A DNA stretch of 64,000 bases from Planctomycetaceae bacterium (GTDB taxonomy: Bacteria; Planctomycetota; Planctomycetia; Pirellulales; PALSA-1355), in contig PLYM01000216.1 of NCBI GenBank assembly GCA_003153375.1, positions 270 through 64,269 of the forward strand, given 5' to 3'. Shown one piece after another: positions 1 through 64,000 of this stretch (positions are counted from its first letter, which is position 1; the number at the start of each line of letters is the position of its first letter). The notes beneath the pieces are model-generated. The model was not told where the DNA came from, did no database searches, and saw only the letters and a list, made by a program, of their open reading frames with translations. Position numbers and translations under genes: made by a program.

Positions 1-120
1 ACCGCGATAATGGGTCAAGCGAACACACCAGGACGCTTTGCAGAGGCGGCCGCAGCTGGCGGGATTTGCTGCAAAGCTAAGTTGGCCAGCGGTTTGCGAA
101 TTCTTGCACGGGCCTTCCAA

Positions 121-318
121 CTACGATTTCGTTTCGCAAAAACCAGCAAAAAAGTACGCCTGCTTCAGGTTCGACACGGCGCACTGCCGCCGAAAACGCT
201 TGAGCTTGCGGACCCAATCCGGGCTCACGCGATATTTCTCCGCCGTCGCCTTGGTGCCCAAGCCTGGATCCACATCCGCCATGACCCGCACACGCAGGTC
301 CAACGAATAGGCTTACAT
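121..318 (-). pseudogene. IS630-family transposase N-terminal remnant
   Basis: The translated fragment carries the N-terminal signature of IS630-type transposases: AYSLDLRVRVMADVD, then a helix-turn-helix with KATAEKYRVS and DWVRKLKR. A ribosome site (GGAGG, complement of 326-330) precedes an ATG at 318-316, but the very next codon (315-313) is TAA, so the natural start is dead. Homology ends around position 184, after about 43 residues, whereas intact members are a few hundred residues long. The rest of the frame (to TAG at 121-123) is unrelated sequence. I infer a decayed insertion-sequence fragment without catalytic DDE domain. A TTG at 303 could in principle restart a 60-aa peptide, but nothing supports expression. 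Confidence 0.7.
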
Positions 319-364
319 GGCAATTCCTCCCTAAGAAAGAACCACCCGCATTCTGCCCCAGAAA

Positions 365-404
365 ATCCCAAAAACCAAACAACCAGCTAGCGTGCGAGCT
401 AGCT
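365..404 (-). terminator. Possible intrinsic terminator downstream of murJ
   Basis: Read on the minus strand, the sequence 20 bases past the murJ stop forms a perfect 7-bp stem AGCTAGC / GCTAGCT with a 6-base loop (398-404 with 385-391). It is followed by a T-rich tract (complement of 365-384, AAAAACCAAACAACC). The stem is part of a tandem AGCT array (four copies, 397-412). The stem is not GC-rich and the T tract is interrupted by G, so this is a plausible rather than certain terminator. Confidence 0.4.
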
Positions 405-422
405 AGCTAGCTTGGAAGCGAT

Positions 423-2048
423 CTAGTCGCGGCGGCCGAGCAGGAAACGCAGTTCGTCGACACCCAGCAGCCAGGCGACGCCCAAGTACGTCGCCATGCC
501 GGCGACGATCAGCAGGGATAAATCCACCGCTTGGCGCATTCGCGAGGCATCGGCCGAGTCCAAGACGAAATGCTTTAGGCCGAGAACGACGAGCGACATC
601 GCCGCGCCCGCCACAGCGCATCGCAGCAACGTTCGAATGAGTGGGCGCCACTCGAGGGGACTGGCGATGCGCGAGAAGGTCGTGGTCATCCATACGACCT
701 GGACGCCGGCGGCAATCGCGGTGGCAATGGCCAAGCCGTTTTCGGCCAGCGGCCAGATGAGCGTCAAGTTCAGCACGAAATTGATCGCCACGGCCACCAG
801 GCCCAGCCGCGCGGGCGTGATGCGATCTCCGACGGCGTAATAGCCGCGCACCAGCACGGGGATGGCGCAATAGGCCCAGACGCCGGCGGCATAGCAGGCC
901 ATCATGCGCCCAGCGCGAATGGCATCGTCCGTCGTGAATGCGCCGCGCTCGAATAGCACGCGGGCGAGCGGCTGGGCCACCAGGATGATGCCCAGACTGG
1001 CCGGCAGTGCGGTGAACCAGACCAGTCGCAGGCCCAAGGTAAGATCGATGCCGATTTGGGCGCGATCGCCGCGCGCCTCGTGCCGGCTGAGCAGCGGATA
1101 AATCACGGTGGCGATGGCCTGGCCCAGGATGCCGACGGGAAATTGATAGAAGCGCTCGCCATAGTAGATGGCCGCCGCCGCGCCGCTTTGCATCGGGTAA
1201 TGAACCGCGTCGCCAAGCCAGGCCACAGTCTGTCGGCCGCCGGCTTCGGCCGACAGGGTCCAAGCAATCAAGCTATCCATCAGGGTATTGAGTTGCGTGA
1301 CGGCCAGACCCAGCGTGATCGGCACCATGGCGCGGGCGACTTGCCAAAACGCCGCGCGACTGGCCGACCAGTCGTAATCGAGGCGATAGCCGAGCCGCAC
1401 CAACGGTGGCAGCAACACCGCCAATTGCAACACGCCGGAGATGAGCACGGCCACGGCGATCACATGGGCCTGCGCCAGCTTGTCGGGCGCGAAGCGCGGC
1501 GCGACCAGCCAAATCGCCGCCAGCCAGCAGACGTTCAACAACACGGGCGAGAAGGCTGGCCAGCGAAATTGCGATAACGCTTGCAACGCGGCCGAGGCCT
1601 GCGCCGCCAGGCAGATGAAGACCATGTAGGGCAAGAGCGCCGCGGAGAGACCGACGAGCTCGAGCGTGGCGGCATCGTTGCTCGTGCGCCAGAGTACGGC
1701 ACAGATTGCCTCGCCCAGCAGAGTGAACACCGTCAGCATGATCGTCAGCCAGACGAACATGACGCTCAGCAGTTGCCAGGCGCGGCGCGGCTGATCTTCC
1801 CAGGCGCGCGTGAAAGCCGGCAGGAAGCTGGCGGCCAGCGCGCCTTCGCCAAAAATGCGCCGCAGCAGGTTGGGCACGCGAAAGGCGATGACCAGCGCGT
1901 CCATCGTGCCCCCTTCGCCCAAGCCCAAGAGCGAAGCGGTGGCCATGTCGCGCAGCAAGCCCAGAACGCGGCTGGCCAGCGTGCCCAGGCTCGTCGCCCA
2001 AAACCCACTCCACAATTGCCGTCGCTGGCCGCTTGTCATGGCGGGCAT
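423..2048 (-). CDS. murJ: Lipid II flippase MurJ (MviN family)
   Basis: Polytopic inner-membrane protein of about 541 residues with the MurJ/MviN N-terminus: SRVLGLLRD, then GGTMDALVIAFRVPN, LRRIFGEGALAASFLPAF, and many hydrophobic segments spread to the C-terminus (family usually 13-14 TM helices). The family flips lipid II, the peptidoglycan precursor, across the cytoplasmic membrane. This is notable because planctomycete peptidoglycan was long disputed. I chose the ATG at 2048 (MPAMTSGQ); a second ATG three codons later is equally possible. The reading frame stays open upstream to 2174, but that segment is basic and hydrophilic and not family-like. The gene is divergent from the small gene at 2252 and is not in an obvious cell-wall operon. 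Confidence 0.93.
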   Translation of the reverse strand: MPAMTSGQRRQLWSGFWATSLGTLASRVLGLLRDMATASLLGLGEGGTMDALVIAFRVPNLLRRIFGEGALAASFLPAFTRAWEDQPRRAWQLLSVMFVWLTIMLTVFTLLGEAICAVLWRTSNDAATLELVGLSAALLPYMVFICLAAQASAALQALSQFRWPAFSPVLLNVCWLAAIWLVAPRFAPDKLAQAHVIAVAVLISGVLQLAVLLPPLVRLGYRLDYDWSASRAAFWQVARAMVPITLGLAVTQLNTLMDSLIAWTLSAEAGGRQTVAWLGDAVHYPMQSGAAAAIYYGERFYQFPVGILGQAIATVIYPLLSRHEARGDRAQIGIDLTLGLRLVWFTALPASLGIILVAQPLARVLFERGAFTTDDAIRAGRMMACYAAGVWAYCAIPVLVRGYYAVGDRITPARLGLVAVAINFVLNLTLIWPLAENGLAIATAIAAGVQVVWMTTTFSRIASPLEWRPLIRTLLRCAVAGAAMSLVVLGLKHFVLDSADASRMRQAVDLSLLIVAGMATYLGVAWLLGVDELRFLLGRRD

Positions 2049-2251
2049 CGTAGAACGCGGTGCGGTCGAGGAAAAGACGGAAACGGGCAAAACCGGCCAG
2101 GGACATGATTTGTCAAGGCCCTTTTGCGCCCACCGCCGCGGGCCGGAGTGGACCATGCTGGCGGCTGTTGCCAAAGGCGGCCGATTTGGAGAAGATCACG
2201 GGACGCGAGACTCCTCGCCGCGGGGCAAACAATCAACGACGGAGCGTTCTT

Positions 2252-2512
2252 GTGGCTGAGCGATCAAAATATCAACAGAACATCATCAAGAACTATTACG
2301 AAAACCGCGAGGCGATCTCGCTCCAGCGGCTCAGCGAGCTGGTGACCGAGCTGTATCTGGCCGAGGGCAAAGCTCGGCAAAAGCAGTGGAAGAACATCGC
2401 CACGGCGTTGGAAAAACTGAAAGTGCCGGCCAAGCGCATCGAGCACCTGGTCCAATCGGATAATGCGGCGCTCGTGGCCAAGCTGGTCGAAGAGTTGCTG
2501 GCCAAGAAGTAA
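2252..2512 (+). CDS. Conserved small hypothetical protein (86 aa)
   Basis: GTG start with a well placed ribosome site (GGAG at 2241-2244, 7-base spacer). The product begins MAERSKYQQN and is highly charged and predicted helical, with Lys/Glu-rich helices such as SLQRLSELVTELYLAEGK and a C-terminal LVEELLAKK. It has no signal peptide and no Cys. The codon use matches its neighbours, and it lies 19 bases before thyX, so the two are probably co-transcribed. I believe similar proteins occur in other Pirellulales, but I do not know a function. The short helical layout would suit a nucleic-acid or protein-binding adaptor. That is a guess only. Confidence 0.75.
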   Translation: MAERSKYQQNIIKNYYENREAISLQRLSELVTELYLAEGKARQKQWKNIATALEKLKVPAKRIEHLVQSDNAALVAKLVEELLAKK

Positions 2513-2531
2513 ACCATCGGACGAGACCGCC

Positions 2532-3431
2532 ATGGCCACGAACGCCGACCAAGTGACCGCGCTGCGCTGGAAGAAGTTTCCCGTTCTCAACGACGGCTTC
2601 GTCTGCCTGGTCGACCTGATGGGCGACGACCAGTCGGTGGTGCAGGCAGCGCGTGTCAGCTATGGCGAAGGCACGCGCAAGGTTTCGGACGACCGGGGGC
2701 TGATTCGCTATTTGCTACGGCATCGTCACACGACCCCCTTCGAAATGTCTGAGGTCAAGTTGCTGGTGCGCGTGCCGATGGACTGCTGGCGGCAGTGGAT
2801 TCGCCACCGCACGGCCAACGTCAACGAGTACAGCACTCGCTACTCGCTGGCCATCAATGCCATGCAAACCACGACCCACGATGGCTGGCGCACGCAAGCC
2901 GTGCAAAACCGCCAGGGTAGCAGCGGGTTTGTCGACGAGCGGCAAGGCGAGGCGTTGTCGGCCTCGGAAGCCGAATTTCAGGAGCGGGCCCGCGCGCTCT
3001 ACGAAGAGCGGATCGCGCTGGGAGTCGCTCGCGAACAAGCGCGCAAGGATCTGCCGCTGTCGACCTACACCGAGGCCTACTGGAAAGTCGACCTGCACAA
3101 CCTGCTGCACTTCCTGGCTCTGCGGATGGACAGCCACGCCCAGTGGGAGATTCGCGAATATGCCACGACGATCGGCGAGCAGATCATGAAGCCGCTGTTT
3201 CCGATCGTTTGGGAAGCCTTCGTCGATTATCGGCTGGAAGGCGTTTTTCTCTCGCGATTGGAGCGCGACGTGATCGTGCGGCTCGTCGCGCGGCTGGCCA
3301 CGGCGGGCCGGGCGCAGGGGAGCGAGGAGGATTTTCTGGCCGCGCAGGATCCCGCCTGGGTCGACATGCAGCGCTGCCGCGAACGTGACGAGTGCCGCGA
3401 GAAGTTGCGCGGTTTGAACCTGCTGAAGTAA
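2532..3431 (+). CDS. thyX: FAD-dependent thymidylate synthase ThyX
   Basis: A 299-aa protein with the ThyX motif: RHRTANVNEYSTRY at about residue 97 (family pattern RHR-x7-8-S/R). It makes dTMP from dUMP with methylene-tetrahydrofolate and reduced flavin, independently of ThyA and without producing dihydrofolate. Upstream, RHRHTTPFEMSEVKLLVRVP is also family-typical. At 299 aa it is longer than the common 220-250 aa forms because of an insertion around residues 110-150 (NAMQTTTHDGWRTQAVQ) and a C-terminal extension. No thyA is in the window. Start ATG at 2532, 19 bases after the 86-aa gene, suggesting co-transcription. Confidence 0.95.
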   Translation: MATNADQVTALRWKKFPVLNDGFVCLVDLMGDDQSVVQAARVSYGEGTRKVSDDRGLIRYLLRHRHTTPFEMSEVKLLVRVPMDCWRQWIRHRTANVNEYSTRYSLAINAMQTTTHDGWRTQAVQNRQGSSGFVDERQGEALSASEAEFQERARALYEERIALGVAREQARKDLPLSTYTEAYWKVDLHNLLHFLALRMDSHAQWEIREYATTIGEQIMKPLFPIVWEAFVDYRLEGVFLSRLERDVIVRLVARLATAGRAQGSEEDFLAAQDPAWVDMQRCRERDECREKLRGLNLLK

Positions 3432-3456
3432 CGACTTGAACCGAAAGGCCGACGCC

Positions 3457-3834
3457 ATGCCCGAAGACGAACTCCTGGAGCTCACCCAACAACTTCTCGA
3501 GAGCATCGCCACGGGCGATTGGGAGACGTATCAGGAGCTGTGCGATCCGTCGCTGACGGCGTTCGAGCCCGAGGGTCGCGGGCATTTGATCCAGGGCCTG
3601 GAGTTTCATCGCTTCTATTTCGACCTGGGAGCCGCCGAGGGCCCGCGGGTCACGACGATGGCCTCGCCGAAGGTGCGATTGATGGGCGACGTGGCCGTGG
3701 TCAGTTACGTGCGGCTGGTGCAATCGCTCAACGATGCCGGTGCGCCGGTCACGTCGCACTATGAAGAGACCCGAGTCTGGCAGATGCAGCAAGCCCGCTG
3801 GCAGCACGTCCATTTTCACCGCTCGCCCTGCTGA
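3457..3834 (+). CDS. SnoaL/NTF2-like protein, CaMKII association-domain type
   Basis: About 125 residues beginning MPEDELLELTQQLLESI. The sequence GDWETYQELCDPSLTAFEPEG, then HRFYFDL, then VSYVRLVQSL and EETRVWQ...WQHVHFHRS follows the pattern of the CaMKII association domain (PF08332), a cone-shaped NTF2-like fold. Bacterial versions are mostly uncharacterised; some bind small ligands or oligomerise. A TTG seven codons upstream (3436) is an alternative start. It lies 25 bases after thyX on the same strand. I see no catalytic signature that would fix a function. Confidence 0.75.
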   Translation: MPEDELLELTQQLLESIATGDWETYQELCDPSLTAFEPEGRGHLIQGLEFHRFYFDLGAAEGPRVTTMASPKVRLMGDVAVVSYVRLVQSLNDAGAPVTSHYEETRVWQMQQARWQHVHFHRSPC

Positions 3835-3919
3835 GACGCGGGGGGCGGCGGAAGCAACTCGGGCGATTGTCCGATTGCCGGCGCATCGTGGTCGGCCGGC
3901 TGTCGGTGAGGAATTCCGC

Positions 3920-5491
3920 GTGGCAACGATTTCCGAAGCACTGAGCCTCGCTCGCGCGGCCGTCGAGGCGCAAGACCTTGCCCGTGCCGCGCAGATTTAC
4001 CAGCGCGTGCTCGACGCCGTGCCCAGCGAACCCAACGCGTTGAACGGCTTGGGCGAGTTGGCGATCGCGGCCGGCCAGCTCGATGAGGCCGGCGACTATT
4101 TTGTCCGCGCGATCGCCGTGGCGCCCCATGAGCCGGCGTTTCATAACAACCTCAGCGAGGTTCGGCGGCGGCAAGACCGGCTGGAAGAAGCTGCCGCGGC
4201 GTGCCAACGAGCCGTCGAACTGGCGCCGAACTCACCGCTGCTGCACAGCAACCTGGGCGTGATTCGCCGCCAGCAGGGCCAGGCGGAAGCAGCCGTGACC
4301 AGCTTTCGCCGAGCACTGGCACTCAAAGACGATTTGCCGATAGTGTACTACAACCTCGGCAACGCTTACGTCAAGCTCGACGAACTCGAGTTGGCCGTGG
4401 CCAGCTTCCGCCGCGCGCTCGAAATGGCGCCGGACCATCCCGACACTCACTTGAACCTCGGCAATGCGCTGCACTCGCAGCAGCGCTATGCCGAGGCGCT
4501 AACTCACTACGAAGCGGCAATTCGCGCCCGGCCCGGCTTCGCCGATGCCCATTACAGCCGGGCGATGACCTGGCTGACACTGGGCAATTTCGAGCAAGGC
4601 TGGCCAGAACACGAATGGCGCTGGCAGGCCAGCGTCACCAAGCCGCTGAACCTGACGCAACCACACTGGCAGGGCGAACCGTTCGAGGGACGCACGATCC
4701 TGCTGATTGCCGAACAAGGACTGGGCGACACGTTGCAATTCGTCCGTTACGTGCCGATGGTCAAGAGCCGCGGCGGTCGCGTCATCCTGCACGGCGCGCA
4801 GCCCCTGCAGGAGATTCTGCGCAGCGTGGGTGGCATCGACCAGTTCATCGTGGGCAAGCAATGCCCCGAGCACTTCGATTGCTACGCGCCGCTGCTGACC
4901 CTGCCCGCGGTGCTGGGCACGCGGCTGGAAACGATCCCCAACCGCGTGCCGTATGTGTTCGCCGACGAGCAGCGCGTGGTCCGTTGGCGGCAGAGGATCG
5001 GCGGCGGGCCGGGACTCAACGTGGGCATCGCCTGGCAAGGAAGCAGCGGCTATCCCGACGACGCGCGGCGCTCGATTCCGCTGCGACATTTTCTGCCGCT
5101 GGCCGAAAGCGCGCGGCTCTATAGCCTGCAAAAGAATTTTGGCCATGAGCAACTGACCGCGCTGGGCGAGCAGACGAGCATCGTCGACCTGGGTCCTCAA
5201 CTCGACGAGGGGACGGGCGCGTTCGTCGATACGGCGGCGGTGATGATGAACCTGGATTTGGTGATCACGTCCGACACGTCGATGGCCCATCTGGCCGGCA
5301 GTCTGGGCGTGCCGGTGTGGGTGGCACTGCACGACGTGCCCAACTGGCGCTGGTTGACCGAGCGGAACGACAGCCCCTGGTATCCGACCATGCGGCTGTT
5401 TCGCCAGTCACGGCGGGGCAACTGGGAGGACGTCTTTGCGCAAATCGCCGCCGAGCTGCGTACGCTGGCCGCCGCGGCACCGCCAGGCTAA
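3920..5491 (+). CDS. TPR protein with C-terminal glycosyltransferase-like domain
   Basis: GTG start (3920) with GTGAGGA just upstream; 523 residues. Residues 1-230 are about six tetratricopeptide repeats (for example LHSNLGVIRRQQGQAEAAV, VYYNLGNAYVKLDELELAV, HLNLGNALHSQQRYAEALT). The C-terminal half resembles the GT9/GT41-like domain often fused to TPRs: GWPEHEWRW, then GEQGLGDTLQFVRY-like IAEQGLGDTLQFVRYVPM, then GIAWQGSSGY, then DTAAVMMNLDLVITSDTSMAHLAGSLG-type nucleotide-sugar site and VPNWRW. Such TPR-glycosyltransferases are thought to modify proteins or envelope glycans, but the substrate here is unknown. The frame is open upstream to 3734, overlapping the previous gene, so the start is inferred from the ribosome site and from the beginning of TPR-like sequence. 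Confidence 0.85.
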   Translation: MATISEALSLARAAVEAQDLARAAQIYQRVLDAVPSEPNALNGLGELAIAAGQLDEAGDYFVRAIAVAPHEPAFHNNLSEVRRRQDRLEEAAAACQRAVELAPNSPLLHSNLGVIRRQQGQAEAAVTSFRRALALKDDLPIVYYNLGNAYVKLDELELAVASFRRALEMAPDHPDTHLNLGNALHSQQRYAEALTHYEAAIRARPGFADAHYSRAMTWLTLGNFEQGWPEHEWRWQASVTKPLNLTQPHWQGEPFEGRTILLIAEQGLGDTLQFVRYVPMVKSRGGRVILHGAQPLQEILRSVGGIDQFIVGKQCPEHFDCYAPLLTLPAVLGTRLETIPNRVPYVFADEQRVVRWRQRIGGGPGLNVGIAWQGSSGYPDDARRSIPLRHFLPLAESARLYSLQKNFGHEQLTALGEQTSIVDLGPQLDEGTGAFVDTAAVMMNLDLVITSDTSMAHLAGSLGVPVWVALHDVPNWRWLTERNDSPWYPTMRLFRQSRRGNWEDVFAQIAAELRTLAAAAPPG

Positions 5492-5515
5492 TCGCGTGTC
5501 GCGCCACGGGCGAGC

Positions 5516-5725
5516 TTACACTGGCTGGGCGGGCGTCAGGCACGCCAGGGGCTCAATCTCGCGATTGGCGATCATGCGCTCGACGATTTCGGTGCGATAG
5601 ATCGGCACGTAGCCAGGGGCCTGGATGCCGATTTGCACGCGATTGCCGTCGACGGCAATCACCGAGACCACGATGTCGTCATTGATCACGATCGATTGTC
5701 CGCACTTGCGAGAGAGTAACAGCAT
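5516..5725 (-). CDS. csrA: Translational regulator CsrA
   Basis: 69 residues starting MLLLSRKCGQSIVINDDIVV, the near-invariant CsrA N-terminus, followed by VIAVDGNRVQIGIQAPGYVPIYRTEI, which gives the RNA-binding strands. CsrA dimers bind GGA motifs in mRNA leaders and control translation or stability. A strong ribosome site (GGAGG, 7-base spacer) precedes the ATG at 5725. The protein stands alone, with no fliW or flagellar genes beside it in this window. It is convergent with the TPR gene (24 bases between stops). Confidence 0.95.
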   Translation of the reverse strand: MLLLSRKCGQSIVINDDIVVSVIAVDGNRVQIGIQAPGYVPIYRTEIVERMIANREIEPLACLTPAQPV

Positions 5726-5888
5726 CGGCTTGCCTCCAGATTAGGACGAGCCTTCGCCAGGGCTCTTCGTGCTTGCACTCGGCCACGGAATCGATGCTAG
5801 TACCCGACTGTGAGCCCAATATGAGCGCGGATTTAGTTCTCCAAGAGTTCGCCGCCGGGATCCGCCTAAGTCCGTAAAGGATGGTCCG

Positions 5889-6881
5889 TCAGGCCCTCTC
5901 GATCGGGAAAGCGATGACTTCGGCCAGGCTCTTGGCGCCGGCGGCCAGCATCACCAGCCGGTCGAACCCCAGCGCGACGCCACTCGATGGGGGCAACCCA
6001 CGATCCATGGCGGCCAGCAGTCGACTCTCCGTGGGTAGCAACGGCTTGCCATCGGCGGTCCGATCGGCATTGGCCGCCCGATTGCGAGCACGCAACACGG
6101 CCGGATCGATAAGTTCCTGATAGCCGTTTGCCAATTCGACGCCGCGCACGTAAAGCTCGAACCGCCGCGCCACGACCGGATTGTCATGCACCTGCGCCAG
6201 GGCGGCCTGGCTGGCCGGGTAGTCATAAAGAATCATCGGCCGAGCCACGCCCAAATGCGGCTCGACCAAATGGGCCAGTAACAGATTCAACCAGCCGTCT
6301 CGATCCGTGCCAGCCAGATTCTCGGACAACGAAATGCCTCGTCGCTTGGCGACCGCGGCCAACTCGTCCGGCGAGGCGCGATGTGGATCGATACCGGCAT
6401 GTTGCTCAAATGCCGCGGCATAGCTGATGCGGTCGGCCGGCCCCAACAGCAGCAGTGCTTCGGATAAGTCCGACAGGAGTTGCATTCCCTCGACCATCGT
6501 GTCGCCGCAGCGATACCACTCGACGATCGTAAACTCGGGATTGTGCAGCGCGCCGATTTCGCCGGCCCGAAAGGCGCGGGTGATCTGGTAGAGGGCCTGG
6601 CCGCCAGCGGCCAGCAGCCGCTTCATGCCAAACTCGGGCGACGTCTGCAGCCACATCGTGCGACCCACCCCCGGCGCGCTGGCGTCATGGGGCAGTGTGA
6701 CCGCGAGCGGATCGAGATGCCGATCGATTACCGTGTCGGCCGAGAGCAGCGGCGTTTCGACCTCGAGAAAATCGCGCGCCGCGAAAAACGCTCGAGTGCG
6801 CGCCAGCAGTTCAGCCCGCAGCCGCAGACGGTCCCAAGTTGCGGTGGGCAGGAAGTCGTCGGGCCGCGCGCTCGTGTTCAC
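5889..6881 (-). CDS. epmA: EF-P lysyl-lysine ligase EpmA (PoxA/GenX)
   Basis: 330 residues of the class II lysyl-tRNA synthetase catalytic core without the tRNA anticodon-binding domain, as in EpmA. Visible class II features: FLEVETPLLS, TSPEFGMKRLLAAG, ITRAFRAGEIGALHNPEFTIVEWYR, and the C-terminal motif 3 SGVALGFDRLVMLAAG. EpmA attaches (R)-beta-lysine to the EF-P lysine. The GTG at 6881 is chosen because it begins 17 bases after the efp stop; longer frames run back into efp and look like shadow sequence. Being directly after efp (same strand) and facing epmB across a divergent promoter makes the assignment strong; a lysyl-tRNA synthetase paralogue is the main alternative. Confidence 0.93.
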   Translation of the reverse strand: MNTSARPDDFLPTATWDRLRLRAELLARTRAFFAARDFLEVETPLLSADTVIDRHLDPLAVTLPHDASAPGVGRTMWLQTSPEFGMKRLLAAGGQALYQITRAFRAGEIGALHNPEFTIVEWYRCGDTMVEGMQLLSDLSEALLLLGPADRISYAAAFEQHAGIDPHRASPDELAAVAKRRGISLSENLAGTDRDGWLNLLLAHLVEPHLGVARPMILYDYPASQAALAQVHDNPVVARRFELYVRGVELANGYQELIDPAVLRARNRAANADRTADGKPLLPTESRLLAAMDRGLPPSSGVALGFDRLVMLAAGAKSLAEVIAFPIERA

Positions 6882-6898
6882 GCCACCGCCGAGCCGGC

Positions 6899-7468
6899 TC
6901 AGCCCTTGGCCCGCTCCAGGTATTCGCCGTTGCGGGTGTCGACCTTGATCATGTCGCCGATTCCGACGAAGGCGGGGCAAATCACTTCGGCGCCGGTTTC
7001 GAGCTTGACCGGTTTGGTCAGGTTCGTGGCCGTGTTGCCCTTGATCGAGGGCTCGCAGTAATCGATCTTCAGGATCACGTGATTCGGCGGCGAGACGCTA
7101 ATGGGCTTGTTGTTGAACAGCACCATCGAGCAGACCATGCCTTCCTTGAGATACTTCCAGGTTTCGTCGACCTGGTCCTTGGTCAGCTCATATTGCTCGT
7201 AGTTCTCCTGGTCCATGAAGACGAACATGTCTTGCTGGCGATAGAGGAACTGGGCGGCGATTTCGGTGACGTCGGCCGCTTCGAGCGAATCGCCGCCCTT
7301 GAAGGTGCGGTCGAGCATCGTGTTGCGGACCAGGTTGCGCAGCTTGCACTTGTACAGCGCGTTGCCCTTGCCTGGCTTGACGAAATTGCACTCGACCATC
7401 ATGTAGGGATCGCCGTCGATCTGGACCTTGAGTCCCTTTTTGAAATCGCTGGTGTTATAGCTGCCCAC
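6899..7468 (-). CDS. efp: Elongation factor P
   Basis: 189 residues with the KOW-like N-terminal domain and two OB domains of EF-P (YNTSDFKKGLKVQIDGDP, then FVKPGKGNALYKCKLRNL, C-terminal GDMIKVDTRNGEYLERAKG). The modifiable lysine is Lys34 in KPGKGNA, the type that is beta-lysylated by EpmA. EF-P relieves ribosome stalling at polyproline stretches; several proteins in this window are Pro-rich. It is transcribed with epmA and divergently from epmB, with an 82-base shared promoter region. Confidence 0.97.
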   Translation of the reverse strand: MGSYNTSDFKKGLKVQIDGDPYMMVECNFVKPGKGNALYKCKLRNLVRNTMLDRTFKGGDSLEAADVTEIAAQFLYRQQDMFVFMDQENYEQYELTKDQVDETWKYLKEGMVCSMVLFNNKPISVSPPNHVILKIDYCEPSIKGNTATNLTKPVKLETGAEVICPAFVGIGDMIKVDTRNGEYLERAKG

Positions 7469-7550
7469 CGTCGGCTCCTACTTCGTTTTGTGCAAAAGGG
7501 GGATTATGCTAGTGGCTCGTCCGCCGATACGTGCTGCCGAGCCAAAGATC

Positions 7551-8591
7551 ATGAGCATTCTAGAGATTCCGGTCAACTCGTCTTCGCCCGTCGTGCCAGC
7601 GGGCGTTCTGCCTTATCGCTCGTGGCAGGCGGCCCTTAAGGATGCTGTGCGCGATCCGGTCGAGCTTTGCCGATTGCTCGACTTACCGCCACGATTTGTC
7701 GCGGGAGCAGTTCGAGCGGCCCGCGATTTTCCCGTGTTCGCGCCCCGCGGATACATTGCCCGCATGCGGCCGGGAGACCCCAACGACCCGCTGTTGCGGC
7801 AGGTGCTCCCGCTGGACGATGAACTGGCCGCGGTCGAGGGATTTGGCCCCGATCCGGTGGGCGATCGTGCGGCGACCCTCAGTCCCGGGCTGCTGCACAA
7901 GTATCGTTCCAGGGTTTTGATGGTAACAACTGGGGCCTGCGCCGTCCATTGCCGATACTGCTTTCGCCGGCATTTCCCCTATGCCGAGGGGCCCCGCTCG
8001 CCGGCCGATTGGGAGGACGCCCTGCGGTCGATTGCCGGCGATAGCACGGTCCACGAGGTGATTCTCAGCGGCGGCGATCCGCTGACCCTGGTCGACGAGC
8101 ACCTCGCGGCGCTCGTCGCGCGGCTGGCCGAAATCGGCCACGTGCGACGCCTGCGGGTCCACACACGGCTGCCGCTGATGATTCCGGAGCGGGTCACCGA
8201 CGCTTTGGTCGCGCTGTTGCGCTCCTCGCGGCTGACGCCGATCATGGTCATTCACGCCAACCACGCCCAGGAGCTCGACGCCACGTCGGCGGCGGCGCTA
8301 GCCCGACTGTCCGATGCCGGAATTCCGCTGTTGAACCAGACGGTGCTGTTGCGGGGGGTCAATGACGATGTGGAGTCGCTGGTGGATCTCAGCGAGCGCT
8401 TGGTCGATTTGCGCGTGATGCCTTACTACCTGCACCAGCTCGATCGGGTGGCCGGGGCCGCGCACTTCGAAGTGGATCCGCGGCGCGGAGAGCAACTGGT
8501 CGCGCAATTGCGCTCCCGGTTGAGCGGCTATGCGGTGCCGCGGTATGTGCTGGAAACAGCGGGCGAAGACCACAAGCGCGTCTTGGCGTGA
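7551..8591 (+). CDS. epmB: Lysine 2,3-aminomutase EpmB (EF-P beta-lysylation, radical SAM)
   Basis: 346 residues of the KamA/EpmB family. The radical-SAM cluster motif CAVHCRYCFRRHF (C-x3-C-x2-C) lies near residue 130; EVILSGGDPLTL and RLRVHTRLPLMIPERV follow. The C-terminus ends with AGEDHKRVLA, carrying the Lys expected to bind PLP, and it lacks the long tail of catabolic KamA. EpmB converts L-alpha-lysine to (R)-beta-lysine, which EpmA then attaches to EF-P. The start ATG (7551) is the first giving a family-like N-terminus; an upstream open frame to 7488 exists. The neighbourhood (efp, epmA) supports EpmB over a fermentative aminomutase. Confidence 0.93.
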   Translation: MSILEIPVNSSSPVVPAGVLPYRSWQAALKDAVRDPVELCRLLDLPPRFVAGAVRAARDFPVFAPRGYIARMRPGDPNDPLLRQVLPLDDELAAVEGFGPDPVGDRAATLSPGLLHKYRSRVLMVTTGACAVHCRYCFRRHFPYAEGPRSPADWEDALRSIAGDSTVHEVILSGGDPLTLVDEHLAALVARLAEIGHVRRLRVHTRLPLMIPERVTDALVALLRSSRLTPIMVIHANHAQELDATSAAALARLSDAGIPLLNQTVLLRGVNDDVESLVDLSERLVDLRVMPYYLHQLDRVAGAAHFEVDPRRGEQLVAQLRSRLSGYAVPRYVLETAGEDHKRVLA

Positions 8592-8604
8592 AGCAAGCCG
8601 ACGG

Positions 8605-9465
8605 TCATGGCTTCTTCAGATGCGCGTCGAAGAATTTGATCGTTTCGCTCTGCGCCGGCAAGTCGTTGGCGGCCTGGATGTGGCCAGCGCCTTCGACGAC
8701 ATAGAGCCGGGTCTCAACTCCGGCGTCGGCCATCGCCTTGATCATCGCGCGGGGCGAGATGATTGGCACCAGGCGATCGGCGTCGCCGTGAAAGAACAAG
8801 GTCGGGGGATCGTCCTTGGTGACGAACTTCGCCGGCGAGGCCAGTTCATAGACTTGCGGCTTTTCGGCCCGCGTGCCACCCAGCCAGTAGGCCAGTCCAT
8901 CGCCGTCGGCCGGCATCAGCCGGAAATCGCACGGCGCGCCGCCGGCGACGACACACTGCAACCGCGTGCTGGTGCCGTCGGAGTCGGGGCCCTCGAGCCC
9001 GCACGATTGGTCGGTGGTGCCCAAGAGCGCCACCAGGTGTCCGCCGGCCGAGTAGCCGACGGCGCCGAGGCGATTCGGATCGATCTTATACTTCGCGGCG
9101 TTCTTGCGCATGAAGCGGACCGCGCTCTTGCAGTCATCGATCTGCGCCGGGAACGGATGCTCGGGCGCCAGACGATAGTTGATGGCCATGGTCGTATAGC
9201 CCTCGGCCGCCAGCGCGCGAGCCATGCGCATCATCTGCATCTTATTGCCCATCCGCCAGGCGCCACCATGCACGACCAGCACGGCGGGAAACGGCCCTTG
9301 GCCCTCGGGCACGTAGATGTCGGCTTTGATCTCCTCGTCACCGCGTTGGACGTAGGTCACATCGCGCTGCGATTGGAATTCACCGGCCGTCACGCTCGAC
9401 GCGACAACCGAGAAAAAACCGATAACCACGGCGAATACGGCGCAACTTGCAGAACGGCAGCACAT
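8605..9465 (-). CDS. Secreted alpha/beta-hydrolase (esterase/lipase-like)
   Basis: 286 residues. An N-terminal signal peptide (MCCRSASCAVFAVVIGFFSVVASSVTAG) precedes an alpha/beta-hydrolase of the carboxylesterase / hormone-sensitive-lipase group. Visible: oxyanion motif HGGAWRMG, nucleophile elbow GYSAGG, acid region FHGDADRLVP, and catalytic His in VEGAGH. It probably cleaves esters in the periplasm; the substrate is unknown (acetyl-xylan or xylan-type esterases in this phylum have similar sequences). The ATG at 9465 has GGGAGAG ahead of it. It is tail-to-tail with epmB (13 bases) and divergent from ribBA. Confidence 0.88.
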   Translation of the reverse strand: MCCRSASCAVFAVVIGFFSVVASSVTAGEFQSQRDVTYVQRGDEEIKADIYVPEGQGPFPAVLVVHGGAWRMGNKMQMMRMARALAAEGYTTMAINYRLAPEHPFPAQIDDCKSAVRFMRKNAAKYKIDPNRLGAVGYSAGGHLVALLGTTDQSCGLEGPDSDGTSTRLQCVVAGGAPCDFRLMPADGDGLAYWLGGTRAEKPQVYELASPAKFVTKDDPPTLFFHGDADRLVPIISPRAMIKAMADAGVETRLYVVEGAGHIQAANDLPAQSETIKFFDAHLKKP

Positions 9466-9579
9466 GGCGATCTCTCCCGCGCACTGGTATGGGAAGCTCA
9501 CGCACCTATAATAGCAACTGCGAAACCGGCGAGGAATCTTTTGCAGGCAGCCCTTCGGGCGCCGTGGAGCGAAGCTAGC

Positions 9580-10788
9580 GTGGGTGGAAAATTCTCGACA
9601 ATTGAGGCAGCGATCGACGCGATCGGTCGCGGCGAAGTGGTGATCGTGGTCGATGCCGAAGACCGCGAAAACGAGGGCGATTTCATCTGCGCCGCCGAAA
9701 AGGTGACGCCCGAGATCGTCAACTTCATGATCACCAACGGCCGCGGCCAGCTCTGCATGCCGATTTTGCCCGAGGTCTCGGAACGCCTGAAACTGGCCCC
9801 GATGGTCGAGGCGAACACCTCGTTCCTGGGAACGTCTTATACGGTGCCGGTCGATCACAAAAGCTCGAAAACCGGCATCACGGCCCAGGAGCGGGCCTGC
9901 ACGATTTCGGCGATCATCGATCCGGCCAGCAAGCCGGCCGATTTCGTCCGTCCCGGCCATTTGTTTCCGCTGGTGGCCAAGGAGGGGGGCGTGCTGCGCC
10001 GCGCCGGGCACACCGAAGCCACGGTGGACCTGGCCCGCATGGCGGGGCTTGCGCCCGGCGGCGTGCTGTGCGAAGTGCTCGGTCCCAACGGCGACCGGGC
10101 GACGCGGTCGCTGCTGTTCGAGCTGGCGCGACAGTTCCACTTGGAAATCATCTCGATCGAAGAGTTGATTCGCTATCGCCGCGTCCGCGAAAAGCTGGTC
10201 TATCGAATCACCGAGGCCCAACTGCCCACTCGGCACGGCCAATTCAAGCTGATCTTCTATGGCGTGAAATACGAAGCCCAGCAACCGTTCGTGCTGGTGA
10301 TGGGCGAGCCGGACAAAGCCGTGGTGCCGCTGGTGCGGCTGCACTCGGCCTGCTTCACCGGCGACGTGCTCAATTCGCTGCGCTGCGACTGCGGCGATCA
10401 GTTGAACATGGCCCTGGAAATGATCGCCAACGAAGGCACCGGCGTGCTGGTTTACTTGCCGCAGGAGGGTCGCGGCATCGGCCTGGTCGAAAAGATCAAG
10501 GCCTATGCGTTGCAGGATGAGGGGCTCGACACGGTCGAGGCCAACCTGGCCCTGGGCTATAAGGCCGACACCCGCGACTACGGCATCGGCATTCAACTGC
10601 TCAAGGACCTGGGGCTGTCCAAGGTCCGTCTGCTGACGAACAACCCCAAGAAGACCGACGCCTTCATCTACGGCGGGTTCGACCTGCAAGTGGTCGACCA
10701 GGTCGCCATTCATCCACCAGTCAATGAGCACAACGCCCGTTACATTGCCACCAAGCGCGAGAAGCTTGGGCATCAATTGCCCGAGTAG
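9580..10788 (+). CDS. ribBA: Bifunctional DHBP synthase / GTP cyclohydrolase II RibBA
   Basis: 402 residues. Residues 1-200 are RibB (3,4-dihydroxy-2-butanone-4-phosphate synthase): VVDAEDRENEGDFICAAE, and RPGHLFPLVAKEGGVLRRAGHTEA. Residues 205-402 are RibA: VRLHSACFTGDVLNSLRCDCGDQL with the zinc-binding cysteines, then YLPQEGRGIGLVEKIKAY and RLLTNNPKK. Together they feed both branches of riboflavin synthesis; ribD is at 22335. The GTG start at 9580 follows GGAG by 10 bases, and the protein from there matches RibBA N-termini. I looked for an FMN riboswitch in the 114 bases upstream and saw none. Confidence 0.95.
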   Translation: MGGKFSTIEAAIDAIGRGEVVIVVDAEDRENEGDFICAAEKVTPEIVNFMITNGRGQLCMPILPEVSERLKLAPMVEANTSFLGTSYTVPVDHKSSKTGITAQERACTISAIIDPASKPADFVRPGHLFPLVAKEGGVLRRAGHTEATVDLARMAGLAPGGVLCEVLGPNGDRATRSLLFELARQFHLEIISIEELIRYRRVREKLVYRITEAQLPTRHGQFKLIFYGVKYEAQQPFVLVMGEPDKAVVPLVRLHSACFTGDVLNSLRCDCGDQLNMALEMIANEGTGVLVYLPQEGRGIGLVEKIKAYALQDEGLDTVEANLALGYKADTRDYGIGIQLLKDLGLSKVRLLTNNPKKTDAFIYGGFDLQVVDQVAIHPPVNEHNARYIATKREKLGHQLPE

Positions 10789-10872
10789 CTGATCGCCGGA
10801 GTGACGGTGGACAGGCGGCCGAGAAGCGAACGACGCCATGTCACTTGGGCCGTCTCAGTCACGCGGGCGGTC

Positions 10873-11988
10873 TCACTGCACCTGCGTCAAGCTGTGACTG
10901 ACGCCGCCATGATGCGGCGGCAGGGTCGCCGACGTGACCGTCTTCGCCGCGGCAGCAGCCCGGCTGGTGCGCCACAGTTGCCGTAGCGCCGCAGTGAGAC
11001 TTGGGCTTTCGGTCAGGCGATAGGGGGAATCGGCCGGCAACTGGGCCATCAGCCGCTTGTGAGCCTTGGCCAAATTGTGGTAGGGCATCGACGGAAACAG
11101 GTGGTGCAGGGCGTGAAACCGCAGGCCCACAGGGGCCCACAACGCCGACAGGAACGGATGGTTCGGATAGTTGACCGAATCGAGCAACTGGTCCAGAAAC
11201 GTGACGTCGCCTCCGGCGTTCGTATAGCGATGAGCTCCCAACGTACGAAGGGCATTGAGGAACAGGACCAAGACGCTGAGCAGATAGGCGGTGGGCAAGA
11301 AGCCGATCGGCACCTTGCCGCTGATCATGGCGACGGCCACTCCGACCGTCCACAGGAAGCACAGCACTTCTTGCAGGCGGAAGATCAGCATCACCTTGCG
11401 CGTCGGCAGCGGGCGGATGTACATCGGATCCATCACCATCGACGAGGCACGCCGACGGATCAGTTCGCGAAAGCTGGGACTGATCCACGACAGCGGCGCA
11501 AACACCATGAACCGCAGCACCGCCAGGATCGGAATGACGAACGGTTGGCAGAGGTAGACCAGAATGTGCCACGGCGCGGTCGTGCCGAGAGGCAGATATT
11601 CGCCGTCCTGCTCGGTGGCAAAGTGCTTGCGCATGTGGTGATCCACGTGCGTGTAATACATGAAGGAGGGCATCAGCAAGGGAATGCCCACCAGCAGGTT
11701 CCAGACGACGGCGAACACGCGAAACGTCTTGTCGCGCAAGTGCACCAGCTCGTGGGTGAACAGCACACTGCGATAAAAGCAAATGCCGCTGACGATAAAG
11801 GCCAGCGCCTGTTGGGGCGAATTGGGCGTCAGCACCCGCCGTACCAGGCAGAAACACACCATCGCCACGATGGTCGATAACAGAAAGTCGGCCCAATAGA
11901 TCGCCGGGTTTGGAGTAAACAAATCCTTGACGATGTGCCGGGCCTGGGTGAGCGAAAAGTCGGCCGACGAATGGGCGCGATCAGCCAT
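10873..11988 (-). CDS. Membrane fatty acid desaturase
   Basis: 371 residues with the three histidine boxes of the FA_desaturase family: HELVH (about residue 79), HVDHH (about 113) and HALHH (about 290), plus hydrophobic segments that form the four-helix membrane core. It introduces a double bond or hydroxyl into acyl chains using a diiron centre. Regioselectivity cannot be read from sequence. It is divergent from the ketoacyl-synthase homologue at 12501 and near the MMPL exporter, which suggests a shared lipid theme, although a dedicated cluster is not proven. It is convergent with ribBA. Confidence 0.85.
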   Translation of the reverse strand: MADRAHSSADFSLTQARHIVKDLFTPNPAIYWADFLLSTIVAMVCFCLVRRVLTPNSPQQALAFIVSGICFYRSVLFTHELVHLRDKTFRVFAVVWNLLVGIPLLMPSFMYYTHVDHHMRKHFATEQDGEYLPLGTTAPWHILVYLCQPFVIPILAVLRFMVFAPLSWISPSFRELIRRRASSMVMDPMYIRPLPTRKVMLIFRLQEVLCFLWTVGVAVAMISGKVPIGFLPTAYLLSVLVLFLNALRTLGAHRYTNAGGDVTFLDQLLDSVNYPNHPFLSALWAPVGLRFHALHHLFPSMPYHNLAKAHKRLMAQLPADSPYRLTESPSLTAALRQLWRTSRAAAAAKTVTSATLPPHHGGVSHSLTQVQ

Positions 11989-12168
11989 CGGGCGAAATCC
12001 TATCGATGCGGGAAACGATCAAGTCCTAACTCGGGCCGGCAACGGGTCGACGCGCGAACGAAGCCCCGATTGCTCGGCCACCGGCGCCGCCTTACCAAGC
12101 GGTGAGGGCCCACGATCGAGGTCGAACGCCCAGAACTCACCTTCCGGCAGTTTACGGGTTGGGTCGTC

Positions 12169-12235
12169 AATTGTCCGCCATCCTGGGGGGACGGCAAATC
12201 GGCGCCATCGTGCTATCTTCCTAAATCGGACAATT
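12169..12235. promoter_or_regulatory. Inverted repeat in a 512-base divergent intergenic region
   Basis: The stretch 11989-12500 separates the divergent desaturase and ketoacyl-synthase genes and holds no convincing gene. A perfect 9-base inverted repeat, AATTGTCCG at 12169-12177 and CGGACAATT at 12227-12235, sits in its middle with about 49 bases between arms. Spacing this wide suits two halves bound by a looping or dimeric regulator, but it could be chance. A 60-84 codon open frame over 12238-12492 looks non-coding. Confidence 0.3.
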
Positions 12236-12500
12236 CGATGGCAACCACCAGAATTTTAGTGTCATCGAGCGGTGGAGGCCATCGCGGTTCGGTCGTCCTT
12301 GTTCCAAAAGTTCCCGGACGATACGATACTCGGTGCTGTAAGCTCATGATTGGTTGGCCTTTACGCTTGGCGGCGACAGTCGCCCCTCGGCGCACCCCGA
12401 GGTCCGCGGCCCAACCCCGATTTCGATCACCCGAAAAGCAGCGTAGGCCCCATCTGGCCCGACGCCGCCCTGTCGCCTCAGCGTGTGTGTGAAGTGATTC

Positions 12501-13778
12501 ATGGAACCGATGATTTCACCAGCCTCGGACGTCGTGATCACGGGCACGGGCGTGGTGAGTCCGATCGGCATCGGCAGCGAGGCTTTCGCCAGTGCCTTGG
12601 CGGCCGGCCACAGCGGCGTGCGGCGGCTGCCGGTGTTCGACACCGATGAATTTCCGGTTCGCATTGGCGCCGAGGTGGTCGACTTCGACGCCAAGCAATA
12701 CGTCACGCCGCGCAAAAGCCTGAAGGTGATGTCGCGGAGCATCCAGTTGGCGTTCGCGGCAGCCCAAATGGCGGTCACGCAATCGCGGATCGCGGTCGCG
12801 GGAGTCGCGCACGAGCGGTTTGGAGTCGTGTTTGGCGCCGATTGGATTCAGGTCGAGCCCGACGAATTGATCGATGCCTTTCGCGCGGGTGTGAACGGCG
12901 AGAAGTTCGACTTCACCAAATGGGATGAGGGGGCGCTCGGCGAGCTCTATCCGCTGTGGATGCTCAAGTATCTGCCGAACATGCCGGCCTGCCACATCGC
13001 GATTGCGCACGATGCGCGCGGACCCAACAACACGATCGTGCTGGCCGAAGCCTCGAGTTTGCTGGCCATGGCCGAGGGGGTGCGCGTGATTGAGCGCGGA
13101 GCGGCCGACGTGATGATCGTCGGTGGCACCGGCTCGCGCATCCATCCGTTGGATTGGGCCTTTCGCGATCATGTGCTGCATTCGCCGCGCTACGAAGAGC
13201 CAACCCGCGTCTCCCGACCCTTTGACCTCGAGCGCGACGGCATGGTCTACGGCGAGGGAGCGGCAGCCGTGGTGTTCGAACGACGGCAACACGCCGAGGC
13301 GCGCGGCGCGAAGATCCTGGCCCGGGTGCTGGGGTTTGCCAGCGCGTTCGAAAACTGCCAACCGGGCCAGCCCTTCGAAGGAACCGCCATTCGAGCCGCG
13401 ATTCGCCAAAGCCTGCGCGCCGCGCACATCGAACCGGGCGACGTCGGCCACGTCAATGCGCACGGACTCAGCACGCGGCACCATGACCGCGCCGAAGCGG
13501 CCGCGATTCGCGACATCCTGGGCGACGTGCCCGTCACTGCACTGAAGAGTTATTTCGGCAACCTGGGGGCCGGCACCGGCGCGGTGGAAATGCTGGGCAG
13601 CCTGGTGGCGTTCGAATCGGGTCAGGTGCCCCTCACGTTGAACTATGAACACCCCGATCCCGAGTGCCCCGTGAATGTCGTACACGGTACGCCGCTCGCC
13701 ACGAACGGAAAGGCCGCAGTGGTGCTGAATCATGCCACGACCGGCCAGGCCGTGGCCCTGGTGCTCGCGCGGGAATAA
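12501..13778 (+). CDS. Beta-ketoacyl-ACP synthase homologue lacking the catalytic Cys
   Basis: 425 residues with the full thiolase/KAS fold sequence: VVITGTGVVSPIGIG at the N-terminus, PFDLERDGMVYGEGAAAVVFE, VNAHGLSTRHHDRAEA, LKSYFGNLGAGTGAVEMLG. The active-site Cys of KAS enzymes (TACASS-type motif) is replaced: the motif reads LAEASS with Glu183. Of the two catalytic histidines, the first (His321 in NAHG) is kept and the second (KSxxGH) is Asn354. So condensation is unlikely. It may act like a chain-length factor, a decarboxylase, or a structural partner of a ketosynthase encoded elsewhere. ATG at 12501 or 12510. Divergent from the desaturase and convergent with the MMPL exporter. Confidence 0.8.
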   Translation: MEPMISPASDVVITGTGVVSPIGIGSEAFASALAAGHSGVRRLPVFDTDEFPVRIGAEVVDFDAKQYVTPRKSLKVMSRSIQLAFAAAQMAVTQSRIAVAGVAHERFGVVFGADWIQVEPDELIDAFRAGVNGEKFDFTKWDEGALGELYPLWMLKYLPNMPACHIAIAHDARGPNNTIVLAEASSLLAMAEGVRVIERGAADVMIVGGTGSRIHPLDWAFRDHVLHSPRYEEPTRVSRPFDLERDGMVYGEGAAAVVFERRQHAEARGAKILARVLGFASAFENCQPGQPFEGTAIRAAIRQSLRAAHIEPGDVGHVNAHGLSTRHHDRAEAAAIRDILGDVPVTALKSYFGNLGAGTGAVEMLGSLVAFESGQVPLTLNYEHPDPECPVNVVHGTPLATNGKAAVVLNHATTGQAVALVLARE

Positions 13779-13817
13779 GAATTTTCCTACACGATCCGCA
13801 ATGTACAACGCCCCTCG

Positions 13818-16484
13818 TCAGGTTCGCACCCGGTGCGGGCTGTCGTGGCGAATCTGAGTTGGCTGCGATCCAAGCGGCTCCGGAACGGTCAATTTGCCGC
13901 TCGGCTCACCATTGGCTGATGAGTTCTTTTTTTGGGCCTGCTTGACCAGTCGGCGCCCAAAGAAGTAGGCGATCGGGCTCGACAGCACCGCGGGCAACAT
14001 CAGCAAGTTGCCGATCAGGGCCGCCGTGAGCAACAAGAACATCAGGGCCCCGAACCGCTGCGTGGGCACGAACGAGCTGAGCGCAAATACGGCCAGGCCC
14101 AGGCCCAGCACCGCCCAACTTTGATACATCGCCCGGGCACAGCCTTCGTAAGCCAGCATCACTGCGTCTTTCCGCGACTTGCCGTCGGCGAGCCCGTGGC
14201 GATACCAGATCAGGAAGTGCACCACGTCGTCGACCGACACGCCAAGGGCCACCGTCGGCGTCATGATCGTTCCCACGTCGATAACAATGCCCAGCCAACC
14301 CATCATGCCGAACACGATCACCATCGGGAACACCGAGGGGATCAGCAGGATCAGGCCGGCCGACAAGTCCCAGAAGACCAGCGTCATCACGCTGGCGATG
14401 GTCAGCAGGTCGGTGACGAAATTCCAGGCCAACCCATTGAGCATTTCACGCTGGGCCTTGTAGACCACCGGCACCAGGCCCGTATAGACGGCCCGAATGC
14501 CCATGTCATCAGGCTGATCCGCCTGGGCGACCTGCTCGCCCGTGTTGGCAGTAGCCGGGGCTTCGGGGTTGGTGCCCGCCGCGGCAGCCACGGCGCCTTC
14601 GGCAACCGTCGCTGCACCCGCTGCGCCTTCGGCAGGGGCTGCTGGGGATTCCGCGACCTTGGTGGCCGTGGTTTCGGCTTTTTTGGCCAGACGCTCCCGC
14701 TCGGCCCGCAAGATGGGCTCGACGCGGGCAGCGATGTCATTCTTGAACTCGCCGTAGTCGACGTCGTTCAGGGCCCCGACGCGAGCGCTGATACGCCACA
14801 GGTCGAAATCGCCGTCGGTATCGAGAAAATCGCCTTCGACGTACTCCTCGCGGTGCTGCTCGAGCTTCGTGTTGAGCGCGTTGCGAGCCATCGACTTCGA
14901 AATCAAGGGGCCTTTGCGCTTGATCTTGAGCGAGGGAGCGAAGGTCACGGCCGACATCGTGCTGCCGATGTCGGGAATGTCACGCATGTTCTCCTGCACC
15001 CTCTCGATCAATTCCATCCGTTCCAGGAACGTCAGCTTGCACTTCGTGTTGTCGATCTTCAACACGACTTCCATCGGCACCAACGGGCCCAGCTTTTCCT
15101 CGAGCCATTCGTAATCGTGAATGATAGCGGCGTCGGGCGAGAACAGCTTGGTCAGCTTGATCGACGTGTTGATCTTCGTGAGCCCGATGCCACAGACGAC
15201 CATCAAGCAGGCCAGTCCGACGAACACCAGGCGATAGTGATTGAGCACGCCCTGCAAGAACTTGCGCCAACGGACCGGCAGATCGATGTCTTCGGTCTTG
15301 ACCTGGTCGCCGTCCAGCAGGCTATGGGGCCGCATCGGCCACAGCTGCATCCACGCTGGCAGAAACAGGAACAAGAGTCCGAGCGTGGCGATCACGCCGG
15401 CCGCCGAATAAATGCCAAAGGAGCGGATCGGCACCAGGTCGCTAGTGTAGAGCGAAATCAGTCCCGCGGCCGTCGTGCCGGCCGACAGCGAGCAAGGCAA
15501 CCACGAATGCTTGAGCGCGCGAGCCGGGGCGCCTTCGACGCCGCTTTCGGCCACGGAGTCGCGATAGTAGTTCGCAAAGTGAATGGCGCCCGAAACACCC
15601 GCCACGTAAACCACGGCCGGCATGGTCAGCATGATGGCGTTCATGGTCGCGCCGGAATAATAGACGATCGCCAGGCTCACCGCGCCGGCATAGAGTGCGG
15701 CGCTGAAAACCATCGTGGTCAAGCGCACGCTGCGCAGGCACCAGAAGGCCAGGCTCAAGCCGACAATGCCGGCCGGAATGAACAGCCGAATCAACGTCCG
15801 CTCGCCTTCGACGCTGATCGCCACGTTGTCGACCGGGGGTCCGCCCATGCGGACGCGTTCGCGCGGCAGGCCGAGCTCATCTTCGGTGACGCTGTACAGC
15901 TTATTGAGGGTGACTCGCAGGTCGCGCTTGCCCTCGGGCGTCAGCGTGACCACGGCGCAGGTCTGTTTGTTGTCGGGCCCGACGAACAAGCCCCGCAATC
16001 GCCCCATCGCTTCGTCTTCCGACAAGCTCAACGGCGGCAGGGTTAGCCGATCCATCAGCCGCTGGCCGGTTTCCACGCTCTGGAACAGCGGGCCCGTGGG
16101 CGTCAGCGAGGGGCGATCGGCCCGGGTGAACCACTTGGCGAAGAAGAAATCCTTGTACCAGGGTAGCGGCTCGGGTTTCTTCAGTGGGCCGAGGTTCTGC
16201 ACCGGTTCGGTGGCCGGCGGCACCAGCTTCTTGGCCAGCAGTTCGAGCCGCGGATCTTCCAGCGTGCAGCCCTCCCAGCTAATCAAGACAAATGTCTCGT
16301 TCTGGAAGTGCTCCTGAAACCAATTGAAGTCGGTCGTCTCGACGTACGTATCGGGCAGCCAGTCGTGGACGTTGTTATCGTTGCTGACCAGTGCCTTGCG
16401 GGCGCCGCGAGACATCACGGGCAACAGAAACAGCACCACCAGGATGACTTTGAAACTGTGGCGGAGAAAGAATTTGTCTAGCAC
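13818..16484 (-). CDS. MMPL/RND-family transporter
   Basis: 888 residues with the RND topology: one N-terminal TM helix (KVILVVLFLLPVMS), a large periplasmic loop (to about 230), five or six TM helices (about 235-390), a second TM plus loop, and a C-terminal TM block (about 690-850) with GVSVDDVVHFLIWYRHGLADG, typical of the MMPL domain. Family members export lipids, hopanoids or other amphiphiles. The second periplasmic loop contains an Ala/Thr/Pro-rich low-complexity insert (about 598-660), probably a flexible linker. No membrane-fusion protein or outer-membrane channel gene is adjacent. The nearby desaturase and KAS homologue make a lipid substrate a reasonable guess. Confidence 0.87.
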   Translation of the reverse strand: MLDKFFLRHSFKVILVVLFLLPVMSRGARKALVSNDNNVHDWLPDTYVETTDFNWFQEHFQNETFVLISWEGCTLEDPRLELLAKKLVPPATEPVQNLGPLKKPEPLPWYKDFFFAKWFTRADRPSLTPTGPLFQSVETGQRLMDRLTLPPLSLSEDEAMGRLRGLFVGPDNKQTCAVVTLTPEGKRDLRVTLNKLYSVTEDELGLPRERVRMGGPPVDNVAISVEGERTLIRLFIPAGIVGLSLAFWCLRSVRLTTMVFSAALYAGAVSLAIVYYSGATMNAIMLTMPAVVYVAGVSGAIHFANYYRDSVAESGVEGAPARALKHSWLPCSLSAGTTAAGLISLYTSDLVPIRSFGIYSAAGVIATLGLLFLFLPAWMQLWPMRPHSLLDGDQVKTEDIDLPVRWRKFLQGVLNHYRLVFVGLACLMVVCGIGLTKINTSIKLTKLFSPDAAIIHDYEWLEEKLGPLVPMEVVLKIDNTKCKLTFLERMELIERVQENMRDIPDIGSTMSAVTFAPSLKIKRKGPLISKSMARNALNTKLEQHREEYVEGDFLDTDGDFDLWRISARVGALNDVDYGEFKNDIAARVEPILRAERERLAKKAETTATKVAESPAAPAEGAAGAATVAEGAVAAAAGTNPEAPATANTGEQVAQADQPDDMGIRAVYTGLVPVVYKAQREMLNGLAWNFVTDLLTIASVMTLVFWDLSAGLILLIPSVFPMVIVFGMMGWLGIVIDVGTIMTPTVALGVSVDDVVHFLIWYRHGLADGKSRKDAVMLAYEGCARAMYQSWAVLGLGLAVFALSSFVPTQRFGALMFLLLTAALIGNLLMLPAVLSSPIAYFFGRRLVKQAQKKNSSANGEPSGKLTVPEPLGSQPTQIRHDSPHRVRT

Positions 16485-16779
16485 GCGCGTTCCAATCCAC
16501 CGGCGAGGTGTTATCGAATATCCATGGGCCTGTTTCTGCCGGAGCCGTGAAGGCCGGCCGCCTCGGCTCGCTGCACGAGCGGCTAGGCCAAAGCCGCCTC
16601 GGGCGCTGAGTCTGGCGACAAACTCCCCTGGGCGCGACGAGTCCAGGATAGAGTCTAAGAGTAACCGGGCTTTGCTCTCGAGTCTATGCCGATGCGCGCG
16701 CTAGCACGACCCGAAAAGTACGATTATTGCCCAGCTTACTTAACCATGCCAGACAGACCCCGGGCGGCTCGTGCATCGA

Positions 16780-18366
16780 CTAGCGATTGATTTCGAAACC
16801 GAATGAAGCGCCGGTAAACATCAGCGATTTTTGGAAGGACGCCTGCGAGCCCGTGTCGCTGGGAGTGAAGTTGATCTGGTTTTGCGCCAGCGCCAAGTCG
16901 GTCACCCACATCAAGTCGTACGACACTCTAAATCCCAATCGGGGACTGATCTGATACGAGCCGATGAAGCTGATTTCTCCCAGCAACGCCGCGATGTTCT
17001 TGTTGGCGCGCTCATCCCTGGTGGGGGTAACAGGCACTCCGTTGGCATCCAAGATTTGTACGTGCGATATTTGGTCAGCCCAGTTGACGAGCATGCCACC
17101 CTTGACCCGCATGCCCAGCCGCCATGAGGGGCGCTGATAGAACCAATCGCCGCCGCCCTGCAAACCGATCAGGTTGTTGTGGGTCTGCACGTTGTAGTCG
17201 CCATTAGCGGTCGAGGATTGTGCCAGGTAGTGAAGCTGCTCGTTGACCGTAACCACGCGCAAGCCGCCAAATATCGACGGCAACGGCGAGGGCGTGTTTT
17301 GCCGAATCCACGTGCTGTCGCGCGAATAAACCAACTGATCGCGAGTCGGCCGCCGCGAAATGCGGTAGTTCAATTCATAGCTGTTGAACGTTGACGTATA
17401 AATATAGCTTTGGCTGTCCGAGGCGTTAAAGGCCGGCGTGGTGAGCGACGCGTCGACAAGCGAAAAAATAGTGCCCGGCGTCACCGCCGTCAGATCCCCC
17501 GCGTTCCGCCAGTGCGTCAGCCCGAGAAACGTGAATTCCACCCCGTGGTCGCGGTTGTTCCCATCAGGCCCGAGATTCCGCCCGATCGTCGAACGATAGC
17601 CGGGAGCGAATGGGCCGATGTCCAGGGGAATATTCAAAAGACTTTGGTAATGGGCAACAGGCGAAGAGGAGAGATCGATTGCAAGCTGAACCAGGTTGTG
17701 GGTACCCGCCGAGCGGTTCATGTACACAACACTCTGTTCCAGATACCAGCGTCCGTTGTGCATCCAGTCGCGCGAGCTGGCCGTCGGAGCCGGCGCATCA
17801 ACCGGGTCGTATTGCACTTCATAGGGATCTTCGAAGTATTCAGATTCCATCGGCGGACCCATCGACTCCGCGCCGCTGAAATGGTCTCTCTCGACCGGCT
17901 GCTCATCGTCGGGCGTGGGAGGCTCGGCCAGATGCTGAACCGCTCGCACGGCTGAATCGTTGATCACTTTGGAACCGGTGCTCGGCCGGGCCGATCCGAA
18001 CAGGGGACTGCTCAGTTCCAGCGGCTCCGGCGGAACGGGCTTGTCGGCGAGGCACCGCGCGGGCCTCACGGCCGCATCGAGCATGGTCGACGGTTGCCGC
18101 GACATCGTGGCCAACGAGCCGCCAGCCGTCGCATCCGATTTCACCGGGGCTGGTCTCACCGCATTGGATTTGGACGGCGCGGACTTAGCCGAGGCTGGCT
18201 TGGCTGCCGCGTTCTGGAGCGTCGGCTCGTCCGACGTCGATTTCGACGCGGACGCAGACGTCTGTTTGCGCTGCGTGGCGAAGGGATCGTCGTCATCCGC
18301 GACGGCCTTGCCGGCCAGGCAGGCGACGACCAGTCCCAGTAGTAGGATGTTCTTATTCACAGGCAC
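16780..18366 (-). CDS. BBP7-family outer-membrane beta-barrel protein
   Basis: 528 residues with a signal peptide (MPVNKNILLLGLVVACLAGKAVA). Residues 25-200 are a Ser/Ala/Lys/Pro-rich low-complexity linker; from about 200 on the alternating aromatic/hydrophobic strands look like a beta-barrel. GYRSTIGRNLGPDGNNRDHGVEFTFLGL-type sequence and the C-terminal FTGASFGFEINR, ending in an aromatic-rich strand, match the planctomycete BBP7 (putative beta-barrel porin 7) group as I know it. Function is unknown: porin or structural outer-membrane protein. The 295 bases between its stop and the MMPL start (16485-16779) contain no gene I can support. Confidence 0.75.
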   Translation of the reverse strand: MPVNKNILLLGLVVACLAGKAVADDDDPFATQRKQTSASASKSTSDEPTLQNAAAKPASAKSAPSKSNAVRPAPVKSDATAGGSLATMSRQPSTMLDAAVRPARCLADKPVPPEPLELSSPLFGSARPSTGSKVINDSAVRAVQHLAEPPTPDDEQPVERDHFSGAESMGPPMESEYFEDPYEVQYDPVDAPAPTASSRDWMHNGRWYLEQSVVYMNRSAGTHNLVQLAIDLSSSPVAHYQSLLNIPLDIGPFAPGYRSTIGRNLGPDGNNRDHGVEFTFLGLTHWRNAGDLTAVTPGTIFSLVDASLTTPAFNASDSQSYIYTSTFNSYELNYRISRRPTRDQLVYSRDSTWIRQNTPSPLPSIFGGLRVVTVNEQLHYLAQSSTANGDYNVQTHNNLIGLQGGGDWFYQRPSWRLGMRVKGGMLVNWADQISHVQILDANGVPVTPTRDERANKNIAALLGEISFIGSYQISPRLGFRVSYDLMWVTDLALAQNQINFTPSDTGSQASFQKSLMFTGASFGFEINR

Positions 18367-18933
18367 TCCCGCGATCCTCCGCTGTGCCAGCTCTGCTGCC
18401 GGCCCACTGGAACCTCTCCCGCTCGGCGCACGCCTCCGTGACCGATGGCTAAATCGGATAACAAAGGGGCCGCAAACCAGAAATAATCGTTACAACCACG
18501 AAAAAAGGAAAAGTTCCCGCAGAACACCCAAAGCAACACAGGACGAATTCGCGGTGCGATTCCGAACTTCCCGCGCCACCGTAAGCCCTTGTTTCCACGC
18601 ATCTTAAGCGACGACGCTCGAACTCTCGCCACTGCGGGCACCACGCGGGCCAAAGCAATTCGCCCATCGCGCAGGCACTGACGACAGAAAGTTGCTGCCA
18701 GCTGGCAACCGAGCGTGCGAGAGGGCCGCCTGCTGCGAATCGTATTTTCAGTCGAGCGACGGCGCAGCGGCGCCGTGAGGCGGGGACGGCGGCCGGGCAA
18801 CTTGTCTTTTGCAGCAAAAGAGTTACAAAGACCGTAGCAGGCTTGCCTGCTGTCACTTTTCGGGTTCGCAAGACCTGCGGGTCGCGGGCGCCGTTTTTTT
18901 ATCAGGTTACGCTGCACACAGGGCTCTCACCGT
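18367..18933. other. 567-base intergenic region with two short inverted repeats
   Basis: Divergent region between the BBP7 gene and transaldolase. Open frames here have no protein-like composition. Two perfect inverted repeats lie close together: CTTTTGC-A-GCAAAAG at 18806-18820 and AGCAGGC-TT-GCCTGCT at 18836-18851. A GC hairpin-like stretch followed by seven T (18877-18900) comes just ahead of tal. The repeats may be regulator sites or small RNA hairpins in the tal leader; I cannot tell which. Confidence 0.4.
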
Positions 18934-19992
18934 ATGACTTCACCACTCCGTTCCTTGATCGCCTGCGGCACCAAGATCTGGCTCGATTCGATCGATCCCG
19001 AACTGGTCGCCAAGAATCGAGCCCTGGGCGCCACGGGTGCAACCTCGAATCCCATCATCATCGCCGACCTGATTAAGACCGGCCGCTTTGACAGCGAACT
19101 TGAGCAACTCATCGAGCAAAAACTGACCGACGAGCAGATCGCCTGGAAGACGACGGACAAGCTGGTCAGCGAAGCGCAGGCCGTGTTCCGCCCGGTTTGG
19201 GATCAGACGCACGGCAACGACGGCTACGTGAGCTTCGAACTCGATCCGCTGCTGGAGGATCCCGAATTGGGACCGCCGCACGACGAGCGCGTGGCTCGGT
19301 ATATCGAGCTGGGCAAAACCTGGTCGCGCGGCCAGGTGAATCGCATGATGAAGGTGCCCGCCACTCCGGCCGGTATTGGCGCCTTGGAAGAGCTGGCCGC
19401 CGCGGGCATCACGCTCAACGTGACGCTGATGTTTACCCTGCGACAGTATCGGGCGGCCCGCGACGCGATTTGGCGCGGCGTGCAGCGCTACGGCCACTTT
19501 GGCAAGTTCAAGAGCGTCTACAGCATCTTCGTGTCGCGCGTCGACGTCTACACCGAACAACATGTGCCTGACTTGTCGCCCGAGGCGCAAGGCCTGGTGG
19601 GCATCGTGGGCGCTAAGCGTATCTGGGCCGAGAATCAGAAGTTCTGGCGAGACAAGAAGCTGCCGCTGGATCAGGAGCTGGTGTTTGCCAGCACCGGCAC
19701 CAAAAAGCCCAGCGACCCGGCCTGGAAATACGTGGCGGCATTGGCGGGTAGCGACATCGAGACCAACCCGCCAGCCACGAACGACGCGGTCGAGCGCAGC
19801 GGCCAGACCTTCGATCGCGAAGTCGATAAGTTGCCACCTCAGAACGTGCTCGATGAGATTGACAAGAAGGTGAACGTCGAACACCTCGAAGCCACCTTGA
19901 TGTCCGAAGGACTCAAAAAGTTCGCCGATCCACAAAAGGCCTTGCTCAAGCTGATCGCCGAAAAGCGCAAGAGCCTGGCCACGACTCGTTAA
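18934..19992 (+). CDS. tal: Transaldolase
   Basis: 352 residues of the transaldolase family. Seen: [12 protein letters not shown] near residue 33 (substrate phosphate region), [17 protein letters not shown] with the Schiff-base Lys near residue 139, and [15 protein letters not shown]. The C-terminal [17 protein letters not shown] and [10 protein letters not shown] stretches belong to the same enzyme group. It moves a dihydroxyacetone unit between sedoheptulose-7-phosphate and glyceraldehyde-3-phosphate in the non-oxidative pentose phosphate pathway. It stands alone in the window, without transketolase or zwf next to it. Confidence 0.92.
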
Positions 19993-20138
19993 CGCGCGAG
20001 CGGGCCTGGCGATTGCCGATGCGGCAGCGTCGCGTTTGACGGCTGGCCCCGCGGGGCGCTGCGAACGACCTGGTGCTGTGCTACGATTCACGGCTTGCGA
20101 GCACCGTCCGTACCTTCTGGAGTTCGACACGACTTCTC

Positions 20139-22271
20139 ATGCCGATCGACCCCTACACCTCTTGCCCGGGCGGGACCGGCAAGAAAATCAAGTTTTGCTG
20201 CTCGGATCTGCTCACCGAGTTGGACAAGATCCAACGGATGATCGAAGGCGATCAGCGAGCGGCTTGTCTGGACCACATCGAATCGATCGAGGCCAAATAT
20301 CCCGACCGCGCGTGCCTGCTGTCGATCAAGACCATGCTCGAAGCCCAGACGGGACAGGAAGTCAAGGCCGATGCCACGCTGGCACGGTTCGTCGAAAAGT
20401 ATCCGGATAACCCCGTGGCCTTGGCCGAGAAAGCCACGCTCAAGGCGAGCCAGGAGGGGGGCATCGCGGCCATCGGGTTGTTGCAAGACGCTCTGGAAAA
20501 GTGTACCGAACAGTTGCCGACGCAGGTCTACGACGCGATCGGCTTGATCGCGCAATCGCTGATCGCCGATAACCAACTGATCGCCTCACGCGCGCACCTG
20601 GTGTTGCAAATTGGCGTGGGCGGTGGCAAGGACCAACAGCCGCTCGAGCTGTTGATGCGGCTCAACAGCGCGCCGTCGGTGCCGCTGTTGGCCAAGCAAG
20701 ACCTGCCGCTACTGCCCGCGCCCGACGACGCGCTGTGGAAGAACAGCTTCGCGACCGCCATCGAGCCGGCAATGCACGGCGCCTGGCGGCAAGCGGCCGA
20801 GAATCTCGTCAAGCTCGCCGCGCAAGCAGGCGATTGGCCCGTCATCTGGCACAACATCGCGGTGTTGCGCGCCTGGCTGGCCGATACGCCGGGGGCCGTC
20901 GAGGCGCTGCGCAAATACGCACAGGCGAAGATTCCGCTGGACGACGCGGTCGAGGCCGAAGCGCTCGCCCAATCGCTCGACACCGAGAACGTCGACCTGG
21001 TGGACGTGCTTTCGCTCACCTACGACGTGCAGGATTTCGAAACCTTGCAGGCGCGACTGGTGTCGAACCCGCGCTCGGTCGTCATGCCGCTCGACTTGAG
21101 CCGCATGGGCACCGAGAATGAGCCGCCGCCGAAAGGCGCTTACTGGCTGCTCGACCGACCGAGTCCCGCGAGTGGCAAGGAAATCAAGCTGGAGGACGTT
21201 TCACAGGTCGTGGGCCAGGTCTTCATCTTCGGCAAGCAGACCGACCGCGCGGCCCGGCTCGAGATGGTCGTTTATCGCACGCAGCAAGCCGAGGCGCAAA
21301 AGGCCGTGGCCGAGATCTGCGGCGACGCCTTGGGCGCCATGACCGCGGAGGAAGTCGAAAGCCACGTTCCGGCCGCGCAGTTGGCGCTGACTTGGAATTG
21401 GAAGTTGCCCGACGACACCTCGCCCGATCGCCGGCTACAACTGACGACCGAGCGACGCCGCGAGATTCTCTCCAATCGCTGGCCCGAGACGCCGCAGAAG
21501 CTGCTGGGGGGCAAGTCGCCCAAGGAAGCCGCTTTGGACCCCGCACTACGCGTTCGCGTGCTCGCCGCGCTGCTGCTGATCGAACTGGCGACCGAGCAGC
21601 TTTCGTCCGACTTTGATTTCAACGAGCTGCGCCGCAGGCTGGGACTTCCGGAGCGCGGACCGATCGATCCCACCCAATCGTCGCCCGCAGAGTTGCGTCT
21701 GGTGCGGCTCGACCGGGTTGAAGTTGGGAAGCTGAGCGACGAGCAACTGATCGATCTCTATCGCCGGGCCGATCACTTTCGGCACATCGCGGCGCTGCGC
21801 CGGCTGGCTCAGGAAATCCTCCGCCGGCCAGGCTTCGACAAGAAGTTCGATATGGCCGAGGTGTATGGCGCCCTGGCCCAAGTGGAGCCCGATGCCGAGC
21901 GGGCACTCGAGTATCTGGACAAGGCCCGCGGCGCGGCCGAAGCCGCCAAGGCCTCGACGGCCCCCTGGGACTTGGCCGAACTGACCCTGCGCATCAGCCG
22001 GGGCGACGTGCCCGAGGCCGATCGCCTGTTGCAGCACATTCGCGATCAGCATATTCGCGAGCCCGGCGTGGCCCAGGCTCTGTTCCAGATTCTGACCGAG
22101 GCGGGCATCATTGGCCCCGACGGCAAACCTGCCATGCCCGCCGGGCGCGAAGCCGCGCCGGGCATGGTCGTGCCAGGAACCGCCAGTGCCGAACCCGGCA
22201 AGATTTGGACTCCCGGCAGCGATCAGCCCAGCGGAGGCAAGAAATCGGCCCTCTGGACGCCGGGTGACTGA
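20139..22271 (+). CDS. TPR-rich protein with a variant SEC-C motif
   Basis: 710 residues. The start MPIDPYTSCPGGTGKKIKFCC resembles the zinc-binding SEC-C motif (normally CxCxxxxxxxxC(C/H)) found at the end of SecA and in many adaptors, but the second Cys is Gly, so zinc binding is uncertain. The rest is alpha-helical with degenerate TPR-like repeats (for example ALAQVEPDAERALEYLDKARGAAE, and PEADRLLQHIRDQHI). The C-terminus is a Pro/Gly-rich tail containing KIWTPG and SALWTPGD. No signal peptide, so cytoplasmic. A protein-protein scaffold is likely; the specific job is unknown. It is followed by ribD after 63 bases. Confidence 0.75.
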   Translation: MPIDPYTSCPGGTGKKIKFCCSDLLTELDKIQRMIEGDQRAACLDHIESIEAKYPDRACLLSIKTMLEAQTGQEVKADATLARFVEKYPDNPVALAEKATLKASQEGGIAAIGLLQDALEKCTEQLPTQVYDAIGLIAQSLIADNQLIASRAHLVLQIGVGGGKDQQPLELLMRLNSAPSVPLLAKQDLPLLPAPDDALWKNSFATAIEPAMHGAWRQAAENLVKLAAQAGDWPVIWHNIAVLRAWLADTPGAVEALRKYAQAKIPLDDAVEAEALAQSLDTENVDLVDVLSLTYDVQDFETLQARLVSNPRSVVMPLDLSRMGTENEPPPKGAYWLLDRPSPASGKEIKLEDVSQVVGQVFIFGKQTDRAARLEMVVYRTQQAEAQKAVAEICGDALGAMTAEEVESHVPAAQLALTWNWKLPDDTSPDRRLQLTTERRREILSNRWPETPQKLLGGKSPKEAALDPALRVRVLAALLLIELATEQLSSDFDFNELRRRLGLPERGPIDPTQSSPAELRLVRLDRVEVGKLSDEQLIDLYRRADHFRHIAALRRLAQEILRRPGFDKKFDMAEVYGALAQVEPDAERALEYLDKARGAAEAAKASTAPWDLAELTLRISRGDVPEADRLLQHIRDQHIREPGVAQALFQILTEAGIIGPDGKPAMPAGREAAPGMVVPGTASAEPGKIWTPGSDQPSGGKKSALWTPGD

Positions 22272-22334
22272 TTCCCAGCAGCGCGTGCTCGTGTGCTTCG
22301 CGCGTCATCCCCGTGACGGAGTTGACCTGCACTC

Positions 22335-23453
22335 ATGGCTTCGACCGCGGCAAACTGGGAATTCGACACGTGGCACATGGAGCGGGCCATCGACCTGGCG
22401 CAGCGCGGCGAGGGACTCGTCGAGCCGAATCCGCTGGTCGGCTGCACGATCGTGCGCGATGCCGAAACGGTCGGCGAAGGGTTTCACCAACAATTCGGCG
22501 GACCGCACGCCGAAATCGAAGCGCTCACCAGCGCCGGGGGCCGTGCCGCGGGTGCCACGGTCTACGTCACGCTCGAGCCGTGTTGCCACCAGGGCAAGAC
22601 CGGTCCCTGCACCCAGGCCCTGATTCGCGCCGGCGTGGCCCGCGTGGTCGTGGCTCAGCTCGATCCGTTTCCGCAGGTTGCCGGCCGCGGAATCGAAGAG
22701 ATCAAGGCGGCCGGTATCGAAGTCGAAGTCGGATTGCTCGAGTCGGCCGCGCGCGAGTTGAATGCTCCCTACCTTAAACTCATTCAAAGCGGGCGGCCGT
22801 GGATCATCGCCAAATGGGCCATGACGCTCGACGGCCACCTGGCAGCGCACACCGGCGACAGCCGCTGGATCTCGGGTCCGCCCGCGCGGCAGTGGGTACA
22901 CACGTTGCGGGGGCGCGTCGATGCGATCGTCGTCGGACGCGGAACCGCCACCGCCGATGATCCGTTGCTCACGGCCCGACCGCCGGGACCGCGCATTGCG
23001 GCGCGGGTCGTGCTCGATTCACAAGCGGCGCTTTCGCTCGACAGCAAACTGGTCCGCACGGCGAGCGAGGCGCCGGTCATCGTCGCCGCCAGCGAAGCAG
23101 CGCCAGCCGAGAACCGAAAACGTCTCGAGGAAGCCGGTTGCGAGGTGCTCGTCTGTGCCGGTGAATCGCACGCCGAGCGACTCGGCTGGCTGCTCGATGA
23201 GCTCGGTCGGCGGCGGATGACCAACGTGCTGGTCGAAGGGGGGGCGAAGCTGTTGGGCAGCTTGTTGGATGCCGGCCAGATCGACGAAGTTCACGCCTTC
23301 ATCGCACCCAAGCTAATCGGCGGCCAGGCCGCTCCCGGCGCAATCGGCGGAGCAGGCCTGGCCTGGATGGCCGACGCCTGGCGGCTCACTTCGCCCACGA
23401 TCCGACAGTGTGGCCACGACATTCACGTACACGGCCGAATCAGCCGGCCTTAA
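22335..23453 (+). CDS. ribD: Bifunctional riboflavin deaminase/reductase RibD
   Basis: 372 residues. Residues 1-150 form the deaminase: HAEIEAL carries the zinc His and catalytic Glu, and TLEPCCHQGKTGPCTQAL the zinc cysteines. Residues 155-372 form the reductase: KWAMTLDGHLAAHTGDSRWISG, VGRGTATADDPLLTAR, and VLVEGGAKLLGSLL. It carries out the second and third steps of riboflavin synthesis from the GTP branch begun by RibA (see ribBA). ATG at 22335 gives MASTAANWEF, family-like. It may be co-transcribed with the TPR gene upstream and the P450 downstream (48-base gap), although no functional link is obvious. Confidence 0.95.
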   Translation: MASTAANWEFDTWHMERAIDLAQRGEGLVEPNPLVGCTIVRDAETVGEGFHQQFGGPHAEIEALTSAGGRAAGATVYVTLEPCCHQGKTGPCTQALIRAGVARVVVAQLDPFPQVAGRGIEEIKAAGIEVEVGLLESAARELNAPYLKLIQSGRPWIIAKWAMTLDGHLAAHTGDSRWISGPPARQWVHTLRGRVDAIVVGRGTATADDPLLTARPPGPRIAARVVLDSQAALSLDSKLVRTASEAPVIVAASEAAPAENRKRLEEAGCEVLVCAGESHAERLGWLLDELGRRRMTNVLVEGGAKLLGSLLDAGQIDEVHAFIAPKLIGGQAAPGAIGGAGLAWMADAWRLTSPTIRQCGHDIHVHGRISRP

Positions 23454-23501
23454 GATTTTCTATTTCGCGCTGCTCGACACAACCGCTGCGGAAGATTGCC
23501 G

Positions 23502-24776
23502 ATGACCGTCCTCGCCCCGCTAAAAATTGGCACCGCCGAGTTCAAGGCCGATCCGTTCTCGTACTATCGCCGGCTGCGCGACGAGTCGCCGGTGCATCGC
23601 GTGACGCTGCCCGACGGGCAAAGCGCGTGGCTCGTGACGCGTTACGACGATGTCGTGGCGGCGCTCAAGGATGAACGGCTGGCGAAGAATCACTTTCGCG
23701 TGCTGACGCCCGAGCAACATGCGCGGCGTCCCTGGATTCCGGCCAGTTTTCGTCCGCTGGCGCGAAACATGCTGAACGTCGATCCGCCCGACCACACGCG
23801 GTTGCGGGCCCTGGTGCAACAAGCCTTCTCGCCGCGGCTGGTCGAGGGCATGCGCGAGCGGATCGAGTCGCTGTCGCACGAGTTGCTCGACCGGGCCGCC
23901 GCACGCGGGCGGATGGACCTGATCCGCGACTATGCCTTACCGATTCCCACCACAATCATTGCTGAAATGCTGGGCGTGGGCGTCGAGGACCGGCACAAGT
24001 TCAACCGCTGGTCGAACCGCATCCTGGCGGCCAGCGGATCGCGGTGGGGCATGATGCGGGCGATTCCGAGCGGCTTGCTGTTCATGCGCTTCGTGCGGCG
24101 ACTGATCCAGCAACGACACCAGCGGCCAGGCAACGATTTGATCACCGCGCTGATTGGGGCCAAGCAGGCCCAGGACGTATTTAGCGACGACGAGTTGCTG
24201 GCCATGATCATTTTGCTGATCATTGCCGGACATGAAACAACCGTGAACCTGATCGCTAGCGGGATGCTGGCCTTGCTCGAACATCCCGCCCAGTTGGCGC
24301 GGTTGCGCCAGGATCCGACATTGATCAAGTCCGCGGTCGAGGAACTCTTGCGCTATACGGCTGCCGTGGAGCTGGCGACCGAACGTTATGTGACCGAGGA
24401 TTTCGAATTCGCCGGCGTGCGATTCGCGCATGGCGACATGGTGTTCGCGGTGCTGGCGTCGGCCAATCGCGACGAGCGGCAATTTGCCGATCCCGACGCG
24501 CTCGACGTTTCGCGGGAGCCCAATCGGCACGTGGCCTTCGGCCAGGGCATCCACTTTTGCTTGGGGGCTTCGCTGGCGCGGCTCGAGGGGCAAATCGCGA
24601 TTCAAGCGCTATTGGATCGCACGGCTGATTTGCGGCTGGCAATCGAGTCTAGCGCGCTGAAGTGGCGCAGCGGGCTGCTCCTGCGCGGACTGAAGGCGTT
24701 GCCGGTGCGGTTCACGCCGCGGCACAAAACCTTGCAGAGCGGCCGGGCGCTCGAGGAGCATGCTCCTTTGCTGTAA
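23502..24776 (+). CDS. Cytochrome P450
   Basis: 424 residues, soluble class I type. Seen: I-helix oxygen-binding motif AGHETT (about residue 244), the ExxR motif in EELLRYTA, and the heme loop FGQGIHFCLGASLAR with the axial Cys near residue 350. No membrane anchor. Substrate is unknown; soluble bacterial P450s of this type oxidise fatty acids, terpenes or polyketides. No ferredoxin or reductase gene is adjacent, so redox partners must come from elsewhere. The acyltransferase gene begins 67 bases downstream, so a lipid substrate is conceivable but is only inferred from position. Confidence 0.92.
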   Translation: MTVLAPLKIGTAEFKADPFSYYRRLRDESPVHRVTLPDGQSAWLVTRYDDVVAALKDERLAKNHFRVLTPEQHARRPWIPASFRPLARNMLNVDPPDHTRLRALVQQAFSPRLVEGMRERIESLSHELLDRAAARGRMDLIRDYALPIPTTIIAEMLGVGVEDRHKFNRWSNRILAASGSRWGMMRAIPSGLLFMRFVRRLIQQRHQRPGNDLITALIGAKQAQDVFSDDELLAMIILLIIAGHETTVNLIASGMLALLEHPAQLARLRQDPTLIKSAVEELLRYTAAVELATERYVTEDFEFAGVRFAHGDMVFAVLASANRDERQFADPDALDVSREPNRHVAFGQGIHFCLGASLARLEGQIAIQALLDRTADLRLAIESSALKWRSGLLLRGLKALPVRFTPRHKTLQSGRALEEHAPLL

Positions 24777-24843
24777 ACGACGCCAGGCGATGTCCGGGAT
24801 TCTTCAGCGAATGGATCGCAAACACAGGCAGGCGGGCCTAGGT

Positions 24844-25422
24844 ATGAAGTATTGGATCGGCAGATTCTACTTGTGGCTTTTTGGCTGGCGGATGCGCGGC
24901 GACAAGCCGCCGTATAAGAAATACGTGATCCTGGCAGCGCCCCACACGAGCAACTGGGACGTGCCGGTGATGCTGTCGATCGCCTATGTGTACGGCATTC
25001 CCGTCTCGTGGATGGGCAAGCACTCGCTGTTTCGCGGCCCGCTCGGATGGCTCATCCGCCGGCTGGGCGGTCTGAGCGTCGACCGCCGCGCGCGGCACAA
25101 CGCCGTGCAACAGATGGTCGATGAATTCGCCCGCCGCGACGAGTTGTATCTGCTGATCACGCCCGAGGGCACGCGCGGTCGAGCCGAGTATTGGAAGAGC
25201 GGCTTCTATCACATCGCCCGCGAGGCCCAGGTGCCGATCGTGCTGGGGCTACTCGATTTCAAAAAGCGGATCGGCGGCCTGCCCGAAGTCTTTCATCCGA
25301 CCGGCGACCTGAAGGCCGACATGGATCACATTCGCGCGTTCTACCAGGGAGCCCAGGGTAAATATCCAGAATGCTTCGGCCCCATCCGGCTGCGCGAAGA
25401 GACGGCCGAGCCGACCGCCTGA
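24844..25422 (+). CDS. Lysophospholipid acyltransferase-family protein (PlsC-like)
   Basis: 192 residues from the chosen ATG (24844, MKYWIGRF). Acyltransferase motifs: HTSNWD (catalytic HX4D, near residue 34) and TPEGTRG (acyl-acceptor phosphate site). The order and short length match small PlsC-like enzymes that acylate lysophospholipids or glycolipids. The C-terminal LREETAEPTA is hydrophilic. In-frame ATGs at 24790 and 24811 could extend it, and none of the three has an obvious ribosome site, so the start is uncertain. Downstream of the P450, convergent with the PQQ-like gene at 25440. Confidence 0.85.
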   Translation: MKYWIGRFYLWLFGWRMRGDKPPYKKYVILAAPHTSNWDVPVMLSIAYVYGIPVSWMGKHSLFRGPLGWLIRRLGGLSVDRRARHNAVQQMVDEFARRDELYLLITPEGTRGRAEYWKSGFYHIAREAQVPIVLGLLDFKKRIGGLPEVFHPTGDLKADMDHIRAFYQGAQGKYPECFGPIRLREETAEPTA

Positions 25423-25439
25423 CACTCGGGCGCGATTCG

Positions 25440-26714
25440 TCAGCGCAAGACCGTGCCCGTGTCGCGGCGCGAAATTCGGGCGCCGGCTTGAATGTTGCGC
25501 GACTCTTCGATGCGATAGAGATGCGTATCGGTGCGAATCAGCAGCGACCGGCCCAACACGGCGGGCGAGGCCAGCGAGCGGCCGTCCAGGTGGTTTTCTG
25601 CCAACTGGCGAAACTTGTCGCCGGGCAAGATCACGGTCGTCATGGCGTCCTCGTTGAGCAGATAGATCTTGCCATCGGCGAGCAGGGGCGACGCGCTATA
25701 GCTACCGGTCAACCGCTGGCGCCAAAGTTCGCCTCCCGCCACCGCATCGGCGCACGTGAGCACGCCCTGATCGCTGACCAGGTACAGACGGTCTTCGATC
25801 AACAGTGGCGAAGGATTGTGGGGCACGCTGCGGCGCAAGCTGAACTGCACGTGGCTGTCGTTCACTTCGCCCTGGCCGTCGGCCCGCACGGCGTACATCG
25901 TCGGAGTCCAATAGCCGCTGCAGAAATAAACCAGCCCGTTGCCGAACACCGGACGCGGCACGACCGAATGCCCGGCGTGCCGGAACCGCCAAATCTCGCT
26001 GCCGTCGGCCGGTGAGTAGGCGATCAGCGCGGCGCCGCCGCTGGTGAGGAGTTGATCGGCGCCGTTGACATTGATGACCAACGGAGTCGAGTAAGCGTGG
26101 AGTCCCGGATGGTCGGATTTCCAGCGGACCTGGCCCGTGCGCTTGTCGAGGGCGATGGTGTATTGCACGTCGTGGCCGTCGCAACTGATGATCAGCAGGT
26201 CGCGCCACAGGACGGGCGAACCGGCCGGGCCGTGGTGCTGGTCGTACTTCAGCTCGCGCTTCCAAACGACCTTGCCCTGGGAATTCAGGCAGGCGGTGCC
26301 GTGAGCGCCGAAGTGAACGTAGACGAACTCGCCGTCGATCACGGGCGTCGGCGAGGCATGGCTGTTTTTGTTCGCGATGCGGCCCAGGTCCTCTTTGCGA
26401 AACACCTCGACGTCGACCAGCACCGAGCCGCTCTCGGCGTCCAGGCAAATCGCCCGGAGCGATTGTTCCTGGTCGATCGAGGTGGTCAGCCAGATCCGGC
26501 CATCGGCGACCACCGGCGAGGACCAACCCAGTCCCACGATGGCCGTCTTCCAGCGGACGTTTTGCGTTTCGCTCCAGGTGTGGGGCAATCCGCGCGCCTC
26601 GGCATGGCCTTGTCCATCGGGCCCGCGAAACTGCGGCCAGTCGTCAGCCGCCATGGTCGCGGTCGTTCCACCGCAAAACAGGGCGAGCAGCAGAAAGAGG
26701 CGGCGTGCATCCAT
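25440..26714 (-). CDS. Secreted PQQ-like beta-propeller protein
   Basis: 424 residues with signal peptide (MDARRLFLLLALFCGGTTATMAADDWPQFRGP). The opening DWPQFRGPDGQGHAEARGLP is characteristic of planctomycete outer-membrane-biogenesis/PQQ-like proteins. Repeated PQQ/BamB-type blades follow (SGSVLVDVEVFRKED, GKVVWKRELKYD, GTCLNSQ-like, GSEIWRFRHAGHSVVPRP, GGELWRQRLTGSYSASPLL). It probably folds as an eight-bladed propeller in the periplasm. The blades lack the residues expected for a true PQQ dehydrogenase, so an enzyme role is not supported. It may serve protein binding or BamB-like assembly. Confidence 0.8.
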   Translation of the reverse strand: MDARRLFLLLALFCGGTTATMAADDWPQFRGPDGQGHAEARGLPHTWSETQNVRWKTAIVGLGWSSPVVADGRIWLTTSIDQEQSLRAICLDAESGSVLVDVEVFRKEDLGRIANKNSHASPTPVIDGEFVYVHFGAHGTACLNSQGKVVWKRELKYDQHHGPAGSPVLWRDLLIISCDGHDVQYTIALDKRTGQVRWKSDHPGLHAYSTPLVINVNGADQLLTSGGAALIAYSPADGSEIWRFRHAGHSVVPRPVFGNGLVYFCSGYWTPTMYAVRADGQGEVNDSHVQFSLRRSVPHNPSPLLIEDRLYLVSDQGVLTCADAVAGGELWRQRLTGSYSASPLLADGKIYLLNEDAMTTVILPGDKFRQLAENHLDGRSLASPAVLGRSLLIRTDTHLYRIEESRNIQAGARISRRDTGTVLR

Positions 26715-26751
26715 GCGTCACCAGCGTGAGAGGGTCGAATGAGGCAATCGG

Positions 26752-28026
26752 TTATCGAACGATGGTCAGCTCGGGATGCGCGCGCTGGAGTTTGTCGATC
26801 GCCGCATCGGTGACTTTCGTGCCGCGAAGCGTCAGTTCCTTGAGCCCCGGCCAACGCGGCACGTTGACCAGGGCCGCGTCGGTAATGCGAGTTTGCGCCA
26901 GGTTGAGCGACGCCAGATGGGTGAGCCGCACCAGTGCCGCCACGCCTCGATCGTCAACCGCCGTGTTGGTCAGGTTGAGTTGCACGAGGTTGCTCAGCCG
27001 CGCGATTGAGGCCATGCTGGCGCTGGTCACGTCGGTGCCTTCGAGCGAGAGCATTTGCAGCAGGGGAGAGCGCTCGAGCTTCTTCACCCCGTCGTCGCTG
27101 ATCGGCAGGTTCGCCAGATCCAGCAACTCCAGCTGGTGAATCTTGTGCAAGTGCGACAGGCCGGCGTCCGTCACCTGCGATTCGCCGATGTACAAACCGC
27201 GCAGCGTCGGGATGCTTTGCAGATAGGCCAAGGCGCCGTTATTGATCTCCGAGAAATCGAGCCACAGCGCCTCGAGCTTGGGCATCCCCTTGAGCGCCGA
27301 CAGGCAGCGGTCGGTGATCGGGTTATACGACAGCTTGAGCGCTCGCAGATTGCGCAGTCGGCCCAGGTGGGCCACGCCTTGATCGGTGACTTTGGCATCG
27401 AAAAGATAGAGCTCTTCGAGCCCGGCGAACTGCGACACGACGGCCAGGCCCTCATCGCCTGTCTGGGTCCAGGAGAGATTCAGGATCTTCAGATTCGTGA
27501 GCGGCCGCAGTTGCTCGAGTCCCACGACCGACGTTTTCGTATCGTGCAGCGCGAGCCCTTCGAGCGTCGTCAGCCCGCTCAAGTGCGTCAGTCCCGCGTC
27601 GGTCACGCGTGTTTGTTGCAACTTGAGCGCTTGCAGATGCTTGAGATCGCGCAGCTTGGCCAATCCCTCGTCGGTGATGTTGGTGCGCCCGACGTCGAGC
27701 CAGCGCAGCTTGTCGAGCGTGCGCAGCTTTTCCAACCCCGCGTCGCCGCCGGCCCAGCTGACGACCAGGAACTGCGACCCGCGCGCATCGCGTTCCATCT
27801 CCTGCGTGCCACCGGCGGCTTCGATCTGCCGCAGCACGGCCTCCTGCTGCTGGCGCGACTCTCCTTGCGACAGCAACGAGCCGGCCCGCTGGCGCAGATT
27901 GCCAAGCGTGCCCTGGGTCGGTGGGACCGCTTCGCCGTTCTGCGTCGGCGGAGCGCCCACGAGTGGAGCGCGCATCGCTCCCCAGAGCGCAGCGGATACC
28001 AGGAAGCAAAGCAACGTTCGGCTCAT
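26752..28026 (-). CDS. Secreted leucine-rich-repeat protein
   Basis: 424 residues with signal peptide (MSRTLLCFLVSAALWGAMRAPLVGA). From about residue 85 it is made of roughly a dozen LRRs of 24 residues with the planctomycete-type pattern: LxxLxxLxLxxTxITDxGLxxL (for example LDVGRTNITDEGLAKLRDL, and LNLTNTAVDDRGVAALVRL). It forms a curved binding surface; partner unknown, cell-surface or periplasmic by signal peptide. It is translationally coupled to the upstream small gene: the stop of that gene and this start overlap as ATGA (28026-28023). The upstream PQQ-like gene is 37 bases downstream of its stop on the same strand. Confidence 0.85.
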   Translation of the reverse strand: MSRTLLCFLVSAALWGAMRAPLVGAPPTQNGEAVPPTQGTLGNLRQRAGSLLSQGESRQQQEAVLRQIEAAGGTQEMERDARGSQFLVVSWAGGDAGLEKLRTLDKLRWLDVGRTNITDEGLAKLRDLKHLQALKLQQTRVTDAGLTHLSGLTTLEGLALHDTKTSVVGLEQLRPLTNLKILNLSWTQTGDEGLAVVSQFAGLEELYLFDAKVTDQGVAHLGRLRNLRALKLSYNPITDRCLSALKGMPKLEALWLDFSEINNGALAYLQSIPTLRGLYIGESQVTDAGLSHLHKIHQLELLDLANLPISDDGVKKLERSPLLQMLSLEGTDVTSASMASIARLSNLVQLNLTNTAVDDRGVAALVRLTHLASLNLAQTRITDAALVNVPRWPGLKELTLRGTKVTDAAIDKLQRAHPELTIVR

Positions 28027-28385
28027 GGTCGTTCTTCAGCCATGAATTCAGTCAGTGTTCGTGGATGCTGCCGCGCTGGCTTGGCTGGCGGAGCTTTGGC
28101 TGCCCCTGGTGGTTGGGACGTGTAACTGGCCCGCTGTACTCCGCTCGGACTCTCTTTGCCGACGGGCTGCTGCGACACGGCGCGTTGCGCCGTGCGGGGT
28201 TGCGAGGCCGGGGGGGATGGCGGCGCGGCGCGTTTGAACGGACTGCGGAAAAAATCCTTGGTTCCTTCGACGAAACGACCAACGGCACCCGGGCTGGCGC
28301 TATCGGCATCGGCCCCGGCCGCTGATACGCCGCTCATGGCCAGCGCGAATGAGGCCAGCGCCATGGCGCAAAATCTGACATTCAT
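28023..28385 (-). CDS. Small secreted Pro-rich protein (120 aa)
   Basis: Signal peptide MNVRFCAMALASFALAMSGVSAAGA is followed by a short helix (VGRFVEGTKDFFRSPFKR) and a Pro/Ser/Gln-rich disordered tail. The stop overlaps the start of the LRR gene by four bases, so the two are translationally coupled and likely work together. No recognisable domain and no lipobox. The mature basic FFRSPFKR segment could attach to membrane or nucleic acid, which is only a guess. I would call it a real gene because of the coupling and the clean signal peptide. Confidence 0.6.
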   Translation of the reverse strand: MNVRFCAMALASFALAMSGVSAAGADADSASPGAVGRFVEGTKDFFRSPFKRAAPPSPPASQPRTAQRAVSQQPVGKESPSGVQRASYTSQPPGAAKAPPAKPARQHPRTLTEFMAEERP

Positions 28386-28688
28386 CGCGAAATGCCTGTC
28401 TGCCCGCGAGCACGGCGGAAAAAAGTGCTTTTAATGGAAAACGCACGAAGCGTGGCGAACTGCCCAGAATTGGGAGGCGGAGTGTCGCAAAAAGTCCGCC
28501 GCGCGTCCAGACCGTCCGCACGCACTCGCTAGCACGGCCTCAGCGGGGTGGAATGCCGTAAGTCTCGGGCTGTGGCGATATTCGCAGTCCCGGGGAATTT
28601 TTCTGCTAGCCGAATCCGCTGGCTGTTCCCTACAATTCAGGATTCGCACGTCACCGGAACGGACTCACCCACGCGAAACTCCCCGCCT
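28386..28688. other. 303-base divergent promoter region upstream of uvrA
   Basis: It separates the coupled small-secreted/LRR genes (minus) from uvrA (plus). I see no gene, no clear LexA-type palindrome, and no strong hairpin. The open frame that extends uvrA upstream to 28548 is in this region but looks non-coding. An A/T-rich patch (28420-28440) could hold a minus-strand promoter. Confidence 0.4.
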
Positions 28689-31600
28689 ATGGCTGCCGCC
28701 GATATCGTGATCAAGGGGGCCCGTGAGCATAACCTGCGGGACATCAACCTTTCGCTGCCGCGGAACCAACTGATCTGCCTCACCGGCGTCAGCGGCTCGG
28801 GCAAGAGCTCGCTGGCCTTCGATACCCTGTATGCCGAGGGGCAGCGGCGCTATGTCGAAAGCCTGTCGAGCTTCGCGCGCCAGTTCCTGGGGCAGATGCC
28901 CAAGCCCGACGTCGACTACATCAGCGGCCTGAGCCCGTCGATTTCGATTTCGCAAAAGTCGGCCGGCCAGAATCCCCGTTCGACCGTCGGCACGATCACC
29001 GAGATTTATGACTACCTGCGCGTGCTTTACGCCCGCACGGGCCAGGGACATTGCCCCAAATGCGCGCGGCCCATCACGGCCCAGACGCGCGAGCAGATCA
29101 TCCAACGCATCGGCCTACTGCCCGAGGGAACGCGGTTCGTGGTGCTGGCCCCGCTGATCCGGGCGCAAAAAGGCGAGTATCGCGATCTGTTCGTCGACCT
29201 GATGAAGCAGGGCTTCGCCCGGGCGCGCGTCGATGGTCGGATCGTGCAGCTCAACGACGAACTGCACCTTGACCGGCAGATGCGGCACAACATCGAAGTG
29301 GTCATCGACCGCCTCGTGGCCGGCGACGCGCGGGTCCGCCTGTCCGAGGCCGTCGAGCTGGCGCTCAAGATGGGGCAGGGCAGCCTGATCGTTTCGACGG
29401 AAGAAGCCGATGGCAAAACCGCGAAAAATGGCGACGCACCCGCGCCGCGCGGCCGCAAGCGCAAGAAGCCGGCCGCCGAGTCAGCGGATGTGCCGCCGGA
29501 CGAGCAGATCGTCCAGCAATCGGGCGACATGCAACTATCGGCCCACTATGCCTGCACGCACTGCGGCCTGAGCTTCGAGCCGCCGAGCCCACAACTGTTC
29601 AGCTTCAACAGTCCGCAAGGCATGTGCGCGGCCTGCGATGGCTTGGGCGAGCTTTATTCGTTCGAGCCCGCGCTGCTAGTGCCCAACGGCGAGCTGTCGT
29701 TCAAGCAGGGGTGCTTCGAATTGCTCGGCCCCTGGCGCGACCTGGGACGCTGGAAGCGGCACGTCTATCAGGGCGTGGCTGAAACCGTCGAGCGGCTGCA
29801 CAAACTGCCCAAGGGCACGATGCTCGACACGCCCTGGAATCAGCTCGACAAGGAATTGGCAGAGCTGTGGCTCTACGGCACCGGCGACGAGCACATCACG
29901 TTCACCTGGCGCGGCGGCACTTCGGGCCATAAGTATGGCGGCAAGTTCGAGGGCATCATCCCCAAGTTGCTCGACAAATACCGCAACTCGGGCAGCAAGA
30001 TGCAATTGCGGCAGTTGGAAAAATACATGCAGGTCATGCTCTGCGCCGAGTGCGCGGGGCAGCGACTGAATCCGCAAGCCCGCGCGGTGACGATCGCCAC
30101 GCGGGATGCGAAGTTTGCCGATCGCCCGGCACGCTCGCTGCCCGAGGTCTGCCATCTGCCCGTCAACGACGCCATCGATTTCTTCAGCGCGCTCGATCTC
30201 GATCCGACCCGGGCGTTGATCGCCACCGAAGTGCTCAAGGAGATCAGCGGCCGACTGGGTTTCTTGAGCAACGTGGGGCTCGACTACCTGACGCTCGATC
30301 GCACCGCGCCCACGCTCTCGGGCGGCGAATCGCAGCGCATTCGCCTGGCCGGACAAATCGGCTGCGGCCTGGTCGGCGTGCTCTATATTCTCGACGAGCC
30401 TTCGATCGGGCTGCACCCGCGCGACAACGACCGGCTGCTCGACACGCTGACGCAACTGCGCGACCTGGGCAACACGGTGGTCGTGGTCGAGCACGACGAA
30501 GACACGATGCGGGCGGCCGATCACATCGTCGACTTCGGCCCCGGCCCCGGCGTTCGCGGCGGCGAGGTCGTGGCCTCGGGCACCGCCGACACCATTGCCG
30601 AAGCGTCGCGGAGCCTGACCGGGCAGTACCTGTCGGGAAAGCTGAAAATCGAAGTCCCGGAAAAGCCGCGTCCGATCGGCGACCAGAAGCTGCGGATCGT
30701 CGGCGCCAACCACAATAACCTCAAGGGCATCGACGTCGAAATCCCCTTGGGCGCGCTGGTGTGCATCACGGGCGTATCGGGCTCGGGCAAAAGCTCGCTG
30801 ATCGGCGACATCCTGGTCGAAGCTTTGCGGCGCGATCTCAACGGCGGCGAAGGCTCGCCCGGCAAGCACGAGCGGATCGAAGGGCTCGAGCACCTCGACA
30901 AGCTGATCGCCATCGATCAGTCGCCGATCGGGCGCACGCCGCGCTCGAACCCTGGCACCTACATCAAGCTGTTCGACGAGATTCGCACGCTCTACACGCA
31001 ACTGCCCGAATCGAAAGCCCGCGGTTACAAGGCCGGGCGGTTCAGCTTCAACGTTTCGGGCGGGCGCTGCGAGGCCTGCGAGGGCAACGGCTCGAACAAG
31101 CTGGAGATGGACTTCCTGGCCGACGTCTGGGTGACCTGCCCGGTGTGCGAAGGGCACCGGTTCAATCGCGAGACATTGCAAGTGCGCTTCAAGGGCAAGA
31201 GCATCGCCGAAGTGCTCGAAATGGACGTGCAGCAGGCCCTGGCGCATTTCGAAAACATTCCCAAGGTGCGTCACAAGTTGCAAACCCTGCACGACGTGGG
31301 ACTCGACTATCTGAAGTTGGGGCAGCCCTCGCCCACTCTGTCGGGTGGCGAAGCCCAGCGCATCAAGCTGGCCCGCGAGCTGGTCAAGAAGAGCACTGGC
31401 AAGACCTTGTATCTGCTCGACGAGCCGACGACCGGTTTGCACTTTGCCGATATCCACCTGCTGCTCAAGGTGCTGCACGACTTTGTCGACGCCGGCAACA
31501 CGGTGTTGATCGTCGAACACAACCTGGACGTGGTGAAAACGGCCGACTGGGTGATCGACCTGGGACCCGAGGGAGGCCGTGGCGGCGGCGAGTTGGTGGC

Positions 31601-34600
31601 CGTGGGCACGCCCAGCGAAATCGCCAAGGTCGCCGCATCGCACACGGGACGCGCCCTGAAGGCCCATTTGGCTCAGATGAATTCCTCGTCGCGCGGCAAG
31701 AGCGCCCCGAACGGTCGGCCCAAGCGCGTCGCCGTGGAGGCCAAATCGATCAAAGTTCGCGGCGCGCGGCAACACAATCTCAAGGGAATCGACGTCGAGA
31801 TTCCCCGCGACCGCATGACGGTCTGTTGCGGCATGAGCGGAAGTGGCAAGAGCTCGCTGGCCATGGACACGGTCTACGCCGAAGGGCAGCGCCGCTATGT
31901 CGAAAGCCTGAGCGCCTACGCGCGGCAGTTCGTGGGCCAGATGCAAAAGCCGGCGGTCGATCACATCGATGGCCTTTCGCCGGCCATCGCCATCGAACAA
32001 AAGCACATGGGTCACACGCCCCGCTCGACCGTGGGCACGGTGACCGAAATCTACGACTACCTGCGCATCTTGATGGCGCGCATGGGCACGCCTTATTGCC
32101 CGGCCTGCGACATTCCGGTGGGCACGCAGACCGCCGACGAGATCGTCGACAAGATTCTGGCCGAGCCGGTCGACACGAAGCTGTATCTGATGGCTCCGTT
32201 GCAGGTCGAGGTCGGCGACAAGTACGAAAACCTGTGGGGCGAGATTCGCGCCATGGGCTATGTGCGGATGCGCGTCGACGGCCAGTCGTTCTCGGTCGAC
32301 GAGCCGCCGCAAATCGACCGCCGACGCAAGCATCTGGTCGAGGTGGTGATCGACCGCGTGAGCGTCAAGCCCGAGGGCCGCAGCCGCATCGCCGACACGG
32401 TCGAAAACGCCCTGGCCATGGGCAAAGGCCTGCTGCACGTGGCCTATCCCGAGCCGGACGTGCCCGAGGCCAAATGGCGCACCGAAATTCACAGCCAGCA
32501 TTTCGCCTGCGACCGCTGCGGCCGCAGCTTCGAACGGCTGACTCCGCACAGTTTTTCGTTCAACAGCTCGCTCGGTTGGTGCAAAGCCTGCGAGGGCCTG
32601 GGCACGCAAACCGGCGCCAATCCGTTGGCGCTGCTGCGCGATCCGAAGTTGACGCTGGCCGGCGGGGCCGTCGGGTTGTGGCCCACGGCCAGCTCGACGA
32701 TTTTCAATTGGATGCTCACGGCGCTGTCGGCGCACTCTCAGGTGCCGATCGACGTGCCCTTCGATCAATTGAATGCCAAGCAGCGACGCGTCGTGTTCCA
32801 TGGCACTGGCGACGACTGGATCGACGTGCACGCCGACGGTAAGCGCAAGAAGAACGAGCGCCCGCTGTTCCGCTTTCAATTCAAGGGACTCTATCCGGCG
32901 CTCGAAGAAGCCGCGCGGCTTTCGCCGGCCCTGCGGGCCAAATGGGAACACATGGTCGGCGAAGTCGAGTGCTCCACCTGTGGCGGCAGCCGACTGCGCG
33001 ACGACGCCGCGGCCATGCGATTGCACGAGCGCACGATCGACGACCTTTGCCGCCAGCCCTTGGGCGGCTTGCTCGAACGATTCAACGATTGGAAGCTCGA
33101 CCCGCGCGAGCGCAAGATCGCCGGCGAGCTGGTGCGCGAGGTGCGCAATCGTTTGCAGTTTCTGGTCGACGTGGGCTTGGAATATCTCACGCTCTCGCGA
33201 CCCGCGCCCACGCTCTCGGGCGGCGAAGCTCAGCGGATTCGCCTGGCCAGCCAGGTGGGCAGCGGCCTGTGCGGTGTGTTGTATGTGCTCGACGAACCGA
33301 CGATCGGCTTGCACCCGCGCGATAATCGCCGCTTGCTGGGCGCGCTCGAAAAGTTGCGCGACCTGGGCAACACGCTGCTGGTGGTCGAACACGATCGTGA
33401 CGTCGTGGCGGCGGCCGATCAACTGCTCGACTTCGGTCCCGCGGCGGGCGATGGCGGCGGACAGATCGTGGCCCGCGGCACGCCGGCCGAGGTTGGCAAG
33501 CAAAACGGCTCGGTCACCGGACCTTATCTTTCAGGCACGAAGGCCATTCCGATTCCGACGAATCGCCGCATGCCCAGTCTGATTGACTGGAAGGCAGGCC
33601 CCGCCGAGCCGCCCAAGCCGACGAAAAAGCGCGCGGCGAAAAAGTCGTCGCCGACCGCCGACGTTGCCAACGTCGCGCGCGAGCCGTTTCCTCCCGCGCC
33701 GGGTGGCTGGTTGGAAATCCTCGGCGCGCGGCACAACAACTTGCGCAACGTCACGGCCCGCATTCCGCTGGGCTGCTTCTCGGTGATCACGGGCGTCAGC
33801 GGCAGCGGCAAGAGCTCGCTGATCGAAGACGTGCTCTACAACTCGCTGGCTCGCACGCTGCACCGTGCCAGCACCACTCCGGGTCAGCACGACGCGATTC
33901 GTGGCGTCGATCAGATCAACAAAGTGATCCGCGTCGATCAACAGCCGCTGGGTCAGACGCCGACGTCGAACCCGGCCACGTATACCGGCGTATTCGATCT
34001 GATTCGCGCGCTCTATTCCCAACTGCCCGAGGCCCGCGTGCGAGGTTACACGCCGCGGCGTTTCAGTTTCAACGTGCCGGGCGGGCGTTGCGAGGCCTGC
34101 GAGGGCAATGGGCAAATCTGCATCGAGATGCACTTCCTGCCCGACGTGTGGGTCGAGTGCGACACGTGCCGCGGGCGGCGCTACAACCCCGAGACGCTGG
34201 CCGTGACCTATCACGGCCAATCGATCGCCGACGTGCTCGACATGCCGTGTGCAAAGGCGGTCAAGCTGTTCGAGAACATTCCCAAGATCAGCCGCATCTT
34301 GCAAACGCTGTGTGACGTGGGGCTCGATTACCTGACCCTGGGCCAGGCGGCGCCGACGCTCTCAGGCGGCGAAGCGCAGCGCGTCAAGCTGGCCGCCGAA
34401 CTGTCGCGCCCCGATACCGGACGCACGCTCTATCTGCTCGACGAACCCACTACGGGCTTGCACTTCGACGACATCGCCAAACTGCTGGAAGTGCTCAACC
34501 GGCTGGTTGACTTGGGCAACTCGGTGGTGGTGATCGAACACAATCTGGACGTCATCAAGACGGCCGACTGGGTGCTCGACATGGGCCCCGAGGCCGGCGA

Positions 34601-35825
34601 GGGGGGCGGATATCTGATTGCCGAGGGCACGCCCGAGGATATCGTGCGCCACGCGGCCCCGGCCGGCGCGCCCAAGCGCGCGGCGAAACGCTCGACAAGC
34701 AAGACACCCGCTGCGACTGGCGACGCACACCGCTCGCACACGGGCGAGGCGCTCGCGGTCACGCTGGCCGAAAGCCCGCGTGAGAAGCGGGCCTTGTATG
34801 ACTTCGCCGCGGAACAGGCCAAAATCGAAGAGGGCCTGGACATTGCCGAGGTCGGCAAGGACTCGCGCATGCCTTGGGAAGCCGACGGCCGGCGGTGGCA
34901 CACGGAGAATCGCGTGGGCCGTGCGGGGCAGCCGTGCCGTTGGGACGGTCGAATCTTGGAGAAAGTGGTCGATCGCATTGCCGACTCGGGCCAGTTCGGC
35001 GAAACGAATTGGAACGCCCGCACGGTCGTCGAGATCGCCTCGCCGACGCGCAGCGAGGGCTGGTTTTTCCATGCCATCACCGGCGAAGAATGGCTGTTGA
35101 AGCTGAAGTTTCGCGTGGCCAAGAACACCTTTCAGCGTGAGCGGCTCGTCGAGCAATTGAATCTCAAGCCGCTCAATGATCTGCCCGACTTGCCGGTCTA
35201 TGGCCACGAGCCGCGCGTGAAGTGCAAGAACCTGCGCGGTCCGTTTCAGGAAGTGCAACTGCAGGTTCACGCGCTGGACGAAATCGACACGCCGGCATTT
35301 TGGAAATTCATCGATGCCACGATCGCGGGCTTCGGCAAGTTCGCCGACAGGGCACGGCAGAACCCCGAGGACTTGATGCCCTGGAAAGTGCTCGGCCAGA
35401 AGTGGCACTTTGCCCGCAAGGGATTTCCGCCCGGCAAGCCGCCGCAGTGGGATCTCGACGTGCTGGAGGAGCTTTGCGAACGGCTGGTCGAGGCCGCGCC
35501 CCAGGGGCAGTTCTTGTGGAACAATCAACAGGTCGTACACATCTTCGTGGCCAACCAGCACGAGCCGTGGGCCACGGTCTACACCAAGCGAACGGCTGCG
35601 GTCGACCTGGTCCTGACCGGCCCCAAGGGGCGTTTTGGCCTAGGACGCGTGACCGAGTTGGGCGCGGAGCGCGAATTTCAGACCGGCCCGCAGCGCGACG
35701 TGCTGCGGCTGCGCTTCACCAGCACGTTGGACTTGGACCGGGGAGATCTGCGCGAGTTTCTGACCGAGCATCTGGCCGGATTGGACGCGAAGAACGCGGG
35801 CATCGCGCGGGTCGGATCGTCATGA
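28689..35825 (+). CDS. uvrA: Giant double UvrA (excinuclease ABC subunit A) with extra C-terminal domain
   Basis: About 2378 residues against roughly 950 for ordinary UvrA. It is two complete UvrA copies in one chain. Four Walker A motifs (GVSGSGKSS near 33, 692, 1700; [10 protein letters not shown] near 1045) and four ABC signatures (LSGGExQRI/V near 543, 883, 1508, 1891), each followed by a D-E-P Walker B. Both copies keep the UvrB-binding region and zinc fingers (CTHC...CAAC, CEAC...CPVC, CDRC...CKAC, CEAC...CDTC). A charged linker with [10 protein letters not shown] sits in copy 1. After about residue 2020 comes an extension of ~350 residues not found in canonical UvrA, with two repeats (see findings). 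UvrA scans DNA for lesions and loads UvrB. ATG at 28689 gives the conserved N-terminus; no strong ribosome site is visible. Confidence 0.93.
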
Positions 35826-35861
35826 CGCCATATCGAGTCGTGGTGAGAGGGAGAATGCAAG

Positions 35862-36515
35862 ATGGCTGAGCAGTTGTTGCCAACCCGGTTTTTGTTTCGC
35901 TTTGCCGCGGCCTGCCGCTACGCTGCCACGCTGGGCGCGGCGCCGCCCAGTGAATTCAGCGCGGAGTATCGACTGCCATCGCTGGGCGAACTGGAAGGCC
36001 AGCGGGCGTTTGCCGACGTGCGCGCGGCCTGGAGCGAAGCGGGGCTGGGCTTCAGCGTGCGCATCGAGGGTAAACGGCATCCCAGTTGGTGCCGCGAGAC
36101 GAAGCTCGAAGACAGCGACTCACTGCAAGTCTGGATCGATACGCGCGACACGCACAACATCCACCGCGCCAGCCGCTTCTGCCACCGCTTCATCTTCCTT
36201 CCGTCGGGCGGAGGGCGAACCTATGAGCAACCGATCGCCGATCAACTGCTGGTCGACCGCTCGCGCGAAAACGCCAACCCGGTGCGGCCCGGTCATTTGA
36301 AAGTCACCAGCGAGAAACGCGTGGGGGGCTATGTGATGTCGGCCTTCATCCCGGCCGCCGCTCTGACCGGCTTCAACCCGGTCGACCATCCGAAGCTGGG
36401 GTTTACCTATTTCATCTTCGACCGCGAGCTTGGCCAGCAATTCTTCAGCGTCGGCAGCGAGTTTCCGTTCCCCTCCGACCCCAGCCTGTGGGGCACGTTG
36501 GAGCTGGGCCGCTAA
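35862..36515 (+). CDS. CBM9/DOMON-like carbohydrate-binding-type protein
   Basis: 217 residues from an ATG with a good ribosome site (GAGAGGGAG at 35845-35853). It resembles family-9-like carbohydrate-binding or DOMON-type beta-sandwiches found in planctomycetes: GFSVRIEGKRHPSW, DSDSLQVWIDTRDTHNIHRASRFCHRF, and GYVMSAFIPAAALTGFNP. No signal peptide, so it is probably cytoplasmic, unusual for a sugar-binding module. It begins 36 bases after uvrA and may be co-transcribed. Its stop overlaps the stop of the convergent lipoyl-domain gene by two bases. Function unknown. Confidence 0.7.
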   Translation: MAEQLLPTRFLFRFAAACRYAATLGAAPPSEFSAEYRLPSLGELEGQRAFADVRAAWSEAGLGFSVRIEGKRHPSWCRETKLEDSDSLQVWIDTRDTHNIHRASRFCHRFIFLPSGGGRTYEQPIADQLLVDRSRENANPVRPGHLKVTSEKRVGGYVMSAFIPAAALTGFNPVDHPKLGFTYFIFDRELGQQFFSVGSEFPFPSDPSLWGTLELGR

Positions 36516-36838
36516 ATCTCGCCAGGCTCCTCATCCTCCGGCGCCAGCACGACTGCCAACACCTGGCCGACTGTCAGTTCGTCATCTTCCTGCACCAGGA
36601 TCTCAATCAACGTGCCGCTGGCCGGCGCGGGCAAATCGACCGTGACGCTGCCGGCCACGACTTCCAAAAGACGGTCGCCCGCGGTGACTTCCTCACCTTG
36701 CTCGACGTGCCAGGCGCTGGCCACGACGGAGACGTCGGCCAGGCCGAGATCAGGAAGCACGAGCTCGTGATGAGTTGCCGGCACGATTTGGCTCGACTGC
36801 GTGGCGTGGGTTCCCGGCAACAACTTCACCGCCAACAA
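36512..36838 (-). CDS. Stand-alone lipoyl-like domain without the lipoylated Lys
   Basis: 108 residues, of which about 25-100 are a biotin/lipoyl-type beta-barrel: VLPDLGLADVSVVASAWHVEQGEEV, then GDRLLEVVAGSVTVDLPAPASGTL, then EDDELTVGQVLAVV. In a normal domain the hairpin reads ETDKATVE with the modified Lys in the middle; here Glu59-Val-Val-Ala-Gly-Ser64 puts Ser64 at the Lys position. So it cannot carry lipoate in the usual way. It is the third gene of the lipB-lipA operon (36 bases after lipA), which points to a lipoate-related role, for example as a docking partner. The N-terminal 22 residues may be extra. Confidence 0.7.
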   Translation of the reverse strand: MLAVKLLPGTHATQSSQIVPATHHELVLPDLGLADVSVVASAWHVEQGEEVTAGDRLLEVVAGSVTVDLPAPASGTLIEILVQEDDELTVGQVLAVVLAPEDEEPGEI

Positions 36839-36874
36839 CGCCGGGCCGAAACACTCAGGCGAGCGGTTGCCGGG

Positions 36875-37780
36875 TCAAACCGCCTCGGCCATTTCGCGGG
36901 CGTGATAGCTCGAACGCACGAACGGTCCGCTGGCAACCTGCGAAAAACCCATCTGGCGGGCGGCGCGGCCCAGGGCCTCGAACTCTTCGGGCGGCAGATA
37001 GCGCACCACCGGCAAATGCTCGGGCGTGGGCCGCAAATACTGTCCAAGGGTGAGAAAATCGCAGCCCACGGAAATCAGATCGGCCAGCGTGTCGAGCAGT
37101 TCCTCGTGCGTCTCGCCCAGGCCGAGCATCAGCCCGCTCTTGGTCTTGATGGCCGGATTCAATTGCTTGACGCGGGCCAGCAACTCGAGCGTCCAGCGAT
37201 AGACGCTCTTGCGACCACGCACCTGCCGGTATAGCCGGGGAACAGTCTCGGTGTTGTGGTTGAACACCTCAGGCGCGGCCTCGACGACGCGCTCCACGGC
37301 GCCCGGCTTGCCGATGAAATCGGGAGTCAGCACTTCAACCGCTGCGCCGATTCTTCGACGCACGGCCAGCACTGATTGATAGAAGTGCTCTGCGCCACCG
37401 TCGGGTAAGTCATCGCGCGTGACGGAGGTGATCACGACGTGCTTCAGGCCCAAGCGGGCGGCGGCTTCGGCCATGCGATCGGGCTCGTCGATCTCCAGCG
37501 CCTCGGTCTTGCCCTTGTGTACCGAGCAAAAGCCGCACGGCCGCGTGCAGGTGTTGCCCATGATCATGAAGGTGGCCGTGCGTTGGCTCCAGCACTCCAT
37601 GCGGTTAGGGCACTTGGCGCTTTCGCAAACGGTTTCGAGCCCCAGCTCTTCGATCAACCGGGCCGTAAAGTGGTTTTCATTCCCCTTGGGAATGTTCTTT
37701 TTCAACCACCGCGGCAGGCGTTCGTCGGCCGGAGTGAGCGAAATGATCGGCAGTTCAAGGGGCACGCCCGACGGATTCAT
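36875..37780 (-). CDS. lipA: Lipoyl synthase LipA
   Basis: 301 residues with both 4Fe-4S clusters of LipA: the auxiliary cluster CESAKCPNRMECW and the radical-SAM cluster CTRPCGFC (C-x3-C-x2-C), then EPDRMAEAAARLGLKHVVITSVTRDDLPDGGAEHF. Also GLGETHEELLDTLADL and the C-terminal FVRSSYHA. It inserts two sulfur atoms into octanoyl-lysine of carrier domains. It overlaps the lipB coding sequence by 26 bases, so the two are translationally linked. The gene appears intact, whereas its two partners in the operon are missing key residues. Confidence 0.95.
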   Translation of the reverse strand: MNPSGVPLELPIISLTPADERLPRWLKKNIPKGNENHFTARLIEELGLETVCESAKCPNRMECWSQRTATFMIMGNTCTRPCGFCSVHKGKTEALEIDEPDRMAEAAARLGLKHVVITSVTRDDLPDGGAEHFYQSVLAVRRRIGAAVEVLTPDFIGKPGAVERVVEAAPEVFNHNTETVPRLYRQVRGRKSVYRWTLELLARVKQLNPAIKTKSGLMLGLGETHEELLDTLADLISVGCDFLTLGQYLRPTPEHLPVVRYLPPEEFEALGRAARQMGFSQVASGPFVRSSYHAREMAEAV

Positions 37781-38498
37781 GCGACGATCTCGAAAGCTGG
37801 GCCAACAGTGGGTGGCCCGTATACAAATGATAGCGCTGGCAGCCCAAAGCGTCGACCAGGTGGTTGATTATTGTAGCACGCACCGTGGTCATCTTGACAG
37901 GCTTCTGCCGCTCGGCCGCCAGCGAGCTAGCCGGCGAATGGCCGATCGGATCGGACTCGATCGAGCGAAACGATCGCATCGCCGGATCGACATTGATATA
38001 GGCCCCGAAGTAGGTCGTCCAACTTCTGACCGCGACACCCACGGTCGCCAGCTGCCCGGTACGACCCCAAATGCCGTGCGTTCCGGTGCGGGTCTGGCCC
38101 GCGATGCCCAAACTGTCCAACGTAGCCAGCAGGCCGCGCTGGAACCTATTGAGATACTCGCCGACTGAAAAACCATGCCACTCGAGCGGCACGATCGGAT
38201 AGACGGCCAACTGGCCCGGCGCGTGCAGCAGGCAGCCGCCGCCGCGATTGACCCAGCGCACTTCCAACTGCCGGCTTTCCAATTCGCGCGGCGACATCCG
38301 CACGTGCGAGCGCGAGCCCAACCGCCCCATCGTGATTACCGGCGGATGCTCGGCCAGCAGCAATGCGATCTGGCCGTCTGCCCGCCCGCCCGCTTCGAAC
38401 ACCAGTCGCCGCTGCAACGCCAGGCAAACGTCGAAATCGATCGGACCCAGGAAGTAGGTCTCGACCGCGGGATCGGCGCTAGGACGTTGGTTGGCCAT
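37755..38498 (-). CDS. LipB-like octanoyltransferase lacking catalytic Lys and Cys
   Basis: 247 residues related to LipB (octanoyl-ACP:protein transferase): FLGPIDFDVCLALQRR, EHPPVITMGR, VNRGGGCLLHAPGQLAVYPI and WTTYFGAYINVDPAMRSF align with LipB regions. The catalytic Lys (GKIA in LipB) is Gln149 (GQLA), and the catalytic Cys (PCG motif) is gone: the region reads IESDPIGHSPASSL. A Cys (Cys89) occurs in the RGGGC loop at a position not known to be catalytic. So it is either inactive, a different acyl- or lipoyl-binding protein, or uses another mechanism. ATG at 38498. First gene of a lipB-lipA-lipoyl operon. Confidence 0.8.
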   Translation of the reverse strand: MANQRPSADPAVETYFLGPIDFDVCLALQRRLVFEAGGRADGQIALLLAEHPPVITMGRLGSRSHVRMSPRELESRQLEVRWVNRGGGCLLHAPGQLAVYPIVPLEWHGFSVGEYLNRFQRGLLATLDSLGIAGQTRTGTHGIWGRTGQLATVGVAVRSWTTYFGAYINVDPAMRSFRSIESDPIGHSPASSLAAERQKPVKMTTVRATIINHLVDALGCQRYHLYTGHPLLAQLSRSSHESVGRAP

Positions 38499-38728
38499 GG
38501 GGGGAGCTGCTGACGAGACCAGGGAGCCGTTATGGGATAAGGCGACGGGGCCAAAGTTGTACGCTTCGTCCTCGGCCTGCCGTGCGCCTGCCTTGAGCCG
38601 GCAGGATCGAGAGGTTAAAAGGACAGCAGACGATTTGTCCACACGGCCTGCCACTGTAACAATTGCCCTCGGCACGGAACAGAGCGGTCTGGTGCCTGCG
38701 GTGCCAGCGACGCGTGCGACGAAACCTC

Positions 38729-39250
38729 TTGCCTGGAGAAAACGTTACGGCCAAGTCCAAACCCAAATCAGCGAAGAAGTCGGCCCCCGATCGGGAGCAC
38801 GACAACGAGCGGCTGATCGCCCAGAATCGCAAAGCGCGGCACGAATACGAAGTGCTCGACACGCTCGAGTGCGGTATCGTGCTGGTCGGCAGCGAGGTGA
38901 AGAGCCTGCGCAAGGGCACCTTGTCGCTCGACGACGCCTATGGGCGCGTCAAAGACGGCGAGGTGTGGCTGTTGGGCTGCGACATTGCCGAATATGTGCA
39001 GGCCAACCAATTCAATCACGACCCAAAGCGGCCTCGCAAACTGCTGATGCACCGCCGCGAAATGAAAAAATTCGCCAGCCGGGCCTTCGAGCACGGCCTG
39101 ACGCTGGTGCCGCTGAAAATGTACTTCACCGAAGGCAGGGCCAAAGTCCTGATGGGCATCTGCAAGGGCCGCAAACTCTACGACAAACGCGAAGTGCTCA
39201 AGAAAAAGACCATGCAGCGCGACATCACCCGGGCACTGCGGCGCGGTTAA
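38729..39250 (+). CDS. smpB: SsrA-binding protein SmpB
   Basis: SmpB family: RKARHEYEVLDTLECGIVLVGSEVKSLRKG, EVWLLGCDIAEYVQANQFNHDPKRPRKLLMHRREM, RAKVLMGICKGRKLYDKRE and a basic C-terminal tail. It binds tmRNA in trans-translation; no ssrA gene is visible here. The start is unclear. I give TTG 38729; GTG 38714 is also in frame. Homologues usually begin just before AKSKPKS, where the sequence has GTT-ACG preceded by GGAG at a good distance (8 bases before ACG 38747), but no standard start codon. Confidence 0.9.
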   Translation: MPGENVTAKSKPKSAKKSAPDREHDNERLIAQNRKARHEYEVLDTLECGIVLVGSEVKSLRKGTLSLDDAYGRVKDGEVWLLGCDIAEYVQANQFNHDPKRPRKLLMHRREMKKFASRAFEHGLTLVPLKMYFTEGRAKVLMGICKGRKLYDKREVLKKKTMQRDITRALRRG

Positions 39251-39297
39251 GTGAATAGGTCGTCGGGCAACGGTCGTTGCACATTTCAAGCCACCGC

Positions 39298-39690
39298 ATG
39301 AGCGACCGACAGCGCGTTACTTCGGGCGTCCCCTGGGAAGCGGTCGTGGGCTATTGCCGCGCCGTGCGGGTTGGCAATCGGGTCTGCGTCTCGGGCACGA
39401 CCGCCACGGGTGACGATGGCTAGGTCGTTGGTCCTGGCGATGCCTATCGGCAATCCGTGCAAGCGATCCGAAATATCGAGCAGGCGCTGGCCCAACTCGG
39501 CGCCAAATTGTCGGACGTGGTTCGCACGCGGATGTTCGTCACCGACATCAGCCGCTGGCAGGAATATGGCCGGGCTCATGGGGAGTTCTTTCGCGAGCAT
39601 CCACCGACCACGTCGATGGTCGAGGTCGCGCGGCTGATCGATCCGGCCATGCTGATCGAGATCGAAGCCGACGCCGAGATTTCTTCGTAG
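39298..39690 (+). pseudogene. RidA/YjgF-family gene interrupted by an in-frame TAG
   Basis: From ATG 39298 the frame reads [23 protein letters not shown], then [16 protein letters not shown], then TAG at codon 42 (39421-39423), then continues in the same frame with VVGPGDAYRQSVQAIRNIEQALAQLG, TRMFVTDISRWQEYGRAHGEFF and MVEVARLIDP to 39690. This is one continuous RidA homologue; other members have Lys/Arg/Gly at the interrupted codon. The gene is otherwise undamaged, so a recent nonsense mutation, a sequence error, or read-through are all possible. An ATG at 39457 is not family-like as a start. Confidence 0.75.
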
Positions 39691-39800
39691 GCGACCACGC
39701 TCCGAACCAATCGCCGGGCGGCAGCGTACTAAGTGCCAGCCACGGCTCGCGGGCGATGCTCCGCGCTGACGGCGATTTTGGCCTTGTAGATCGGCGATAA

Positions 39801-39817
39801 CCTAATACGATGTAAGG
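39801..39817. promoter_or_regulatory. Candidate imperfect palindrome upstream of the metal-transport-like cluster
   Basis: CCTAATACGATGTAAGG is a partly palindromic 17-mer in the 203-base gap before the ABC ATPase gene, in the only A/T-rich stretch there. Ten of 17 positions match its reverse complement. A metal-responsive repressor site would be expected in this region, but the palindrome is weak and no regulator gene is nearby. Speculative. Confidence 0.18.
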
Positions 39818-39893
39818 CATTGGGAATATTCTCGCCGGGTGCTTTGGACGGCCGTTTCTTCTGGAAGCAAACTTTTCCCCGGGCTCGATTGGC

Positions 39894-40565
39894 ATGTTGC
39901 TGCTCAAGGGTGTCAGCAAGACGTTTCGCGAGCCCGATGGCTCGGCACTGCCGATTCTGGACGTCAAGCAGTTCGGCCTGGCGGCCGGCGAGCAGGTGGT
40001 GTTGATGGGACGCAGCGGCAGCGGCAAAACCACGCTGCTGCACGTGATCGCCGGCATCAGCCGCCCCGACGCCGGGGTGGTGCGAATCGACGGCTGCGAC
40101 ATCACACGACTGAGCGAGGCCGGCCGCGACCGGTTTCGCGCCGAGAAGATCGGCTACGTCTTTCAGACCTTCAACCTGCTGTCCGGCTTTTCGGCGTTGG
40201 AAAACGTGCTGCTGGGCATGTCATTCGCCAGCGGCCGGCCCGATGCCGCGCGGGCCCGCCGTCTGCTCGACCGCGTGGGACTCTCGCGGCGTTTGACGCA
40301 TCGACCGGCCATGCTCTCGGTGGGCGAACAGCAGCGCGTGGCCGTGGCCCGGGCTTTGGCGAATCGTCCCAAGCTGCTGCTGGCCGATGAGCCCACGGCC
40401 AACGTCGACGCCGGGCATCAACAGCAGATCATCGACTTGGTGCGCGAAACGTGCCGCGAGGAGGACGTGGCCTTGCTGCTCGTGACGCACACGCCCGAGG
40501 TGGCCGAACAATTCACACGCGTCGATCGGCTCGAAGACTTCAATCAACCCCTGAGCGTCGCATGA
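39894..40565 (+). CDS. ABC transporter ATPase (LolD/MacB-type)
   Basis: 223 residues: Walker A GRSGSGKTT, Q-loop VFQTFNLLSGFSALENV, signature LSVGEQQRVAVARAL (LSVGE in place of LSGGQ), Walker B LLLADEPTANVD, H-loop THTPEVAEQ. The family pairs with FtsX-type permeases. The stop overlaps the permease ATG by four bases (ATGA at 40562-40565), so the pair is translationally coupled. Usual partners are lipoprotein or macrolide export systems, or the metal-linked Zrg/PA4064-type system; the downstream genes favour the last. Confidence 0.92.
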   Translation: MLLLKGVSKTFREPDGSALPILDVKQFGLAAGEQVVLMGRSGSGKTTLLHVIAGISRPDAGVVRIDGCDITRLSEAGRDRFRAEKIGYVFQTFNLLSGFSALENVLLGMSFASGRPDAARARRLLDRVGLSRRLTHRPAMLSVGEQQRVAVARALANRPKLLLADEPTANVDAGHQQQIIDLVRETCREEDVALLLVTHTPEVAEQFTRVDRLEDFNQPLSVA

Positions 40566-42292
40566 GCCGTTGGACGATTGCCTGGCGCAGCATTCAGCAG
40601 CGGGGACTTGCCTCGACCCTGACGGGTCTGTCGATGGCGCTGGGCGTGATGCTGGTCGTGGCCGTACTCGTGGTGCACGGCGTGATCGACCGTTCGTTCC
40701 TCAACAACTCAGGCCTGGGCTACAACATCGTGGTTGGCGCCAAAGGCGGCCGTCTCGACCTAGTGCTCAACACGGTCTACTACCTGAGCCGGCCCGTCGA
40801 GAACATTCCCTACACTTACTACCTCGAACTCACGCAGGGCAAGTACAAGGATTACGTGGAGAAGGCTATTCCCGTCTGCCTGGGGGACATCTACCAGGAT
40901 TTTCGGGTCATCGGCACCACGTCGGACTTTTTTGACGAGTTGGACTACGGCGGCCGGGCCTATGAATTCGCGGTCGGCCGAAATTTCAAGGACGACGAAT
41001 ATTATTGCGCCGTGATCGGCGCCACCGTCGCGCGCGAGACCGGGCTGGAAGTGGGCGATGAATTTCAGCCGGCTCACGGCGCCTCCGACGGCCACGTACA
41101 CGACCCCTTCAAGATCGTGGGCGTTCTCAAACCCACCGGCACGCCCAACGATCGTGGGTTGTTCATCAACATGGAGGGTTTCTTCCTCATTCCCGAGCAC
41201 GCCAAGCCGGTGGATGACGAACCCGGCGATAAGGCGGCCGCCGAACACAAGCACGAGCACGGCGAAGACGACCACGGGCATGCCGAGGATTCGGACCACA
41301 AGCACGACGCGCACGGCGATGACGATCATGCTCATGAGAAAGAACAGCCGGCCGGCAAGAAGGCTGCCGGGCCCGCCGACCGTCACGAGGAGACCGACGG
41401 CGACGTGCGCGAGAAAGATCGCGATCCCGACGCCATGCCCGTCGAGGAGCATGACGCCGACGACAAAGATCACGATCACGGCGACCACGATCACGACAAG
41501 CACGAGCACACGGATCACGACCACGCCGACATGCCGGCCGCCGAGGGCGAGCACGAGCACGAAGAGCATGACCACGCGGGACACGAACACGACGCGCACG
41601 AGCATGGCCATGGCGAACACGAACACGCGGGCCACGATCATCACGAAGATCACCACCATGGCCACACGCACGGACCTCTGCCGATCGAACAGCGCGAAGT
41701 GACGGCGGTGCTGGTGCTAACCTCGAGCGTGCCGACAGGCTTCATGGACGATCAGGGGCGCCCGCTGCGCACGCCACCCGAGGCGATGGCGCCGGCCCTG
41801 ATCAAGATGATCAACAAGGATTCGGTCGCTCAGGCCGTGCAGCCGATTCGCGAGATGAACGTCCTGTTCAGCACCTTCGTTAATCCCATGCAGGGAGTGC
41901 TGCTGTGCCTGACGGTGATGATCGTGATCGTCTCGGGCATTGGCATTCTGGTCAGCATTTACAACTCGATGAACGAGCGGCAGCACGAGATTGCCGTGAT
42001 GCGGGCCTTGGGTGCCGGCCGGCGCACGGTGATGCTGCTGGTTCTGCTGGAATCGATTTTGCTGAGTCTCGCCGGCGGTTTGGCGGGCTGGCTTGTGGGC
42101 CATGTGTTGATCGCCGCCCTAAGTCCTTGGATCGCCATGCAAACCGGCGTTTCGATTGGCTTCCTGCAGTTTGTTGGCTATGAGTTGGTTATAATACCAG
42201 GGTTGATCGCTTTGGCCTCGCTCGTGGGTTATCTGCCCGCCATGGCCGCGTATCGCACGGATGTGGCCAAAGCGCTCAGCGCTACGCCCTAG
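40562..42292 (+). CDS. FtsX-type ABC permease with His-rich insertion
   Basis: 576 residues. An N-terminal TM helix (LSMALGVMLVVAVLVVHGVI) is followed by an extracytoplasmic MacB-PCD-like domain (about 45-440), then three TM helices (about 445-565) with NEIAVMRALGAGRRTVMLLVLLE-like FtsX sequence (QHEIAVMRALGAGRRTV). The extracytoplasmic domain holds an insert at about residues 228-372 made largely of His, Asp and Glu, with about 40 His. Such segments bind Zn, Cu, Ni or Co. I infer that the permease carries its own metal-binding domain, replacing a separate His-rich protein. Coupled to the ATPase gene; followed by a GC hairpin and the CPFC gene. Confidence 0.88.
   Translation: MSRWTIAWRSIQQRGLASTLTGLSMALGVMLVVAVLVVHGVIDRSFLNNSGLGYNIVVGAKGGRLDLVLNTVYYLSRPVENIPYTYYLELTQGKYKDYVEKAIPVCLGDIYQDFRVIGTTSDFFDELDYGGRAYEFAVGRNFKDDEYYCAVIGATVARETGLEVGDEFQPAHGASDGHVHDPFKIVGVLKPTGTPNDRGLFINMEGFFLIPEHAKPVDDEPGDKAAAEHKHEHGEDDHGHAEDSDHKHDAHGDDDHAHEKEQPAGKKAAGPADRHEETDGDVREKDRDPDAMPVEEHDADDKDHDHGDHDHDKHEHTDHDHADMPAAEGEHEHEEHDHAGHEHDAHEHGHGEHEHAGHDHHEDHHHGHTHGPLPIEQREVTAVLVLTSSVPTGFMDDQGRPLRTPPEAMAPALIKMINKDSVAQAVQPIREMNVLFSTFVNPMQGVLLCLTVMIVIVSGIGILVSIYNSMNERQHEIAVMRALGAGRRTVMLLVLLESILLSLAGGLAGWLVGHVLIAALSPWIAMQTGVSIGFLQFVGYELVIIPGLIALASLVGYLPAMAAYRTDVAKALSATP
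41240..41685 (+). repeat. Low-complexity His/Asp/Glu codon tract within the permease gene
   Basis: The DNA consists mostly of CAC/CAT, GAC/GAT and GAG/GAA codons in imperfect repeats such as CACGAGCAC and GACCACGAC. The tract lies inside the permease coding sequence and stays in frame throughout. It could expand or contract by slippage. Apparent open frames on the opposite strand and other frames here (for example 40760-41671 minus) are products of this composition. Confidence 0.8.
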
Positions 42293-42298
42293 GGCACA

Positions 42299-42316
42299 CC
42301 CGCCCCCACGGGCGGG
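42299..42316 (+). terminator. GC hairpin between permease and CPFC gene
   Basis: CCCGCCC-CCAC-GGGCGGG: a perfect 7-bp stem with a 4-base loop, six bases after the permease stop codon. It lacks a following T run, so it is more likely an mRNA-stabilising or partial-termination element within the operon than a full terminator. Confidence 0.4.
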
Positions 42317-42354
42317 CCCCGCCACGCGAACCTCTTGTTTGTAAGGAACATCGT

Positions 42355-43773
42355 ATGACCACCGTGCGTCGCACCGGATCGTCGCGAGCCCTGGCCGGCC
42401 TGATCGCTTTGGCCAGCTTGGCCGTGCTAGCGCCGAGCGCCTTGGCCTGTCCTTTCTGCAGCGCCGTGTCGCTCACGTTCAGCGAAGAGATCAACAACTC
42501 GGCCGTGGCCGTGATCGCCAAGCTGGTGCAAGCCCCACCCAAGGCCGACGACCAGAACTCTTCGCTCGAAGCGGCCAAGGCCAAATTCGAAATCATTCGT
42601 GTGCTCAAGGGCGAAGAAGCCCTGGGCAAGGGTCGCGCGATCGAGACGGTCTATTTCGGCGACAGCCCCGTCGGCGCGACGTTCTTGATCATGGGTATCG
42701 ACCCGCCGACGATCAACTGGGGCACGCCCATCGCGATCAGCGAGCGCGGGATGGAGTATGTCGCCAAGGCCATGGAACTGCCCAAAGAAGGACCCGACCG
42801 GCTCGACTTCTTTCAGAACTACCTGGAAGACTCCGACGAGATGCTGGCCCGCGATGCGTATGACGAATTTGCCAAAGCTCCCTACTCGGTCGTGCTGGGT
42901 CTCAAGGACCGGATGCACCACGATAAGATCATCGAATGGGTCCGAAGCACGCAGATTCCGGTCAGCCGCCGGCGGCTCTATATGACGATGCTGGGCGTGT
43001 GCGGCAAGCCCGACGATCTGCCGATGATCGAGGAGATGATCAAGTCGAAGGATCGCCAGACCAAAGGCGCGCTCGACGCCCTGGTGGCGGCCTATCTGAC
43101 GCTCAAGGGTCCCGACGGGATGCCGCTCGTTGAAGAACTGTTCCTGAAGAACAAGGACGCCGAGTATACCGACACCTATGCCACGATCATGGCGCTGCGG
43201 TTTCACGGCACCGAGGAAAAAATCATTCCCAAGCCGCGACTGCTCGAGGGCTTTCGCGCCATGCTCGATCGTCCGCAATTGGCCGACCTGGTGATTCCGG
43301 ATCTGGCTCGCTGGGAAGACTGGTCGGTGCGCGATCGGCTGGTCGACTTGTTCAAAAAGGCCGATGACGATTCGAATTGGGTGCGCGTGCCGGTGATCAA
43401 TTATCTGCGGGCCTGCCCGTTGCCGGCCGCCAAGGAGCAGCTCGACGAGCTGGCCAAGCTCGATCCGGAAACGTTCAAGCGGGCCAATGCTTTCTTTCCG
43501 TTGGCCGCTTCGAGCGCCGCGCCACCGGCTGCTGGTGACAAGGCCGCGGAAAAAAATGAAGCCTCCAAGACGCCGGTCGCTGGTGCCCCCGAGGCGACCA
43601 CGCCGCCGGGCAAAGCTTCCGCCGCGTTGGCTTTGCCGGCGACGAACGATCCCGACGCTCCGGCAGCAGCGGCCAGCAACCTGCCCGTGATGGGCGGATT
43701 GGCTTTGGCCGCCGTGCTATTGGCCTGTGCATTTTGGGCTATTCTGAAAGGTGGCCAGCAGGCCGCCAGCTAA
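42355..43773 (+). CDS. Secreted CPFC-motif protein with C-terminal TM anchor (paralogue A)
   Basis: 472 residues. Signal peptide (RALAGLIALASLAVLAPSALA) ends just before CPFCSAVSLTF, so the mature protein begins with a CxxC pair. The main domain (about 35-380) is mixed alpha/beta with helical repeats (LFLKNKDAEYTDTYATIMALRF). A Pro/Ala/Glu-rich linker follows (about 380-440), then a C-terminal TM helix (GGLALAAVLLACAFWAIL). GGAAC sits 6-7 bases before ATG. Its closest match in the window is the gene at 44996, which shares the CPFC start and the whole domain order. Function unknown. Context suggests metal or redox handling outside the cytoplasm. Confidence 0.8.
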   Translation: MTTVRRTGSSRALAGLIALASLAVLAPSALACPFCSAVSLTFSEEINNSAVAVIAKLVQAPPKADDQNSSLEAAKAKFEIIRVLKGEEALGKGRAIETVYFGDSPVGATFLIMGIDPPTINWGTPIAISERGMEYVAKAMELPKEGPDRLDFFQNYLEDSDEMLARDAYDEFAKAPYSVVLGLKDRMHHDKIIEWVRSTQIPVSRRRLYMTMLGVCGKPDDLPMIEEMIKSKDRQTKGALDALVAAYLTLKGPDGMPLVEELFLKNKDAEYTDTYATIMALRFHGTEEKIIPKPRLLEGFRAMLDRPQLADLVIPDLARWEDWSVRDRLVDLFKKADDDSNWVRVPVINYLRACPLPAAKEQLDELAKLDPETFKRANAFFPLAASSAAPPAAGDKAAEKNEASKTPVAGAPEATTPPGKASAALALPATNDPDAPAAAASNLPVMGGLALAAVLLACAFWAILKGGQQAAS

Positions 43774-43798
43774 GACTTGCGAACGTTCTCGGCAATCC

Positions 43799-44476
43799 AT
43801 GAGCATTGACCTCGAAACTGCCGCGACCGACAACGAGCGCTACGAGCGATACCGCGCCTTGAGCACGGCGGCCGTGGCCAGCTTGATGATTGGCCTGCTG
43901 TCGTGCCTGGCCATTCTGGATTGGTCGCTGGTCACGATTCCACTCATCGGCATACCGCTGTCGCTGTTTGCGCTGCGAAAGGTGCGCCGCCACAACGACG
44001 AGCTGACCGGCGAAAAGCTGGCCCTGGGTGGCCTGGCGCTCTCGGTCTTGTTCCTCTTCGTCGGGCCCGCGCTGTTGACGTACGAATTCGTTACCGAGGT
44101 GCCCGACGGGTATGAGCGGATTTCGTACACCGACTTGCAGCCCGACCCGGCCGTGGCCGCTCAGCAGTTGCCGCCCAGCGCGACGGATCTCGAGGGCAGG
44201 AAGATCTTCATCAAGGGCTTCGTCTATCCGGGCCGCGAGAAGGACGGCATTCGCCAGTTTCTGCTGGTGCGCGATCAGGGCGATTGCTGCTTTGGCGGCA
44301 ATCCAAAAATCACCGATCGAATTCAAGTGACATTGAACTCGAAGCTCCGGGGTCTGAGGTTTCAGTCGCGGCTGCACAAGGTGGCGGGCACGTTTCACGT
44401 GGCCCCGATGAACAAGGCCGTGGGAGATGCGAAAGGCGGCGTGCTGTACCATCTCGAGGCCGACTACGTGGAATGA
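43799..44476 (+). CDS. DUF3299-like membrane protein (copy A)
   Basis: 225 residues. N-terminal TM region (AAVASLMIGLLSCLAILDWSLVTIPLIGIPLSLFALRKV and LALSVLFLFVGPALLTYEF) resembling DUF4190-type hairpins, then an outside domain: RKIFIKGFVYPGREKDGIRQFLLVRDQGDCCFGGNP, which fits DUF3299 (a fold seen in the Zrg/PA4066-type zinc systems). The CCFG motif is kept in both copies in this cluster. It is 25 bases after the CPFC gene, and its stop overlaps the next start by four bases (ATGA at 44473-44476). Assignment to DUF3299 is by motif memory, not by search. Confidence 0.75.
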   Translation: MSIDLETAATDNERYERYRALSTAAVASLMIGLLSCLAILDWSLVTIPLIGIPLSLFALRKVRRHNDELTGEKLALGGLALSVLFLFVGPALLTYEFVTEVPDGYERISYTDLQPDPAVAAQQLPPSATDLEGRKIFIKGFVYPGREKDGIRQFLLVRDQGDCCFGGNPKITDRIQVTLNSKLRGLRFQSRLHKVAGTFHVAPMNKAVGDAKGGVLYHLEADYVE

Positions 44477-45045
44477 TGCGCAGCCTGCTCTATCTCCTGC
44501 CCTTGTTGTCGGCGCTCGTGCTGGGGGGCTGCACCGGACAATCGGCCGCTGAAACCCGAGGGGCCGCCGGCAAATCGGCGAGCCAGTCGCCACTTGAAGC
44601 CCGCCCCGCGAATCCGCCCGCGAGCGAGACACCCACGGCGCCGGTCACCGCGCGAGAATCGGTCGCCGACACGAAGGCCAAGAGCGTCACGTTCGACGAC
44701 ATCAAGCTCGAGTTGAAAAAGGGCGATCCGTTCACTTCCGAGGCGCTGACGCCCAAGGTCAAGCAGCTCGACGGCAAGTTGATCAACATCCGCGGCTATA
44801 TTCTGCCGAGTTTTCAGCAGGACGGCATCAAGCAATTCGTGCTGGTGCGCGACAATCAGGAGTGCTGCTTCGGGCCGGGCGCGCTATTGCACGATTGCGT
44901 GTTGGTCGAGATGACGCCGCCGGCCACGGCCACGTTCACGGTGCGGCCGGTCAGCGTCGAAGGCGTCTTCACGATCCATGAACTGCGGGGGCCCGATGGC
45001 AAACACCTGGCCATCTATCATCTCGACGGCAAAGAGGTCAAATAG
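44473..45045 (+). CDS. DUF3299-like lipoprotein (copy B)
   Basis: 190 residues. Signal peptide with lipobox: MMRSLLYLLPLLSALVLGGCTGQ, so lipidated at Cys21. The mature protein has an Ala/Pro/Thr-rich linker (to about 75), then the same domain as copy A: GKLINIRGYILPSFQQDGIKQFVLVRDNQECCFGPG, and a C-terminal half with VRPVSVEGVFTIHELRGPDG. Overlaps copy A's stop (ATGA) and the next CPFC gene's start. A pair of DUF3299-like proteins, one membrane-anchored and one lipidated, is unusual. Probably works with the permease as an accessory. Confidence 0.75.
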   Translation: MMRSLLYLLPLLSALVLGGCTGQSAAETRGAAGKSASQSPLEARPANPPASETPTAPVTARESVADTKAKSVTFDDIKLELKKGDPFTSEALTPKVKQLDGKLINIRGYILPSFQQDGIKQFVLVRDNQECCFGPGALLHDCVLVEMTPPATATFTVRPVSVEGVFTIHELRGPDGKHLAIYHLDGKEVK

Positions 45046-46207
45046 CCGGGCGGGCAACCTGCGGCGTTGGACCGTCGCCGCCGTAGTGGCCACGGCACTG
45101 TTCGCGCCTGCCGCCAGTCCGCTGGCCGCGTGTCCCTTTTGCACCGCGGTCGCGCCCACGCTGTGTCAGTTGCGACAGCAGGCGGTCATCACGGCGCTGG
45201 CCGAGGTCGAAGCGCCGGCGGCCAGCAACCAGACCACGGTCCGACTCCACAAAGTGCTGGATGGCGCCGAGCGGCTGGGCGGAAAGAAGTCGCTGCACCT
45301 CAACCTGGACCTTACGGCCCCAGCCGGCAGTTTGCTGATCCTGTTCGGCAGCGGGGCGGGGCAGGCTGCGGTCAGTGAACTCAGTTGGCACGCGGTGAGC
45401 GTCAATGAAACGAGCTCTGCCTATTTCGCGCGCGCGCCGTCGCTGAAGATTCCGCTGGTCGAACGGCTGCGATATTTCGGCCCCTTCCTGGAGAACCGCG
45501 ACCCGCTGGTGGCCCAGGATGCGTACCTGGAATTCGGCCACGCGCCGTTCGAGGACGTCGCTCGCACGGCTGGCATTTTGTCGCCGGCCAAAATGCGTGA
45601 GTGGCTCACGAATCCAAACGTGCCACAGGATCGGAAGGGTTTTTATGGCTTGGCGCTCGGTCTGACCGGCAATGCCGGCGAGCGGCGCGCGAGCGCCGAT
45701 TTCTTGAAGAAGCTCATCCTTGCGCCCGAGGACGATTTTCGCGCCGGCTTCGACGGCATCCTGGGGGGCTATCTGATGCTGAGCGGCACGGACGGACTCG
45801 ATTTGATCGAGAGCCGCTATCTGGCCAATCCCCGCGCCGCCGACGGCGACGTCCGGCATGCCCTGACAGCCGTGCGATTCTATCACGAGTACGGCCACGA
45901 CATTCCCGCCACCCGCCTGAACTCGGCCGTCGCCAAGCTGCTCAAGCGCCACGAGTTCGCCGAAACGGCCATCACCGACCTGGCCCGCTGGAAAGACTGG
46001 ACGATCTTAAACGCGGTTGCCAGCCTCTATTCCGACCCCGCCTACTCCCAGCCCGCCACGCGACGCGCCATCGTCGGCTACCTCCTGGCCTGTCCTCTTC
46101 CCCAGTCCGCCAAGCTGTTAGACAACCTTCGCCAAATCGATCCCCAAGGCATCTCCTCCGCCGAACAGGTTCTCCTTCGCACCACCACCACTCTGCCCGC
46201 CGATTAA
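44996..46207 (+). CDS. Secreted CPFC-motif protein (paralogue B)
   Basis: About 403 residues from ATG 44996. The signal-like stretch (RRWTVAAVVATALFAPAASPLAA) is followed by CPFCTAVAPTLCQLRQQAV, the same pattern as the protein at 42355, and by the same domain, with YLEFGHAPFEDVARTAGILSP echoing YDEFAKAPYSVVLGL of paralogue A. It lacks paralogue A's C-terminal TM anchor. The start is uncertain: ATG 44978 and 44996 both give a long hydrophilic N-region before the signal peptide, and both overlap the previous gene. Its stop overlaps the stop of the convergent coiled-coil gene by two bases (TAA 46205-46207). Confidence 0.75.
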   Translation: MANTWPSIISTAKRSNSRAGNLRRWTVAAVVATALFAPAASPLAACPFCTAVAPTLCQLRQQAVITALAEVEAPAASNQTTVRLHKVLDGAERLGGKKSLHLNLDLTAPAGSLLILFGSGAGQAAVSELSWHAVSVNETSSAYFARAPSLKIPLVERLRYFGPFLENRDPLVAQDAYLEFGHAPFEDVARTAGILSPAKMREWLTNPNVPQDRKGFYGLALGLTGNAGERRASADFLKKLILAPEDDFRAGFDGILGGYLMLSGTDGLDLIESRYLANPRAADGDVRHALTAVRFYHEYGHDIPATRLNSAVAKLLKRHEFAETAITDLARWKDWTILNAVASLYSDPAYSQPATRRAIVGYLLACPLPQSAKLLDNLRQIDPQGISSAEQVLLRTTTTLPAD

Positions 46208-47889
46208 CTGCCCGCGTCGTCCTTCTCCTCAACCTCCTTCAACCCCAGCCGTGCCAGCCAGCGGCTGCGGGGCGGCTTGCCGCCTTCGGTCGGCGGCTCG
46301 TTGGGGAGCCGGGCTTGCTGCTCCCGTTGAAAGATGCGCAACTTTTCTTCGAGCTCGGCCCGTTCGCGGGCGATCTTGGCGCGCTCGACCGAGATCGAGA
46401 TCTCGGCCTTGCCGATCTTTTCTCGCCACTCGGCCTGCGACTGTTTGAGCCGTTCGCGTTCCTGGCCAATCAGCTCGTCCTGATTGAAGACCTCGGCCAG
46501 GTCCGCTTCGTTGACGGCCGGCCCGGCCGAAGCGGCCTCGGCCAATTGCTTCTTCAGCTCGGCGATCTCGCGGTCCTTTTGCGCCACGATCTGGTCGGTA
46601 ATGCGAATCGTGCCTTCGATCGTCTGGCGCTCGGCGACCGCCTCGCGATCGTCTCGATCGTCGGCCTCGAGCGAAGCCAGCAGCCGCTGCTTTTGCGTTT
46701 CCCAATCGAGCCCGATGCCTGCCGTGGCCTTGGCCGGGGGCGCGTCGGAACGCCGAGTCGAACGGGCTTCGAGCTCGGCGTTGGCTCTCTTCAGTTCGCG
46801 GACTTCCTCGACGGCCATCTCGAAACGTCGCTGCAAGTCCTCGTTTTTCCGCGCCGAGCCGTCGTCTTTGGCACTCTCGCTCTTGGCGCTTTCTTTCAAC
46901 CGCGCTTCGGCCTCGGCGAGCTTGCCGCTCAGGCTGTCGCATTGCGATTGCAGTTTCTTGAGCTCTTCCTGGTGCTGTGTCTTCAACTCGCCGGCTCGGG
47001 ACAGCTCGCCCTTTTGGTCCGAACGGTCCGACTGCAACTTCTTCACGGCGTCGCGCAGCTTGGCGGCCTGATCCTTGAGCGACTCGCCCTTGCGCCGTTC
47101 CTCGGCCAACTCCTCGGAGCGCTGCTCGAGCGTGCGGTTCAAGTCGCTCAAGCGCGAGCGGGCCTGGGCCACTTCAAGACGCGCGGCAGTCAATTGCGAG
47201 GCCAGTTGCGCGTCGCCAGTGGCCGTGACCGCCTGAACGTCGGTCTCTCGCTTCTTGGTCTCGGCCAGTCGCCGGTCGCGCTGCTCTTTCAGTTCGCGGG
47301 CCAGCCGCCGACGTTCGGCCTTGGCTTCGGTCTCCTGCACGGCAAGCCGCTCTTGCGCGGCGGCCAGGTCGCGACGCAGTTGTTCCTGGCGCTGGCGCGA
47401 AGCGGCCAACTGGGCTTCAGCGTCGGCCAATTGTTCGTGCAGGGCCGCGAATTCGACGCGCCGCTGATCGGCTTGCGCCTGCGTGGATTGCAGCACCGAT
47501 TGGCTCGCGTGCAATTCCTGCTCGAGACGGGCCGCCTCGACGCGCGCGTGCTCGTACTCGGCCAGCACATGCTCCATCTCGCCTTGTCGCGCGGCCAGTT
47601 GTTGGCGAAGGTGCTCGACTTGCAGCTCGACTTCGACCGAGTTCGCCGCGCCGGCGCCACCCTGTTGCCTGACGAACTCCTCGAATTGGCTTTTGGCCAG
47701 GTCGTGGGCCATCTGCTCGGCCAGTCGCTGCAATTCGTCGTGCAGCTCGTTCTCCAGATGATCGATCTGTTGGCGCTGGGCCGCCAGCACGTCCTGCGCG
47801 TGCCGCCGCCGCTGGAGCGAAGCGCCCGGCGAGACGATTGGACCGTCATCGGGAGGCGTGGCGGCGATGTTGTCGTCCAGAGTTGCCAT
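46204..47889 (-). CDS. Coiled-coil protein (561 aa), function unknown
   Basis: Almost the whole protein is heptad-rich, Glu/Arg/Gln/Ala-rich helix: several long coiled coils (about 25-110, 110-330, 370-545) with short breaks. No TM segment, signal peptide or catalytic motif, so cytoplasmic. The C-terminus has a Pro-rich break and RSRWLARLGLKEVEEKDD. It could be a structural or scaffold protein, as many long coiled-coil proteins of this phylum are. I cannot assign a family. Convergent with the CPFC gene; a strong GC hairpin precedes its start. Confidence 0.75.
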   Translation of the reverse strand: MATLDDNIAATPPDDGPIVSPGASLQRRRHAQDVLAAQRQQIDHLENELHDELQRLAEQMAHDLAKSQFEEFVRQQGGAGAANSVEVELQVEHLRQQLAARQGEMEHVLAEYEHARVEAARLEQELHASQSVLQSTQAQADQRRVEFAALHEQLADAEAQLAASRQRQEQLRRDLAAAQERLAVQETEAKAERRRLARELKEQRDRRLAETKKRETDVQAVTATGDAQLASQLTAARLEVAQARSRLSDLNRTLEQRSEELAEERRKGESLKDQAAKLRDAVKKLQSDRSDQKGELSRAGELKTQHQEELKKLQSQCDSLSGKLAEAEARLKESAKSESAKDDGSARKNEDLQRRFEMAVEEVRELKRANAELEARSTRRSDAPPAKATAGIGLDWETQKQRLLASLEADDRDDREAVAERQTIEGTIRITDQIVAQKDREIAELKKQLAEAASAGPAVNEADLAEVFNQDELIGQERERLKQSQAEWREKIGKAEISISVERAKIARERAELEEKLRIFQREQQARLPNEPPTEGGKPPRSRWLARLGLKEVEEKDDAGS

Positions 47890-47923
47890 GTCGATCGATT
47901 ACGATGCACCCCGGGCGCCAGGG

Positions 47924-47946
47924 CGCGCGCGGCCCAGCCGCGCGCG
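47924..47946. other. Strong 10-bp GC hairpin upstream of the coiled-coil gene
   Basis: Perfect inverted repeat: CGCGCGCGGC-CCA-GCCGCGCGCG (10-bp stem, 3-base loop). It lies 35 bases before the ATG of the coiled-coil gene and after the stop of the dehydrogenase gene, both on the minus strand. There is no T run on either side, so it is either a leader hairpin or a termination-assisting element. Being symmetric, it could also act on either strand. Confidence 0.5.
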
Positions 47947-48111
47947 GTGTACCCCATAGGCAATTGCCTGATTTCTCGGGAACCTGCTGGAAGTTCCTAC
48001 GTAGCTATACGCCACGGGCTGGAGAGGGTCAAAGTATCGGCCGAGAGGTCCCATTCGGGCGGTGAGGGTTGCGCCGGCGGGAGCGATCCTGGTGATTCAG
48101 CCCGGCGATGA

Positions 48112-49077
48112 CTAGCCCGCCAGGACTGCCGGATTGACCACGTTTTCGGGTCGTGAGCCCGTCAGCCATTGGGCCACCTGCCGTGCGGTGCGCGAGCGCA
48201 GATTGGCAAGCGACTCTTCGGACACAAAGGCCGCGTGGGGCGTCACGATCACGCGTGGATCGTTCCAGGGGGCCTGGCTCAAGTCGGGCGGCTCGGGGTC
48301 CTGCACGTCCAAAGCAGCGCCCGCCAACTTGCCGGCGGCCAGTGCCGCGGCCAGGGCCCCATTGTCGATCAGGCCGCCCCGGGCCGTATTGATCAGATAG
48401 GCCGTCGGCTTCATCCGCGACAATTGCGCGGCACCGATCGTGTGACGCGTCTCGCTCACCAGCGGCAAGTGCAGCGAAACATAGTCGCTCTCCGACAGCA
48501 ACCGTTCGAGGCTCGAAAAGGTCACTCCTGGCGGAGCCGAGCGTTGGCTGCGGCTGGTTGCCAGAACCTTCAGGCCCAGGGCGGAAGCCTTGTTGGCCAG
48601 CGTGCGGCCGATGTTTCCCAGGCCGACAATGCCCAGCGTCTGCCCTTCGATCCGTCGCAACACGGGACCGGCCTTCAGGTCGTATGTGCCACTCTTGGTC
48701 TGGTGATGATAGAAAGCCACCTTGCGACTCAGGGCCAGCAGCAAGGCCAGCGCGTGCTCGGCCACCTCGATCAAGCAGTAGTCGGGCACGTTCGTGACCA
48801 CGATCCGCCGTGCGGTCGCCGTTGCCACGTCGATGTTGTCCAGCCCGATGCCCAGCCGGGCCACGATGCGGCACTTGGGAGCCGCTTGAATCACGGACGC
48901 GGGCACTTTGGCCCAATTGGTCATGATCGCATCGGCATCCGCGGCCAATCGGGCCAGCGAATCGGCGTCTTGTGCGGTCGCCACGATCAACTCAGCGTCG
49001 ATTTCGGCCAGTGTGCGGCGCTCGATATCGAGGTTGGGCCAGGCGTAATCGGTCAGCAAGACTTTGTACTTGGACAT
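48112..49077 (-). CDS. D-isomer-specific 2-hydroxyacid dehydrogenase (C-terminal-binding-protein type)
   Basis: 321 residues from ATG 49077 (a TTG two codons upstream is an alternative). NAD site GIVGLGNIGRTLANKA (about 147), then the catalytic trio: Arg in TARGGLIDNGAL, Glu in DVQDPEPPD, His in VTPHAAFVSEES. The N-terminal YAWPNLDIERRTL resembles the CtBP-like group of D-2-hydroxyacid dehydrogenases (glycerate/glyoxylate/phosphoglycerate-type). The substrate cannot be fixed from sequence. No ACT domain, so a standard serA is unlikely. Confidence 0.88.
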   Translation of the reverse strand: MSKYKVLLTDYAWPNLDIERRTLAEIDAELIVATAQDADSLARLAADADAIMTNWAKVPASVIQAAPKCRIVARLGIGLDNIDVATATARRIVVTNVPDYCLIEVAEHALALLLALSRKVAFYHHQTKSGTYDLKAGPVLRRIEGQTLGIVGLGNIGRTLANKASALGLKVLATSRSQRSAPPGVTFSSLERLLSESDYVSLHLPLVSETRHTIGAAQLSRMKPTAYLINTARGGLIDNGALAAALAAGKLAGAALDVQDPEPPDLSQAPWNDPRVIVTPHAAFVSEESLANLRSRTARQVAQWLTGSRPENVVNPAVLAG

Positions 49078-49243
49078 CGGCAAGCGCGGAGTGCGAAGGA
49101 TACGGGGGCGGAAGTTCCCGCTATCGTATCAAGGGTCGGCGCGAAAGCTAAGGGGCCGAATGTCCAGGCAGGGGCAATTCCAGCGCTCGCGCCTGCGACC
49201 GGACCGCCAGCGCATTGAAAAACTCGACTCCTGGCGAGGGTGA

Positions 49244-49984
49244 CTAGGACTGCCCGAGGCGTGTGCGAGCAGCACGCTGCTCCCGTTGCTCACGCGGGTT
49301 GGACTCGCCGTGTGCGATTTGCACCGTGGCGGCCATGCCGAGTGCCGTGACCAGCAGATCGAGTTCGCTGGTCTGCGACGCTTCGGCTGATGGAGCATTC
49401 GGGAAGGGCAGATCGATCGGCAGGGCCCAGGCGTCGTCGGCAAAACAGGCGTCCAGCGCGATCCAGGGCTCGGCGTCGACCATCGCCGGAAACCCAGCGC
49501 TCTCGGCATTCCGCGAACTGGCCGGTTGGCCCGGGTTCGTCTCGATGCTTTTCGCGCTCGTCGGCACGTTGAGCGACGTGGGACCGGCTGGGGGCGCCTG
49601 GATCGGCGCGCTTTCGCTGTCGCGATCCGAAGTGTGTACTTCGGGCGGAGTCGGAGGCATGACGATGCCTCCGGTGCCGCCATAGACCTTGGGTGACACG
49701 AGCAGGGGACCATGCGCCGAAATGACCGGCGGACCAGGAGGAGGAGGCGGCAACGCCGACGATTCGCTGGCGGACATGAACTGCGTTGCCGAGGTCGTCG
49801 CCGAAGACACGGCGACGTGCGGCGCTGCATAAGTCGTGGTGGGAATTCCCGACGCGTTGCCGATCGCATAGGCCGACTGGAGCTGCTGGGTGGCGCGATG
49901 ATTAATGTCATCGGGCTGATCCAACGCATTGCCGCTCAACAACGTCCGCGACTCGAGCGATTCGATAGCAGGCCATTTACGCAT
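49244..49984 (-). CDS. Hypothetical protein with LEPR-like N-terminal motif
   Basis: 246 residues beginning MRKWPAIESLESRTLLSG, which looks like the planctomycete LEPR-xLL/LESRxLLS motif found at the start of large exported surface proteins. The remainder is Ser/Pro/Ala-rich low complexity, with SALPPPPPGPPVISA and a C-terminal WIALDACFADDAWALPIDL before helical residues. No signal peptide in the classical sense. It is short for a LEPR-type protein, so it may be a truncated or accessory member. Other frames over the same stretch show no similar signature. Confidence 0.55.
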   Translation of the reverse strand: MRKWPAIESLESRTLLSGNALDQPDDINHRATQQLQSAYAIGNASGIPTTTYAAPHVAVSSATTSATQFMSASESSALPPPPPGPPVISAHGPLLVSPKVYGGTGGIVMPPTPPEVHTSDRDSESAPIQAPPAGPTSLNVPTSAKSIETNPGQPASSRNAESAGFPAMVDAEPWIALDACFADDAWALPIDLPFPNAPSAEASQTSELDLLVTALGMAATVQIAHGESNPREQREQRAARTRLGQS

Positions 49985-50059
49985 GACGCACCCCCGGGAA
50001 CATTGGTGACAAAGGCTCCGTCGAAAACCTGGCTCGCAATCGCGGTCGCTTGCGGACCG

Positions 50060-51139
50060 TCAATCGAGCCCCGCGATGAAGTTCAAAAAATGCTTCTCCA
50101 ACATCCGCAGATCGTCGCCGAAAATCGCCGTGAAATCCGACAGTCGTCGTGCCGAGGGATAGTCCTCGAAGTTCGGCCGCGAGGCGACCCGTTGCACGTA
50201 CTCGGCGAATTTCTGCGGATGTGTCTCGGTGAGAAAGAACACCCAGGCCCAGGCCTCGGCATAGGCCGCGGCCGGATTGCTCTGGAATTGCCGGTCGGAC
50301 GACAGCAGGTTGACGAACGAGCCTCCCTGTCGACCCTTGGCCAGCCATTGGCGAAATGAGTTCAAGCGTCCGTGGTTGATGCGATCGCGCTGGTCCGGAT
50401 AGTGCAGCCAATCCCATACGCCGCGGGCCTCGAACATCGTGCCCAGGCCCTCGGCCAGCCAACTGGGCGTAAGCCCGAAACGATTGTGTACCCCGGTGTT
50501 GAAGGCCACCTGGTGTGTCGCTTCATGGATGATCGTGGCTTCGTTTTGCTGCCACGCGCGGTTGCTGCTCCCGCCGCCCTGATCGTAGAGGGTGACACGA
50601 TTGCTCGTGGGCGAATAGTATCCCAGCACGTCGGGACGAGCCGGCGAACCTTGGCTCGCGGCATAGCGATCGAAATCCGGGCGTGAGCCCCAGACGATCG
50701 CCACCAGCGGAAACTCGGGTTCGTGAATCCGCAGCCCGCGCAGCGTGAAATAGTGGACGCAAGAGCGGTACAAATCCTCGAAGCGCTGTGCCCAGGCTTC
50801 CTTGCCCTTGGGATGCGCGACCAGGTAGTGGCCCGTGCCGGTGATCTCGAGCTTTCGATCCAGCTCGCGCTCCAGGCCCGCGCGAATCTCGGTGGCCGAG
50901 TAGCTGCTGAAATAGGAGCTGGTCTTGCGAAAGCGTTCGGCCTTGTTGGGCGCGAAGTCCCACAGCCGGCCGTCACGGGCCAGCAAGAACACGTGTTGCC
51001 GCGACCAGCCCAGGGGCATGCCCTCGACCTCGCGACCGCCAATGTCGACGAGCATCGTCCAGCGCGATTGATCCGTGGCCCCCGCGACGGCGCACAGGGC
51101 CGCCAGCGCGGCGCCAGCCGCGAGTGAGGTGCGTATCAC
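50060..51139 (-). CDS. DUF1570-type secreted putative zinc peptidase
   Basis: 359 residues with signal peptide (MIRTSLAAGAALAALCAVAGA). The metallopeptidase-like motif HEATHQVAFN (HExxH, about residue 207) is followed by a downstream Glu-rich helix (WLAEGLGTMFEA) that could supply the third ligand; this is the DUF1570 layout as I know it. The middle region (FTLRGLRIHEPEFPLVAIVWGSRPDF) is also typical. Catalytic activity is inferred, not shown. It is on the same strand as the LEPR-like gene. Confidence 0.8.
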   Translation of the reverse strand: MIRTSLAAGAALAALCAVAGATDQSRWTMLVDIGGREVEGMPLGWSRQHVFLLARDGRLWDFAPNKAERFRKTSSYFSSYSATEIRAGLERELDRKLEITGTGHYLVAHPKGKEAWAQRFEDLYRSCVHYFTLRGLRIHEPEFPLVAIVWGSRPDFDRYAASQGSPARPDVLGYYSPTSNRVTLYDQGGGSSNRAWQQNEATIIHEATHQVAFNTGVHNRFGLTPSWLAEGLGTMFEARGVWDWLHYPDQRDRINHGRLNSFRQWLAKGRQGGSFVNLLSSDRQFQSNPAAAYAEAWAWVFFLTETHPQKFAEYVQRVASRPNFEDYPSARRLSDFTAIFGDDLRMLEKHFLNFIAGLD

Positions 51140-51540
51140 GAGTCGTCGGTCCTGAATCTTGGATGTAAATCGAGAGTGGGCGTTTTCCGCCCCGACGCCA
51201 ACTGAACTCTAGGCCAGAAAACCGGGCACTCGCGTGGCGCCCGAACCGCCGAAAAACCGCGGCAGTTCGCCTTCCGAGAGCGCGAAATCCCGGCAATTTT
51301 TTGCAAGGCTGAAAAATGGCTACCAGCGCTGCGCGGCGGCGAAAAAATGCCGGCGGCGTGCTCGATTTGATACGTTGGGTGCGAACAACTGGTAAAATCA
51401 GAGGGACCGGACCAAGGACTGCAACAGGGCAGGAAATCGGTGTGCGTGCCAGACTGGTGAGCGGGAGCCAGCGGCCCTAAAATCAACTGGGCGCGGATCT
51501 TTGGTCATCGCGCTCGACCCCCTGAGAATGAGGCGAATTC
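51140..51540. other. 401-base divergent intergenic region
   Basis: It lies between the DUF1570 gene (minus) and the STN-like gene (plus). No plausible gene. TAAAAT (51393-51398) preceded at 20 bases by TTGATA (51367-51372) is the best-looking promoter pair for the plus strand, but the spacing is long, so I rate it low. Confidence 0.3.
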
Positions 51541-52836
51541 GTGGTCAATCTCCTGCTGTGGACCGCACTACTGTTGACCGGCGCGGACGCCGCGACGGCC
51601 AAGCCCGAATTGGCCGACGAGGCCGCGCGGCTGGTGCGTCAACTCGACGCCTCGCAGCTCGTGGCTCGCGACGAAGCCGAGCAGAAACTGCTCGAGCTGG
51701 GTCCCGACGTGTTGGCGCTGTTGCCCACCATTGGCGGGCGGACCTCGGCCGAGGTGGCGCTGCGCGTCACGCGGTTGCAGCAGAAGCTGCTGCGCTCCCA
51801 GGCCCTGGCCGCGGCCGAGCCCTCGTTGGTCACGCTCAAAGGCGACGCTCTGCCGCTGGCCGACGTCTTCAAGGAGATCACCAAGCAGACCGGCAATGTG
51901 ATTCACGACAATCGGCCCGGACAAGGCGAGGATGCGGACGATACGCGCGTGAAGGTCGACTTCGACAAGACGCCGTTTTGGCGCGCCTTGGACAATGTGC
52001 TCGACCAGGCAGGATTGACGCTGTACGGTTTTTCAGGCCAGCGCGGAGTGACGGTGATCGCCCGGCCGCCGGGAGCGGCGGATCGAGTGGCGCACGGCTG
52101 CTACGCCGGTCTGTTTCGGCTAGAGGGAGTGCGCTTCGAGGCGGTCCGCGACCTGCGCAACGAGAACATGGAGTCGCTGAAGTTGTTTCTCGACGCGACC
52201 TGGGAACCTCGCTTGCAGCCCATCGCGATCATGCAGCCGCTCGGCGAAGTGAGCGCCACGGGCAGTGACGCCAAGCCGATTGCCGTGGCCAGCGCTGACG
52301 CCGAGCCCGAGGCCATGATTCGCGAGGGTATCTCGACGGCCGAGTTGGAAATTCCACTGGTCCTGCCGCCGCGCGGCACCGAAAAGATTTCGGTGCTCAA
52401 GGGCAAGCTCGTGGCCCTGGTGCCGGGGCCATTGCACGATTTCCGCTTTCGCGATCTGAAGGTGGCCCGCAAGAATGCGCCCGCCGCTCGCAATGAACAA
52501 CGCAAAGCCGGCACCACCGTGGCGATCGACCAGGTGCGCAAGAACAACGCCGCCTGGGAAGTCAGCGTGCGAGTGAAATTCGAGGGGCCATCGAGCGCGC
52601 TCGAGTCGCATCGCAGTTGGATTCTGGAAAATGAGGCCTACTTCGAGGACGACAAGGGACAGCGCGTCGAGCCGGGGGGCATCGAACAGACGCTGCAATC
52701 GAAGGACGAAGTGGGCATCAACTATTACTTCGACACCAAGGACAATCCCGAAACGCTCGTGTTTGTCTATCGCACTCCGATCACGATCCTGGAACTGCCG
52801 GTCACCTACGAGTTTCATGATCTACGCTTGCCCTGA
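51541..52836 (+). CDS. Secreted protein with STN-like domain
   Basis: 431 residues from GTG 51541. A short hydrophobic start (MVNLLLWTALLLTGADA) is a likely signal peptide. Residues ~15-80 are helical (degenerate ARM/HEAT-like). Residues ~100-165, LADVFKEITKQTGNVIHDN and VDFDKTPFWRALDNVLDQAGLTLYGF, resemble the STN/secretin N-terminal domain found in planctomycete hypothetical proteins. The C-terminal half has strands with VSVRVKFEGPSSALESHRSWILENEAYFEDDKG. Function is unknown; a partner in outer-membrane secretion or assembly is possible. Followed after 40 bases by the PPIase, likely co-transcribed. Confidence 0.7.
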   Translation: MVNLLLWTALLLTGADAATAKPELADEAARLVRQLDASQLVARDEAEQKLLELGPDVLALLPTIGGRTSAEVALRVTRLQQKLLRSQALAAAEPSLVTLKGDALPLADVFKEITKQTGNVIHDNRPGQGEDADDTRVKVDFDKTPFWRALDNVLDQAGLTLYGFSGQRGVTVIARPPGAADRVAHGCYAGLFRLEGVRFEAVRDLRNENMESLKLFLDATWEPRLQPIAIMQPLGEVSATGSDAKPIAVASADAEPEAMIREGISTAELEIPLVLPPRGTEKISVLKGKLVALVPGPLHDFRFRDLKVARKNAPAARNEQRKAGTTVAIDQVRKNNAAWEVSVRVKFEGPSSALESHRSWILENEAYFEDDKGQRVEPGGIEQTLQSKDEVGINYYFDTKDNPETLVFVYRTPITILELPVTYEFHDLRLP

Positions 52837-52876
52837 TGACTTCCAACGGTTTCCTCTGCACGGATTGATCGCGACC

Positions 52877-53878
52877 ATGATTGGATTCACGCGGCGCACC
52901 GGCCTGAGCCTTCTCCTGCTGCTCGGCCTGCTGGCCTCCACGGTCAGTTTCGCGCAGGAAGCACCCGAAGAAGAACCGGAGGGCCCGGCCGTGGCCGCGG
53001 TCGTCAACGGCGATCCGGTGTATGTCGGAGAAGTCGACGCCGGCGTGACTGACACGCTGAAGTTGCGGCAATTGAATCGCGAAGGGCTGGAGCACGCCCG
53101 GGCGGGCATGTTGCGCGACATCATCAACAAGCGGCTGATCGAGCAGGCCCTGGAAAAGCAGGGGGGCTATGTCGACAGCGCCGCCATCGACAAGGCGATG
53201 AAGAAGCTGGAATCGAATCTCAAGAACAAGCGAATGACGCTGGAGAACTTTGCCGCTCAGCGGAACGTCCGTCCCGAGACGGCCCGCCATGAGTTGGGCT
53301 GGCCCATGATCTGGAACAAGTATCTCGAACGCAATCTGGCCGACGAACTCGAGCTCTACTTCAACGAACACCACAAGGATCTGGACGGCACGACGGTCCG
53401 CGCCAGCCACATTCTGCTGCGGCCCGAAACGGCCAAGGAAACCAAGGCCCAGGTGCTCGAGCGCGCCGAGAAGATTCGCGAGCAAATCGAATCCAAAAAG
53501 CTCACCTTTGCCGAAGCCGCCGAGAAATATTCGATCGGACCCAGCCGCCATCAAGGGGGCGACCTGGGCTTTGTGCCGCGCTATGGCGTGATGGCCGAGG
53601 ATTTTTCGAAGGCCGCCTTCGCGCTCGACAAGGGCGAGATCAGCCAGCCGGTGACCACGAATTTTGGCACGCACCTGATCACGGTCACGGACATCAAGCC
53701 CGGCAGCCGGCAATGGACCGAAATCATTCCCCAAATACAAAGCCTGGCGTCGAAGCAAATGTTCGACAAGCTGGCCGCCGAACAACGCGCGACGGCCAAG
53801 ATTGAATACACCGGCAAGTCGGCTTACTTCAAAGCCGGCACCGAGGATCTGGTGATGCCCAAGGGCGCCAAACCCTAG
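52877..53878 (+). CDS. Parvulin-type peptidyl-prolyl isomerase, SurA/PpiC-like
   Basis: 333 residues with signal peptide (RTGLSLLLLLGLLASTVSFA). An N-terminal helical chaperone part (about 35-165) includes VVNGDPVYVGEV, then the PpiC/rotamase core: RASHILLRPETAKETKAQ, FAEAAEKYSIGPSRHQGGDLGFVPR, FSKAAFALDKGEISQPVTTNFGTHLITV. It helps fold exported proteins in the periplasm. One parvulin domain rather than two, as in SurA. Likely co-transcribed with the STN-like gene. It ends 17 bases before the stop of the next, convergent gene. Confidence 0.9.
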   Translation: MIGFTRRTGLSLLLLLGLLASTVSFAQEAPEEEPEGPAVAAVVNGDPVYVGEVDAGVTDTLKLRQLNREGLEHARAGMLRDIINKRLIEQALEKQGGYVDSAAIDKAMKKLESNLKNKRMTLENFAAQRNVRPETARHELGWPMIWNKYLERNLADELELYFNEHHKDLDGTTVRASHILLRPETAKETKAQVLERAEKIREQIESKKLTFAEAAEKYSIGPSRHQGGDLGFVPRYGVMAEDFSKAAFALDKGEISQPVTTNFGTHLITVTDIKPGSRQWTEIIPQIQSLASKQMFDKLAAEQRATAKIEYTGKSAYFKAGTEDLVMPKGAKP

Positions 53879-53895
53879 GATTGGGCACGCTCGAC

Positions 53896-54555
53896 TCAAT
53901 CGCTTGCGGCCGGCGGCTCTTCGGTGGCCCAGGCCTTCACGCCCAGTGGATCGCTCGGATCGCAGGCCAGCAGCACGGCCACCACCTCGCGCGACATTTG
54001 GGCCTTTCCCAATTGTCGCAGGCACCAGGCGAGCCCCTTGGCCGCTTCGAGAAACGAACCGTTGGCCGGCAGACGATAGGGCAGCGGCCCCTTGCAGCCG
54101 GCCTGATCGAGCGCTTTTTCGCCCAGCCGAAAGGCATAGCCAAAGTGGCCGCGGGCTAGCGGCAGGTCGTTTTCACCGAGCGCAATCTCACCCAGGATGC
54201 GATGCGCTTCCAGGCAGTCGCTGCAACCGTTCAGCAGCCAGCGGCATTCATCGACGGCGATATCCAGCTCGCCCGCGTCGACCATCTTGCGGACTTCTTC
54301 GAGATCCTCTTGCCGGTCTCGCGCGCAGCGCGGATGCACGAGCTCCCACACGCCCTGGTCCGGCAACTTTCTGGCACGCACGGTCGAGGCGCTGCCCGCC
54401 CCGCCGGGCGGCTTGGCGCGCGACGGTTTCTTTCCGGCGCGCGGTTCGCCCGGCTTTCGTTTTCGGTCGGATGGTTTGCGTGCCAAGAGGTCGTTCCGCA
54501 CTGCCTGGGGGTGCTCTGCTGGTCTGTCCAGCCGTGCCGAGATATCGCAAGGCAT
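53896..54555 (-). CDS. Conserved hypothetical helical-repeat protein
   Basis: About 219 residues from ATG 54555. The first 60 residues are Arg/Lys/Pro-rich and disordered (RKPSDRKRKPGEPRAGKKPSR). The rest is helical and Cys/His-rich, with WELVHPRCARDRQEDLEEV, DIAVDECRWLLNGCSDCLEAHRILGEIAL, then ARGHFGYAFRLGEKAL, resembling tetratricopeptide-like pairs. I believe homologues occur in other planctomycetes but know no function. A TTG at 54615 is an alternative start. Opposite-strand open frames of similar length here look like shadows. Confidence 0.6.
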   Translation of the reverse strand: MPCDISARLDRPAEHPQAVRNDLLARKPSDRKRKPGEPRAGKKPSRAKPPGGAGSASTVRARKLPDQGVWELVHPRCARDRQEDLEEVRKMVDAGELDIAVDECRWLLNGCSDCLEAHRILGEIALGENDLPLARGHFGYAFRLGEKALDQAGCKGPLPYRLPANGSFLEAAKGLAWCLRQLGKAQMSREVVAVLLACDPSDPLGVKAWATEEPPAASD

Positions 54556-54724
54556 CACGCCGTGCGGGTCGTAGCAGCCTAATCGACCCGCGCCCGAGCG
54601 TCCACCCGCGAACAATTCGAACCGCGAGATCGCCGGTCATTCACCACGGGAGACCTGTTGAAAGTGCGGCTGAATCCCTAGAATTCGATCCACACATTGC
54701 CGAACCGCGGGCGAGTTTGATCGA

Positions 54725-55843
54725 ATGACCCGAAACCGAGCGTCGCTGGCTCTCTTGCCGACCCTGTCGTGGAAGCGGTCGCTGGCCAAGGACTTGCTGG
54801 CCTGGTATCGCCGGCATGCGCGCGATCTTCCCTGGCGCCGCACGCGCGATCCCTACGCGATCTGGGTCAGCGAGATCATGCTGCAGCAGACCCAAGTGGC
54901 CACGGTCATTCCCTACTTCGCGCGGTTCATGGCCCGTTTCCCCACGGTCGAAGCCTTGGCCTCGGCCGCCGAGAATGACGTGCTGCGGTACTGGGAAGGG
55001 CTGGGCTATTATCGCCGCGCCCGACAGTTGCACCGCGCGGCAGCCGTGATCGTCGACGAACACGGCGGCCAGTTTCCTCGCGAGCTCACCGCGGTCAGCA
55101 CCTTGCCAGGCGTGGGGCGCTATACGGCGGGCGCCATCACGTCGATCGCGTTCGACGTCCGCACGCCCATTCTCGAAGCCAACACCGTGCGGTTGCTGAG
55201 CCGGCTGGCGGCGTTCGCAGGCGACCCCGCCAGTGGAGCAGGCCGCCAGTTCTTGTGGCAACTGGCCGAAGCGATTCTGCCGCCCAAGAATTGTCGCAGC
55301 TTCAACCAGGCGCTGATGGAATTGGGCAGTCTGGTCTGCACGCCACGCAACCCGAAGTGCGAGACCTGTCCGGTGGCAGGCCAATGTGCGAGCTTGATTG
55401 GCGGCCGGCAGCACGAGATTCCTCGTCTGCGGCCCAAAACGCCCAGCGAGGCCGTGCGTGAAGCGGCCGTGGTCGTGTGGCGCAAGGATCGTGTCTTGCT
55501 GCGCCGCCGAACGCCAGGCGAACGTTGGGCTGGACTGTGGGACTTCATGCGGTTTGAGCTCTCGGCGCGCCGCGGAACGGCGCTCGTCGATGAGCTGCTC
55601 GAAAAGGTGCGCGCCCAGTCGGGCCTGGCCATCGAACCGCCCGAGCCGATCACCACGCTCAAGCACGGCGTCACCCGCTTTCGGATCACGCTCCAATGTT
55701 ACGCGGCCCGCAGCCTAGGGCGCGGCAAACTTTCGGCGGGCGAATGGAAGTGGGTCGACCCGGCGGAATTGGAAGACTTTCCGCTCAGTGTGACCGGGCG
55801 CAAGTTGGGCCGATTGATCGCCGCGAGCGAGCCGCCAGCGTAG
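54725..55843 (+). CDS. mutY: Adenine DNA glycosylase MutY
   Basis: 372 residues. Seen: WVSEIMLQQTQVATV with the catalytic Glu (Glu50), helix-hairpin-helix LPGVGRYTAGAI, and the 4Fe-4S ligands C-x6-C-x2-C-x5-C (CTPRNPKCETCPVAGQC). The C-terminal ~120 residues form the NUDIX-like 8-oxoG-recognition domain (AAVVVWRKDRVLLRRRTPGERWAGLWDF). MutY removes A opposite 8-oxoguanine. At the position of the catalytic Asp (PILDGN in E. coli) this protein has Glu151 (PILEANTVRL). Confidence 0.93.
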   Translation: MTRNRASLALLPTLSWKRSLAKDLLAWYRRHARDLPWRRTRDPYAIWVSEIMLQQTQVATVIPYFARFMARFPTVEALASAAENDVLRYWEGLGYYRRARQLHRAAAVIVDEHGGQFPRELTAVSTLPGVGRYTAGAITSIAFDVRTPILEANTVRLLSRLAAFAGDPASGAGRQFLWQLAEAILPPKNCRSFNQALMELGSLVCTPRNPKCETCPVAGQCASLIGGRQHEIPRLRPKTPSEAVREAAVVVWRKDRVLLRRRTPGERWAGLWDFMRFELSARRGTALVDELLEKVRAQSGLAIEPPEPITTLKHGVTRFRITLQCYAARSLGRGKLSAGEWKWVDPAELEDFPLSVTGRKLGRLIAASEPPA

Positions 55844-55888
55844 CGGGCGGACACCATCCATTGGCATGTCGCGTTACGAAATATCGCG

Positions 55889-56650
55889 TCACGAAGCCGG
55901 CTTTGTGGGCACCTCTTCGGGTACGATCGACAATCCGGCCGAGGCCCGCAGCTCGATGCGGTAGCGTTTGCCGGCTTGCAGCCGCATGGAGGGAGCTTCT
56001 CCGTGCGCCGCGCGAACGCCCGCCTTCTTGGCTTTGGCCGGGTCGTTGGCATACTCCCAGAAATTGGCCCACATGTCGCGCTCCAAGGGCGACAGCTCCG
56101 CGCCCTGACTGTAGACCGAGGGGCGCGAGCCGGCCGCGTCGAGCACGAAGCCGCCACTGGGCTCTTGATATTCGCCAAAGATGCGGCGAAACAAGCAAAC
56201 GGACGTCGATCGCAGCGGATCGCCTTTTTCCACCAGGTCGTCTGCGTACTTGATCACCCAGGCATCGACGTAGATCGTGTCCCCTTCGACCGTAAATTCC
56301 TTCTTCTCACCGATGGGGCTGCCGTCTTGGGTGAGCTCGACGAATTGAAAGCGGGTTTTCGGCCGCGCGTCTTCGCGCTGTTGTTCGAGGACGACAATCT
56401 CGGCGACGCGATGATCGATCTTGAGCAACCGCAGCGCCAAATTGAGTTTTTGATTCTCCGTCGTCAGCCGATCGACTTCGGCCGCCACGGCCGCCAGCTG
56501 CTCAGTCTTCTCCTTGAGCTCGCGGTCCACGAGCGCCCGATCGTTGACGACGTGATAGCCGATCCAGCCGCCGGCCCCCAGCAGCGAAAGTGCCACGAGC
56601 CACACGAGGCCGCGCACGATATTGGCAATAGCCGAAACAGTCGTCGACAT
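55889..56650 (-). CDS. Hypothetical membrane-anchored coiled-coil protein
   Basis: 253 residues. One N-terminal TM segment (VWLVALSLLGAGGWIGYHVV, about 14-33), then a coiled coil (about 38-80: LKEKTEQLAAVAAEVDRLTTENQKLNLALRLL), then a soluble domain (about 80-253) with FQFVELTQDGSPIGEKKEFTVEGDTIYVDAWVIKY and FGEYQEPSGGFVLDAAGS. No known family recognised. Divergent promoter context unknown; on the same strand as trpC and purH but 111 bases downstream of trpC. Convergent with mutY. Confidence 0.7.
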   Translation of the reverse strand: MSTTVSAIANIVRGLVWLVALSLLGAGGWIGYHVVNDRALVDRELKEKTEQLAAVAAEVDRLTTENQKLNLALRLLKIDHRVAEIVVLEQQREDARPKTRFQFVELTQDGSPIGEKKEFTVEGDTIYVDAWVIKYADDLVEKGDPLRSTSVCLFRRIFGEYQEPSGGFVLDAAGSRPSVYSQGAELSPLERDMWANFWEYANDPAKAKKAGVRAAHGEAPSMRLQAGKRYRIELRASAGLSIVPEEVPTKPAS

Positions 56651-56761
56651 GGCAGATCACACGAAGCCAGGGAATTGCACAGCGGGGTGGCGGTCATTAT
56701 ACGCCGACCACCATCAAGCGCACCAGACCGCCGCCGAGGGGCTGGACCGGCACCCGCACGA

Positions 56762-57544
56762 CTAGCGGCCCAGCAGGGCGTCGACCGCGGCGCCAATGTC
56801 GGGGTTGCTCATCAGGCTTTCGCCGACCAGAATCGCGTCCACGCCCGCAGCCGCCAGCCGCTCGACGTCGGCCCGGGTGCGAATGCCACTCTCGCTGACC
56901 AGCACGCATTCATCGGGCACGCGCTCGCGTAGCCGCAAGGTGTGCTCCAGATCGGTGTGAAAGGTGTGCAGGTCGCGGTTGTTGATGCCAATCAGCGTCG
57001 CGCCGGCATCGAACACCCGCTGCAAGTTGTCGGGCTCGTAAAGCTCAACCAAGGGGCTAAGACCCAGGGCGACCGCCTCGTTGTGCAGTTTTCTCAGGTT
57101 GCAGTCGTCCAAACACTCGGCGATGAGCAGCACCGCGTCGGCGCCGGCCGCGCGGGCTTCGAAGAGTTGATAGCTGTCGAGAATGAAATCCTTGCGCAGC
57201 ACCGGCAGCCCGACCGCGGCCCGCACACGGCGCAGATCATCAAGGCAGCCCTGAAAGTATTGTTCGTCGGTCAACACGCTCAAGCAGCTTGCCCCGTGCC
57301 GCTCGTAGGTCTGTGCGACTTCCAGCGGGCGAAAATCGGCGCGGATCAAGCCCCGTGAGGGGCTGGCCTTCTTCACCTCGGCGATCAGGCGAATCGGTCC
57401 CGGCGAGCTCAAGGCGCCGAAGAAATCACGGGGAGGTGGGGCGGCGGCGGCCGCGGCGCGCAACGGGCCCTCGGGCCGCGCGGCCTTGGCGGCGGCGATC
57501 TCGGTGCGCTTGGTGGCGACGATTTTATCGAGCACGCTGGTCAT
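56762..57544 (-). CDS. trpC: Indole-3-glycerol-phosphate synthase TrpC
   Basis: 260 residues from ATG 57544 (MTSVLDKIVATKRTEI). Typical motifs: LIAEVKKASPSRGLIR (catalytic Lys), VLTDEQYFQGCLDDL, VLRKDFILDSYQLFEARAAGADAVLLIA, INNRDLHTF, and VSESGIRTRADVERL. It closes the indole ring in tryptophan synthesis. No other trp gene is next to it; it follows purH by 72 bases on the same strand. Confidence 0.95.
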   Translation of the reverse strand: MTSVLDKIVATKRTEIAAAKAARPEGPLRAAAAAAPPPRDFFGALSSPGPIRLIAEVKKASPSRGLIRADFRPLEVAQTYERHGASCLSVLTDEQYFQGCLDDLRRVRAAVGLPVLRKDFILDSYQLFEARAAGADAVLLIAECLDDCNLRKLHNEAVALGLSPLVELYEPDNLQRVFDAGATLIGINNRDLHTFHTDLEHTLRLRERVPDECVLVSESGIRTRADVERLAAAGVDAILVGESLMSNPDIGAAVDALLGR

Positions 57545-57616
57545 GCAATTCTCGCAAACTCTCACGCGGTCCACGGGCCGATCGTTCCGTGGCTCGATCA
57601 TTCCAAGCGCAATGGC

Positions 57617-59188
57617 CTAGTGCTTGAAGTGCCGGTGGCCCGTGAAGATCATCGGTATCTTGTGTTCGTTACAGGCCGCGATCACCTCGTCGTCGCGCTT
57701 CGAGCCGCCAGGCTGGATGATAGCCGTGATGCCCGCGGCAGCCGCCTGGTGAATCGAATCGGGAAAGGGAAAGAACGCGTCCGAAGCCAGCACGCTGCCC
57801 GCGACACGATCGCCGGCTTTCTTGATGGCGATTTCGGTCGAATCGACGCGGCTCATCTGCCCGGCGCCCACGCCCAGCACCGCCCGGCCGCGAGCCAGCA
57901 GAATGGCGTTCGATTTCACGTGCCGCACGATGGCCCAGGCGAATCGCAGATCGGCCCATTGCTCGGCGCCCAGTGTGGTGGTGGTGACGACTTTCCACTG
58001 GCTGGTCGTATCCTCCGCGGCGTCGGCTTGCTGCACGAGCATGCCCCCTTCGATCTGCCGCAACTGCCACTCGGCCGGCGCGTCAGACAGCGAGCCGACT
58101 TTCATCAGTCGCACGTTGGCCTTCCATTTGGGCCGCGTTGTCAGAATCTCGAGCGCCAGCGGCTCATAGTCCGGCGCCACGATGGCTTCAACAAACCGGC
58201 CGGGCTCGGCCAGCACCTCGGCCGTGCGCGCATCGACGGTGCGATTGAAACCCAGCACCGAGCCAAATGCGCTCACCGGGTCGCCGTCCAAGGCCGCGCG
58301 CGTGGCCACGGACAAGTCGTCGGCTGTCGCGGCGCCGCAAGGATTATTGTGCTTGATCACCACCGCACCGGGCTCGAGCAACGAACGGGCGATTGCCAGG
58401 GCGCTGTCCAGGTCGAGCAGGTTGTTATACGAAAGCTCCTTGCCGGCCAGTTGCTCGGCCGCGACCAGGTTCGCGCCTTGGGCGGGCGGCGTTTGCGCAT
58501 AGAGGGCAGCCTGTTGATGCGGATTCTCGCCATACCGCAAGACCTCCTTGCGGCGCAGTTCGACGTGCCAGTGGCGCGGAAATTGCGCCGGCTCGATCTG
58601 GGCGGCCAGATACTGGCTGATGGCCTGATCGTAGCGCGCGGTGCGTTCGAACGCGGCCAAGGCCAACTGCCGCCGCAGCTCGGGAGTCGTGCCACCGTGG
58701 ACGCGCACCTGTTCGAGGATGCTGGCGTACTGCGAGGTGTCGGTCGCCACGGTCGTAAAGGCGTGATTCTTGGCTGCCGCGCGAATCAGGCTGGGCCCGC
58801 CGATGTCGATTTGCTCGACCGCCTCGGCAAAGGTCACGTCCGCTCGAGCGACGGTCGCCTCGAACGGGTAAAGGTTGACGACCACCAGCTCGAATAACAC
58901 GATTTGATGCGCGGCGATGGCCGCCAGATCATCGGGCCGATCGTGCCGGGCCAGGATGCCGCCGAAGATCTTGGGATGCAACGTTTTGACGCGACCGTCG
59001 AGCATTTCGGGAAACTGGGTGTACTCGCCGACGTCTCGAACCTTGAGGCCCGTGCCCTCCAGGAATTTCCGCGTGCCGCCGGTGCTGTAGAGTTCGACGC
59101 CGGCTGTCGCGAGCCCGCTGGCGAACTCGGCGAGCCCCAGCTTGTCGCTGACGCTGATCAATGCCCGCTTGATGGGGGACGATTGCAT
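57617..59188 (-). CDS. purH: Bifunctional AICAR transformylase / IMP cyclohydrolase PurH
   Basis: 523 residues from ATG 59188. The MGS-like IMP cyclohydrolase domain (about 1-190): [49 protein letters not shown]. The transformylase domain (about 200-523): [15 protein letters not shown]-like [49 protein letters not shown], and [16 protein letters not shown]. It performs the last two steps of IMP synthesis. Alternative ATG at 59230 is less family-like. Likely co-transcribed with trpC. Confidence 0.96.
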
Positions 59189-59299
59189 GGGAAACCGCTT
59201 CTGCCAGGAGCCCGAGAACCAAGAGACCACCCGCGCTCGACCCGGCTGGCCAGGCGGTACACGCTCAGAGAGTGACGCTCTCTTGGTTTAAGAAGTTCG

Positions 59300-59346
59300 T
59301 GCCCGGCAGTCAACTCCCCGCGGATTGCCGGGGATACTGTCCGGCA
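59300..59346. other. Compound stem-loop upstream of purH
   Basis: An outer arm TGCCCGGCAGT (59300-59310) pairs with ACTGTCCGGCA (59336-59346) with one mismatch and one GU pair; an inner CCCCG/CGGGG stem (59316-59320 with 59329-59333) sits in the loop. It lies between the PQQ-like gene's stop (59423) and purH's start. It may be a terminator of the former or a leader element of the latter; no T run follows on the minus strand. Confidence 0.3.
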
Positions 59347-59422
59347 AATTCGAGTCTCGGCACCAGCGCGGATGGGCTCAAGGCCGACGCCAGACGATGC
59401 GCGTGGCAATCGCCGGAGTATT

Positions 59423-60724
59423 TCAAGCGCCGGGCTCTTTGAAGGGGTCGTCGTCCGCAGGCGCTTCGGCGTTGTCCGGCTCGGCGGGCATGGCTTCGTT
59501 GCCAGCCTCCTCGGCGGCGGCGTCGACCGGTTCGACCGGGGCCTTCGGCGGCTTCGAAACGGGCCGCTTCGGCTTGTCCGATTCATCTTCTTCGACCGGG
59601 GGGGGCGGCGGCACGTAAGTGACGGGCGATTTCAGGCCCGTTTCGTGCAAACACTGCACAACGCAGGTGTCGCTGACCAGGTAGATGCGATCGGTTTGAT
59701 AGTTGGCGTACTTCACCGAGATCCCCTCCAGCGTCAGCGAGCTCAATCGCGCGCCGTGACGCGAGTCCAGGACGGCCAACCGGCCCAATTGATCCACGGC
59801 ATAGACCCGCGATGGGCTGATCGAGACGAACGTTCTGATGCCGGGCGCGTTCCAAATCACCTGGCCGGCCTTGGCATCGAGACAATACATGCCGCTGACT
59901 TCCGAGACCACGAACACCCGGTCTTCGATCGCGATGGGCGAGGCATAGATCGCATCGCCGACGCTGTGGCGCCAGACGATCTTGCCCGTCGCCTCATTGA
60001 CAGCATACAGCGAGCCGTCGGTGGAGCCGGCGTAGAGATTGGGAGTCCAATAGGCGGGGCGCGCGTCGATCGCGCCGCGCGTCTCGAGTCGAAAGCGGAT
60101 GCCCTTGGCGTTGGGAGAGGCGACGTAGAAGTAGCCCTTGTCGGTCGTCCAACTCACGCTCTGGCCGGTTGTCATGGGCGGAATCAGCACCCGGCCGGCT
60201 GACTTATAGACCCAGGGGGCCGCTTTGGCGGCCTTCTCGGGATCGAGTGTATAGCCCTCGACCACGCCGGAGACCATCGGCACGAACGCGTGAGTTTCCG
60301 ACACGCCGGGACCCGCGCCAGGGGCGGCCCGCAGCTTGCGCTCAAAAAGTATCTTACCTGTCTTGTGGTCGAGCACGTACAGCACCGAACCGTTGAGCAC
60401 GACGACATTCTCTTCGTTGGCCGCCGGCTCGCTGCTCAAGCGATTGGGCGGACCGACTTGCGTCGCCCAGAGCGTGCGGCCGGTTTCGGGATGCAGCGCC
60501 GTGAGCAGGCCGCTGGTGGATTGCACCAGCAGCGTGCCGCCGTCGAGGTTGATGTGCGCGATCGGTCCCGTGGCGCGGAGGGCCCCGATCTGGGCATACC
60601 AAGCCCGTGTGAGTCCGACACGGCCAGCGGCCGAAGGAGAGATCAACTGCCCGGCCCAACCGACTTGTGCGTCGGCACACAGCGCCAAGGCGCACCAGAA
60701 GAAGCAATGCCAGGTCCGACCCAT
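59423..60724 (-). CDS. PQQ-like beta-propeller protein (secreted)
   Basis: 433 residues from ATG 60724 (ribosome site GGGGGCGGAA). Signal peptide MGRTWHCFFWCALALCADAQVGWAG. Repeating blades follow (TLLVQSTSGLLTALHPETGRTLWATQVG, VLYVLDHKTGKILFERKL, GSLYAVNEATGKIVWRHSVGD, GMYCLDAKAGQVIWNAPG, RLAVLDSRHGARL). The tail has a Pro/Glu/Ala-rich disordered end (PPPPPVEEDESDKPKRPVSKPPKAP). Same type as the protein at 25440 but not closely similar. Role unknown; scaffold or assembly function more likely than PQQ enzyme. Confidence 0.8.
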   Translation of the reverse strand: MGRTWHCFFWCALALCADAQVGWAGQLISPSAAGRVGLTRAWYAQIGALRATGPIAHINLDGGTLLVQSTSGLLTALHPETGRTLWATQVGPPNRLSSEPAANEENVVVLNGSVLYVLDHKTGKILFERKLRAAPGAGPGVSETHAFVPMVSGVVEGYTLDPEKAAKAAPWVYKSAGRVLIPPMTTGQSVSWTTDKGYFYVASPNAKGIRFRLETRGAIDARPAYWTPNLYAGSTDGSLYAVNEATGKIVWRHSVGDAIYASPIAIEDRVFVVSEVSGMYCLDAKAGQVIWNAPGIRTFVSISPSRVYAVDQLGRLAVLDSRHGARLSSLTLEGISVKYANYQTDRIYLVSDTCVVQCLHETGLKSPVTYVPPPPPVEEDESDKPKRPVSKPPKAPVEPVDAAAEEAGNEAMPAEPDNAEAPADDDPFKEPGA

Positions 60725-61032
60725 TTGGATTCCGCCCCCTGCGACGCTCATGCCCCGACTCGAATTCGCCCGCGACAGCACCTTCCATCATAGTCAGTCG
60801 CTGCCAGGGTTCCCAATAAATCCAGGTCGCTCGCCCGGCCCAAACCGCTCGCCGATTTTGCGCCCCGTGCGGGTTTTAGCGGTCGTTCTCGTGCAAATCG
60901 TGGGGTCGCCGGTCAGGATCTGCTGCTGTCTCCCGGAGGTTTTCGGAGGCTCGTGGCACCCTTCGACCGCTAGACCAACGGCGGGACGATCTTCTACGAT
61001 GATGACGTTCGATCCTGGGAGCAGAGGCATCG
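60725..61032. other. 308-base divergent intergenic region
   Basis: It separates the PQQ-like gene (minus) and the long gene at 61033 (plus). No convincing gene. An upstream open frame for the PQQ gene extends to 60781. GGGAG at about 61017 plus an AGAGG just before 61033 supply the ribosome site of the next gene. No palindrome or strong hairpin stands out. Confidence 0.4.
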
Positions 61033-64000
61033 ATGGCGGATTATCTGAGCGTCGCAAAGCCCGCCGACTGGCAAGAGTTGCTGGGCTACCTGAACTTTTC
61101 GTCGGGAACCCCCGATCCGCAATTCTTGCGCAATCTCAACGATCTGTTTGGATCGCTCGAATCTGCCGGAAAGACCTCGACCGGGTCGCTGCGTGCCGTG
61201 GGCGACTTGTTACGAGCCCTGCTCGATGAGCTGGCGGGCCGTTCACCGGCTTTTCAGGACGTGGAACAGGCCCAGGCCGTACTGCGGCTGGCATTCGAGG
61301 ACTTTCCGCCGCGCTATCGGGCGTTTCACCGCGACCTGTTGTTTCACCAGAGCGACGCCGCGCTGTGGCGGCCGTTTTTTCTGGGGCGCGTCTGCGAAGC
61401 CTTACTCGAGCAGGGGGCCCCCTGGGATGAGACCGAGCGGATCATCGAAGGCGCGATCGGACGTTTGAACGACATGATCGGCCATCGCCCCGTGGCTGTG
61501 TTGCGCACCGCCCAGCGGATCGAGCCCTATCCGCACGAGTGGATTCGTCCGATTCCGCTCTACGTGCGTGGAGCCGGGGTGGGCGTGGGCCGCTATCGGG
61601 AGCTTGTCGAGCGGTCACTGGAGATTGTCCGCTCGACCGATCCCAAGCTCTTGCAGGCGGCCCACTTCGATCCGGAAGTGCTCGATGAGCTGGCGGTCGA
61701 TCCGCGGGCTTACGATTTCGACCATCCGGTAAACAAACGGCCCAACTATCACTTTGGCCAGTGGGATCCGCATCGCATCGACAATCAGGGGCGCTATCGA
61801 CGGTTCGTCGTGCAGCAGGTCACGCTCGACGTGTTGCTCGAACGGGTCGAACAGCCGGGCGAGCTACCCCGCGACGAACTGTTGCTGGAAGCGGCCGCCG
61901 TGCTCTGCGGTACCATGCTGATGGCCTCGGGCACCAGCGGCGGCGGCCCCGAGGTACACGACTCGACAACGACCCTCTCGACCTTACTGCCGCGCATCGC
62001 TGCCTATCGCGACGCCTTTTACGATCAGTTCGTCAAGAAACTCGGCGGCGCTCACGGCGCGCGGTTGCAAGCCGAGGCAATCGCCGGCAAACAATCGCTA
62101 GCCGCGGCACGCCAGCATCTCAACCAGCAACTCGCCCGGCGGCGCGCGGCGCAGTTGGAGCATGTGCATCTGGCGCTGTTGTTTGCGCGGATGGGTTATC
62201 CCGAAGCCGCGCTGCGACAGGCGCAGATCGTGCCGGTCGCGGCGGCCCGCATGGCCTGCGAAATTCAATGCCGGCTGACGACGGGTCACCTGGCCATTGA
62301 CGCCGGCCAGTTGGCCAAGGCATCCGAGATGCTGTTCGAGATCGAAAGCTTCTTGCACCGAGCGATCGAGTGTGGCGCGATGGTCGACCCCTGGAACATT
62401 CTGGGCTTTCAGGGCCAGTTCAGTCTGTTTCCGGCGCCGGAAAACAGCGTGCCCGACCACCGGCTGGATCAGTTAATTGGCGTGCTCGAGCAGGTCGTCG
62501 GGCTCTATGCGCGGCTGTGGAGCGAAGCGGCAATGCGCGACGAAGCGACGCTGCAATCCTCGCTGGCCGAGCGGATGGGCGAGTTGACGCGGTGGTGGGA
62601 TCAATACGCGGCCACGACGGTCGAGAGTATCGAGGCGTTCTCGGGCCAGGATGCCTATGATTCGGCCCACGAAGTCGCGCTGGCCCTGTCCGCTTTTCAC
62701 CAGGCGGGGGCGGCGGCCGGCAATATCGCATTTTGGCGAAAGCGCGTGGCCCAGTTCAATTCTCCCAAAGCCTATGCCTTGGTCGTGGGCGCTTTGTGGC
62801 AAAAGCCGGACCTGGTGGCCGCGATGGCCCTGCTCATGCAATGGCTCAGCCAGGCCGGGCTGATCCAGCTCAAGCAGGGCGAGTACTCGTTTCACACCCT
62901 GGCCCAGCGGTGGCTCAGCGAAGTCTGCCTGGGCGGACCCCATGGCGCGGCGCCAGACGTCGCTCCGCACGAGCGGCGATCGCTGGTGTGCAAGTTCTTC
63001 GATTTGCTGGAAGCCAATGCCGAAGACTATTGGCAAGTTCCCAGTCTCGAATTATGGGGCTCGACCCACGAACACAATCCGCACGATCGGACTGGCCACG
63101 ATCGGGCTGAGGCCAACGATGACGCGCCTGGGGACGAGGAAGACGACGACCCGAATTTGTTTCGCGCCGCCTATGACGACGTGGTCTATATCGACAGCAC
63201 CGGCGATGGGGTCGAGGCCGACATGCTCGAGGCGGGTGGTCAGCCGGCCACCGATTTCGAACTGGAGCGGGAAGCTCGGCAGGTGGGGGAACGGCTGGCA
63301 TTCCTGCGCACCGTGGCTTCGCTGTGGAAGAAGGCCGTGTTGGCTTGTGGTCCCAAGAGCACCTCGGTGATTCCCGCCGAGCCGCTGGAGCGCTGGCTGG
63401 AACAGGCCAACGTGAACCAGGCGGGGCTGCTCAAGCTACTGCACTCGGTCGACCAGCGGCGAATTCCACCGCCTTCGGCAAGTCGCGACTCGCTGCTCGA
63501 GTTCGATCGCCGCCGAGGGGTTAAGGAAGCGCTGGTCGACAAGATCGTGGCTACGACGATCGAAACGGCCGACGCCGCCCGCGCCATGCGCGCCGCGTTG
63601 CCCGCCGCCACGGCCCCTGCCGAAGGGTCGGCCGTGATCGACGGCGTCCTGCGAGCCGTGATGCAGCAAGATCGCCACCGCATCCGAGAGCTCTGGCCGG
63701 CATTTCTCGTGGAGTTGAGTACGCAGCCGCTGCTGTATGTGCCGTTGAGCAAAGGGGGCGAGCCGGCACGGCTGGCCCAAGCGCGGGTGCTGCAACAGGC
63801 TTTGCGCGATTTGCTGCAGTGGCTGCCGCGGCTCGGCCTGCTGCGTGAGACGTGCCAGTTGATTGAAGCCGCGCGGCTGATGGAGGCGGCCAATCCGGTG
63901 GGCGCCGGGGCGATCAGCGAGTTCGATCGGCTGTTCGCGGCCGCGTATGAGGCGATCGTCGACGCGCTGGTGGCCGTGTCACAAGGCTGGCCCGTCGGCA
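61033..64000 (+). CDS. Large hypothetical protein, incomplete at window end
   Basis: Open from ATG 61033 to the end of the window with no stop: 989 codons seen. The start is MADYLSVAKPADWQELLGYLNFSSG, with a ribosome site. It is largely helical, hydrophilic, without signal peptide or TM segments. Notable stretches: RPNYHFGQWDPHRIDNQGRYRRFVVQQVTLDVLLE near residue 235, LCGTMLMASGTSGGGPEVHDS near 293, and an acidic patch APGDEEDDDPNLF near 702. I recognise no domain; similar long proteins occur in planctomycetes as hypothetical proteins. The phrase HFGQWDPH is a conserved-looking motif worth searching. Confidence 0.7.
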   Translation, partial: MADYLSVAKPADWQELLGYLNFSSGTPDPQFLRNLNDLFGSLESAGKTSTGSLRAVGDLLRALLDELAGRSPAFQDVEQAQAVLRLAFEDFPPRYRAFHRDLLFHQSDAALWRPFFLGRVCEALLEQGAPWDETERIIEGAIGRLNDMIGHRPVAVLRTAQRIEPYPHEWIRPIPLYVRGAGVGVGRYRELVERSLEIVRSTDPKLLQAAHFDPEVLDELAVDPRAYDFDHPVNKRPNYHFGQWDPHRIDNQGRYRRFVVQQVTLDVLLERVEQPGELPRDELLLEAAAVLCGTMLMASGTSGGGPEVHDSTTTLSTLLPRIAAYRDAFYDQFVKKLGGAHGARLQAEAIAGKQSLAAARQHLNQQLARRRAAQLEHVHLALLFARMGYPEAALRQAQIVPVAAARMACEIQCRLTTGHLAIDAGQLAKASEMLFEIESFLHRAIECGAMVDPWNILGFQGQFSLFPAPENSVPDHRLDQLIGVLEQVVGLYARLWSEAAMRDEATLQSSLAERMGELTRWWDQYAATTVESIEAFSGQDAYDSAHEVALALSAFHQAGAAAGNIAFWRKRVAQFNSPKAYALVVGALWQKPDLVAAMALLMQWLSQAGLIQLKQGEYSFHTLAQRWLSEVCLGGPHGAAPDVAPHERRSLVCKFFDLLEANAEDYWQVPSLELWGSTHEHNPHDRTGHDRAEANDDAPGDEEDDDPNLFRAAYDDVVYIDSTGDGVEADMLEAGGQPATDFELEREARQVGERLAFLRTVASLWKKAVLACGPKSTSVIPAEPLERWLEQANVNQAGLLKLLHSVDQRRIPPPSASRDSLLEFDRRRGVKEALVDKIVATTIETADAARAMRAALPAATAPAEGSAVIDGVLRAVMQQDRHRIRELWPAFLVELSTQPLLYVPLSKGGEPARLAQARVLQQALRDLLQWLPRLGLLRETCQLIEAARLMEAANPVGAGAISEFDRLFAAAYEAIVDALVAVSQGWPVG

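Follow-up and report, generated by a model that had tools for sequence, protein, structure and literature searches.

Members of the class Planctomycetia have lost both the acceptor lysine of a small lipoyl domain protein and the catalytic Cys/Lys dyad of a LipB-like protein, and the two losses go together from genome to genome. The window, which is the whole stretch of 64,000 nucleotides that was analysed, encodes both proteins: the lipoyl-like gene follows directly after lipA and a lipB-like gene, all in the same orientation. The explanation that we favour, with somewhat better than even confidence, is that they are an old acceptor-enzyme pair whose chemistry was lost while both partners were retained, at best guess as a non-catalytic complex that would regulate or scaffold lipoate assembly. 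The preliminary description of the locus had noticed the lipoyl-like protein and its position after lipA, which was borne out. It missed the dead LipB next door, the coupling of the two losses, and the distant orthologues that keep the lysine.

A lipoyl domain with serine at the lipoylation site

The ORF at 36512-36838 (minus strand) encodes a free-standing lipoyl-like domain protein of 108 amino acids, counted from a TTG codon; the frame holds no in-frame ATG. It matches the Pfam family Biotin_lipoyl (PF00364) with 51.7 bits against a cut-off of 22.1 (E = 8e-14). The AlphaFold model, with a pLDDT of 94.4, finds its best PDB matches among E2 lipoyl, biotinyl and biotin carrier domains. In this model the strands E35-41 and E44-49 form a hairpin with A-G-S at its turn, and the serine (Ser43 in the model, Ser64 in the ORF; codon 36647-36649, minus strand) occupies the tip. 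Alignment of the family profile to solved E2 lipoyl domains is gapless through the hairpin and sets the tip residue opposite the lipoylated lysine. The barrel-sandwich fold of a lipoyl carrier is therefore present without the acceptor lysine at its tip, and the preliminary description was right both in placing Ser64 at the modified position and in considering the fold intact. It is thus confirmed that this ORF is a lipoyl domain with serine at the lipoylation site.

Two other identities were considered and rejected. The gene is not a split E2 or an E3-binding protein, as no E1 or E2 gene lies beside it and Lys-bearing E2-type lipoyl domains are encoded elsewhere in the genome. Nor does the protein belong to the GcvH/LbpA family, since its scores are too low (12.8 bits for GCV_H, below the cut-off of 22.2) and the modified lysine is absent.

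A comparison of 112 unique lipoyl-type sequences from the loci yielded 83 without a tip lysine, 80 of them from Planctomycetia and three from family f93. The tip residue varies among these 83 (Gly in 30, Glu in 18, Ser in 15, Pro in 10, Ala in 7, and Asp in 3). Orthologues sharing the same serine, which the preliminary description had proposed to look for, are thus the minority, and no chemistry can be assigned to a residue that is not a conserved replacement. A lysine moved elsewhere in the hairpin, which the same description had named as an outcome against its reading, can also be dismissed, as none of the 83 has a lysine within three residues of the tip. The relatives instead share an arginine just before the hairpin (GDR), present in 92% of the K-less and 0% of the K-bearing proteins; in the window, column comparison places this derived residue in GDRLLE (R35 in the model; codon 36671-36673, minus strand).

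The lysine is missing from all orthologues of the class, whereas distant orthologues from other classes keep it, the very observation that had been expected to overturn the reading of the protein as something other than a substrate. What survives of that reading is its core: an intact fold that, from its residues, could not be lipoylated, and a loss common to the class, make a non-substrate role likely, although not one tied to serine. A scan of named genomes with a narrower alignment returned 15 loci, including MAGs labelled Pirellulales, Planctomycetaceae, Pirellula sp., Singulisphaera sp. and Candidatus Anammoximicrobium.

Several further features of this part of the window were noted. A conserved gene of 217 amino acids (35862-36515, plus strand), whose stop overlaps that of the lipoyl-like gene by 4 bases, has a weak match to CBM9_1 (20.4 bits, below the cut-off) and homologues in loci L039, L043 and L057. 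It separates the lipoyl-like gene from an ORF of 2425 amino acids (28548-35825, plus strand) in which two UvrA-like copies follow one another in a single frame. In L039 and L057, comparable ORFs of 2346-2362 amino acids occur close to the lipoyl-like or lipB locus, each with the same small gene as a neighbour. Farther along, a RidA-type frame (39371-39690, plus strand) is apparently broken by an in-frame TAG near 39421 (ggctaggtcg), and an FtsX-like permease ORF (40451-42292, plus strand), adjoining an ABC ATPase, carries a long His/Asp/Glu-rich insert that looks metal-binding.

The neighbouring LipB-like protein lacks the catalytic dyad

The LipB-like ORF (37755-38498, minus strand) starts at an ATG at 38498, is open upstream to 38675, and overlaps the start of lipA by 26 bases. 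Its product scores 95.2 bits with LplA-B_cat and 83.6 with TIGR00214, which is just at the cut-off of 83.55. The predicted structure (pLDDT 93.8) has the LipB fold, with the LipB 2qhs as the best match (TM 0.78/0.92). LipB is an acyltransferase that depends on a Cys/Lys dyad, formed by Cys169 and Lys135 in E. coli and by Cys176 and Lys142 in M. tuberculosis (PMC9307952). Alignments to 2qht and 1w66 and among 98 LipB sequences show a Gln codon at the position of Lys142 (38052-38054, minus strand) and an Asp codon at that of Cys176 (37950-37952, minus strand). The window protein thus possesses the fold and the family score of LipB without the dyad, and is, judging from its sequence, catalytically dead.

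The 98 sequences comprised 71 LipB-like proteins of Planctomycetia and 27 others from outgroup genomes, three class genomes and references. The catalytic cysteine is absent from all 71 and the lysine from 70, while both are kept in 27 of the 27 others. The 71 form one clade (support 0.82), inside which the orders, named here from the family handles by inference, separate. Genuine LipB has 30 conserved columns; 16 of them, among which are both histidines, RGG and PGQ, persist in 80% or more of the pseudo-LipBs, and the catalytic lysine and cysteine belong to the five columns that fall below 10%. Residues that have become newly conserved are GRxGS, W141, R266 and the C-terminal HP within HxxTGHP.

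It could be argued that the LipB-like protein continues to transfer octanoyl groups without the dyad, with the Lys-less lipoyl domain as its accessory subunit. The intact fold, the retention of most pocket residues and of both active-site histidines in nearly all members, and the conserved lipB-lipA order would all suit such an enzyme. However, no consistent substitute has taken the place of either the lysine (Q, R, L, P, M, H and others) or the cysteine (D, P, N, G, T, S and others), the examined genomes also carry LipM/LplA-type proteins, and about half of the order does without the LipB-like protein, yet has LipA in nearly all its genomes. We therefore regard continued activity as improbable. 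For Planctomycetia, annotation as LipB probably assigns the wrong function, and pathway counts that rely on LipB to indicate octanoyl transfer may be inaccurate in this class.

As a separate observation, three loci (L162, L277 and L291, from G112, G373 and G337) appear to hold a genuine LipB fused in frame with LipA, which suggests that these two enzymes can be physically coupled.

Origin in a working lipoate cluster

In other classes of the phylum, the free-standing lipoyl protein carries a normal lysine (TDKA, TEKT), and several of these genomes encode it in a cluster lpd-lipB-lipA-lipoyl-holB-psp1, the identities of holB, psp1 and lpd having been assigned by visual inspection of the sequences. 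In outgroup genomes with the K-bearing protein, every LipB that was readable in full has both lysine and cysteine. The K-less genes keep parts of this cluster: the window and many class genomes have lipB-lipA-lipoyl, G410 has lipA-lipoyl-holB, and family f13 has neighbours of the psp1/Minf_1886 type. The lysine-keeping distant orthologues show that the ancestor of the lipoyl-like protein was a real carrier. Synteny and the LipB tree together show a working lpd-lipB-lipA-lipoyl-holB cluster as the origin of both genes.

The loss of the acceptor lysine has an independent parallel in family f93, three genomes of which encode a K-less lipoyl protein next to lipA and give no LipB match; in L112 and L113 this second Lys-less protein (AADENT/TVGENT) stands beside lpd, lipA and holB. 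Another variant occurs in L109-L111 (family f62) and L068-L084, where the K-bearing free-standing lipoyl protein has a long acidic C-terminal tail with runs of Glu and Asp; the genomes tested contain a single LplA/LipB-type protein.

The two genes are kept or lost together

The lipoyl-like orthologue is present in 29 of 58 order-level genomes and also in other families of the class. All 29 carry the dead LipB as well, and no genome has the K-less protein only; in two the dead LipB stands alone (G006, and G030, where it is a fragment) and 27 are without it (Fisher p = 1.5e-14, with genomes treated as independent and no correction for kinship). One of these 27, G012, encodes LipB and no K-less protein, but it is not an exception, as its LipB is genuine, with both residues present. 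Genuine LipB occurs in three class genomes (G012, G373 and G390), none of which has the K-less protein. Even within single families (f1, f10, f15, f16 and f17) there are genomes with both genes and genomes with neither.

Class-wide, most genomes with a dead LipB also carry the K-less protein, by counts that combine profile scores and local checks. A LipB-like protein without a detectable partner was found in six of 80 class genomes tested (G270, G336, G371, G392, G396 and G446), so that with G006 and G030 the lipoyl-like gene went undetected in at least eight pseudo-LipB genomes; G395 (92% complete) has the K-less protein without LipB. These absence calls hinge on thresholds and completeness, with one genome profiled per species and MAGs forming part of the set.

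About half of the 29 order-level pairs are not neighbours, lying on other contigs or far apart (for example in G004, G013, G015, G017, G018, G029, G033, G035, G044, G051 and G053), and therefore linkage does not explain the co-occurrence. Furthermore, distances between lipoyl-like proteins correlate with those between LipB-like proteins beyond what LipA distances account for (partial Mantel r = 0.28, p = 0.001, 49 genomes), a mirror-tree signal that is modest and comes from a short domain.

Patchy presence in Pirellulales and the loss of both catalytic sites might be taken to mean that these genes are decaying relics without function. However, the lipoyl-like gene has dN/dS values of 0.03-0.38 in 17 close pairs, and is therefore under purifying selection; together with frames that are intact across the class, this leads us to reject a pseudogene. 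The folds are predicted with high confidence, and co-retention is near-perfect even where the genes are unlinked. The relic explanation is thus largely refuted, and we consider it very unlikely. The module is nevertheless dispensable, since about half of the order lacks both genes.

The position of the lipoyl-like gene relative to lipA differs from that of its partner. The preliminary description had given weight to this adjacency, which is not a general trait: the gene lies elsewhere in roughly half of the 29 order-level genomes that have it, and its tie to LipA is therefore weaker than its tie to LipB. The LipB-like gene stays beside lipA across the class, often overlapping it. This mixed picture bears on the main alternative to a role in lipoate assembly, namely that the two proteins no longer serve lipoate biology at all and instead form a complex with a different target, the adjacency to lipA being a legacy of the old cluster. 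The relocation of so many lipoyl-like genes, their arrival near unrelated genes such as those of the psp1/Minf_1886 type or apolipoprotein N-acyltransferase (names assigned by eye), and the new GRxGS and C-terminal HxxTGHP motifs, suggestive of a new role, all favour such a departure. The constancy of the LipB-like gene beside lipA, the retention of its ligand-pocket residues and the failure to find any other constant neighbour argue the other way, and we judge this alternative possible but rather unlikely.

Lipoate assembly probably without LipB

The lipA gene of the window (36875-37780, minus strand) encodes an intact lipoyl synthase (TIGR00510, 357.8 bits) with both Cys motifs and the RSSY motif, and the auxiliary CX4CX5C motif, the radical SAM CX3CX2C motif and the RSS motif are present in 49 of 49 paired genomes. 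It is the only LipA above the cut-off in the genome, which rules out the idea that another copy leaves this one available for a different task. The source genome also encodes E2 domains with lysine, its own GcvH with lysine, and two further LplA/LipM-type proteins, one of which is encoded within about 3 kb of gcvH and retains, by eye, a LipM-like Cys and Lys. With this complement, LipB is seemingly not needed for lipoate assembly here. For octanoyl transfer to E2 and GcvH, the most likely agent is a separate enzyme of the LipM type, after which the intact LipA would act.

A published survey reported that LipB and LipM are rarely found together, without mention of Planctomycetes (PMC10332631). 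LipM alone, however, does not account for LipB decay, as family f51 has a match in the LipM range alongside an intact LipB; LipM may permit the loss of LipB, but it does not force it.

A possible role for the retained pair

The chemistry of both proteins was lost in the ancestor of Planctomycetia, and the retained genes have since been kept or lost nearly together; the pair most likely works as a non-catalytic complex. The dead LipB probably still binds octanoyl-ACP, given its conserved pocket residues; this is plausible because the E. coli LipB K135A/C169A variant, which lacks the same two residues, provides a direct precedent by binding octanoyl-ACP with a KD of about 36 uM (PMC9307952). The two proteins may also have kept the binding that exists between LipB and its acceptor. 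The Lys-less domain would then probably dock on the dead LipB, on LipA, or on both, as a substrate mimic that is never turned over, and might serve lipoate assembly as a scaffold, decoy or sensor. Such a role is favoured because, to any enzyme recognising lipoyl domains, an unmodifiable one naturally presents a mimic that cannot be consumed, and its simplest target would be LipA, whose gene stays beside the dead lipB.

We infer from these considerations that the pair may regulate lipoate assembly. A more specific version, offered only tentatively, is a class-wide regulatory module in which the dyad-less LipB senses octanoyl-ACP and holds or releases the Lys-less mimic on LipA or the transferases, thereby setting the rate of lipoate assembly.

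Comparison with known systems

That dead enzymes can be retained by evolution is well known. We know of no described case, however, of a joint loss of this kind, with the catalytic residues gone from an enzyme, the acceptor residue gone from its own protein substrate, and the two nevertheless maintained as a pair throughout a bacterial class; literature searches for such a jointly dead enzyme-acceptor pair found none. The pair is a clean system for asking what an enzyme and its acceptor do once the chemistry is gone, with natural controls in the outgroup clusters with both parts intact, in f93 (acceptor dead, no transferase), and in close relatives with neither gene.

The lipoyl-like protein shares with the E2 lipoyl domains of 2-oxoacid dehydrogenases (PF00364) the barrel-sandwich fold and the hairpin, to which it aligns without gaps and which supply its best PDB matches. 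Unlike these, the class members have no acceptor lysine, possess the derived arginine (GDR) before the hairpin, and consist of a single free-standing domain without a catalytic or subunit-binding domain. GcvH and LbpA, the lipoate-binding protein of the sHdr sulfur-oxidation system, are lipoylated on lysine. The lipoyl-like protein resembles these carriers in being a small single-domain protein in genomes with lipoate assembly genes, but it lacks the lysine and scores below the GCV_H cut-off. As in the barrel-sandwich domains of HlyD/RND adaptors, NqrA and RnfC, a lipoyl-like fold occurs without modification; yet those are parts of transporters and pumps whose families score below cut-off here, whereas the lipoyl-like protein descends, by synteny, from a Lys-bearing free carrier.

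The LipB-like protein shares with LipB octanoyltransferases (TIGR00214; 2qhs, 1w66) the fold and the His, RGG and HxPGQ pocket residues, and differs from them in the absence of the dyad and in the added conserved GRxGS and C-terminal HP. A further counterpart is the E. coli K135A/C169A variant (PMC9307952), in which the same two residues are missing; while that protein is a laboratory construct, the Planctomycetia proteins have replaced those residues across a whole class.
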